A stretch of 64,000 nucleotides of DNA, from NCBI GenBank assembly GCA_964017185.1, contig OZ024871.1, positions 57,401,226-57,465,225 on the forward strand, in the 5' to 3' direction. The first letter of the stretch is position 1, and each line of letters opens with the position of its first letter. Positions 1 through 64,000 of this stretch are shown here, in pieces. The notes beneath the pieces were generated by a model, which saw nothing but the letters and a program-made list of their open reading frames with translations, was not told the DNA's origin and ran no database searches. The position numbers were made by a program, and so were the translations under genes. This stretch comes from Rugalucina vietnamica (taxonomy: Eukaryota > Mollusca > Bivalvia > Lucinida > Lucinidae).

Positions 1-61
1 CTTCAATCAGCCGCTGGACATTCCGTTCTTTACTGTACGAGCCACAGACTCGGATGTGAAG
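1..61 (+). CDS. Cadherin exon 1 (partial, A type)
   Basis: Reads F-N-Q-P-L-D-I-P-F-F-T-V-R-A-T-D-S-D-V-K from base 2 to a GT at 62, phase 0. This is the N-terminal half of a repeat, with R-A-T-D-S-D matching the calcium-ligand A-T-D-x-D motif. The exon is cut by the window edge. The next intron (62-861) holds a GAGCC-MITE, small tandem repeats at 592-734 and otherwise nothing recognised. Confidence 0.85.
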
Positions 62-3000
62 GTACGATATAAACCTGATTATAGAGCCACACAGCATGTA
101 ACAAACTGACACCCATTGTTGATATGTTGCCGTTAGTGTACATATCAGACATAAATTGAGCCACAACGCAGAAAACCGGTCTTCGGGGTTTCCGACCAGG
201 TCTGACACAAACCGACCTGTCCAGTCAAAGAAGCAGGCTAGAAGCTTGAAACTTCGGATTTATAAAGAAGAGAAATTGTACTATCCATTTAGGGAAAACA
301 AAGGTTCTGATCACCTTCGCAGTTATGCGAAGCTGATCTGTGCCTTTGTTTTCGCATAGGTGAAAGTCCTTTTTTCTCACGATGCGGCTCATTTGATAGT
401 TCCAACAACCATAATTGTTTTAAAAAAAAGTGCATGCTGCTTAAAGGCAATGATATACATATAATACTGCATATGATTGGTCTACATGTAACATTTTCTT
501 CTTTGTGGTATGAAAATGCATGTTTCCCCCCAAAAATGCAATGTGAACAAAATATGTATGCGGACTAAGTTTTCCATTTGTAGCTACATGTAACTGGAGG
601 TACCTGTAATAAAACTTGAGGTACCTGTAATAAAACTGGAGGTACATGTAATAAACTGGAGTTAATGTAATGCTATCAAAATTAAACTAAGAATAAACTG
701 GAGTTAATGTAATGCTATCAAAATTAAACTAAGACGGAGCCATATTTCATTTTTAAATGTGATGTATCTAGAAGTGTGAGCAGGCTAGGTATGGTCTGTA
801 ATCACTAATCTGGAATCCTAACTCTGCTGACATATAGAAGTAATTGTTAACCATGTTACAGGACCAGCTCGTGTACGAGGTTACTGGTGACCTGGCTGCT
901 TTAGCGTTGTTTAACTTGACGACTGTCACCGACGGTTTCACACAGGTGGGACAAGTAACAGTCCAGAGTGGCCTGAGAAATGACAAGGCACTTCTCTACC
1001 AGGTTAGTCTAGCTTACACCTTGTAACATTTCAAGTACATCTAGTTTAACTGGATAAGTTTTTCCATAAAGAGGGATTTCATGCAAACTGGAAATGAAAA
1101 TACAAACTGAATTAAAAATGAAAATCCAATTCCTTATCCAAACTTCAAGGTGGAAAAGAAAAGGACCTAACTTGTGACTATAGATATATGAACACATTTG
1201 AAGAGCAAGATCACTGGCTATATCCCAGTAGGGTGGCTATAACCCAGTAGGGTGGCTATATCCCAGTAGGGTGGCTATATCCCAGTAGGGTGGCTATATC
1301 CCAGTAGGGTGGCTATATCCCAGTAAGGTGGCTATATCCCAGTAGGGTGGCTATAACCCAGTAGGGTGGCTGTATCCCTGTAAGGTGGCTATATCCCAGT
1401 AGGGTGGCTATATCCCAGTAGGGTGGCTATATCCCAGTAAGGTGGCTATATCCCAGTAGGGTGGCTATAACCCAGTAGGGTGGCTATATCCCAGTAAGGT
1501 GGCTGTATCCCAGTAGGGAGGCTATATCCCAGTAGGGTGGCTATATTCCAGTATGGTGGCTATATCCCTGTAAGGTGGCTATGTCCCAGTAAGGTGGCTA
1601 TATCCCAGTAAGGTGGTCAATCAACTAGCATCAAACAAAACGAAACTGTTGATAACAACAGAGATGGCAATAATAGTTGAAAAATGTTGTCGCTATCAAT
1701 TCAGATTGTATGCATGATGTACTTTTTTCTGCAGATGTTTATTCGTGTGATGGATAGAGCACGACCTAGCAACTATGCGGAGACCACACTGTTCATCACT
1801 GTGATACGTAACTTGAATCCTCCGAGGTTCACCAACCCCGACTTCCCGCCATCACCCCAACCCCAGACACTGGAGCTGACGATACTGGAGACTGTGGGTA
1901 TAGGCAAGCTGGTGTACCACCTCAACGCTACAGATGATGATGGGGTAGGTGGCTGCTGACTGACAGCTGTCAGAACACTAGCTACAGGGAGTAGCAGATG
2001 ATAATTCAAGGATAACTTTGCTCGTTTCTCCATAAAAACCTATGTCATGGCGATTCTAGTTATTTTTAAATAGTAATAGTACCCGCAACATAGTTTTTTA
2101 TGACGAACTAACAAAAACTTATCTTTCATTTTTCATCAATTATCTGCAGCTACTGCTCTTATCTAGACTTCTAACGAAAAGTTAATTGTCATCCACTTTT
2201 CACAACGTATTGTCAGTGTTTATGGTGCAGTGACTAGCATGTTTTCCCCAGAGTAGGTCACAGGACTGAAACCTCATGATGATAAGAAATGTTTAGTTAT
2301 ATGATCTGATTGAAACTGAAAAACATTAGGTAAACATGCTTATCATGACATCACTTATCCAGTGGACTATGACCACACATGTATTATCACTTTTCAGGAA
2401 TTTGTTAAGTTATTGACAATGACAGTAACAACAATGTAAATTTTTCTTGCAATGGATGTTGTATATATTCCAGGAGACAGTAAGATATTTCGTAGAGACC
2501 CAGTCACCTGCCCCAAGTACAGGAGCTATGTCATACTTTATCCTCATGGCTGACGGTAGAATACTGGTCAATGGAAATCTCAGGGATAGCGCTTTTATTG
2601 GGGACATCTTTACGGTATGTAAATTGGAAACATCTGAAGTCTATTTAGTTTGTTTGTTTGATTGCTTGGTTTATGTCCATAATAAATGGCTGTGCTGTGT
2701 ACTGGCACATTATAGCCATTACTGTCACATGAGAGGCATTCATAATTCAATAATTGAGCCGCCTCATGGGAAAACCAACAATCCGCATAGGCGAAAACAA
2801 AGACGCAGATCAGCTTTGCGGTAACCGCGAAGCTGATCAGCACCTTTTGTTTTCGCTACTCGGATAGTACAATTCCTCTTCTACTTAAATCCGAAAATTT
2901 CAAGCTTCTAGCTCTTTTCTGTGCTTGTACAGGCCGGTTGTGTCGGACCTGGTCGGAAACCACATTGTTGGTTTTCCCACGAGGCGGCTCAATTTTGTAG

Positions 3001-6000
3001 CTGTATGTTGTGATATGGCTTTCTTGTGACTTTCAAAGATTTCCACTATAGTTGTTTACACAAGGATAAACAAGTTACATAAGAAATTAAAAAGTCGCAT
3101 AGACAAAAAAGAATGTCGACCCTCACATAGAAAGTGCTATTTCAATTTGTTATTCCAGTAGCTTTTGAAAATAAATGTCGGTTTGAACCATTTTATTTCG
3201 TATGACCTTATGTATGTTGCAGTTTACCGTGAAAGTTGGTGACAATGGTAACGAGGAGAGGTTTGCCTCCCTTAATGTACGTATCACAGTGGACCGCGAC
3301 AGAGAAGACCCCAGGTTTGACCGTGACATCTACTACGTTACCATCTCTGAGACCACCTCCATTGGTAACCTCATAGAAACAGTGAGGGCTACAGATGCTG
3401 ATCTACGACAGTTCCCGGTACGACGGTGTACAACATTCAGTCAATATTTATCACATGGATATATTTTACTGATCAGTTCTTCAGAAAGGCCATAGTCATT
3501 AAAAATGCTTATTTTTCTAAGTTTATTATCTAGAATCAGCTTGTTGAGGGACTTTAATGAGCAAAGACAGTTCATTTGGTTCTACTGACAGCATATCTTG
3601 ACTATAGCAGCATCGAAGAAATCAAGATATAATATACATAGACTTATAGTACAGTTCAACCTCATTATAACGCGCCTCACTATAGTGCTGTTTTCGATAT
3701 AACGCGGCCATGTCATGGCTCCCAAATTAATTATTTTGCCATATGTCTATTGTAAATAACCTCATTATAACACGGTTCACTTATAACACGGTCTGTTTTT
3801 ATGGACCCCAAAGATGGCGTTATAATGAGGTTGACCTGTATTCATTCTCAAAGCCTATAAGAATCATTTTATTTAATCAATATTGACCTAGCAAAATAAT
3901 CGAAATGACCATGTAAATGATATAATATGACCTTGCGAAATTAAAAAATATGACTTAAGTGTAAGATATAAGCCTGGCAATTGATTAATCATTCCCTGAT
4001 AATCACTATATGAGCCACATCATGAGAAAACCGGATTTTTGCCTATGCGAAAACAAAGACTCAGATCAGCTTCGCAGTAAGCTGATCAGCGCCTTTGTTT
4101 TCGCTACACGGATCGTGCAATTTTTCTTCTTCTTAAATCAGAAATTTTCAAGCTTCAAGCCTGCTTCTGAGACTGTACAGGCCGGTTTGTGTCAGACCTG
4201 GTCAGAAACCCCGAAGACCGGTTTTCTCGCGTCGCTGCTCATATGTTTCCTATTGTAGATTGGTAATGGTATTCGTTATGAAGCTGTTGCTGATGTTGAG
4301 GCCATGTCCTACTTCAGTGTTGACAACACCACAGGACAGATTCGTGTTCGTAAGAACCTCACACTCACAGTTGACATATTCTACCAGGTAAGAATACATT
4401 AGGTATCACTATGTTGTGTCGAGTACCCGTGTATATTTCTGTTGTGTATTACTGGTTATCACTGCGTTGTGTCGAGTACCCTTGTATATTTCTGTTGTGT
4501 AATGCTGGCACACATTGAACTATTATCGCTATCCCACAATGCCTTATCTTTCCAAATGAGAAAATTGCCATAAGCACCTATTGTATGCCTACAACAAATG
4601 ATCATACTGTTTCAATGTGGAGTTTTTGTCTGTACATTTTGTGCTCATTTGTAAAACAGATAATTTAATGTTGATACATTTGTTTGGGTTTCTATTGTTG
4701 TTAGACGGTTCAATCTGTGGCCAGTATAATAATGATCTGTTTCTGTAATAATAACACAAGTATTGTGTTTGTCTCAACCATTGAAGACTATCTAATCAGA
4801 ACATTCATTGTCTGCATGCTTTAAAATAACAGATAAATTCAAATACACGGGCAATGCTTGCTTTCTGACAGAACTCTCAAACATTGAAGTTACCATGATA
4901 TCTAAGTTCAGTTTTATTTGTCCGTGTTACATGTGTGTTGTACTGTGCCTAGATAGTCCAATACCAACCATAGAAAGACCTAATGCTTTATAAGTATACC
5001 AACTTTATGTTTATAGCATACTGTAAATATAGTGACTAGCACAAACCTTTTGTGTAGTCCAACAACTTTGGGAAAAACAATTCAAAGTTTGTGGTTCTTA
5101 AGATTTATACTACAAATATACAAGTTGTATGTCTAGAATGAATATACAAGGAAACTAGTGTAGGCTTGAGAGTTTTGTTATATGTTAAAATGCTGCTAAT
5201 GAAAGTGCATCAGGATGGCATACCTCTAATAGAGAAAATACAACAAAATGAATGTTCTGATTGGAAAAAAAACAAAACATTCTGACAGTTACCCCTCTGT
5301 GTTGTCAAGTTATTATTACACTCTACCTGATGAGAATTCTGTCTGGCTGGGTCTTCAAGTTATTGGAAGTATTAACACTGCAAGTCAGTTCAGTTCGGTT
5401 AAAATTGAAGTAATTGAGAAGAGAATGAGTAGAGTTGTATGCAGCAAATTGTAGCTGTAATAATGCGGCTAATTAGGGCTGAATTAATACACATGCTATG
5501 GTGACAAAATATACCCTACACATCATGCAAATAATCAGTATGCTCAAATTTAGAGCTTTACATTTATGCTTAAACAAAACTGAGAGGAAAATATTGTCAG
5601 CTGTTAATACCATTCAAACTTTGATATACAATGTCAGCAAGCAGTAGGCTAGTCATGGTTATAAGTGATAACTACCCTTTAAGATATGAAAATATTTGTG
5701 TCTGTATGCCATACAGTAATATTATTATGAGGTCTCGTTTGTAAGAAAATTTTAACCCACATGACGAAATGAGCTGCCACATGGGAAAAACAACAATCTG
5801 CATAGGCGAAAACAAAGGCGCAGATCAGCTTCGCAGTAACTGCGAAGTATTTGCGTCCATACCTGTCAACTTTTTGAAATTTCAAAGAGTGAGATTGCGC
5901 GCGACAACCCTAAAGTGACTAGTTTTTGCGCGTATTTATCGCGCATTATGATTTTACCACAACTTTTAGGAGTGAGATTTTTTAGTTAAAAATCAAGAAC

Positions 6001-9000
6001 TTGGTCACAGAAATTAGCAATAGTAGTTACAAAACTTTCATATCAACTGGTATATATTTACACTATTTAACATTTATCATGTTTACCATCCTGAGATTTT
6101 TTTTTTTTTCAAACATCATGTGCCACTGAGTTTTTTTTGTGTTTTTTTTTTGTGTTTTTTTTTGTGTTTTTTTTTTGCAAAAAAATCGCGTTTTCACTAC
6201 TTTTCATGCTTCAAAATACACTATGTTGCATTTTCCAAAAAGCTAATACTTGCTTTGGGGGAGCGATACAAGTCCTAAAATCGCTACGTTTTGTGTATAA
6301 ACTGCATTAAATCCATCAATGAGCCACCATTTTAGCATTCAACAGGTCTGTAATAGCGATTTCTTACCAAAATCCCGGTTCAAATGTGTTTTCTAGGCTT
6401 AAAAATACAAAAAAAAAAACATCGATCATTACACAGCATAAAACCATTGGGATGCTTCGGTCATTTCCATTCAGTGTGTATTGGAATTCCGCGTATCTAA
6501 AAATAGTCACAATTCAGGTATTTTTATCTCGCGAGCGCGTGACTCGCTAAATTAAGAAACTCGCCAGAGGGCGCAGTTTCACAATCATAAACAAAAATAG
6601 CGAATGGAAATTCCAAGCGTGAGATAGCTGAAAAATCGTGTTTTTTAGCGATTTTAGCCAATTCGTGCGTGTGATGAATTCCTGGACTCGAATTCGTGTC
6701 AGACACGATTGATTCGTGTGTGTTGACAGGTATGTTTGCGTCTTTGTTTTCACTTCACAGATAGTACCATTCCTCTGCTACATATATGCAAAGTTTCAAG
6801 CTTCTAGCCTTCTTCTTTGACAGTACAGACCTGTACTGGTCGAAAACCCAAATTGTTGGTTTTTCTCATGGGAAGGCTCGCTTGTGTATATGTTGTGTTG
6901 TATGTTTTACTGTGTTTCCCTGTGTAATCTACAGGTGTATCAGGTACTCACAATATATATATAACTTTATATACATATATCATTATGAAATAATGTCAAT
7001 AGTCTATCAATAGAGAAGCAGTTTACATAAAATTAGGCAGATAATGTTGGCTAAGCCTCGTTCGTGTTGCTTTTGTTTAGGAAGTTGACATTCATCATGT
7101 AGAAAGCTTATAGAAATATGAGTAAACAAATGCAGTTTTGCTTCCAATGACATACATACAGAATTGCTAAGCTTAGTGAATTGTAGTAAGTAGAATGTAA
7201 AAGACATAGATTAAAAACAGTAAAATGTTTATGTAGTTTTTGCTATTTAAATTTACAGAAACCAATATTTTGCCAAGTTTGTAGTAACCGTAGAGCTACC
7301 ATGTGCACTTAATGACTTAATGCTAACAGTTGAGAATTGCTTTCATATTTACGGATGCATATTTTGAAACACGATAGATTGTACCAAAATACTTATTTTC
7401 AACAAAATTCAGGGTTATAGAGTTAACAAGGTATGTCAGCTGACTGTCAATGTGTAGACTTGTTGACATGTTTAGAGTTTTGTTGCCATAGCAACTTGCT
7501 TTGATTGTCATTTGAAAAGCTGATATGGCCTTTATACAGGCATCAGTCATGTACTTAAGATAATTCCCCAAAATCTTATGTCAAATCCTGGTTGATATTT
7601 TTGTCACACGCAAATGCTGATTTTGAAGTATGTCAGTGTTAATAGTAGACAGCATGGGAACATCAGTGTGACAGAATGTGACTTTTCATGACAAAAAATA
7701 ACTACTTTGTTTTTTTATTTTGCTTTTACTGCTGTTCTAACCAACCATTAAAGACTTTTACAAGTTGTTGATCACTGTATGAGTGTATGTCTGGCCTGAA
7801 AAGATTTGTATGAAGTTGCTTGTGCTCTGATAAGCGTTATGTTGCAGTGAAATGTATCGTCAGTATGTGTAAAGTTCCATTGTATTAGGAAGCAAGCAAT
7901 GATAATGCATACATGGCAAAACAAATAAGGAGATAAACATGTTCAAGAACAATACACCAAGCATAGTACATGTAGGTGGCATTACGAAAACATGTCCAGG
8001 CAATAAAAAGAAAATATTTAGGTAGTAACAATGAAAATTTCCAAGGAAAAAAAATTGATATTTTTCTTATTTTTGCTCAAAACATAGAGCGTGGGTACAT
8101 GTTAGAACCGCCTATCCGAGGCAGTTCTAACGAGTACCCACAATTTATGTTTTGGAGCAAAAATAAGAAAAATAGGTATACCCCTGCATACCCCATTTTT
8201 TCTATATAAAAGTGGGGTTTAAGGTGGTAAATATTGCATGGACATGTTTTCCTGATGGTAGGTAACATGATGTACTATTTGGATTTAAATTCAAGATTGA
8301 CCTTTTAAATTTGGCTAGCCACTAGCTTGCATCAAAACAAACAAGATCAAAAATGTTTCAGTGTGCTGAAATTTATTTTCAGTCAGAGTAGCTGAAAATT
8401 TACCATTTCATGACATGCTTTTTCACCTGGTCAAGATTTTTCAAGACAACTTCGTAGTAAAACTACAACAATTAGGATAACTCATATCTGCACAATTTTT
8501 TGTAAGAGTCCATAGAAGTGAAAGTCCTTTCTTTTTTGCTAACTTTCCCATAGTAAAATGGCCAATTATAGCGATTACTATTATTAAGGAGTATTCTTTA
8601 CGAATATAAAATTGTGATTTCCATTTCAGTTAAACAGCACTTTTGGTAAAGATTTTTCATTGATTATTGCAAGCGTTTGTTTTTGATTTTGCAGAGGAAT
8701 GTGACTTTTAACTCCTTCAATGTGTTTTATCGGTGATCAAGTTTTCAATAATTGCTGACTTTATCCAAGCATTAGCATGCCTGTTTAGGATGGAAGAGCT
8801 TTATCTTGTTATTTTCTTTCTGCATGTACAGCATACAAAACCACCAAGATAAGATTTTGCTTGATTTTACTTGTATTTTCCTTGTAGCAATGTTTGTCTT
8901 ATGCATTGCATGCCTTTACTCTGAAATCCCCTACCATGTTAATTATGAGCAGGAAAATACCGTAACTATGTTAAAGTTTGGAGATTTCTGAGAAAAATTA

Positions 9001-12000
9001 AGGTACATGTAACTAACTGTTTTGCAAGACATGCTTAAGGGATTTAAGTAAAAGCTTGATACAAAGCCAATAGAAGCGTTATGGCAATTAGTTTTCAACT
9101 ATGGAATGATATTATTTATTCAAAAATGAAAACTTGAGAAGCTAAATGATACATTTCCTCTGTAATTGCAACTGCATTATTAAATATGATTTTCATGTTT
9201 CTGTATTTCTAGCATTTGTGTATTTAATTAACATATCTATTTCCAGCTCCGTGTTGCTGCGTACGACAGTTTCTTCCCGGATAACCGAGCGTTTGCCTGG
9301 GTATACATTAATGTGACGAGGAATGAGATAGGACCTGTGTTTATCAACCCACAGACATACTTCACATCTGTCAATGAATACGAACGAGAATTCACAGAAA
9401 TATTCCAGGTTATGGCACAGGATGCAAACGGGGTGAGTTGAGCAGGGTGTTTTTGTATCCGAGAATATTGAGTAAAGATAAACTTTCAAAGACATGGTTA
9501 GCAGCCATGTTATGAACATGTGTAATTCTAATGGCTGCATAAATAATTCTCCCAATGGGTAGAAGCTGCCCTTTATGATGCAATGCCAGTTGCAAGCTTT
9601 CTGACCAGTTTCAACACCATCTAATAGTTGTAGATCCTGATTGTTGCAGTTTTGGTTTCATAACTATTTTTCATTATTTTCAAAATGAAATATTATAATT
9701 GTTATTATGATGCTTGCAATATATTTTTTCAGGACATGATCTCCTATCGTATTGTGGACCCACAGGCTGACGAGTACTTCTTTATTGACCAGAATGGAAG
9801 AATTTTCATTGAGAAGTTGCTAGCCCTTAACCCAACTGTCAGACAATACCAGGTATAGGCAAACACTTTATTTTCTAGAATTATTTCCCTGCCAGCTATT
9901 ATCTGAATGAATATCTGTGAAAGATAACACAAAACTACAATAACTAAGAAGAAATAAGCACTACCTCCCTATTCTCTGTATGACTAGCAAGTAAGTTATT
10001 GTTAATATGAGCCGTCTCGTGGGAAAACCAACAATGTGGTTTCCGAACAGGTCCAACACAAACCCAGCTGTACAAGCACAAAAAGGAGCTAGAAGCTTGA
10101 ATTTTCGGATTTAAGTGGAAGAGGAATTGCACTATCCGAGTAGCGAAAACAAAGGCGCTGATCAGCTTCGCGGTTTTTGCATATGCAGATTGTTGGTTTT
10201 CTCATGAGGCGGCTCATATAATTTGATAAACTAAATAACATTGACTATTTGTGTACATGAATTAATTAGTCATTATCTGTTTGTATATTTTGCTAGTTTG
10301 AGATTGAGGCCAGTGATAACCGCCTGTTCTTCGGTAAGACAGCCCGAGCCACTATGACGGTAGACGTGATAGAGAACCAGTACCCGGTGTTCCGTAACCT
10401 GCCCACGAGGATACAAGTCTCAGAGTATGATATCATCAACAGAACAGTGTTCCAGGTCGATGCTAATGATCCTGATCTCTTAGACAGGGTAGGGCTACAC
10501 ATCTTTTATATTCAGTTTTATGTCTCTTTCAAGATTATTTCACACATGTTGGACAAGACACTAAGTAGGTGGGACAAAAACAAGAGTATGCTGAGAAAAA
10601 CAAGCTGACACACACCCAAGCAGAATTTTGCTTGTCTTGACATATGTCCAGAATCATGTCTAGAGATGTATGAGCTGCCTTATGAGAAAACCAACAATCT
10701 GCCTAGGCGAAAACAAAGGCACTGATCAGCTTCGCAGTAACTGTGAAGCTGATCAGCGCCTTTGTTTTTGCTACATGGATAGTACAATTCCTCTACTTTC
10801 TAAATCCAAAATTTCTAGTCTCTAACATCTTCCGTGATAGTACAGCCTGGTTTGCGTCCTTTCAGAAACCACATTGTTGGTTTTCCCACGAGGTGTCTCA
10901 GATGTATGATTCTGACACAAAGTGCTGTTACAGTAGAGATCTCTGGGTGATAGGCATGAAGAAGCAATATCCTTGTTAGTAATTAGAAGTCATAATCCTA
11001 AAAATTGAAATTACCTATCTATCTTCATATACTGAGACGATCAATTTCTAATCATTATCTCAGGTAATGTATACCTGTAGTTTTGATCAAAAGTAAGACA
11101 TTTGTGGCTTAGCTAGAGAGATGAGTTTGGTTAAGTCTATGACGCTTTACATTTTCAGAGTCAGCTGTTACACTATATAACTGGAGTTGGACGAGCTCCT
11201 GGCTTCTTTGCCATTGACCCACTGACTGGAGCAATCTCCATCACAAACGACTTGAGGAATGGAAATCAGCTTCAATACACGGTAGGAAACCTCAAAAACT
11301 TGAAGGATTGAAAACTTATTGTGTTATACCAGTTCTGTGCCTCTTAAAAGTTTAGATAGATGATTTTTATTGTTGAAAATAATGTCAGGCCTCTGATATT
11401 ATGGCTGTGTGGTAGTAAAACATGTTATGTTTATTTTTGCAGCTGCATATCACTGTTATGTTTTTGCAGCTGCGTATTATCATATTTTACATTCGTTATG
11501 TTTTTGCAGCTGCATATCACCATATTTTACATTCGTTATGTTTTGCATGCATATCACCATATTTTACATTCGTTATGTTTTTGCAGCTGCATATCACCAT
11601 ATTTTACATTCATTATGTTTTTGCAGTGGCATATCAACATATTTTACATTCGTTATGTTTTTGCAGCTGTGTATCACCATATTTTACATTCGTTATGTTT
11701 TTGCAGCTGCATATCACCATATTTTACATTCGTTATGTTTTTGCAGCTGCATATCACCATATTTTACATTCATTATGTTTTTGCAGCTGCATATCACCAT
11801 ATTTTACATTCATTATGTTTTTGCAGTGGCATATCAACATATTTTACATTCATTATGTTTTTGCAGCTGTGTATCACCATATTTTTAGCTCACCTGAGCC
11901 GAAGGCTCATAGGTGAGCTGATAGTATACCCATGCTCCGTCGTCCGTCCGTCCGTCGTCCGTCGTCCGTCCGTCCGTCGTCCACAATTTCAAAGATCTTC

Positions 12001-15000
12001 TTCTCTGAAACCGCTGGGCCGATTGTTCTCATATTACACATACACCATCTACAGGTAGGGGGAAAGAATAATTGTGTTTTTTGTATTGATCGGATAAGGA
12101 CTCTGGTTGCTATGGCAACTTATGCTTCCCATAGACTTATAATGGAAAAAAGTGAAAATTGCCAGTTTTTGCTGTCTTGTTGGAGATATTTGAATTTTGT
12201 TTTTGCAGAAATGTTTATTGAGTAGTCCTCTACGTTTCATGTGACTTTTGTCCTAATCCTTCATTTTGATTGGTTGCAGGGGCCCCATATAGGGCAAAAT
12301 TTCGAAAAACATTCAAAAATCTTCTTCTCAAAAACTGTCAAGGGGATGAAGCCTATACTTTGTATACATGTTCCTGACAGTGGCCTCTACATAATTTGTG
12401 TTTTTTATTCCAGGCAGATAAGAACTCTGGTTGCTATGGCAACTTAAAGTGTCCATAGACTTATAATGGGAAAAGTGGAAATCGGCTATTTTTCCGCTAA
12501 AATTGCAGACATTTGAATTTTGTTTTTGCAGAAATGTTTATTGAGTAGTGTTTGACGTTTCATGCGAGTTTTGTCCTAATCTCCTTTATTTTGATTGGTT
12601 GCTGGGGCCCCATAAAGGGCAAAATTTTGAAAAAAACATTCAAAAATCTTCTCCTCAGAAACTGTCAAGTGGATGAATCCTGTACTTTGTATACATGTTC
12701 CTGACAGTAGACTCTACATAATTTGTGTTTTTTATTCCAGTCGGATAAGAACTCTGGTTGCTATGGTAACTTTAAGTTTTCATAGACTTATAATGGGAAA
12801 AGTGGAAATTAGCTATTTTTTGAAAACTATTGCAGCCTGAGATCTGAAAAGTGGTAGATGCAAACAACTAATGGATTAGATGAAGGTATATGATTAATTT
12901 AGGTCAAGGTCATCTCTTGACCTTGGCCGGTCTGTCGTCCATACACACTTTTCAAAGATTTTTTTCTCTGAAACCACTTGGCCAATCAAAGCCAAATTTT
13001 ATTTGAAGCATCTATAGGAAGTGGGAACCAATGTATATATAAATAATCCAGGTCACATGACCAAGATGGCCGCCATGCCCATATATGGTAAAAACCCTTA
13101 AAATATCTTCTTATCCAGAACCGTTGAACCGATTTCAACGAAACGTTGCATGAAGTATGGATGACTCAAGTACTACAATGTATATATAAAACATGACCCT
13201 GTGGTGACCTTGACCTATTTTATGGCAAGGTCAACATAGGTTGTCAATGCATTTGAATGGGGAAAACTTTTAAAATGTCATTTTAAGTGAAAGTCTTGCA
13301 GGAAAAGGGCAGTAGGACTGAAATTTAATGATTCTGAAAAAAAAATGGACCCCAGGGGCTCATCTGTTTTTAAAATGTTATTTGAAGGGGAAAATCAGCA
13401 GGAAATTGGCAAATGGACAGAATATTGATTACTCTGAAAAAAAAAAAAAAGAAAATGGCCCAAGGGCTTCATCTGTCCCTGCACTGGGGTTAAATACCAT
13501 AATATTCAAATATGTTTATTGGTATATGAAGCAGATCTCAGGTGAGCGTTTACAGGACCATTGGTCCTCTGGTATATGTTTTTGTATCTGCGTATCGCCA
13601 TATTTGACATTCGTTTTGTTTGTGTTTGTAGCTGCGTATCGCCATATTTGACAGCCAGATCAGTTCAATGAGGAGTTACAGTGACATCACTATAGACATG
13701 ACACGTAACACCAACGGCCCAGTGTTCCAGGAGAGGCCATACAGGCGTGATCTCACATGGCGACAGCTGCCAGGAATGGTGCTTCAACTACTCGCTATAG
13801 ATGCTGATGGGGTAAATATATAAGACAGTATTTCTTGTAAAGTGTGAACCTAGATTTCCTGTGTGTACTGGTTGAGTATGAAGATTATTTCTGCATGGTA
13901 TTTTATTTTAGCAGTGAATATGTTGGCATTTCATGTAGAAAATTTTGAAATATCTTCTAATTATGCCTAAAAAAGATGCACATGATGATGAATTTTTTTC
14001 ATCAAAATGCTCCTTAAATGTCTGTCTCCTACCTGCTTGATGGAAAATCCATTACAGCTAGGGCAGTCCCTGTTTCGAGTCCATAGAATATTACCAGAGT
14101 TTGTTATACAAAATTATGTATGCCAATTTTTATTCATTCCAGGATGCTGTTAGTTACTACTTTGATGCTAACAATGATCCGGAGATCAACAGATACTTCC
14201 GTATTGACACATCAACAGGGGAAATCTACCTTGTACGAACACTGCCACCCAAACAGACAGGATTTGTGGTAAGCTAATATGATGGTGTGCTGTTTGATGG
14301 AATGTAGTGGAGACTACACTCATGATTTTGTCCTCACAGATATTACAAATGTTTGACAATGATTTAAAACAGCATTTATGCACCAGTGATTTGTAACCAT
14401 AGTCCTCACTGTCCCTTTGGAGTGTGGTTCCCAAGCAGCGTGTCTGACTCTTGATCGAGAGGTCAGGGGTTGTTTTCCCACTGTTTCCTGGTTACACCTG
14501 AGGTGATGATCAGAAAATGGTCGACTCAGTATCTGAAGACAGAAAGTATCCTATAGCAAGGCCCATCAACTGATCATAGCACTGGATAATATTCAGGAAG
14601 CATTGACTGAAAAATGGTTGACAGGGACATCAAACATCTCAAGTCATTGATACACCTGCACCTCTTTATAACATGGTTCGTTACAGCACTATTTTGGATA
14701 CTGATCAGTGCTGGACCCATTGTAGACTAATTTTGCTTATCTATGCATCTTATCTCATATAACACGGATTGCATAGCTTACACGGAAATTGGTGTGGACC
14801 CCAAATAGTGTTATAAAGAGGTTGAGGTGTATTAATGGTTTTCTTCACAGATAAACGTTGAAGCCCGTGACAACAGAAACCCAGGGCAGTCAGACAGGAC
14901 ACAGGTCATCTTCACGGTTGAAATTGATCAGTACGTGCCCGACTATGGTATAACCCCAGATCCCACATACAATCTGCCAGTATACCGAGTCAGTATACCC

Positions 15001-17940
15001 GAGACTGAGCTGGTGAATACTTGCTTCTACAGAGTGGAAGCCACAGATCAAGATTTAAGAGTAAGTTGTTCATTCTACATAGTGATAGTTTTATGTATTA
15101 TTTCCTAATACAATAACCAGGCAATGCTTGTGAATTCTTTTCCCGTTGAATTGCACAGAGGAACTGCCTTCTAAGCTTGTTTGGGATCTAATTGTCTGTT
15201 CAATGTTGAATTGTTCCTCTTTTCATGTTACAGAGTTTAAACTTACGACAGTTGAATGTTTTGTTGATGAAATACTATTTATTATGTAATTCATAATGAT
15301 TCATTTTGATACATCGAATTTGAAGTAACGATTTGTTGATAATGATAATCATAAAAAACACTTAAAATGATAGAAATATGCTTATTCTTCAGGGAATGAT
15401 CATGTATGAAGTGAATGGCAACTTCCCAGCTGATGATTTCTTCAGGATCAACACCACTACAGGCCAGATCTGTGTTAACAAGGACTTGAAACTTGACACT
15501 AATGCTCGGGAACAATATGAGGTATGCACTCCACACATGTCTAGTTACTCCTAGCAAGATTGAACAGGACCTGCCTCTAACTGCGGAATCAGACGTAGAG
15601 AAATTGCCAAAACAACCAATAGAGATATGGCATATTCTTTTGAGGACCCTTAAGAGCAACCTTAGCAACTGGCCAAAATAGATTGTACTCAGTTTTTGAA
15701 TGTAGTTATTATCTATATGTACATTTTTAGCCATGATATAATTCGGCAAATAGGTCACTGTATGGGCGTTACCTCATGAATACCTTATTGGGTATGGTCT
15801 ACCTTTGACATAGGTAAAAGCTAAAGGTATATACAGTTTAGAGGTTCAACTCTTGTTTTCCGTTAGAAAATAAGAATGAAATACGAGTTTGTCTAATTCA
15901 CTGGATTGGACGAAATACAGGTAGCTGATTTCTAACGGTAAATATGTGACAGCGGTCCGGGCTGACTGAGTTCGAATTTTCTATAGTCTCCCTACTTGAA
16001 CAGATGGACTAGCCGACCACGATCAGATATGAATATTTGCCCAATTATATGTTCTGATATTAATATCTATTCTGATTCCTTGCTGCCTCTGCCTAGAGAC
16101 TGTCATTTGTGTTAATCTATTGCAGCTACGTGTGTTTGCCTATGATTCCAACGTGACAGATGCCAAGTCCGAGGCAGTTGTACTCATTACCGTGCTCAGA
16201 AACCCTGATGCACCATTTGTGGACCGTCTCACATACAATATTGAACTGGATGAGTTCTACAATGTGAAGTTTGCTGTGCTTGACTTGAATGCTACAGATC
16301 CTAATGGCGTAAGTACTGATGAAAATATTGTCAAAAATCCTGGTATAGCCACAATCCCTAGAGAAGGTTACCTTATAAGATAAGAAACGAAAACAGCGAA
16401 CCCTACTGCCTGATTTTTACTGACATTTACAGAAAATTAGGTGATAAAACATGTTCCCTTGATTGATAATTGTCATTGCTTGTGTGATGTATACTGTCAA
16501 TTTGTATTCAGTGATAAAATATTAGGAAAATATCTCCTACTGTTTTAGAGTTATTCATCAAAATAAAACAATGGAAGTTCAAAAACGACAAATGTTACCA
16601 GTGAACATTCCTTAACGGTGTTAAGATTTAGCAGTTAGGGTTAGTTTGTCAACTCAATTTCTGATTGACCTTCCAATTGACATGAAGTCCATTTTCATTG
16701 CATAATTTATTTGGGCTTGATACCGGTCAAAATTGTTAACGTTGTGCAATGCTGCAGTCTTGTCACTGCTAGATCTGCTATGTCTGCATTGTGTACGGTG
16801 ACACAAGAGTTGTTTATGTTTACTACAGGATATGGTGTACTACACAATGAGGACTGACGCCGTGGACCGGCTGGCTGAGGAGTATTTCTGGGTGTTTAGA
16901 CCAACAGGACACATCTTCCTGAGACAGCCACTCACAGACAGTCCCACAGACTCCTTCAGGGTAACGTATTAGGTTTTTCTTGTGTACACCTTAAGGCCTT
17001 ATAGGGTTCATATTTTGTGTAAAAGAATGATTGTGATACATTTGGCTATGCAGTAATGGAGAAATGACGTTTTTTCTCACTGGTATACTTAGCAATGCAG
17101 TCACTGTATAGCTACATGTTACACAGTATTCCGGTGTATTGTAAAGCTAACACACTTGGGTACGAGGTGAAAATTTGTTCAACATTTACTTTAGATATCA
17201 TTTGACTGAATTATTGGAAATAATCAGTTATACACCAAGTAAGTCATTTTCAATTTTAAAAAAACTTTCTTTTATAATTATACCCCCCGCCAAAACGAAG
17301 TTTTAAGGGGGGTATACTGTTTTCACGTTGTCCGTCCGTCCGTCCGTGTGTCCGTCCGTGCGTCCGTCCGTCCGTAACGTTTTGTTTCTTTAATATCTTG
17401 AAGACCCATTGATGGAATTTCATGAAACTTTGCAGGCATCTGTATATCTATGGGGCACATATATACATGCAAAAATTAAGGGCTAGGGGCCAGTCCCTTT
17501 TGAGTTACTTCCCTTTATAGTTCTTGATGGCTTTTGTATACAATGAAGATAGTGCATTTATGGGCCGATCAACTCCTACAACAGATTTTGTTGGAACTTT
17601 TTGATATTATGCCTAAATGATGTAGGCCCATTGGACATTTGCATGAAGAAATGTTATCGCAAAAAAATAATTTTTGACAAAATGACAGCTATGAGAACTT
17701 AGGCAATTTTCTTACTTTTTTTACAGGTAAGGGCTTTCACGGGCCGATCAACTCCTACCACAGTTTTTGATGGAACAATTTGTTATCATGCCTACATGAT
17801 ATACACCCATTGGACATTTGCATGAAGAAATGTTGTTGCGAAAAAATAATTTTTGACAAAATGACAGCTATAAGAACTTCGGCAATTTTTATGTCCCCCC
17901 AACCGAAGGTGGGGGACATATTGTTTTTGGTGCGGTTCCC

Positions 17941-17971
<31 letters not shown>

Positions 17972-20900
17972 TCCGCGTAGCTTCTTTCTTACGCGATATC
18001 TTTTGAACCAGTGGATGGATTTTGACCAAACTTGCATAGATACATGGTTGGGAGGGGGGAAAGAGTTGATTAGATTTTGGTGACCTTGACCTCATTTTCA
18101 AGGTCACCAGCCCATGAAAACTGATCAAATTAGGTTTTCTGACGCGATATCTTCTGAACAAATGAATGGATTTTAAGCAAACTTGCACAAGAGCATTGTT
18201 GGGAGGAGGCTCAGAGTTGATTAGATTTTGGTGACCTTGACCTAATTTTCAAGGTCACGAGTCCATAAAAACTGTTGAAATTAGTCTTTCCAACTCAATA
18301 TCTTGAAAACCAATTGATGGATTTTGACCAAACTTGCACAGAAGCATTGTTGGGAGGAGGCTCAGAGTTGGTAAGATTTTGGTGACCTTGACCTAATTTT
18401 CAAGGTCACAAGTCCATAAAGAATGTTGAAATTAGTCTTTCCAATGCAATATCTTGTAAACCGATTGATGGATTTTGACTTAACTTGCACAGAAGCATTG
18501 TTGCGAGAAGGCTCAGAGTTGATTAGATTTTGGTGACCTTGACCTAATTTTCAAGGTCACGAGTCCATAAAAAATGTTGAAATTAGTCTTTCCAACGCAA
18601 TATCTTATAAACCAATTGATGGATTTTGACCAAACTTGCACAGAAGCATTGTTGGGAGAAGGCTCAGAGTTGGTTAGATTTTGATGACCTTGACCTAATT
18701 CTGAAGGTCACGAGTCTATAAAACTGTTGAAATTAGTTTTTCCGATACGATATCTTGTAAACTAATTGATGGACTTTGACCAAACTTGCACAAAAGCATT
18801 GTTGGGAGGAGGCTCAGAGTTGATTAGATTTTGGTGACCTTGACCTAATTTTCAAGGTCACGAGTCCATAAAAACTGTTGAAATTAGTCTTTCCAATGCA
18901 ATATCTTGTGAACCAAATGATGGTTTTTGGCCAAACTTGCACAGAAGCATTGTTGGGAGGAGGCTCAGAGTTGATTAGATTTTGGTGACCTTGACAGAAT
19001 TTTCAAGGTCACGAGTCCATAAAAACTGTTGAAATTAGTCTTTCCAACTCAATATCTTGAAAACCAATAGATGGATTTTGACCAAACTTGCACAGAAGCA
19101 TTGTTGCAAGAAGGCTCAGAGTTGATTAGATTTTGGTGACCTTGATCTAATTTTCAAGGTCACGAGTCCATAAAAAATGTTGAAATTAGTCTTTCCAATG
19201 CAGTATCTTGTAAACCAATCGATGGATTTTGACCAAACTTGCACAGAAGCATTGTTGAGAGGAGGCTCAGAGTTGATTATATATTGGTGACCTTGACCTA
19301 ATAATCAAGGTCACGAGTCCATAAAAAATGTTAAAATTAGTCTTTCCAACGCGATAACTTGTAAACGAATGGATGGATTTTGACCAAACTTGTACAGAAG
19401 CATTGTTGCGAGAAGGCGCAGAGTCGGCTAGATTTTGGTGACCTTGACCTAATTTTCAAGGTCACAAGTCCATAAAAAATGTTGAAATTAGTCTTTCCAA
19501 CGCAGTATCTTGTAAATCAATTGACAGATTTTGACCAAACTTGCACAGAAGCATTGTTGGGAGGAGGCTCAGAGTTGATTAGATTTTGGTGATCTTGACC
19601 TAATTTTCAAGGTCACGAGTCCATAAAAAATGTTGAAATTAATCTTTCCAACTCGATAACTTGTAAACCAATTGATGGATTTTGACCAAACTTGCACAGA
19701 AGCATTGTTGCGAGAAGGCTCAGAGTTGATTAGATTTCGGTGACCTTGACCTAATTTTCAAGGTCACGAGTCCATAAAAAAATGTTGAAATTAGTCTTTT
19801 CACTGCAATATCTTGTAAACCAGTTGATGGATTTTGACCAAACTTGCACAGAAGCATTGTTTGGAGGAGGCTCAAAGTTGATTAGATTTTGATGACCTTG
19901 ACCTAATTTCCAAGGTCACGGGTCCATAAAAACTGTTGAAATTAGTTTTTCCGATACGATATCTTGTAAACTAATTGATGTATTTTGACCAAACTTGCTC
20001 AGAAGCATTGTTGTGAGGAGGTTCAGAGTTTATAAGAATTTGGTGATTGTGACCCAATTTTAGACAGGGTCCAAAACAAGTTTAAACTATCACACCTTAC
20101 ATGGTGTCTTCCCTAGAAAAACTTCATATCACAAGGTAACTACACTTCAATTACTAAACGGTTGGGGGGACATAGTTTTCCTCAGAAAACATTGTTTTAA
20201 TCTTACTTTTTTTTACAGGTAAGGGCTTTCACGGGCCGATCAACTCCTACCACAGTTTTTGATGGAACAATTTGATATCATGCCTACATGATGTACACCC
20301 ATTTGACATTTGCATGAAGAAATGTTATTGTGAAAAAATAATTTTTGTTAAAATTACAGCAATGAGAACTTAGAAAATTTTTCTTAGTTTTTTGATAGGT
20401 AAGGGCTTTCACAGGCCGATCAACTCCTACCACAGTTTTTGATGGAAAAATTTGATATCATGCCTACATGATGTACACCCATTGGACATTTGCATGAAGA
20501 AATGTTATTGTGAAAAAATAATTTTTGTTAAAATAACAGCAATGAGAACATAGACAATTTTTCTTAGTTTTTTTTACAGGTAAAGGCTTTTACGGGCCGA
20601 TCAACTCCTACCACAGTTTTTGATGGAAAAATTTGATATCATGCCTACATGATGTACACCCATTGGACATTTGCATAAAGAATTGTTATTGTGAAAAAAT
20701 AATTTTTGCGGTAAACAGTTACCCTGCGGGGGGTATTTAATAAGCATTGCTTATTGTCTCTTTTTTCATTTAAGATTATGTAGGAACAGTTTGGCATACC
20801 TTATTTTGAGTATGTTCTTACCTATTTCCAGTTCTATGTTGATGTTACTGACGATGGCAATCCCAGTAGAACCACTACAGTGACGGTCAATGTGAATGTT

Positions 20901-23900
20901 CGTCGTATTGGTTTGCCTGTCTTCAACCCACCATTCCAAACTATTATCCGAGAGAACATCAACCTGAATGTAGAAGTCATCAACGTTCTGGCTGATCACC
21001 CTATACCTGCAGTAAGTCAACGCACTCTGACAGATATGACTGAGGTCAAATAATGACGAAGCCAGTTTCTTCACATGAGTTTCAGGAATAAGATATCTTT
21101 TTGCAGAGTCCCAACAAACAGTTTGAATGTTGAGAAAGCTGACATGAGAGTAAACTCAAAAATTTACTAAGGAAGTGGTGCAAAATATATGGCTTTAATC
21201 ACCTTAATGACTTAAGAGAACTTCAAGAGCAATGAGTACAGTAGCAGTTAAAATACTTGGCTTTGAACTTATTTTATGATTGATATTATTGTGACAACTG
21301 ATATAAGCCTTTGACTATGTATTTTTTGTAGCTTCAAGATAACTTGGTGTTTGAGTTGATTGGTACGCCACCAGCTCCATATTTCTTTGGCATCAACTAC
21401 GACGATGGTGACATCAGTGTTAAACGATCAATCAAAGATGACAGGAACATGCGATACACGGTGAGTAGGAGTGGACTAGATGAGCCGCATATCCAGGTAA
21501 CCGGTCCTCGGGGTTTCCGACCAGGTCTGACACAAACTGGCCTATACACCCTCAGAAGAAAGCTAGAATCTTGAAATTTTGGATTTACGTAGAGGATTGG
21601 TACTATCTGAGTAGCAAAAACAAAGACGCTGATCAGCTTCCCAGTTACTGCCAAGCTGATCTGCGCCTTTGTTTTCGCATAGGCAAAAATCCCATGTTCT
21701 CTTGACGTGGCTCAGATAAATTCTGGAGCTCATAACATAGTCAGGTGTTCCTAAAATCAGAGTACATGTCATTCAGTATTCAGGGGCTTTGCTCGGAGAT
21801 AAAATGGGTTGAGTTATTTACTACCTTGAATGATATGACAAGATTTAAGATTAAATAAAAGAAACAACCCAATGTTTACTGGAGCAAATTATGAAGTGCC
21901 TATTTATTGATATTACAGCTGATAGTAAAGACGTATGATCCCGCCACTCCAACAAGGTTTGCCATTCAGGACTACAACATCACGGTCCTTAGGAACGAGA
22001 ATGGGCCCAGATTCAACGTCCAGGATCCTTACTTTGTAGAAATACCTGATGATTCACAGTACGGAAGAGTTGTCGTTCAACTGAATGCTACTGATGATGA
22101 TGGCGTAAGTTCTTATACTCTCATATTTTTTCCTATATAGCACAGATATGTAAAATATATATGTATGCTGTTTTCATCAAATTTTCTGTACATATAGCTG
22201 CATCAATTTTAAATAAATTTAACTTCTTACTCAGGATGGTGTCAGTACTTTTTACCTTTTTGTTGACAGCATAAATCTTTGTAAACTGATATGGTCTTCA
22301 TTATTTAATGACATTAATAATTGATTAAGGTATTTGTTTTGAGCAAAAGGAATAAAAAAAAATGTCAATATTTCATTTAATGGATTTTAACATTCAGTCA
22401 GAAACTGAGTATATCACTAAAGTGTATTTGCATGACATCAATAATGTAGAGGACATCAACATTACGAAAACACACAGAAATTTATTTTGTTGTTAAAATG
22501 AAAAATTTCTCTTGAAAAATTTTGGTAATTTTCTTATTTTTGCTCAAAACATAGATTGTGGTTACATGTTATAACCACCTCAGGGGCGGTTCTAATGAGT
22601 ACTTACAATCTATGTTATGGATCAAAAATAAGAAAAATAGGTATACCCATGCAAACCCCAATTTTACTATATAAAAGTGGGGTTTAGGGGGTATTCATTG
22701 CACGGACATGTTTTCCTGATGTATTGACTGTTGTTTTTTTTTCAGGATTTCCTATCTTACACCCTGACTGGCGGCCAGGAATGTCTTGACAATTTCTTCA
22801 TCATACCAGCTCTGGACGGCACCAACGGTGTACAACTCCGGGTCCAGGGTGACCTCACACAGACTCTAGGAAATATCCAGGTAAACATGAAGATCAGTCC
22901 TTACTAATGTTCGCGAGAATTATATATTTACGCGAATATTCGTGAATGGGTTGCCTCGCAAATTCAAAGTTATCCCTAATAAAGAATTACTATAAGCCAT
23001 AAAGACTACAAGAAGCTCATTCGCGAATTTAAGACCTCGCGAATAACTTGGAAATGAAAAATTTGTGAAATCAAAGTGATTCGAAAATTTCCCAATTCAC
23101 AGTATAATACAATTCACTGGGCAAATTAGCGTAACATTATTTGCACCCTTTCAATGTCATTTGTGACATCAACTATCCCATCAAGTAGTATAATCTTGAC
23201 ATTAGACGGTGTAAGAGTGTTTTAGCGCATAACAAACTTAATAAATATGTGTAAATATTCTCTATTTTCTACAAAATATTTGGAATTCTCTGATTGATTC
23301 TTTTCTTTCCTGTTTTAGTGTGACCTTGAAGTCACAGACAATGGTTACCCCACTGCACAGACGGCGACCCAGCGGGTGAATGTCAACATACGGCGTGGGG
23401 AGGTGCCGACCTGGCAGCCTGACTCCAGATACTTTGCTACGCTTAATGAGAATGATCCCAATGGAACTTTTGTTGTCAATGTTGAAGCTAGGAAGACCAC
23501 CAGTCCACCACTGGTAAGTTTAACCCCCATTACGAAAACATGTCCGTGTAATGTATACCCCCTTAAACCCCACTTTTATACAGCAAAACTGGGGTATGCA
23601 GGAGTACATCCTTTTTTCATATTTTTGCTCCAAAACATAGATTGTGGGTACTCGTCAGAACCGCTTTTCTAACGAGTATCCCCAATCTATGTTTTGAGCA
23701 AATATAAGAAAAATATCAAAATTTTTCAGCTGAAAAATATTCAATTTTTAAAGCTCAAAAATCTCTGTATATTGCATGGGCAAGTTTTCGTAACCCTCGC
23801 GTTAGGAATAGACTAGCCCATCATTACCATTTGGGTGAATCCACTTTTAATGTTAGGGGCATTAGGAATGATTTTAAAATTTTATTTCATTTTTTGGATA

Positions 23901-26900
23901 AAATTCCTGTAAGCAAACAAAAGCCCCAGATGAGTCACCTGGTTTTCAAGGGAAGCTTCATTTTACAGTCACATTTGGGCTATTCTGTTTGCCCATGTCC
24001 CATAGGTAGGACGCCAGTCGTATATGAGTAAAGTTTGACACATAAACCTGATCTATTGTAGGGTCAGATCGTGTATGAAGTAGTGGGAGATACCCCAGCC
24101 CCATACTATTTCAACGTCAACAGGACATCAGGCTTGATATCAACCTCCAGGAGACTGGTACCCAGTGCTCTACTCGGCAGTAACTACGTGGTAAGTGACC
24201 CATTCTTTTACAGTTCATTGTCAAATAATACTAATCAAGTAGATTTGATTAGATAACCGTTGACATGACTTTTAATGCTTGATTGAATAGGGAGATCCAT
24301 TATTATTGAAAGTTTACCTTTGTACCATTTTTGGGTAGTCTTGGAATTGTTCATGTGACTTTTCGTTTTCCAAATTATTAGTGAGTTCTTGAATTTGTGA
24401 GCAAGTGCTCCTGCAGCCTAGAAGGCTACTAGTGATTTACCTTAAAGCCGCTAGCCAACAAACTTGCAAATACACCTGGACCTCTTTATAACATGGTTCA
24501 TTACAACAGGGTTTTGGATGTATCTGATCACTGTTGGACCCCAACTGGACTATTTTAGCTATATGTCCATACATTTTACCGGATTGGATAGCTAACACGG
24601 AAATTGTCATGAACTCCAGCAATAGTGTTATAAGAGTTTGAGGTGTATATTAGCAAAAATTTCCAACTTAATGTGGTTGTGTTTGCAGGGCAACAAAACA
24701 CCACATGTTTTTATCACTGGGCTTATGTCATTGTTCCAATTTTTGTATAATAGCTGAAAGTGGTAGCCTATGACACTGGACGGCCCAACTTGAGAACCAC
24801 AGCTACGGTGATAATCAGTGTGAACCGTAACCTGAACGGCCCCAAGGTGAACCCACCATCAGATGCCATAGATGTACCCGAGGACCAAGACCCCAGGAAA
24901 TGGTTCTACCCGGTCAACGTCACAGATCCTGATAGTGTAAGACAACTGGGTTTTGTAGAAGCTAGAGCTCCCAATAAACAAGGAGCATTTAGATTTAGGC
25001 AATATTATGAAAACAAATTTTAGTTTGTTTGGACCAGAGGGTCATGAACCATTTTTGTTTGTATCAGAAACGCTTTAAGCCTAGATAAATCCGGTTAATA
25101 AACAGGTCACTTCATACCTCATTTACTGTTGTTTAAACAAAGATGTTAGAATTCTATATAAATGACTTAAATAAAAATTAAAACTGAGATCCTTTAAGAG
25201 CAAGGAACACATTAATAAGAAAGGGGATGGGCCATACCACGGTTTCGACTATTGAAGTCTCGTCAGTGACCCTTTAGATTTAATTTGCAACATTCAACAG
25301 GGTAGTCGATACAAAGACTAGTATTATCTAAATATGATCTACACAAGATATAATGGAATATTTTAGATATACATGTATTCATTTATTCTATTCTTACTTT
25401 ACACTATCCTGTTTCTAGAAACGTTGGACATGTTCTATCATTAGCAACGCGAAGGCCCAGGAATTCTTCATGATTGATCCCAACACCTGTCTTATCACAT
25501 TGAAGAAAAGCCTGGAAAATGACACAGAAACTGAGTACCCGGTGAGTAGCTGATGTATCATAACATACAATATTAGACAATTCGATGATAATTTAGGGAT
25601 TCATTAAATTTTATTCGTTATAACATGGGGGTGCTCACAAGATTTGCCTGAAGGTGGCACTATCACACATGACTAAAGAATTTTTTCTGAACCTTAAATC
25701 ACAAAAACAATTGAATGGCAATAAAAGGAAATCCTTAATTGCTAACATATATTATTGCATAAATACCCATGTCACACAATATTAACAGCCATTTATTAAT
25801 GAAGAGAAAGCCATGTATTAATATTGCAATTCACACGCGCACATGTTGTTAATGCATGGCTTTTACTTATGCTCATGACCGGGCGCCATGCAAAGCACGT
25901 GTTATTAATGAGAAACTGAAGTCTGCCCGGAACAAGCATAAAAATGAAAGCTTTTACGCGTATGAAAATGTGATGAGGCTGTAAAATAGTGCACCATTAT
26001 TTCTTTCATTTGTGCAGAATTTATACAATAATAGCTATCAAAAATGATTTTGTCATTCATTAACTAACATTCGCTTGGTCCCTCTATTGTGGGAGTGTTG
26101 ATAACCTCGGGCTAGCAAATGTTAATGAATGGAAATTTAAGGGTAAACATTACTATTGTTTATGAGCACACTGTTTGCGCAACGTCGGCGTTTAGTATGT
26201 GCATGTTACGCGTAGTTTCTAACGCTGTTTTGTTTTGATTTCTCAGTGACGTTGCAAGCTGTAGCATCTTATTCTGTTTATTTCTGCATAATTAAGTCCT
26301 AAAGCGAGTATACATATTGTTCATTTTTATTTTAAAAGAAGTTCTGTGGCAATCGATATGCCCAAATTCGTTAATACGGTTAATTATAAGTGAAAACGTT
26401 TGTTTTGCTGTTGATGACGTCGCATAAATATACGCGACGTCAGTGCAACGTTTGGCGTTAAAACGAAAAAGGCGGGAATATTGAACGTTTTTTCTCTATA
26501 TCTTCCAACGCAATCCGGTGAGCCCCACTTTTTATTTGAATTTTTAAATGGTTACCACCTTTCCTATCGGTTGGTGTAATTTAATCAAAATCATATGCGT
26601 AGTTTAGGAGATCTCGCAAAAATACGCACTTTTTCCAGGTTTGAAAAGATGGCGGGAAAGTTAATTTTGCATGTAATCTCCTCAGTTTAAGAGAAAATAG
26701 TATCAAACTGTTAGAAAGTAACACTCATCGTGTGTTTAAGTTGTTTTTGCAGTAATAATATGTATATTTAAACACATGTCCGCTACGAGTGCGGTTTTCT
26801 GAAATGCACGAGAAACATCCAAAAAGTTCTGATACCATGGAAACAAGACCGGTGACTCCCCACTTTTATTTCGATTTAAGTCCAAGGATACAATTATCTT

Positions 26901-29900
26901 GAAGCATAGGAAGTTTCATGAAAATCATATGCGGAAATTAAATAGTAATGTTTCCCTTTAAATCATAATTGAACCCTATATAACGTGGATGCTCACTAGA
27001 TTTCCCTGTAGGTGGCGCTGCTCCATCAGACATGACTAAAGATTTTTTTACTGAACATTAAACCTCAAAACAAGCAAACAAAATTGAATGGCAATAAAAG
27101 GAAATCCTGAATTGCTAAAGGTTACATGCAGTTTTTTTCTTTCATAAATACTGTTTTTCTGTAAGTGTTTACCTGTGTTTTAGATCACAATACAAGTAAC
27201 AGACGATGGTGACCCTGCCCAGACTGGTACTGGTGTCGTGCTAGTCCGGGTAGCTAGAGACCGGTTCCCACCCACTCTCAATCTCCCTGCTACTATCACC
27301 ATTGAGGAGGATGTCGACGTCACCTCGTTCGTGTTCGACGTTAACCTTGATGACCAAGACAAAAGGGTAGGAGCATGCTTGTAAAAAAAAAATATATATA
27401 TAGAATTGCTATTTAACTGGTTCAGCTCTTGTAGTTTCAGCAAATGATTGGTTTGGATAAATGGTGCTGGCTTGAGATGCATGGGTTGCTGGGTAATCTT
27501 TAATCAATGTTGATCGAAAATGAGAAAATTTGTTAATCCATCTATTCACATGAAGCACACATATCCAGAGATAAATTATGGGAAGCATGTTGGCTTAGTG
27601 GTAGAGCATTGGACTCCAAATAGGTAGGTCCTGGGTTCAAATCCCTTTGGCCCCAGGTTGTGTCCTTGCATAGTACTTTTTATTACCCAAGAAAAGATGA
27701 CTGTCCTAACATGACTGGGATGTTAAACCTCAAATGAATAAACAAACAGAAATATATTGATGGGTAACGTGTAAGTGTTGCTGGTAGCCCTGTGGAAGGA
27801 GAGAGATATTGACAATATAATCCTGTGATTTCAGGGCAACTACAAGTACAACATGATTGGTGTTGGTTCGGGCACATACTTCTTCAGGATTGACCAGGAT
27901 ACCGGTCGTATTACTGTGAGAGTGAGACCCCTAGAGGATAGTCTACAGCTAGATACTTATACTGTAAGTTGGTACCTACATATAGACCCAGGGAGATCCG
28001 AGATACTCACAGGCTTTATGCACACTAACCATTCTCAGAGAGAAAAAATCCTTAAATAAAATTCTAATTTCAGAATGACAAAGAAGCTATCTTTAAGGTA
28101 TTTGCAACTTTTTGCATTACCCATGTGGGGTTTGGCCTCGGTTGAAAACTTTGTCTTTAAAACTTGCTTTGTTTTCAAGATTTCTTTCATGGAACATTTT
28201 TCTTTTACCATTAAATGTATGTGTAATATGAAGAATTCAGAACATATCTGCCCAGGCAACGCTATCTAGACTAGTTAAAGTTCTCCACTCTCTCTTGGTT
28301 CTTGATCTGCAATATTATTAATACACTCTCCTATGATTCTGTTACCAGGTCCGTGTGGAGGGCTATGATGATGCCTGGCCAAGGAACCGTGTCACTGGTG
28401 AACTGACAATCCGAGTGAACAGGAATCCCAGCGGTCCACAGTTCAACCAGAGGACCTACACCAAAAGGATACGCTCAGACTTTGATGTTGGCGGTGTAGT
28501 TATACAGCTTGGTGCTTCAGATAGCGATGGTGTAAGTTCTGTCTTAAAACTATATTGTATTGTAAAGTACTGTTTCAGGTCATTGTTTTAACTCCACTTT
28601 TGTACTTATGTATTCAACATAGAGATGGTTCAATCTTTTACATCCAAAAGTTCCAGCCTCTAGCCATTTTCTTAGTTTGTACAGCCTGTTTTATTTTATG
28701 TCTGCTTGGAAATCACAAAGACATTCATCTTGAAAACATGTTCGTGAAGTGTATACCCCCCTCATACCCCAGCATTACTGGGATATAGGGGTATACCTAG
28801 TATTCTTATTTTTGCTTCAAACAATAAATTGTGGGTACTCATTAGAATTGCTTCAGCATAAATTGTGGGGTTCTAACATGTACCCACAATGTATGTTTTG
28901 AGCAAAAATAATCTATGCTTTGAGCAAAAATGAAACTTTTAAATTTTTACAGTATATGACTTGGGTAAGTTTACGTAATGTTCTTCATAAGAAATCCTGT
29001 CTTAAGATGAAGAGTGAATGATGATATAAACAGGTTTGATGACGTTTGATTGTTATTATTTTGCCGCTATGTTCCGTATTTCAGGATGCATTGATATATG
29101 AGAGTTTGGCCACACCAGATCAACAGAGAATCTTCCAACTGAACAACTTCCAACAGATCATACTCGGACAGGACATGAGAGACCTTCAAACACAGACAGA
29201 CTACTCCGTAAGATTACTGTCTTACTGCTGCCTAGAGATCAGATACATGAGCCTGTGCTTGAGAAAACCAACAATTTCGGTTTCCAAACCAGTCTGTACA
29301 GTCATTGAAGCAGGCTAGAAGCTTGAAATTTCTGATTTAAGAAGAAGAGGGATTGTACTATCTGTGTAGCGAAAATAAAGGCGCTGATCAGCTTCGCGGT
29401 TACCGCGAAACTGGTCTGCGCCTTTGTTTTCGCATATGCAGATTGTTGGTTTTCTCATGCAAAGGCTAACATGAAAAAAATTAGGGCAAGACGATGCAGT
29501 GTTATATTCAATATTTATATTCTGTCATTAACAATTAAGAAGGAAAAATACATAAAAAGTAAACACGACAAATCTTGAGTTTTTCCAAACCATGTTCATA
29601 CACTAGTGAATAGCCTGTTCTTGTTAGGCAGCTTGGTCTGCTAAGACTGTAGATACAATCATACGTTTATTGATCTTTCAGTTCCAAGTGAGAGTTTACG
29701 ACAATCGCGTGACCAACCAGAAGTCTGATATTGCCACGGTAACCATTACTGTAATACCACTACTGGGACCGCCTGGGTTCATCTCAGATGAATATACTGT
29801 TACCATACCCATCACCACTCCTATAGGCTCCGGTATCTTCAACCAGATAGCTGCCACAGATAATGATTTACAGGTATGGTTTCCAATTTCACATTACACA

Positions 29901-32900
29901 ATAGCAAATAAAGACTTTGTCTCAGGCCAAAGCCCATCTCTAGATGAGCCGCGTCGCGAGAAATCCGGGCTTTGGGGTTTCCTACCAGGTCCGACACTAA
30001 TCGGCCTGTGCATTCACAGAAGATGGCTAGAAGCTGAAATTTTAGGATATAGAAGGTAGGGGAACTGTACTATCCGTGTAGCGAAAACAAAGGCGCTGAT
30101 CAGCTTCCAAGTTACTGCGAAGCTGATCTACGCCTTTGTTTTTGCCTTGGCAAAAATCCGGTTTTCTCATGGTGCGGGTCAAATATAGAGATTGTTATTA
30201 TCTTGCCTGGGTGTACCATTTTATTTAAACAGTGGACTTGCTGACTGAAGACATTTTATAATGATAAACCTGGGTCCAGCAATATTAATGCACTAAATAA
30301 CCTCCTGTACACACAGAATATCTAGCTTCTATGTGGAAACCTGTTACAAAGTTTACTAGAGAAGATTAGATTGAAAGCTGTGTATATTTTTGTATGTAAA
30401 AATGGTTTCAAGCAAATTACATTTACAAGTAGTGTTGAACCTAACCAGACAACATTTTGTGTGTGAGCCGCGATGCGAGAAAACCGGTCTTCGGCATTTC
30501 CGACCATGTTTGACACAAACTAGCCAGTGCAGCTACAGAAGATCGTTAGAAGCTTGAAAGTTTGGATGAAGGAAGAAGAAGAATTGTACTGTCTTCGTAG
30601 CGAAAACAAAGGCGCTGATCAGCTTCACAGTTACTGTGAAGCTGATCTGCGTCTTTGTTTTTGCATAGGCAAATATCATCAGGCAGCTCTGTGTAGTAAT
30701 GCATCAAATTGTAGTAATGTCCTTTCATTACAGGGTGATCTCAGGTACAAACTGGAGGGATTCAAACCAGGCACTGACTTGTTTGAGGTTGACCCAGTCA
30801 CAGCTGAAGTGAAAACTATAGGCAGTCTCAATAATGATGAGAGAAGCTACCTGGTAGGAAACTTGCTGATTTTTTTTCTCCAAAACATTATGTCTGCATA
30901 AGGCAGTTAGACATTTGCCTTTTCAATACATTATTTCAGCAAAACGAAGGGGTCTGATAGAGCAGTGGTAAACACTTGCCACAATTAATCCAAAAAAGTT
31001 TCTGAGAATTTTCCTGACCTTCCAATTTTGATTACATTCCTTGTGAAATTTGTCAATGTTTTTTAAATCTTCAAAATCTGAACAGAGCAAGTGCAACACA
31101 GTAAATTGATTGGAATGTTCTTGATTTCCCTATAGTAATTCCCAACTGTCGTGGAACAATTTATCAGTCAATTTATTGATTGCCATTATTTGTTATCTAC
31201 ACCAGCTGTACATCAGTGCTTATGACACGGCTGCCGAGAGTGAGAAGGGCTACACGACACTGAGGATCTTCATCACACGTAACATACAGCCTCCAGTCTT
31301 TGTACCTCCTGGCCAGCTCAACTTCGTCGCCTTCATCGTAGACCATCAGCCAATGGGAACAGTGGTCATCAATATGACGGCTACTGACAGCGATATCACG
31401 GTATGTTAGATGTTACATTGTAGCCTAATCCAACACTGCTGTATAAAAGATACAAATAAGATGAAATGAAAAAATTGATTCAAAGACGGCAAGACAAATT
31501 TAATAAACAGTTCTTGCCATCTCAAAAATAACATGGATGCTATATACTACATGGACTTGGTTTTAATTTGATGATATGCTGAGTGATTCTGTTCAATGTA
31601 ACATTGATACTTGTATAGTAGATTTCTTTACTGGAGAAAGAAATACAACTCCAATTTGACCAACATCTTTATTCTTAAGAACGGTAGCTGATAGGTTCAA
31701 TGGCCTTAGTACTAAACCCTGATTGCATTACGCAAACTTGCCCATGCGATTATACAGAGCTTTTTAAGTTGTAAAAATTGAAAGTTTTCAGAAGAAAATT
31801 TTGGATTTCTTATGGCGAGGCGGTTCTAATGTGTACCCACAATCTATGTTTTCGAGCAAAAATAAGAAAAGTATGTATACGCCTGCATACCCCAGTTTTG
31901 CTATATAGTATTGGGATATAAGGGGGTATACGTTACATGGCCATGTTATCATGATGTGATTCTGTGATATTATAGGAGCCGGAGAACCTGCTGTCCTACT
32001 CCCTGTTTGACAACGGCAATCTCAGATGGTTCCAGATTGATGCTGGTACTGGAGTTATCTCCCTGAAAGACAGGGTCTCGTACGACACCAACAAACCTGT
32101 CTCATACGAGGTAGGAATATACTGCTACTGAAAAAACAACGACAATAAACATGGAAATGAAAATTGCTGTGATTATCGTAAAATATGAACAGTTAGGATT
32201 TCCATAGCATACAAATGGTCGAAGTTTAGGATTTCAGGACTGACCACATGTCAAAATTAAATGTTTTGTCATTTAAAGCTTTCGCTTTGTCAGTGGAGTG
32301 CAGCTTAGTCTAACTTGAACTTGGTGTAATTCAGTGACATTTTAATTACATCTTTTGTAGATTTAGTTAGTATACTGTATTTGAATGTTTAATGCCTTTA
32401 ATTTTTCCTGTAGTTTTGAAATGAAAGTGTTTCCTGTACAGTATGTTATTATGGCTTATTTTTCCAGTTACTGGTAGTTGCCAAAGACGGAAGCCCTGAA
32501 CGACCATTGTCATCAACCGCTACAGTACTTGTCAATGTAGAACGTAACGTGCCACCACAGATCCTCAATAAAAACTCCTACATCAGGACTATCTCTGAGG
32601 GCATCGCTGTTAATGATGTGATTGATACAGTTGAAGCAACGGATGCTAATCCAGCTGTATGTCTTGTTGCATTTTTTTTTTAATTTTCAGCATGAGATTT
32701 TGAATTATTATATGCTATTGACTGTTATCATTTGATCCCCAACGCGAGTAAACTGGTCTTCAGGATTTCCGACCAGGTCTGACACAAACTGGCCTTTACG
32801 CCCACAGAAGAAAGCTGTAATCTTGAAACTTTGGATATAAGTAGAGGAGGAGTTGTACTATCCGTGTAGTGAAAACAAGGCACTACTGTAATCCCTCTTC

Positions 32901-35900
32901 TTCCTTAATGGGAAATTTCTTGCTTCTATCCATCTTCTGTGCTTGTGCAGCCTGGTTTGTGCAGAACCTGTTCATACACCACACTGTTGGTTTTTTCATG
33001 ACTCAGCTTATTTCTGTAAAGGCAAAAAGTTACATGTAACAGAACCAAGGTCGTCTAGACAGCTGTGAGTTGTCATTTCCTTTTTATGCCCCCAACTTTG
33101 AAAAAGTTGGAAGGGCATATTGCTTTTGGCTTGTCTGTGTGTGTGTGCGTCTGTTAACTTCTGAATGGCGCATGTTAGGGATTTTAAATTTCATATGTGT
33201 ATTCTTCACGAAAAAATAGTTGACCCATATTTTTTTTCATGTCAGAGTTATGCCCCTTTTCTGAGTTACGTCCCTTTGAAGACAAAATTTGAAAATCTTG
33301 TGTGCAAGATATCTCAAAAAGTATTTGAGCTAGAGCCTTCATATTTGGTATACTGGTTGGGGCTGAGGAGTAGATGACCTGATTAACTTTTCAGAACTCT
33401 CTGTCAAATTTTGATAAAAATACGGAATTTTGAAATTTTGATTGATTTTTCCACTTTTCAGTGAAATTTGAAACTTTTGAACGGTGAATGCTAGGGTTTT
33501 GAAATTTTGTATACAGATTTCTCATGAAAAAATAATTGACCTGTATTTTTTTCATGCCCAAGTTATGCCCCTTTTTGGAGTTATGTCCCTTTGAAAACAA
33601 AATTTGAAAATCTTGTGTGCAAGATATCTCAAAAAGTATTTGAGCAAGAGCCTTCATATTTGGTATGCTGGTTGGGGCTGAGGAGTAGATGACCTGATCA
33701 ACTTTTCAGAACTCTCCGTCAGATTTTGATAAAAACACGGAATTTTGAAATTTTGATTGATTTTCCCCCTTTTCAGTGAAATTTGAAACTTTTGAACAGT
33801 GAATGCTAGGGTTTTGAAATTTTGTATACAGATTTCTCATGAAAAAATAGTTGACCCATATTTTTTTTCATGTCCGAGTTATGCCCCTTTTTGGAGGTAT
33901 ATCCCTTTGAAAACAAAATTTGAAAATCTTGTGTGCAAGATATCTCAAAAAGTATTTGAGCAAGAGCCTTCATATTTGGTATGCTGGTTGGGGCTGAGGA
34001 GCAGATGACCTGATCAACTTTTCACAACTCTCCTTCAAATTTTGATAAAAATACGGAATTATGAAATTTTATTGATTTTTCCACTTTTCAGTGAAATTTG
34101 AAACTTTTGAATGGTGAATACTAGGGTTTTGAAATTTCATATGCAGATTTCTCATGAAAAAATAGTTGATCTGTATTTTTTTTCATGTCTAAGTTATGCC
34201 CCTTTTAGGAGTTATGTCCCTTTGAAAACAAAATTTGAAAATCTTATGTGCAAGATATCTCAAAAAGTATTTTAGCAAGAGCCTTCATGTTTGGTATACT
34301 GGTTGGGGCTGAGAAGAAGACTACCTGATTAACTTTTGAGGACATTCCGTAAAATTTTGACAAAATTGCTCCATTTTGAAATTTTTACTCCATTTCTGAC
34401 TTGTCTACAAAAAGCTTACATTCTGTTTCTGGGTCGAGGTCAAAACAGAGGCAACTGAATAGCTTCTTCGTTCTTTGAATGAAGTAAATAAATCATACAA
34501 ACTGCCAGTTTAGGGACAAGCAGACAGTTGGGGGCATAGTGTTTTACAAACACGCATTTCTAGTTACTCATTTTATTTTGTTTGTTGGAATTTCAGATGA
34601 TCTGTACATTATTTTCCCTGATTTATTACAGACTGATATCAATGGTATGTTGGAGTACTTCATCGTAGATAACCCTGTGGGAGCCCAGGCTAGCCAATAC
34701 TTCAGGATCAATGCCAGTACAGGAGCTATCCGACCAAGAATCAGCCTCAAAGATATCAGTATCATTGACTGGACGGTAAGTTACCTCTTATCATACATAG
34801 AATGAAAGATAGCTGAGCCGCATCATGAGATTTTTGCCTATGCGCAAACAAAGATGCAGATCAGCTGTGCAGTAACTGCACAGCTGATCAGCGTCTTTGT
34901 TTTCGCTACAAGGATAGTACTATTAGTCTTCTACCTATATTCAATGTTGTGCATTCAAAGAATCAGTCAAAGACTTGCCGAACTTCAAAATGTCAAAAGC
35001 CAGAATGTTGACTGTTACTAAACCTACAATGATGCCAATTTCTCCTAATTGTAAAGTTGAATGATGGCTATATTCTGAGCCGGACTTTTGTGATCTTGTA
35101 AAAGTCCAATAAGCTCAAAAAGTTGTGTACATCTGATCTGGGCATTATACAACTAGAGTTCAGTGACTTCAGTCCACTAATTGAGCCGCAACGTAAGAAA
35201 ACCAGATTTTGCCTATGTGAAAACAAAGGCGTAGATCAGCTTCGCAGTAACTGCCAAGCTGATCAACACCTTTGTTTTCGCTACACGGATAGTACAACTT
35301 CTCTTCTTCTTAAATCTGAAATTTCATGCATCTAGCTTTCTTCTGTGACTTACAGCCCGATTTGTGTCGGACCTGCTCAGAAACCCCGAAGACCGTTTAT
35401 CATTCGCCATTGCTCAATTGTTGTATCACCTCTGTGTTACAGTTTACTGTGGGTGTGACAGACAAGGGTGTCCCACCTCTGTCAGACTCCACCAGCGTCT
35501 CCATCAATATCCAGAGGTTAGGCGGACCGTCATTCACACCGCGGGAGTACAGACTAGTGAAAGAAGAAGGCCTACCTGTCAACACGGACATCATCACGCT
35601 GCAGGCCGACGACCGCACACCTGATGTGAGTTCAGGAAATAATACAACCTTGTTAATATTCTTATTTAGAGTGACCTGATCGTTTGTTTAGAGTGATCTA
35701 ATGGTTATTTAGAGTGACCTGGTCCTGAGGTTATAAAACTTTATTCATGCTCAGCTCAGCTGAGACTAAAATTTATCCTGCTCATAAATGTTAAAATGGC
35801 ATTTTAACATTTATAAGCAGGATAAATTACAGGCTTTTGTGTTCTAAACCTGAAAATTCAATTTATTTGGGCTATTTTGGCATTTATGAGCAGTTTAAAT

Positions 35901-38900
35901 TTTATACTCATCTGAGTTTAGCACAAAAAAAGTTTTATAACCTCGGGACCTGGTCATGATTTATAGTGATCAACTCCTGGAACGTGGTGGGATCAGCGTA
36001 GTCGAAATCTGAGATATGTTTTTCAATCTTTTTTGTGTGACCATATACAAAATAAAACCACTATATATTCTTGAATATTAAATAAAAACTTGGGAAATTA
36101 TCTATTAATTTAGTTTCCACTTTGAAAATTCATTGTCAGTCTTGTTAACGGCAAGGGTTTTAAAAGGTAGAGACCTTTATGAGGTTTTGTAATGTCAGCA
36201 GCTATTAACCATACAAAAAAAAAATATTAATATAGTAATTTGATGAAAATTATCCTAAAAAACTGAATTGAAAAAGTAATGCATTCCAATTTGTGGTGTA
36301 TTTCTGAAATTCACTATTTCTGTATTTTAGGGACCACTGATTTACAAGATAGTTGGACGTGGACTTGGCAAAGAGTTCTTCCGTCTCGAAGGCAATACCC
36401 TCGTGCTGAACAGATCTTTTGCAGAGGACAATTACAATACTGACGAATACGAAGTGAGTCCATTTTTTGGCTGGGATGTTTAACAGCTTGATAGTTAAGA
36501 CGAATATCAAGTGGTCATGATTTAACTGACCCTGTATTTTTTATTCTGATAGCTCTTGTTGCTTAAAATTAAGATTTTGGGCAAATTTATATTTTTTATT
36601 TATTTCAGAAATATTTAGCCATTATTTTCTCATGGTGACAAAGCACATGGATCTGTCTGTTATTTTCTTTTTGGCGTTTTATAGTTTTTGTTCATTAAAT
36701 ATAAATTGTTATTTCCTGTGAGTTTGTATTGTATTGTTGTGTAATATTTGAGGTTGTTGTGCGTGCTGAGCGGGAGAGAGATCCTGACACCTACGCAGAG
36801 GTCACGGTGTATGTACGGGTCATCAGGAATCCTACCTACCCCAGCTTCACACATGGAGATCTTGTATTCAACATCAGTGAGACCATTAAACTAGATACAG
36901 TGTTTGGAGATGTTAATGCAACAGATCCAGATTCGGTATGTCTTTATGTTATTTAATTTTGGGGAATAGCTAAAGCAGGCAGAGTCTTTAATTATATCTA
37001 AAGGAACACTTTTCTCATGATGCTGTCGATTTATAAAATAAGACTAGTATTGTGGCAGATACAGTATTTTGATTCTTACTCACATTGCTCCATTGCTCTG
37101 AAGAAGTGCCACCAAATGTTTGACTGTGATGTGGATACGTACACACATTTAATACGTCGTCTAACATCAAGATTACAATGCTTGATGGGATTGTTAATGT
37201 CACAAAAAATCAACATGGTGTCGAAAGGGCACAAAGTAACATCAAGCTTATTCACCCAATGACTTGTTGTATGATATAACATGGCTATATGCGAGAGGTG
37301 TGTTAGAATAAAAATGTAAGTTCTGGTTTTCCTTCTTTGCAGGGTTCTAACGGTGAAATAGAGTACTCGATCATTGATACAGACTCAACACCTGATTATG
37401 TGAAGGACTACTTCTTCATAAATTACTACACGGGTGAACTGAGTGTAATCAAGAACCTGCGATCAGACAAGGATACATATGTGTACGAGGTGAGTGTTAC
37501 CATGGTGACAAGGCCTTTTTGGTCATAAGATTAATGAGAAGTGCTTATTTGTGTTTTCTTTGATTCCTCAAACAATTTGTCATATAAAATGTATTTGAAC
37601 TAAAATTACCGTAGCCCATGTCACAGGTGGGATGTATGATACATTTATTGCTTGGCACTGTGATGTCTCTTTAGCATTAATAGATAGTTTGGCTAGGATA
37701 TTGATAGATTCATCCTGTCATCCTGTCATAAATACTCGTAAGATGGTAAATGTTGTGCACCACTAGACCACAGAGCAAATTCGGATGGAAACTCTAACAT
37801 ACCACTGCAACAGTAACTGCACCGTCAGCTGATCAGCACCTTTGTTTTAGCTTCACGGATAGTATGATCCCTGTACTTCATAAATCCAAAATTTCAAGTG
37901 ATACTTCTCATATTACCTACTTGGAACTGTGTTATTTAATCATGTCATGCATGAAATATTGAATTATTTCAGTTAAGAGTGATGGCAAGAGACAAAGGAG
38001 GTTCCAGTTCTAAGTCGACAAATATCAAGGTTACAGTTTACGTGACACGTAATCCAACATGTCCGAAGTTCTCGCAGTCACCTTACACAGCGACAATTAA
38101 TGAAACTGTTCCAGAGAACACCCGAGTTGTTGCCATTGAGGCCATTGATGATGATGGGGTATGTATTGTCATGTTTCCTCTCACACCATATGAGCCGTGC
38201 AAGAGAAAACCAGATTTTTGCGAATGCAAAAACAAAGGCGCAGATCAGCTTCGCAGTAACTGCGAAGCTGATCAGTGCCTTTGTTTTTGCTACTCGGGTA
38301 GTACAATTCCTCTTCTTCTTAAATCTGAAATTTCAAGCTTCTATCCATCTTCTGTAGCTGCACAGACGGGTTTGTGTGAGACCTGTTGGAAACCCGAAAC
38401 ACTGGTTTTCTTGCTTAGCGGCTCATATTGTATAGCTCTATCTCTAGCCTCCGGGATCACAGTGTCCAGACATACAACAATTGTTCTGTCATTGCAACCT
38501 GTAATGAACGAGATGACTTGTTTTATTAATACAGTAGTAAATTTACAAAGATGACTTGTTTTATTAATACAGCAGTAAATTTACAAGCTTTTTCATTATG
38601 TCATAGAATCATATAAGCTTCTAAAAAAAATTCTTCTATTCTATGTTAAAAGTACATGTATGTATTTTTGCTAGAATTGTCTGTCGAAAGTTTTATTGGG
38701 AAGTATAAATTCATAAACTAAGATTGAGCATTACTAAAACTTGCCCATGCCCGAAATTTACATACATAGATTTTTTCAGTTGTAAAAAATGAAAATTTTC
38801 AGTAGAAAACTTGTGATCTTTTTCTTATTTTTGCCCAAAACATAGATTGTGGGTACATGTTAGATCCGCCTTGGCAAGGCTGTACCCTCAATCTATGTTT

Positions 38901-41900
38901 TGGAGCAAAAATAAGAAAAATAGGTAAACCCCTGAATACTCCAGTTTTATTATATAACAGGTTAATCTATGTCCACTATTGTATTACAGGATCCAGTCCA
39001 GTACTCTATCATTACAAAGCAGGGTGTAACACTGTTTTTTAAGATCGACCCCACTCAGGGTATTATCCGCACTAACGCTGCCCTCTATACTGACCAGAGT
39101 AGGAAATACGAGGTAAGCCTTTCAATGGGTTTTTGTAGGTAGTGCTTTAAGATTTTTATAGGACTCATTCCTTTTGGAAATATCCAACAGATAAATATAT
39201 GATAAACTTTGGCGTAATTTCAATGCTTTAAAGAGAACTTCATATTTGAAAATACAGTATAGATAAATGTAACAAAACCGTATATGCAAAACAGAAATTG
39301 AATATGTATTGCAGTTGAATGAATGAACTGTTTAAAATTGCAGTTTGTGGTAACGGCTAACGACCTGAATGCAGCAGCTTGTACAGCCAGTGTGTCTGTG
39401 ACGGTGACCGTCAACCGTAACCCAACAGCACCATACTTCTCCGAGAACATCTACCGAGTGAGGATATCAGAGTACAAGGCGGTCCGATCACGCCTGGAGC
39501 CCAGCAGGAATGGTATCAACACACCAATATACGCTCAAGATGATGACCCAGTGAACAGTCCCGGTGGAAAGGTCTTCTACAGATTTGGCTCCACTTCCCA
39601 GGCTGAGGAAGATCTTCTCTCGTACTTCACCATCAGTCAGACTACTGGAGAAATCTTCATAACAAAACCACTCACAACTAGAGAGGACTTGCCTGATCAC
39701 TTTAATGTAAGCCACAATTAATTTAGATTTTTTCATTACAATGATTTTTGAAGAATAATTCTAATAACAATGCATTGAAAACACTTATGTCATACATTCA
39801 GAAAGGGTGGTATGATATTTTTCTGAATGTGTTTCACAATATCGAAATAGATCTGAAAATGGCAGTTCCACTTTATTTAGTGTCTTTGATCAGTGAGAAT
39901 GAATTATTCAAAACAAATCTGATTTGTCGTTTGAATGTTTCCATAACTCTACAAAGACATTATTTTACATTTTAGCCGTATCATGAGAAAACCGGATTTT
40001 GGCCTATGCAAAAACAAAGGCGCAGACCAGCTTTGTAGTAACTGCTAAGCTAATCAGCACCTTTGTTTTCGCTACAAGGATAGTACAATTCCTCTTCTTA
40101 AATACAAAAGTTCAAGCATCTAGCTATCTTCTTTGGCTGTTCAGGCCGGTTTTTGTGTTTGACCTGGTCAGAAACCCCAAAGACCTATTTTCTCGTGTTG
40201 GTACTCCAGCCTGCCACCTGACTAGTTTTATGCCATGTATGACATTGTGTTGACAGTTGACTGTGATAGCCTACGATGTGTCCATCAACCCGCGACAGAC
40301 ATCGGTACCTGTAGAGGTGACGATAGTTCGTAACCAGTTCCGGCCCGAGTTCTTACACCCTGACTTTGTTACCATCAGCGTCAATGAATATTCGCCAATC
40401 AGGAGCACTATCTATGACGTCAATGCTACAGATGATGATTTTGATGTTCCAGAAAGTAGAGATGTAAGTCACCATCTGTCTGTCTGTCCATCTGTCTGTC
40501 TGTCTGTCCATCTATCCATCTGTCTGTCTGTCTACTGGTGATATAAGTCAACATTTATTTGTAGTGTCCTGGAGCTAAACAATGTATCTTTATTCCCCAT
40601 ACATGGTGATGGTAGGATTCCCATTAAACAGTTTTCCATCTGGAAATGACTAAAAGGTGTGTACTAGCATGTCAGCAAACATAATTAGCTCACCTCATTT
40701 AAGCCAGGTGTCCCTTTTATGGGACATAGGCAAACAGAATAGCCCCAGATGTGACGCCACAGAACGCGGTGTCCCATCTGGGGCTATTCTGTTTGCTAGG
40801 AGGATTTTCATCAAAAATTTATTTGAACATTGAAAATATTCATGATGCCCCTAAAGATGAAAGTGGACTCATCCAAATGATAATAATGGGAAAATTCATT
40901 CGTCAAATATGGGTTAATATGGGTTGGTACCATTTGTTAAGTGCTTAATTTATTGATACCAAATGACAGTTGTCATATAGTTGGGGTTTTTTGATTTATT
41001 AGAGAATATTACAAAACCATGATTGACTATTGCCAATGTTTCAGACTCCCAATGCTCAGGTGCAGTACAAGTTGATTGACGACGGAGATTACAGTCGATT
41101 CTTCTCCATAGATAGCAACGGTGTTGTCATGACAACTCAGCAACTTGTTGTTCCCCGTAGGGACTTTAATGTAAGTTGAAACATGAGAGAAAAATGTGTG
41201 TGCATGATAATAATTTTCTTTAACCTATGTTTTTCCTTACTTTAGGTGTATGGAACCTAGCACTTGACTCTGTTGCTAAATTTCAAGGTTTGTTTATTTT
41301 TTTTCAAAACTGTATATAACGTCCTTTACTTTGAGGTGAATGCATGAACATGGGTTTGTATTTAATTTGTATCAATATCACTATGTTATGCCAAACAGGA
41401 CATCCTAATGCACATAGGAATACAGCATGTAGATGTATCTTTATTGTTATAGTTAAATAACATGAACATGTCCATCTTCCAGATAACAGTCCAAGCTGAA
41501 GACTTAGGTTGGGAAAAGAAGACCAATCAAATGACTATCAACATCAAGGTGATAGAGCGCAATATCAGCGAGGCTGTCCTAGGATTTATACAACCAGTTT
41601 GGAAGTAAGTGATCAAATGCTTCCTGAACACGACCCTCAGTATGCTCAGTTGAGAGAGCTTGAGCTTGTTTATATCATATACATGAAGCTGGTGTGATGA
41701 AGAGTACCCCTTTATGCTGCAATAGAAATGTCCAGAGGGTGATTGAAGTTTTCAAAACAGTCACTGCCCCAGTGAGAACTTCACTGCCCTAGTAAAAGCA
41801 GTGAAAGGTGTCCCAATAAAAGTGATTTATCTTCATGATACATCTGTTTATTCTGCCTGCCTCTGTGATGAGTGTTACCTTAGTTTTAGTTGCGAGTAGC

Positions 41901-44900
41901 CAAATGGCTTCCTTGTCGGGAAAGATTTTGTCGTCTTGCTCTTCAGGTGTGTTGACGGAAAAAATGTTTTATGTATTTTCTTTCCCACCTGGTGTCTGTG
42001 TTGTGACTTGAATTGGATAGATTCCTGGTCTCTCTATTCTTACTTAACAGTTTATCATCACCCAATTAAAGTAGAAATCTACTGTCCTTTATGTATGTAA
42101 AAAGGCCAGCATAAGTCAGATTTGCCACATGATTCGACATCATTTGACTTTGTTGTAAAATATACACAGGTTGATTGGTACCTTGAAGAAAAAGATACTT
42201 TTATAAACAACATTTAGGTAGTTGCTACTCATTTATCTCAAGAAAAGTGATAATGTTTTATCTTATCTTTATTCATTTCAACAGCTGTTGTAAATATCAG
42301 TTTCATTGACAGATGTGTTTATGACATTTAAACATTTTTATTTAGGATTGATGTTAAAGAGAATCACCCGAAGTACACAGTTCAAGAGAAGCCCACCCCA
42401 CTGGTGTACCTTGACGTTGCCAACCAAGGGGAAAACTTTGTAGACTGTGAAATTCTCAGTGGAAACCAACAAGGTGACCTCGGCCCAACGTTCACCATCC
42501 GACGTGACAGGAACTTCCTCAACTGTGAGCTCTTGCTCTCAAATGAACTGGATTACGAGAAACAGACTTATTACGAGTTGCATGTTCGTGTGAGACAGCA
42601 GAGAGTCAAACGGCAAGGTGAGAATTCAATTTGAGCCTTCGCATGGGAAAACCAGCAATTTATTTTTCCAACCAGGACTGAAATAAACCAGCCTGTACAG
42701 CCACAGGAGCAGGCTAGAAGCTTGAAAGTTTGGATACAAGTACAAGAGGAATTGCACTATCCATGTAGTGAAAACAAAGGTGCTGATCAGCTTTGCAGTT
42801 ACTTTTTTTTCGCATAGGCAATAATCTCGTTTTCTCACAATGCGGCTCATTTACAATATACTTTGTCCTTTCGTTGTTTTGTATTCCTGTAAAGTTATAC
42901 TTTGTACGTAGTATGCTGTCTTTGAGCGCTGAAATTTTCAATATTTGAAATTTTCAGTATTTTACCCTACACCAATAATAAACAAGTAAAATGTGTCAAA
43001 TGTTTCAAAAAGAATTTGATAAATTACTATTTGCAATGATGCCATTTTTCTTGAACCTGAAATCCAAACAATAGCAACATATCTGATTCTTGATTGAAAT
43101 TAAGTCGTGTGTATATTTCAGTTGAAGGTGGACAGAGTCGTTATCAGTACAGAACCTGGCCTGACGCGATAGTGTATGTCTACATCATTGATGTGAATGA
43201 CAACAGTCCACAGTGGGTGATACCCCAGTACCCCAGACAGACAGATATCACCAAAGACAAGTACTTCAAGGCCATAGATATCAACACAAAACCTGGCAGA
43301 GAAATTCTTACCATTCTAGTAAGTATAAAGAAACACATATTTAAAAGAGATCTCAAGGAGAGTTGACATAGGACAATGTTTTTCTTCTTTGAGAAAACTC
43401 AATGGAAATGACTGAATAACACAATGTTCATGTTAAAACATTGACCCAGTAGGGTTGTCTGCCCCTGTCCTTTTTATACCGACTTGAAAGCGAAATGATA
43501 TAATTCAAACTGATTATATTTTACAGGCAACAGACCGGGATTCTGGAGAACTAGGTCGCGTCACATACAACCGTGGATCAGCTGATCGTGATTTCCCAGC
43601 CAACCCACCATTCCAGCTGAATGAAACAACAGGAGGTATCATCACCACACTAGAGTTTGGAAAGAATGTATACGACCCCATCCTGGGCACAACAGAGGAT
43701 CCCCGTACCTTCCGATTCCCGGTCCAGGCCCATGACCAGATGACGGCAGACAGCTTAAACCTCAACAGGATTGATGCTGAAGTCATTGTAAGTCATCTAT
43801 AAAACAGTTTCACCTCATTCATGTGCCTGTGTGAATATCATTTTGGTAGTTTGTATTGTTGAAGTCTATAATTTTATAATAATATCCTAACATCTTCCTA
43901 GATTCCGTAGAAGCCTCTATGTCATAGTGTTGGAGCCACTCACATTGTAAATCAGTGTCGCAAGTTCAATCCTGGGCTTCTTCAGTCTTTGGATCAGAGT
44001 TTAAACCAAGGTCCTGTTTCTGTATGACCTTAGTTGTTGGATGGATGTTAAACCCCAAATCATCCATCCAAGTTTTACTCTATTTCATAATTTCATCGTG
44101 GTAAAACTGAAGATTTAGCTAAATGCATCTTTCAAATAGGAAACTGTGTGATACCTAATAATATGTTATATTTTTAATTATTTCTAGGTGCACTTGGTTG
44201 AGCCTAAACATCGTTTTGTCTTGGAAGTGAGAAACCGAGTACCGGAGGATATGATTGGGGTCCTGGAAAAGATTAGACTGTAAGTTGAGTTACATGAAGT
44301 GTCTACTTTTCTCCTCTCATATTATAATTGATTTTCATGTTCTGTTTCAGTTATTAGTTATTAAGGAAACAATGGTGGGCATAGGCAGTGAATTTGAGTT
44401 TGCCTTGATTTTGTTTTTCATCTATATCACAATTTAATTAGGAAAATGAGCTGTTGTATTTCACAGAGTATTTTGTTCTTCACAGAGTTTAAAAACTGCA
44501 GTGAATGTGATTCTCATTGTAAACTATTTTATCTCTACAGAGGTATTCAAGATGCTACTGGTTATATTGCATTGATTGAAGAGGTTGTTTACCGCCGTTA
44601 CAAACGTGGGGCAGATACACTGGTCGATGATAAAGGGTAAGACCTTTTACTCCTGTGTTGTAGTAAACATTTCCTTGTCCTTGAGTGATCATTTGTCTCT
44701 GCTAGAGTCTTACAAAGGACTTCAAGAGGTACCCGAAGTACTGCTCATATGATTTAATGACATTGGTTTGCTGTCCAGAAGGTTTTTTGTTCTGTCTGTA
44801 CATGTAACTAAAAGAGTTAGGTTAAACCTACATTATTTTTGACGTATATTTATACAGCACGAACCTAGAAAGCAAAGATGTTGATGTGAAGATATTTGTG

Positions 44901-47049: not shown

Positions 47050-48825
47050 TCCACTCACACAAACACTCTTCAATCTTGCCATGAATTCCTCCGACAGTAG
47101 TTTTAGATAAACAGCATAACTATCAGTGTATACTGCTGACAAAATGTATCTATGTATAGCAAGACTCCGCGACATTTATTCCTACAGTAAAGAAGAGCTA
47201 TTGCCTAGGCCAAAGACAAATATATGTGTTCCATGATCCACATTTAGCAACGTTCGTGTCCTAAGTGAAAAATAAAAACAAAAATTATCTTTAAACTTTT
47301 CTATATGTAAAATCTCTTTGAATTTCAAAATTGGTATGGCATTATATATGTTATATTTACTTATTTTAACATTTAGTAAAAAATGTCAATGCTTCAATAT
47401 TAAAGTTGGTTAACATGACATCCGGTACACATATGTATTTCTTGGCCTAACATCATAAGCGGAACAATTATTGAATATTTTCACACATAGTGCTTTATAT
47501 ATACAACAGTTAATTATAGACTTTATGATGAGTTAGTTATTTCCTGGATTAATACTCATGCCTTGATTTTATAAACATACATGAACTGAAATTGTGGTGC
47601 TATCAGATGTATATATGGACAGTTTAGCTTCAAGAATAAAATCTTAGAAAGAAAAAAAAAGTTGTGGAGAAATGAGACAGTGTAAACATGTTCTATCATG
47701 AGTAAATTCTCAGTGAAATATATCAGTGAAATATGTCATGGATGGAAATCATGTAAACAAGCAAGTTTAACATTTATTTTTGTCTCTGTTTTCGTTGCTG
47801 CTGCTTTGTTCAACTTCACGATGCAAATTTATATCAAGGCTCATCACATGTTTTGCTTTCTTTTTTCTTCTGATTGTCAGAAGCTGTTACAATATTTGAT
47901 ATAGACGTGTATATTTGTTGAAAAGAAACAATTTTTGTAGCAAGATTCTAATACTTCTTAACATTCCAGAACATTTGTTTGAACATATCTGTGCTTTTTA
48001 AAAGATTTTTTTAAAGATTTATAGACAATTCATGCTTTTACACATAATTATCTGTTAGAGCTTTACAATTATTATGTGCTTATTGCACGATTCCATAGAT
48101 ATATTCTATTTTATAAATGCTAAAAGTACAAACAAAGAATATAAATGCAAAAAGTCCAAGCAAATTACTCTTCTAGTGCACCTTACACACATTGTCAATT
48201 TTTTTTAAACAAAAGTGACCATTAAGACTGATAATTATATTAGAAGTTAATTCAGTGAATCTTGGTGAGAAAATATACATTTCATCATCTGGTCCTCTAA
48301 TATTTTGAATAGCAGTTCAACTGGGAATCATCTAGGTAAAAGTCTCTCACCTTTTTCATGCATATGCATTTAATACTCATTCAACTCAAAAATGCTGTGT
48401 TCATCAAAATGCATTTTCCTGTTTCTTCAAATGCTTGATTTTATGTGAATTTTGATAGATGTTTAGAATTTATTTTGAATTCAATTTTACATTTTTTTGT
48501 CTGCTTACATGTTTACAATTTGGTCAGTTATTAGTCTATGGAGTTTCTCGTTTTATTCATATATCATATATTGACTATGCACAACTTTGCTTTGCTTGTA
48601 GAAAAATATATTAAGGGATTACACATTTATATTTTGGACAAAAATTGGATTAAGTTTAGAAAGATTTAATTTGAAGCATGCAAGATCCTATATGTATTAA
48701 GCTGTTGACTTTGTTACAAGGAAGAGTTTTGTATTTATTTTGATTCAAATTTGTTATGAACCTGTCAAGAAATTATCCAACAAAAGATTTGTATTTTTAT
48801 AAAAAATAAAATAATTACTTAACTT
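47050..48825 (+). other. 3' untranslated region of the cadherin gene
   Basis: About 1.78 kb of AT-rich sequence with no repeats and no coding ORF, running to the AATAAA at 48805. AATAAA words at 47271 and 47635 could give shorter ends. Confidence 0.7.
48805..48810 (+). terminator. Probable polyadenylation signal
   Basis: AATAAA followed after about 15 nt by the GT-rich stretch TTGTTTGTCCTTGTTTA, the expected downstream element. Confidence 0.65.
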
Positions 48826-48881
48826 GTTTGTCCTTGTTTATGCTTCCCGGTATAGTCAGCCATCTTACTTCAAGTAATCGA

Positions 48882-49130
48882 ACCTGGCTCCGAGGTTATA
48901 AAACTTTTTTCAAGCTCAGCTCAGCTGAGACTAAAATTTATCCTGCTCATAAATGTTAAAATGCCAACAATTGTTGGTATTTTAACATTTATGAGCAGGA
49001 TAAATTACAGGCTTTGGCATTCTAAACCCTCAATTTCAATATTTGGACTGTTTTTGTATTTATGTGAAGTTAAAATTATATGCTCAGCTGAATTGAGCAT
49101 GAAAAAGATTTATAGCCTCGGGGCCAGGTC
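48882..49130. mobile_element. CCGAGG MITE copy 2
   Basis: Ends ACCTGGCTCCGAGGTTATA and TATAGCCTCGGGGCCAGGT. Same GCTCAGCTCAGCTGAGAC and ATCCTGCTCATAAATG blocks as copy 1, but the hairpin tip is CCAACAATTGTTGG. Confidence 0.87.
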
Positions 49131-49700
49131 TTTCCTCAGGCAAGGCAATTTTGTTGCTTTTAAACTGGTTTTAAATGGTTTTAAATGAACAAATACAACA
49201 AAGATACAGATTGAGTCATATTGAGTTCAATACTTGTACATTTTGCTGGAATGCACAAAGTGCAAAGTGTTATTGTATTAAAGTCATCATAGGCTTGCAC
49301 TGTCATTTCCATTTCCAATAAATGGTCTCTCCTATTTTGTTTTCTTGAAATCTGTAACTAGAAAGGAACTCCAAGGGGTTTTGGGGATTCATGGAGAAGG
49401 GCTATTTATTTTCAGGGATTTGGGGAGAAGGGTCATTTATTTTCAGGGATTTGGGGAGAAAGCATAACTTTTGGGGTTTTAGGGAGCAGGGGGCTGAGGA
49501 AAACATTTTTGGGAGCTGGGGAGAAAGGTCATTTTTCTTCCAGGGAGCAGGGAGCAAAGACTCCCCTCCCCTGGGGGGGGGGGGCCTCACTAGATAGCTT
49601 GCCAAGAAGCAGACATACTTGTGGTACCACAGGTACCCTGGCTTTATGGTACCATTCCATGGTAACATAGATGACTTTAAAATCTTAAACAACAAAGTTT
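49131..49700. repeat. G-rich imperfect tandem stretch
   Basis: 49375-49590 repeats GGGATTTGGGGAGAAGGGTC / ATTTATTTTCA units of about 32 bp that decay into GGGAGCAGGG words, then a run of ten or more G (49571). The rest (49131-49374, 49591-49700) shows nothing. Confidence 0.75.
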
Positions 49701-50047
49701 CCTAGAATTCCAGCTCTTAAGCATTCTTACTTCGACCATAATGCCCTTTGGGGTTGGCACTCATTCTTGACAAAAGAACATTGTCCCAGCAATAATTTGA
49801 TGCCAATTATACCTCTCTAAGTCTATCAGTAGCCAAGATGCATGTGATTTTCTATGTATACCGCCTTCATTTTTCCATAATTTTTCCTCTTGATGTATAT
49901 ATTGTAGTACAGGATGGTATAATATTGCCATAGCAACCATTTGATACCATTTTTAGCATGTAAGGGCTTTTGGTTGCGGAGTAAGAATGCTTTAGGGGGT
50001 GTCAAGAGCTGGAATTCTAGCTCTTGACACCCCCTAAAGCATTCTTT
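49701..50047. repeat. Inverted-repeat unit with 27-bp perfect stem
   Basis: AGAATGCTTTAGGGGGTGTC-AAGAGCT and its complement surround GGAATTCT at 49984-50046. The outer end 49701-49732 carries the same CTAGAATTCCAGCTCTTAAGC block in reverse, so 49701-50047 may be one element. Confidence 0.65.
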
Positions 50048-50829
50048 TACGTCGTAGATACACCATATACGCCATACATACGTCACACGTACGTAACACA
50101 TACGCCTTGATACGCCGTAAATACAATGAAATACAGATACGTCACTGATACGCCACAGGAGCGCAACATGAACGTCACACGTGGTACATACGTCGCTTGA
50201 ACAAAATACGCCTCAGATCTCGGGGTATCGAAATTCTTGTAGATACCTGGTGTAGTATTGTCAGTTTGACGTTTCACCAGTAAACTATTCTGATTCTGAC
50301 GTGAATGTGTGACAGAGACAAGGGACGAAATTTTACCGGAACTCTCGTTATATACTCCCGTAACATGAGAGCGGGTATTCCTGACATTTTCTGTTATGAA
50401 GGTCAACGTCGACTGCCACACGATTTATGCTACAGTATAGATCTACATAAAACAGCGTCCTTACGCTTGAAGAAGATACGATCTGGACAACTCGTTATAC
50501 ATACGACCGTCGATTAATACGATTACAGAAATCGATTACCCTTTACCAATTCTGAGATTGAAAGTTTTGCCATATAGGTGTACATGTTTGTATTGGTAAT
50601 ATTTTATGTATGAAGAAGCATTATTCATGATGATTGCTGCAACTTACCGGCAAACGAGACACAATTCTCAGCCGTAACCAGAGCGTATCCATTATACTGT
50701 AACAAGAATCAATGACATTATTGCTCTAACAATAGCAATCAATTTATTTACTCTTCATCTGGAAAAATGCTTGGTTAGGATGTTAAAAATGGATTCAACT
50801 ATGGGACAAAACAGGTATTTCTTTCATTC
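50048..50829. other. No gene seen; TACGTCAC-word stretch
   Basis: 50048-50215 is full of degenerate ATACGTCAC / ATACGCCAT words. The remainder to 50829 shows one 70-codon ORF (50305-50517) without recognisable features. Confidence 0.6.
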
Positions 50830-51674
50830 ATGCGCCGAATATACACGCGAGTAAATTTACTCCGGTGTGCCAATTTTACTAGATACTGGGTAAGCAAATA
50901 GCGCATGCTAACGATGATATTAGAGGAAATTACCAATAATAATATGCATTGGTGGTCATGGCGTCTCTGTAAAGTTACATTAGAGAGAGGGACAGGAGTA
51001 TTCATTTTGTATTCATTACAGTTTTTGAAATACCATTAGTGATTGAACAAGTTGAAGCGAATCCGAAAAGTTGGATTAGTTCGTATCGCTGTGTAGTTCA
51101 CAATGGCACGCTGGGTCTGACCAGGTGTAAATCTTTTTACATTTACCAACGTGCAATTTTACTCATTATGTCCATGCGAACGCAAAGCAAAATTTTCTAT
51201 TTCAAATTAATATCTGCTTTTAGATAATGAATTTTCATATATTTTTTTTTTTGTCGTTATCTGATTACATGGCAGTTTCTGAAGCTGTTGACATTGTTGT
51301 TGAATAAGAAATTTTTGCCATTCAACACAATCATATGGAGTGCAGTCAGCCACTCTATTTCTTCCTGTGGCATTTTAGCAGAAATCCTAGTGAAAATATG
51401 ATAATAGGGAACTGTATAACTGCTATGGTTAAGCCCGAGCCCATTACATGCCAATGTTGACCAAGTCCTACAAGAATACCTTGAAGCAGCCTCTTCTTGG
51501 TTTGCAAATTACAATATACAGAAATTCACTGGACGGTTTCAATCCAGAAATGACTTGTTTCAACACAAAAATACTCCTAAAATAACCTAAACCAATGCGA
51601 ACGCAATTTGTACACCGAAGATTAGTATTTTTGCACACTGGAGTAACTTTACACGCGTGCATATTTGGCGCATG
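50830..51674. mobile_element. 845-bp terminal-inverted-repeat element
   Basis: Left end ATGCGCCGAATATACACGCG and right end CGCGTGCATATTTGGCGCAT pair over about 45 bp, continuing through AGTAAATTTACTCCGGTGTG and CACACTGGAGTAACTTTACA. No transposase ORF; no clear target duplication. Confidence 0.75.
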
Positions 51675-51835
51675 CGTTTATACCACAAATGCATTCAGTA
51701 TGTTATTGCACTTGGTGTGGCTAAATTAATGATAAATTATACGTAATTTTAGAAATGCCACACCTACTTAAATGTTGTTGTTGTTGTTTCTTTCTTTTGG
51801 CGAAAAGGGTGGTCGGGTGGGAATGTGGGCCCCTG

Positions 51836-52130
51836 CCCATTGGGGCTAGGAGAAATAGATGGGCTGCTTGTGCCTCCAGACAAAGCTTCTAATCTACTGA
51901 CCGACCTGATTACTAGTTAACCGCTCAGGTCTGAGCCTGCCCAGGAATGTGGTTTAGTCAAACCATCCATACAAAAGCCTTATTGGCTTAGTTGGGTGGT
52001 TATATTTATGAAGCACATTTTGAGTGTCATGACATCCTAATGTTGGGTAAAAGTCCCATAAAAATGGAGGCAACGTCCCGACATGACCATTGCTGTTGAC
52101 CGGGACGTAATGCATAATCAAACAAACAAA
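51836..52130 (+). repeat. Dispersed repeat with CAAACAAACAAA tail, copy 1
   Basis: Shares GAGCCTGCCCAGGAA, GTGTCATGACATCCT, TGGGTAAAAGTCCCATAAA, GGAGGCAACGTCCCGACATG and GGGACGTAA with 59323-59520. The A-rich CAAA tail suggests a retroposon. Confidence 0.75.
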
Positions 52131-52311
52131 ACAAAATCTCTTGGCGAAAAATATTGCGATCGACAGACCGCTGTTGCATATGATTGTCGAGTTGCTATGG
52201 TAGTGTCAAGTCAATGCCTATTTTAAAGTTAACGTGTATAAAAACTAATTCAATCTGCATAAATTTGCACAGGCGTCCAAAGAACTGAGAAAACCCATAC
52301 CCCTCAAAAAT

Positions 52312-52586
52312 GAGCCGCCTTATGGGAAAACCAGCAATCTGCATAGGCGAAAACAAAGGCGCAGATCAGCTGATCATTACCGCGAAGCTGATCAGCGCCC
52401 TTGTTTTCGCTACACGTACACTTCCTCTTCTTCTTAAATCCTAAATTTCAAGCTTCTAGCCACATTCTTTGACAGTACAGACCGGTTTGTGTCAGACCTG
52501 TTCGGGAACCACATTGTTGGTTTTCCCACGAGGTGGCTCAAATACTGAAAAAGTACCACATTGTTGGTTTTCCCACGAGGTGGCTC
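52312..52586. mobile_element. GAGCC-MITE copy 18 with duplicated right end
   Basis: GAGCCGCC to GGTGGCTC, flanked by AAAT. The last 47 bp (CCACATTGTTGGTTTTCCCA onward to AAAAAGT) are repeated in tandem, giving a second right terminus at 52586. Confidence 0.9.
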
Positions 52587-52639
52587 AACTACTGAAAAAG
52601 TACTGACTGCAAATTTCAACTGTCTCTATTATTCTCGTC

Positions 52640-53510
52640 AGTATAATTTTAAGAATAGAAATAAAAAGAAATTGTATATCCCAAAGAAAATTCGATACGC
52701 TTTGTAAACCTAAACAAGCCCATATTCGTTGTACCCTTTGGTATTCGATGATATTCTATAAAAGTTAAACCCAGTTTTTCTTCTTACTCATAGCATGATA
52801 ATACAAGTTTAAAAACTGGTCAGTAGATCGGTTTTTGTGGCAAGTTTAGGTTATTTTTATTCACGATCACTCATTACGACTTGGAATGTACACTGACTTC
52901 TCTGACAGATGGGGACACCAATTCTGAGACTATTTAAAATGATCATACAATTTTTGCTGTGAAGGTGAGTCAGATGTTGGTCCTGGACAGAATTAATGAA
53001 GGTGTGTCTGTGTGTATGTTGGGAGGAGTTTCACCGGATTTTATTGATGAAAATAGAATGTTTTCACCGGATTAGAATCATTGCGAAAGGCGTCGTGACT
53101 GAAAGTACCATCTTTTGTACTTTATATTATCCTTATTAAGAGCTAGACTTAGGACATTCTCCCTTAAAATATTAACTCAAAGAGTGATAATACGGTCGAT
53201 ACACGTAGTCCTGCTGTTTGACTTTCATGCAAAGATGAAAATAAATCAGAACGATGTTGCGCATTGTTGGGTACCAAGAGAATTGTATAGCCCGATTTGC
53301 ATGCGAGAAAGGTGTGCAAATCAACCTTTGAGCAGATTTAAAGTGCGTTCACATTGGTATTATCACCAGGGGTATTTTTGTAAATGAATAAAATAATTTT
53401 CAGATGCAATATGTGCCTTGTTTAGAGCACAGTAAAAATAAGACAAGTTAACGTCAGAATCACGAAGCCTCTAACTTTACATGTAGACCCCATGCAACAA
53501 GATCATTTAA
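52640..53510. other. No gene or repeat recognised
   Basis: AT-rich sequence. One 90-codon ORF (53115-53387) has no recognisable motif. Confidence 0.55.
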
Positions 53511-53516
53511 ACTTGT

Positions 53517-54182
53517 GTATGGAACGCCGGTCCGTCATGCTAATTGTAAAATGCTAAATGCTAATTGTTAATTGTTAATTATATGGCAATACTGCACTAG
53601 AGGGTGGATGGGAAGTTATTATTAGTAACATAATAGATAAATAGTACTTACTAAACGATAATTGGTAAATTAAAAATTGAAAAAAAAAAGTAAATGCGAA
53701 AACTTAATTGCAGATTGCTAAATGACCCGTCATGCAAATTGTAAAATGTTAAATGTCAATTGTTAATTGCATTTTCGCCGGTCCGTCATGCTAATTGTAA
53801 AATGTTAAAAGTAAAGTGTTAAATGTTAATTGTTATTAGCAAAATGCATACGAATTACAATGAATGACAATCTGATTTGAAATTATCATTTATATTAACA
53901 TTTAACAATTAGTATGACGGACCGGCTTAAAATGCAATTAACATTTAACATTTCACACTTAGCATGGCGGATCGGCGAAAAATGCAATTAACAATTTACA
54001 AATAGCATTTAACATTTAACATTTAACATTTTACAGTTAGCATGACGGGCCAGCAAAAATGCAATTAACAATTAACACTTTACTTTTAACATTTTACAAT
54101 TAGACCGGTGAAAAATGCAATTAACAATTAACAATTGACATTTAACATTTTTCAATTTGCATGACGTACCGGCGTTCCATAC
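53517..54182. mobile_element. Fold-back element of AATTGTTAATTG words
   Basis: Ends GTATGGAACGCCGGTCCGTC and GACGTACCGGCGTTCCATAC. The interior alternates GCCGGTCCGTCATGCTAATTG with TTAATTGTTAATTGCATTTT in one orientation on the left and the complement on the right. With ATGGAACG as the terminus the flanks ACTTGTGT and ACTTGTGG resemble a 7-8 bp duplication. Confidence 0.85.
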
Positions 54183-54689
54183 TTGTGGTTGCACATAAAC
54201 GTGTTGGCATGAATATGGATAAAATTACGTTATTTAACGACATTAAGACAATTTTTGAATAAACTTTTACTGTACATAATTTTCTTGAATTCATATGTTC
54301 GTCATTTACCAAAATACACGAATTAAAAAATATCCCACACACATACGAAAAATACCAACTTTTGAAAAGTAGGAATAAACTGTTTTTGTCAATATAATAT
54401 GCCCTAAATCACGTCGGGCATTGTCGCTTTATTGTTTATTATCATGTTAAACTCATTGTTCGAGTCATAAACCACCCATAAAACTCGTCAACACGATGTT
54501 AATCACTGTTTGTAGTTGTGAAACAATGTTGATAAGCTATCTCCAGTATTTGTACAGGGACAAAATTAGGCATTACGGTAGAAACTAGTTCAAGAGTCCG
54601 GCAATACCCCTAGTAACCACGTGTCTGTATTAATTTCTTCACTGTCCCAATGTCACATCGTCTGTTACTGGAGAACTGGTGTGGTAACT

Positions 54690-54850
54690 GACACACGAGA
54701 GTTGTATTGGTGTTTTATGTTCCACTCAAGAGCTAATCATATGAAGACGGGACCTCGGTTTTAAGTCTCATCCTAAATGAAGCCCGGGACGAACTCACGA
54801 CCCCTGGTTTACAAGGGGTATGACTGCTTTACCACTCAGATACAGCAAAG
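54690..54850 (-). mobile_element. SINE-like element (minus strand)
   Basis: Read on the minus strand: GCTGTATCTGAGTGGTAAAG (A-box-like) then GTGAGTTCGTCCCGG (B-box-like). The head is at 54850. The body is degenerate. Confidence 0.65.
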
Positions 54851-54853
54851 AAT

Positions 54854-55196
54854 CATCAGGAAAACATGTCCGTGAAACGTATATCCCCTTGAACCCCACT
54901 TTTATATAGCAAAACTGGGGTATGCAGGGGTATACCTATTTTTCTTATTTTTGCTCCAAAACATAGATTGTGGGTACTCGTTAGAACCGCCTCGGCGAGG
55001 CGGTTCTAACGTGTGTCCACAATCTATGTTTTGAGCAAAAATAAGAAAAATAACAAACTTTTTCAGCTGAAAATTGTCAATTTTTAAAGCTCAAAAAATC
55101 TCTGTTTTACGAAAGCCGATAGGGGACATTCATTTCTCTATTAACTTTTTGTTCTAGGACTTTGATTGTTTATTGCATGGACAAGTTTTTGTAATG
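54854..55196. mobile_element. GTTAGAACC-palindrome MITE copy 7
   Basis: CATCAGGAAAACATGTCCG to GGACAAGTTTTTGTAATG with the perfect central palindrome GTTAGAACCGCCTCG-GCGAGGCGGTTCTAAC. About 60 bp of foreign sequence (55110-55170) sits in the right arm. Confidence 0.92.
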
Positions 55197-56011
55197 ATTG
55201 TTGCTGTTTTGAGGACACCGGCGTATACAAAGGACAGAATTTTCATCCAGTTTCATAGATTATAGCAATGCCAAATCTTGTTATGCTGTTATCATCGCTT
55301 TATAAATATTGTCCCATTTTATCTCATATCGTCCCTTGTAGTTGTTATAAGAACAACTTTGGTTTCCGGGCTGGTCGACAATTTTGAATTGATAAATGAC
55401 CATTTTCGTATAACATTAAGATAATGAACATACGAATATCGCGGTGACAATTGAAGAGAACCTCTTATTATATACGACGACCCGGGGGAAGGATAGCCCT
55501 TGCATTGTTTGAGTTTGCAGAGGTTTTACCAACTGGATGTCTGGAAGCAAGGGTTTGCAGGATTATAAGTCAGTTCCTGTTGTCCTCGGGTTGTGGGCCA
55601 GGGGCGTGGTTACAAGTGACTTGTACATTAATGTTTTGTTTGACAATGCCTTTTTACGTGTAGATGTGTGACTCGTACATTAATGTTTTGCTTGACAATG
55701 CCTTTTTAGAAATTGTAAAAATATAAACTGCTAGCATAGACCGCGACAGTCAGAAATCCATATTCTTTTCAAAATACCAGAAAGAAAACAATGTTGCTCG
55801 TGATACAACCGCAATGATTTGGACGTAGCAAACACATATGTAGTATAACCAATAAACAGATAAAACAGCATTTTAGGAGACCGGCAGATTTATATTTAAA
55901 ACTTTTTTATGGCTTCAGAATCAATATTCAACTCTTTGATCATAAGATAGGAACACATGTTCTCACTTGTTTCCAATATATTGCTTATTTAAGCAAACAA
56001 CAGCTGTATGT
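55197..56011. other. No gene recognised
   Basis: Plain sequence apart from a two-unit duplication of ACTCGTACATTAATGTTTTG-type text at 55620-55710. Confidence 0.5.
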
Positions 56012-56885
56012 TATAACACGGGTGGTACTCCAAAAAGAGTCAACGAGATTTTGTTCCCTCGACACATCCGGGAACTCACGAGCTAGTCCTCTCGACGGAA
56101 AAACAGTAAACAAAGGTATGTCTCGAAGCATTTTATCAATATTTATTTCTTTATAAGCTGTCTGCTGCAAAATCCGGCAATGGTAGTCTGTGTAGATATG
56201 ATTTAGCGCCACTCGCTGATAGGATTGGTCCTTGGAATATGCACGGTGCGAATATGATTGTAAAAGAGCGTTGAAGACACGAAATGAAAATATGTCAACA
56301 CGAAGATTTGGGACCACTATTTTTTCCATTTTTCGTCAAATATATATCCTTCCAATCGCATGAAACATCATCCCTGATAAAACTAAGCCCCTTAAACCAT
56401 ATAAAAGCAAAATAATCCGGTGGAAACATTGTTTTGGGAGGATATTGACTAAATTACCGTCCGAGCTAGTCCTCTCGACATGGAGCTAGGTGCCTCGTCA
56501 AAGAGATAGCACCCTCGTTGAGGTTTTACTGAGTCAAAAATTCCATTTCATGATAGCCGTCGTTCCTGGTTTTAGCACCATAGATAGGAAATGATCATAA
56601 ATTGTATACACAATTAGCATGGGCCATGATGGTATACTATTTTGTAACTTGGACATTATGATTTACAATATAAATATCACGAGAAATGGGATAGTTAACT
56701 GCAATTTTACAGATGTTTTACAGATGTTAACCGATTCATAACTCACAGCAGACCACAACTCTTTATGCTACTGTATTATCTTAAAACATACGAACGAAAA
56801 CAACACATTACGAAAACACGCCTATACAAAATACAGCGATTTGTCTTAAGTAAAAATTAAAGTTTCAGTTGAAAATTCGTATTAT

Positions 56886-56924
<39 letters not shown>

Positions 56925-58955
56925 TCATATGGTGACTCACCCGTTTATCGGCGTATACTGTTTACCGGTGCAATTCATAAATTGCTGTAGTTGCAATTGA
57001 TATGTTTTACGATTTTCCGTTGCCATTTTTGCAGTTAATGTGCACGATGTGCTGTTTTAATTGGAATTAAAATACACCAATGACGTCATCCTTTTATAGA
57101 AACTGTCCATTATTTTTCGGGAATGGACAGTTTAGTGTCCATTATTTTTCGCATGAGCTCGCGTGAGCACAAAAGTCATGGTCACCAATGAAGTGATCAT
57201 TTTCCCTTTGCTGCACCCCACAATAATGTGTTCACTATGTTCAAAGACATTAAATTTTGCGCAGGCTGATTGGAAGCTTTTCTAGCAAATGGTTTAGAAT
57301 CTACCCAATATTAAATACAATTTCTTCCTAGTATTTGAAATCCTTTGCGATGAAATAGTCGGTATCATAAATTCCCCAAAACGTTATATCCAACGAATCA
57401 TCGCATATTTCTGTATGAAAAAGGTACTTGCTCCCTGGTTTCATTGTTAGAAGGTTAGGGTTAGTGTGAGGTGAACGAGAAACCTGGCAGTAGGAACAGA
57501 CTTCACACAGTTATTTATGACCAGCTGTTTCCCCCCAAAACAGCCGGGCATTATAATGGTCCTCTGTCTTTCGAGCATGGAGATTAGCCCTTAACAGATC
57601 CATGTACGCTGTCTCACACACATTAACACACATTATGTATTTATTCAAAATCATAATTAAATGGTATTGAACATAGACACTACGTTTAACGACGTGTAAA
57701 AAGGGAAACTACTGTGAATGCTCTATTTGTACATGGATGCACGAGAAAGTGTTAACATCGTTCACAGTTAGTTTCCTCGTTATGTCCGTGGGATAGTTTG
57801 ACCAGCATATCATGTCGCGAGAAAAGAAAATTAAGCGGAAATATGTTGTGCAAGGTCTGGTCAACCGGCTTGCTGTCTAAAGATTAAAAGCGCTTGTTAT
57901 AACGAACCAAAGGCGCCAGTGTATGGTGTATTTTAAGTCGGAGAAAGTCCTCGTAAGTATCCATTCCTGAAAAATAATAATGGGCCAACATATTTTACTG
58001 ATTAGCGATTTTTGGGCCAAACTTTTACTGATTGGCGATTTTTGGGCCAAAATTTTACTGATTAGCGATTTCAGAGGTACCCCATTGAAACCCTCATACA
58101 CTATATAAGAGGTTTGTGTACAAGGAATACTAGACGAAATGTTCGGTCGGTGTTCCGTGATACCTCCTTTCTAGGAGTGAACGAGGTACCTAAGTGTAGT
58201 GGAGTGCAGGTTAGCCAGCTGATCTATCGATCGCCGGTTTGGGCGTCAACAAAATGCATCAACGGGAAGAGGGGAGCATAATTTAAAGAAATCGATTGGG
58301 TAGATTCAAACAGAGATCAGCTGGCTAAGCTGCATCCCGTTACACTTCGGCGGCCCGTAAAAACATTTGCACAGAGGCACCACGCACGGAAGACAGACGC
58401 GAAGATTCCGTCTAATTCCAATGTTAAAACCTCAACGAGAGTGCTATCTCCTTGACGAGGCACCTAGCTCCATGTCGAGAGGACTAGCTCGGACGGTAAT
58501 TTAGTCAATATCCTCCCAAAACAATGTTTCCACCGGATTATTTTGCTTTTATATGGTTTCAGGGGCTTAGTTTTATCAGGGATGATGTTTCATGCGATTG
58601 GAAGGATATATATTTGACGAAAAATGAAAAAATAGTGGTCCCAAATCTTCGTGTTGACATATTTTCATTTCGTGTCTTCAACGCTCTTTTACAATCATAT
58701 TCGCACCGTGCATATTCCAAGGACCAATCCTATCAGCGAGTGGAGCTAAATCATATCTACACGACTACCATTGCCGGATTTTGCAGCAGACAGCTTATAA
58801 AGAAATAAATATTGATAAAATGCTTCGAGACATACCTTTGTTTACTGTTCTTCCGTCGAGAGGACTAGCTCGTGAGTTCCCGGATGTGCCGAGGGAACAA
58901 AATCACGTTGACTCTTTTTGGAGCTAGTTCCCCTGATTACCACCCGTGTATAAGC
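56012..58955. mobile_element. Long-inverted-repeat element, about 2.9 kb
   Basis: Left arm about 56012-56535 and right arm about 58424-58955 are near-identical inverted copies. Landmarks: GGGTGGTA at the ends, GAGCTAGTCCTCTCGAC, CATGGAGCTAGGTGCCTCGT. The spacer of about 1.9 kb contains a poly-T of about 35 (56887) with a second-family MITE fragment before it (56804-56884) and three 28-bp units TTTTACTGATTAGCGATTTT (57989-58072). No transposase is visible. Each arm holds the same short ORF. Confidence 0.85.
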
Positions 58956-59322
58956 AATGTAGTAAAATACTCTAGGCTAAGCCAGGGCCACTCAGACAAG
59001 AACTGATTTTTGTTCATTTATGAAACAACTTTTGAAACATTTGGGTGCCCTTGCGCCTAGGACTAACCTTTGGCCATAAGGCAAAAACGTGCATAAACGA
59101 AACTCAAGTAAATTATGGTGATATAAAGGTGTGTAAAAAAAAATGTCGTTAGCTATGGGGACCCAATATAAAACTTGGTTATTAACGCCATCACATGCCA
59201 AGCGGAATTCACGGAGAATGGTCAATATTGGAAGCCGAATCAAACTGTAACATCACCTACTAATGTAGCACACGAGCGGGACAAAGCTTCTTCGCTACTG
59301 AGTGACCATCTGATTACTGTTG
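58956..59322. other. No gene recognised
   Basis: Plain intergenic sequence. Confidence 0.5.
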
Positions 59323-59520
59323 TCTGAGCTTGCCCAGGAAAAGTGGTTTCAAGTCAAACCCTCCATACATATAAGCCTTTTTGGCTTGGTTGGATGGTTA
59401 TTTCAAGCACTTGTTGGATGTCATGACATCCTTACTTTGGGTAAAAGTCCCATAAAGTGGAGGCAACGTCCCGACATGACTTTGGCTGTTGACTGGGACG
59501 TAAAGCATTAATTCAAACAA
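59323..59520 (+). repeat. Dispersed repeat with CAAACAAACAA tail, copy 2
   Basis: Second copy of the repeat at 51836, about 85% alike by eye, ending AATTCAAACAAACAACAA. Confidence 0.75.
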
Positions 59521-61144
59521 ACAACAACTATAACAAAACCAAATACAAGCTATGGCCATACACAGACAAGTCCTCGAGTCCGACTATGAATTACGATGAA
59601 TCTTTTGTCAGACTGGTACAATCATGTCTTGTCAGGCTGGTGAAAGAAGATGACCCAAAATGACAACCTTACTCTTATTTTTTCCCCTGCTCCGGCATAT
59701 CAATAGTAATTTCATACAGGTATAGTATATACTATTTACATTCATAACTTGTCATTAAAATCATTTCTGTCGGAGCACGATAAAAGACCCGTGTTCTTCG
59801 CAAATAATTTTGGACATTTTATTTTATTAATGATTTTCTATATTGATTTTTGGCTTTATTATTTCGATTTCAGCTGACATTTTAGCGCTAAATTGTGAAG
59901 AGTCTACGTAAATTAAAATTAAACTTAAAACCAAAAAGCAGTGAATGTTGTGAAAAAGAGAAACGATTTTGAACATATTGTACAGGGCAAGTCAACACTG
60001 GGCGGACAAGGAAACTTAACACTGCTCAAACCAAAGTGAAGCGCGGTACGCCCAGTACGGTGGACATTAATTATAGCTATACAATACACTACACCGAAGT
60101 CACATTCTATAATATAGGACATTTGTCAACGATTATTGCTATTTCAGTGTGATTTTATTTCCTACTGGGTAACAATAGGTGTAGGAGATAACATTCGCGA
60201 CTATACATGTGTAGGGTTGATCAAATATCTAAACATGGATTAACAAACAATGGTTGCAATGGTTTAGTTAACAATAGACAGGAATTTACAATTTGTTCGC
60301 TAAAACTGGTGGGCAGGAAAATACAGGTCAGTTATTTCTTACATACATTCTAAAATTTCTCATTTTTTTGCATAATTTTCACAATTATTAAGTTTCTTAT
60401 TTTAGTTCTCATTCCCGACTCTTGAGTTTCAAGAGATTTTAGCGACTTGCTGGCTGAATGCACCGCCCGTCTCTTCATAGTACCATGGCATTGACACTGT
60501 TGAGAGTCAGATCAGTATATTTATTATCTAATAACCACATTTACTACACGTAAATGTATTATGTCTAGACCTGCAGCAGACTGTTCAGCACCAGACAGTC
60601 AAGACACATTCACCAATACACGTGGAAATGCCCTCGCAGAGTATTAAAACTGAGACTCCTCGTAGCCTTAAGAAGTAAAAATGAGTTTAGATGACTTTTC
60701 AGGATTTTCTGATGCGTTTGACAAAAAATCACTCATATGCCACCTTATCATGATGCCACCTTTTACTGCACCTGACTTGGCCGTAAACTATTATTGTGTT
60801 TGTTTGAAACCATAGGGCGGCAAGGTGGCATCAAGTGGATTCTTGATTCTGAAGGTAATGGCTATCAAAATCTGTCAAAACATTTTCTGTATACCCAAAA
60901 TCAGTTTACCAAAAATCACATGTCTACCGGACTACCGCTGATCACTCGCAATATAAATCAAATCTATTTCAACTACACCTATTTGATCGAAATTCAATAT
61001 TTTCTTAAAATGTTTAAGTGATGTCTCATCTGACGGAAATCGCCGCAGGTATTGTTATCTTGTCATTCGATCTCATCAAAAGTCAGCTCGTGCTGTATAG
61101 GAGTGATCATAACGTAATCAACGTCCCGAGAAAAATTGCTATTT
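59521..61144. other. No gene or repeat recognised
   Basis: 1.6 kb of AT-rich sequence; ORFs are short and without motifs. Confidence 0.5.
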
Positions 61145-61380
61145 GAGCCTGTGCGTGAGAAAACCAAAAATTTGGGCTCTGACCAGGTCCGACACAAACC
61201 AGGCTGTACAATCACAGAAGAAGGCTAGAAGCTTGAAACAATGGATATAAGTAGAAGAGTAGAATTGTACTTTTCGTGTGGCGAAAACAAAGGCGCTGAC
61301 CAGCTGTGCAGTTACTGCACAGCTGATCTGCGTCTTTGTTTTCGCATATGCAAATTGTTGGTTTTCTGATGCGGCGGCTT
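61145..61380. mobile_element. GAGCC-MITE copy 19
   Basis: GAGCCTGTGCGTGAGAAAACC to GGCGGCTT, flanked by ATTT on both sides. Perfect central arms CAGCTGTGCAG and CTGCACAGCTG around TTA. Confidence 0.92.
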
Positions 61381-61584
61381 ATTTAAAAATGTTTCATTTT
61401 AGCTAGTAGGGGCATTCTAGTCTGTGAGTTTTGGCTCTGATCGAGGTCTCCGTTCGCATTGTGTCAACACCTCATCAAAAGAAACCATTTTAATAGTTTT
61501 ATCTGTGTCTCTGAGGTTGATCTGCTGACTCTCTGATAAATTATTCAAAACTATTATAACTATGATCAGGTTATAATGTTACAT

Positions 61585-61824
61585 GAGCAGAAGCAAGGGA
61601 AAACCAACAATTTGGGTTCCGACCAGGTCCGACCCAACCCGGGCTGTACAGTCACAGAACAATTTTACATGGTTAGAGGCTGGAAATTTTGTTAAGAAAG
61701 TAGAGGAATTATACTATCTGTATAGCGAAAACAAAGGCGCTGATCAGCTTCGCAGTTACTGCGAAGCTGATCTGCGCCTTTGTTTTCGCCTATGCAGATT
61801 GTTGGTTTTCCCATGCGGCGGCTC
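61585..61824. mobile_element. GAGCC-MITE copy 20
   Basis: GAGCAGAAGCAAGGGAAAACC to GCGGCGGCTC. Perfect central arms GATCAGCTTCGCAG and CTGCGAAGCTGATC around TTA. Confidence 0.92.
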
Positions 61825-61850
61825 ATATATGTATAGCCTTACATAAAGTA

Positions 61851-62614
61851 AAGCCCCGTTTACACATTCACGATTTTTGGCTACGGTGCCGCTACGATTC
61901 GCCACGATTTGCAAAATCGTCGTGTACCGTGGTGTACCGTAGTGATTCGTAGTAGAACCGTGGTGAATCGTGGTGAATCTTGGTGAATCGTGATGATTCG
62001 GGAAACTCCACGGTAGCGCTACGGAAGTTTTAAACTGTTTAAAACATTCGTGGCGTATCGTGGCGAATCTTGGTGGTGATTGGGCGTGGCCTAATTCGTA
62101 GCGCAACCGTAGCGGAATCGTGCTTATTCGTACTGACACCGTAGCTATATTCGCGGCTATTCGTGAGAGATCGTAGCCAATCGTGGAACTCCGTAGCGAA
62201 ACCGTGGAATCTTTTACACCACGAACTCTCACGATTCACCACGAATTGTGTACGGTTGTCCTACGAATCATCCACGGTTTCGCTACGGAGCTCCACGATT
62301 AGCCACGACGGCTACCGCCGTGAATCGTACTAGTACCGTATCGGACCGTACAAGCACCGTGAGCATTCGTTGTGCCACCGTGGTTAATCGTCATTGACCG
62401 TAGCGTTGCCGTCATGAATCGTCATTGATTCGTAGCGATACCTTACAGACACCGTACTAATATCGTGGACATTCTTACTGGAATCGTAGTCACACTGAAT
62501 ATTTCCACTTTTCGCCACGATTTACCACGATTCACCCCGATTTTTCTGACCATGAGAAATTGGGGTGAATCGTGGTGAATCGTAGAGAAAACCGTGAATG
62601 TGTAAACGGGGCTT
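61851..62614. mobile_element. PIF/Harbinger-like MITE of CGTAGCG/CGTGGTG words
   Basis: Terminal repeats AAGCCCCGTTTACACATTCA-CG and CG-TGAATGTGTAAACGGGGCTT. With AGCCCC as terminus both flanks read TAA, as in PIF/Harbinger (TWA) insertions. The interior is almost wholly degenerate 9-12 bp words such as ACCGTAGCG, AATCGTGGTG and GATTCGTAG. ORFs on either strand are by-products. Confidence 0.82.
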
Positions 62615-63482
62615 AATATGTATTTGGGTTATCAGTTCATTTTATTGTCAGTTCCGAAGGCAATTGCTTTGCCATACCATCCACTTTAACTGGTATAAAT
62701 GTGATTTTGTTTTTCCATTAAAGAAAATGAACCTTTTTCTATTTGTTGAAATGCAAAAACTGACTCAATTTTTAAAATCCAAACACAGACAACACCAGGC
62801 CAAAAGAAGCAAACGGGAATGTTGATTGTTACAAACCTTGGCGAAAGTTTGGAAAACTGTATGAAGAATTTTGAATGTCATTCCTTCAGTTTGGATCACA
62901 CCGGCTATCCGGGTAGAGATGGCCGTCGCGGCTGAACAACCGATGCAGATAAATTCAATAGGCGACAATTAAGAGTAAAAACATGTACCTAAATTCTAAT
63001 CTGAGGCAAGCCGTTTCCAGATATATGTTTGCATCTCAATACCTTATTTTGGTTTCATACGAGTTTGTTTTCTCAGTCACGTTGGTTGTGTCTGGATAGC
63101 CGGTGTGTGTATAGTCGTTTCTCACTGTGTGGCTCGTAAAAATGACCAGATGATGAATTGTTTGATTGTACGAGACTAATATATTCAATATTGTGCTAAA
63201 TAATGTTTCAACTATGTGATAAAATGACCGATCTAAACTGTCGGCAAATAAACTATTATTTCGCCGTTAAACTGTGACGTAATGTTGGGGGTTATCGTAG
63301 TATGATCTAGTACGAGCGTACGTATAGACAGTGGCGTATAGCCTGACGAACCATGTCTTGAAGTGAGTAAATAATTCATTTTGGACATCGGACAGCTCGA
63401 AATCAGTTTCTCCCGTCAACAAATCGTCATTCTGTTAGGAAGCAGTACCGATTTGGCAACGGGGTCTGGGGAATTCACATGG
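62615..63482. other. No gene recognised; short inverted repeat
   Basis: ACACCGGCTATCC (62898) and GGATAGCCGGTGT (63094) face each other about 185 bp apart. Nothing else is recognised. Confidence 0.5.
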
Positions 63483-63725
63483 CATCAGGAAAACATGTCC
63501 GTCCAATGAATACACCTTTAAACCCCACTTTTATATAGTAAAACTGGGGTTTGCAGGGGTATACCTATTTTCTTATTTTTGATCCAAAACATACATTGTG
63601 GGTACTCGTTAGATCCGCCTCGGCGAGGCGGTTCTAACGTGTACCCATGTGATTTTTTTTTTTTTTTTTTATTTTTTACAGCTGAAAAAAATCTCTGTAT
63701 ATTGCATGGCCGTGTTTTCGTAATG
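63483..63725. mobile_element. GTTAGAACC-palindrome MITE copy 8
   Basis: CATCAGGAAAACATGTCCG to GGCCGTGTTTTCGTAATG with CGTTAGATCCGCCTCG-GCGAGGCGGTTCTAACG and a T-rich run of about 20 after it. Confidence 0.92.
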
Positions 63726-64000
63726 TTAACAAGGTTTTAGAAGAAGACATATTTCGCTTTCAAAGGATCTTTTTAAAATTAATCATATTGATTATTATAA
63801 TCAAATTTTAACGTCACACGTATTTGTAAATATAAGCAAATAAGTGTTTACTATACTTTTAAGCCTTTTAAGTTCTTTTGAATGGTTTAACGACTTATGA
63901 CATTGGGTACATTAACTGTGGCAAGTTCTGACTGAGTCACTCGGTGCAAAACATCACAAATCCTTCGATATTGTAAAAATCATTTTATCTTATATAGAAT

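Follow-up and report, generated by a model that had tools for sequence, protein, structure and literature searches.

Does the minisatellite lying in front of one exon of a bivalve cadherin gene consist of copies of that exon's own 3' splice junction and, if so, what would become of so many acceptor-like sites in a single intron? The window considered here is the whole analysed stretch of 64,000 nucleotides from Rugalucina vietnamica (contig OZ024871.1, positions 57,401,226 to 57,465,225), and all coordinates below are positions within it.

The host gene

The gene in the window is part of a very large cadherin gene on the + strand of the 1.09-Gb assembly (47 contigs). Nine exons spanning 9247-16308, three of whose ends were placed by eye, join in frame, each with a length that is a multiple of three, and the joined product matches the Pfam Cadherin model over four stretches (E = 2.2e-45), with CELSR1 as its best solved-structure match (5.7e-40). 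An HMM built from the gene's own exons gave 84 hits on the + strand of 184 kb and none on the - strand, and its cadherin hits continue beyond the upstream edge of the window for 60 kb or more. The name exon 11 given in the initial annotation is therefore a number counted from the window edge, and we keep it in that sense only. No close second copy of exons 10-12 was found among the best candidates scored, the best non-self match having 37% identity.

Exon 10 in this count (11159-11281, + strand, recovered by the same HMM) ends in a phase-0 donor after 11281 (ACG/GTAGGA, the slash marking the exon end). Exon 11 (13632-13811, + strand), the apparent source of the array, begins with the residues LRIAIFDSQ and is followed by the donor GGG/GTAAAT; its true acceptor is a pyrimidine-rich tract ending in TAG at 13619-13631 on the same strand.

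Architecture and origin of the array

From the exon ending at 11281 to the one starting at 13632, the intron holds 12 copies of a 40-bp minisatellite, then a dispersed repeat and then a 13th copy. The first 12 copies occupy 11431-11885 (+ strand) as delimited by TRF and a register analysis; the TRF call itself covers 11455-11885 (period 40, 10.9 copies, 92% matches), and the start moves to near 11431 once a truncated first unit, with 27 bp to the next copy, is counted. A full unit is made of about 18 intron bases, including the pyrimidine tract and AG, and the first 22 bases of the exon, so that it contains the intron end and exon start of the adjoining exon, one of the criteria by which the amphioxus splice-junction "mirages" discussed below are recognised. 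In this register the exon-like starts fall at 11443, 11470, 11510, 11547, 11587, 11627, 11667, 11707, 11747, 11787, 11827 and 11867, where 11, 18, 19, 18, 19, 16, 19, 19, 19, 19, 16 and 16 of the 22 positions, respectively, match the exon (six copies reach 19). Copy 13 (13575-13618, + strand) adjoins the exon, has its exon-like start at 13588 ahead of the true junction at 13632, and is identical to the exon over its exon-derived part (22/22).

The dispersed repeat (11886 to about 13571, both ends approximate and placed by eye) cuts copy 12, and its first 181 nt occur in at least 40 places in the genome at 90-100% identity, its own place included, among the 40 of 189 candidates scored. An array extent of 11431-13650, as first proposed, includes this element, which does not belong to the array. 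AG persists in 11 of the 13 copies, which agrees with a second mirage criterion, retention in many but not all units; copy 4 (11532-11571, limits approximate, + strand) has lost it through a 3-bp deletion across the acceptor, and the acceptor of copy 13 reads TAT. The earlier count of about a dozen decoys keeping CAG is to be corrected for these two copies. Within 11574-11885 (+ strand), a stretch of 112 nt reappears 200 bp further downstream with a single mismatch, which suggests unequal exchange or the slippage of a block. Among the nine full 40-bp copies, 7 of the 40 columns vary, six of them at exon-derived positions between +1 and +11; the 14 bases leading up to the AG are invariant. This pattern was noticed after the fact and with copy 4 left out. 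The consensus unit is stop-free in every forward frame, which was rejected as a sign of coding since 6.2% of 20,000 shuffles are equally stop-free.

A 25-nt core of the unit occurs at 11 places with at most 3 mismatches, ten in the array plus the true junction, and at none in 100 shuffles. A genome-wide DNA search with the unit returned five matches among the best candidates scored, all in the array, from one candidate place. The start of exon 11 also aligns with the starts of paralogous exons of the same gene (LRVAAYDS, LRVFAYDS, LIVKTYDP and others). Copy 13 agrees with the exon at all 22 exon-derived positions, the paralogous starts align and, among the best candidates scored, the unit is matched nowhere outside the array; together these findings support the proposal that tandem amplification of the 3' splice junction of exon 11 produced the array. 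The direction was likely from exon to array, as in mirages, the evidence here being indirect and drawn from homology within the gene: the exon begins at the very codon where its paralogous exons begin, so we read the exon as ancestral and the array as its product. In a junction-copy scan of the window gene, one of 29 acceptors and none of 18 donors exceeded the highest of 10 shuffles by more than 6, namely the exon 11 acceptor (56 vs 22); a few other junctions lay slightly over their shuffles, by up to 6.

Decoy acceptors

Acceptors were scored with a position matrix built from the 28 other acceptors of the gene, which themselves score 1.1-11.0 when left out in turn (median 7.1). The true acceptor scores 10.35 and the 11 AG-bearing decoys 10.16-13.47, four above it and seven below it by at most 0.2, bearing out the earlier view that the copies look like competent acceptors. 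Five acceptor-like sites in the dispersed repeat (12209, 12280, 12414, 12532 and 12741) score 10.35-10.75; together with the 11 decoys and the true site they make up the top 17 of the 101 AGs from 11331 to 13632. A branch-like TTTAC motif lies 21 nt upstream in 9 of the 11 decoys. For the true acceptor, TTGAC at -25, inside copy 13, is the sole match between -45 and -15 to yUnAy, the branch motif used in the scan, and many real acceptors lack the motif in the same scan.

Selection for loss of the AG in copy 13 was considered and judged unneeded, because the median AG-free stretch is 30 nt across 29 tabulated sites (the 28 others and that of exon 11) and an intact copy 13 would leave 44. The true site does end in TAG where the decoys keep CAG, as had been remarked, and the contrast was rejected as a signature of decoy versus true site, TAG being unremarkable in a gene where it ends 6 of the 28 other tabulated acceptors. 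The right phase had further been claimed for every decoy; since the 40-bp period is not divisible by 3, the frame relative to exon 11 rotates copy by copy and the statement has no coding meaning, holding solely in the sense that each decoy presents the same local junction.

Donors and the predicted consequences of decoy use

The 18 real donors of the gene score -1.2 to 11.7 (median 8.5), and that of exon 11 scores 9.0. The array was at first said to offer no GT donor, which is inaccurate as worded: it holds 25 GTs, though the top two (GCT/GTGTAT, in copies 7 and 12) score 4.05 and none is convincing as a donor. A weak score does not exclude use, since two of the 18 real donors (-1.2 and 3.7) fall below these GTs. 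The dispersed repeat also carries weak donors, the best two scoring 5.63 and 5.36; the latter (CAG/GTAGGG, 12055-12060, donor at 12054, + strand) is a plausible partner for the decoys and would allow pseudo-exons.

Reading on from the 11 AG-bearing decoys leads to a stop at 11886, 11914 or 12056. When the flanks of the dispersed repeat are joined in silico, at a joint that is approximate, two of the 11 decoys are in frame and meet a stop before the exon, and nine are out of frame. All eight tested pseudo-exons to the donor at 12054 (up to 500 nt) carry a stop or a frame shift. Pairing decoys with the two best array donors gave 15 of 15 tested combinations free of stops, 7 of which stay in frame, among them the 42-nt pairs 11627-11668 and 11827-11868. 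Decoy use with no new donor would thus run into a stop, and use with a weak array donor could be in frame, for which reason low-level mis-splicing need not always harm.

A probable history of the locus and alternative readings

Most likely, the array arose as a side effect of local tandem duplication, is close to neutral and has decoys that are ignored; we regard the following scheme as probable. A segment of about 40 bp over the 3' splice junction of the cadherin exon would have been tandemly duplicated and would have grown to at least 13 copies through slippage or unequal exchange, including at least one block duplication at the 200-bp lag, with the copies remaining within the intron. Later, a dispersed repeat split the array, so that the bulk of it now lies 1.7 kb away from the exon. 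The array, its resemblance to the junction, the AG kept in 11 of 13 copies, the insertion and the block duplication can be seen in the sequence itself; descent from the exon and the neglect of the decoys are deduced. Although the copies resemble complete acceptors, they would mostly be ignored: splice sites are presumably recognised across an exon, pairing across it would favour the acceptor that a real donor follows after 180 nt, and at exon distance no decoy appears to have a donor that equals the real one. Self-pairing of the RNA may contribute to their silence.

That RNA structure by itself hides the decoys is the alternative that fares best, and we consider it unlikely. A palindrome, TGCAGCTGCA, spans the acceptor of the consensus unit, so that neighbouring copies could pair and bury their own AGs. 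Consistent with this, the fold of the 460-nt array has a z-score of -4.38, with none of 100 shuffles as stable; mean unpaired probability is 0.19 at the 11 decoy acceptors and 0.43 at 28 real sites (the p-value of 5e-5 overstates the difference, as the copies are not independent); and 3 of 200 shuffled units do as well as, or better than, six concatenated consensus units. However, when everything but the acceptor bases is shuffled, 21 of 300 units hide the acceptor as deeply, which leaves masking weak as the main cause of decoy silence; moreover, a unit given the exon letters and TAG buries it about equally (0.20 vs 0.17), and the unpaired probability of the true site is low as well (0.27).

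Somewhat less probable still is a functional acceptor sink, in which the decoys either vie with the true site or, joined to donors of the array or of the insertion, give rise to extra exons, and the number of copies sets how much normal cadherin mRNA is produced. Eleven strong acceptors upstream of the true site, the disrupted reading of all eight pseudo-exons ending at 12054 and the concentration of variable columns outside the 14 bases up to the AG would fit such a role, the last of these being the post hoc pattern described above. The uniformity of the units is, however, explained by recent block duplication, the AG is gone from 2 of 13 copies, the array has no donor comparable to the median real donor, and the amphioxus cases are reported as silent (PMC3087553, PMC3902484). 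A broader version combines the two ideas: a copy-number-variable sink whose decoys mask themselves through TGCAGCTGCA pairing across units and whose length tunes gene output, with junction duplications recurring in the genome so that many genes would each have a splicing dial that is inherited and varies in length; we think this very improbable. Intron gain in progress, with an exon-derived copy serving as donor and a downstream copy as acceptor as in the potato RdRp gene, is the least credible reading, for while a duplication across an intron-exon boundary is reported to have created a new intron there (PMC4974935) and 7 of 15 decoy-donor pairs using the GCT/GTGTAT sites of copies 7 and 12 are open and in frame, those array donors are weak (4.05) and the dispersed repeat now stands between array and exon.

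Junction duplications elsewhere in the genome

A scan for local copies of 168 exon edges in 184 kb yielded two outliers, the left edge of exon 11 (55) and one right edge (51); the next-highest edge scored 29 and the maximum of 30 shuffled queries was 26. About 60 kb upstream of exon 11, the same gene has a donor-side duplication (L007, 4125-4242) of two 58-bp copies at 95% identity, whose unit consists of the last 48 exon bases plus GTAAGTCAAG and whose copies both keep the donor. Local repeats also lie over an exon edge in 3 of 19 ABC-transporter exon loci, where the edges were placed by eye and the loci are not independent, since two of them (L049 and L050) seem to be duplicates of a single exon. 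The donor is kept in both copies at L057 (73%) and decayed at L052 (74%), and at L051 the exon start is copied upstream without its AG (72%); these three duplications are older. Junction duplication is apparently recurrent in this genome.

Local direct repeats within 1.5 kb accompanied 3 of 84 exons of the cadherin set and 3 of 19 ABC loci, and were more frequent in non-coding windows (49 of 150 and 31 of 114), a comparison of sets that are not strictly alike (exon windows were the exon plus 80 nt on each side, controls 300 nt of non-coding sequence) by a scan that misses exon 11 itself. At the level of the scan, two of the three cadherin hits are at about -34.9 kb and -15.4 kb. The remaining 30 loci scanned gave three hits (L024, L034 and L042), again at scan level, all from the cadherin search with exons 10-12. 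Enrichment of arrays at exon edges was refuted: an HMM exon edge falls inside 1 of the 34 arrays counted across the gene span, these edges only approximating exon ends, against a mean of 8.1 under random placement, with the exon 11 array left out of the count because the dispersed repeat separates it from the exon. Both results speak against a special process; the plain reading is that local duplications abound in this genome and that a few persist where exons begin or end.

Known counterparts and significance

Human factor VII intron 7 contains 37-bp repeats with donor sites; like the cadherin array these set pseudo splice sites beside a real one, in that case on the donor side. Closest to the present locus are the amphioxus mirages, described as minisatellite-like tandem copies of intron-exon boundaries, on the 3' or the 5' side, in the globin genes BflGb6 and BflGb9 and in Adh3, which keep AG or GT in many but not all units, are homogenised within clusters and are reported not to disturb splicing (PMC3087553, PMC3902484); TnC and PGBD5 are also discussed among them (PMC3902484). 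The cadherin array shares the tandem junction copies and the AG kept in many, not all, of them, and differs in its 40-bp acceptor-side unit at a cadherin exon and in the dispersed repeat between array and exon, and in that splicing is here deduced from sequence.

In the human ABCA7 intron-18 VNTR, a 25-bp unit forms an array that includes the splice site of the adjoining exon, and a transcript retaining one unit has been seen (PMC5954066). Inclusion of that splice site is common to both arrays; unlike the cadherin array, the VNTR is on the donor side, starts at the real donor, varies in copy number and has a disease association. The potato RdRp gene gained an intron from a tandem duplication across an intron-exon boundary and resembles our locus in duplicating a 3' splice junction with its pyrimidine tract, AG and putative branch site (PMC4974935). 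There the new intron is spliced from the duplication, whereas here there are many copies and the decoys are probably silent. Tandem repeats at human exon-intron borders have likewise been linked to putative new introns (PMC2812944). We found no paper combining tandem repeat, splice acceptor, cadherin and bivalve, and PMC3087553 was the sole close match on junction minisatellites among the papers searched. The mirage-type architecture is therefore already known; what is new is its occurrence in another animal genome, with several examples.

The locus joins the few cases that we found in which a gene's own splice junction is tandemly duplicated, namely those of amphioxus, human ABCA7 and potato RdRp, and it offers a natural test of how one acceptor is chosen among a dozen near-equal ones within one intron. 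Silent decoys would support recognition across exons over acceptor strength, and decoys that are used would make array copy number a splicing variant. A junction array of this kind can also serve as raw material for intron gain.

Repeats and splice-site duplications around the array

The interval between the 40-bp minisatellite and the cadherin exon whose acceptor junction it copies is occupied largely by a dispersed repeat (11886–13571), which contains internal tandem units of 327 bp (12068–12835) and carries strong acceptor-like sites of its own. Its first 181 nt occur at 90–100% identity at 40 scored genomic places, its own copy included.

Introns of the same cadherin gene within the window also hold a 19-bp array of 21 copies (1215–1616) and a satellite-like 151-bp array of 13.8 copies with 88% matches (17983–20061). 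Upstream of the window, in cadherin locus L007, a 33-bp array of 20.8 copies (216–901) ends approximately 100 nt ahead of an exon, to which local scans reported no similarity.

A donor-side counterpart, within this gene, of the acceptor-side array (11431–11885) is a 58-bp tandem duplication across the donor of another cadherin exon (L007:4125–4242, on the same contig, ~46 kb before the window begins), the copies of which are 95% identical and both keep GTAAGTCAAG. Among the ABC-transporter exon loci of this genome, diverged local duplications (72–74%) overlap exon edges in L057, L052 and L051 (around 1352–1709), with the donor AAG|GTAAATT retained in both copies in L057.
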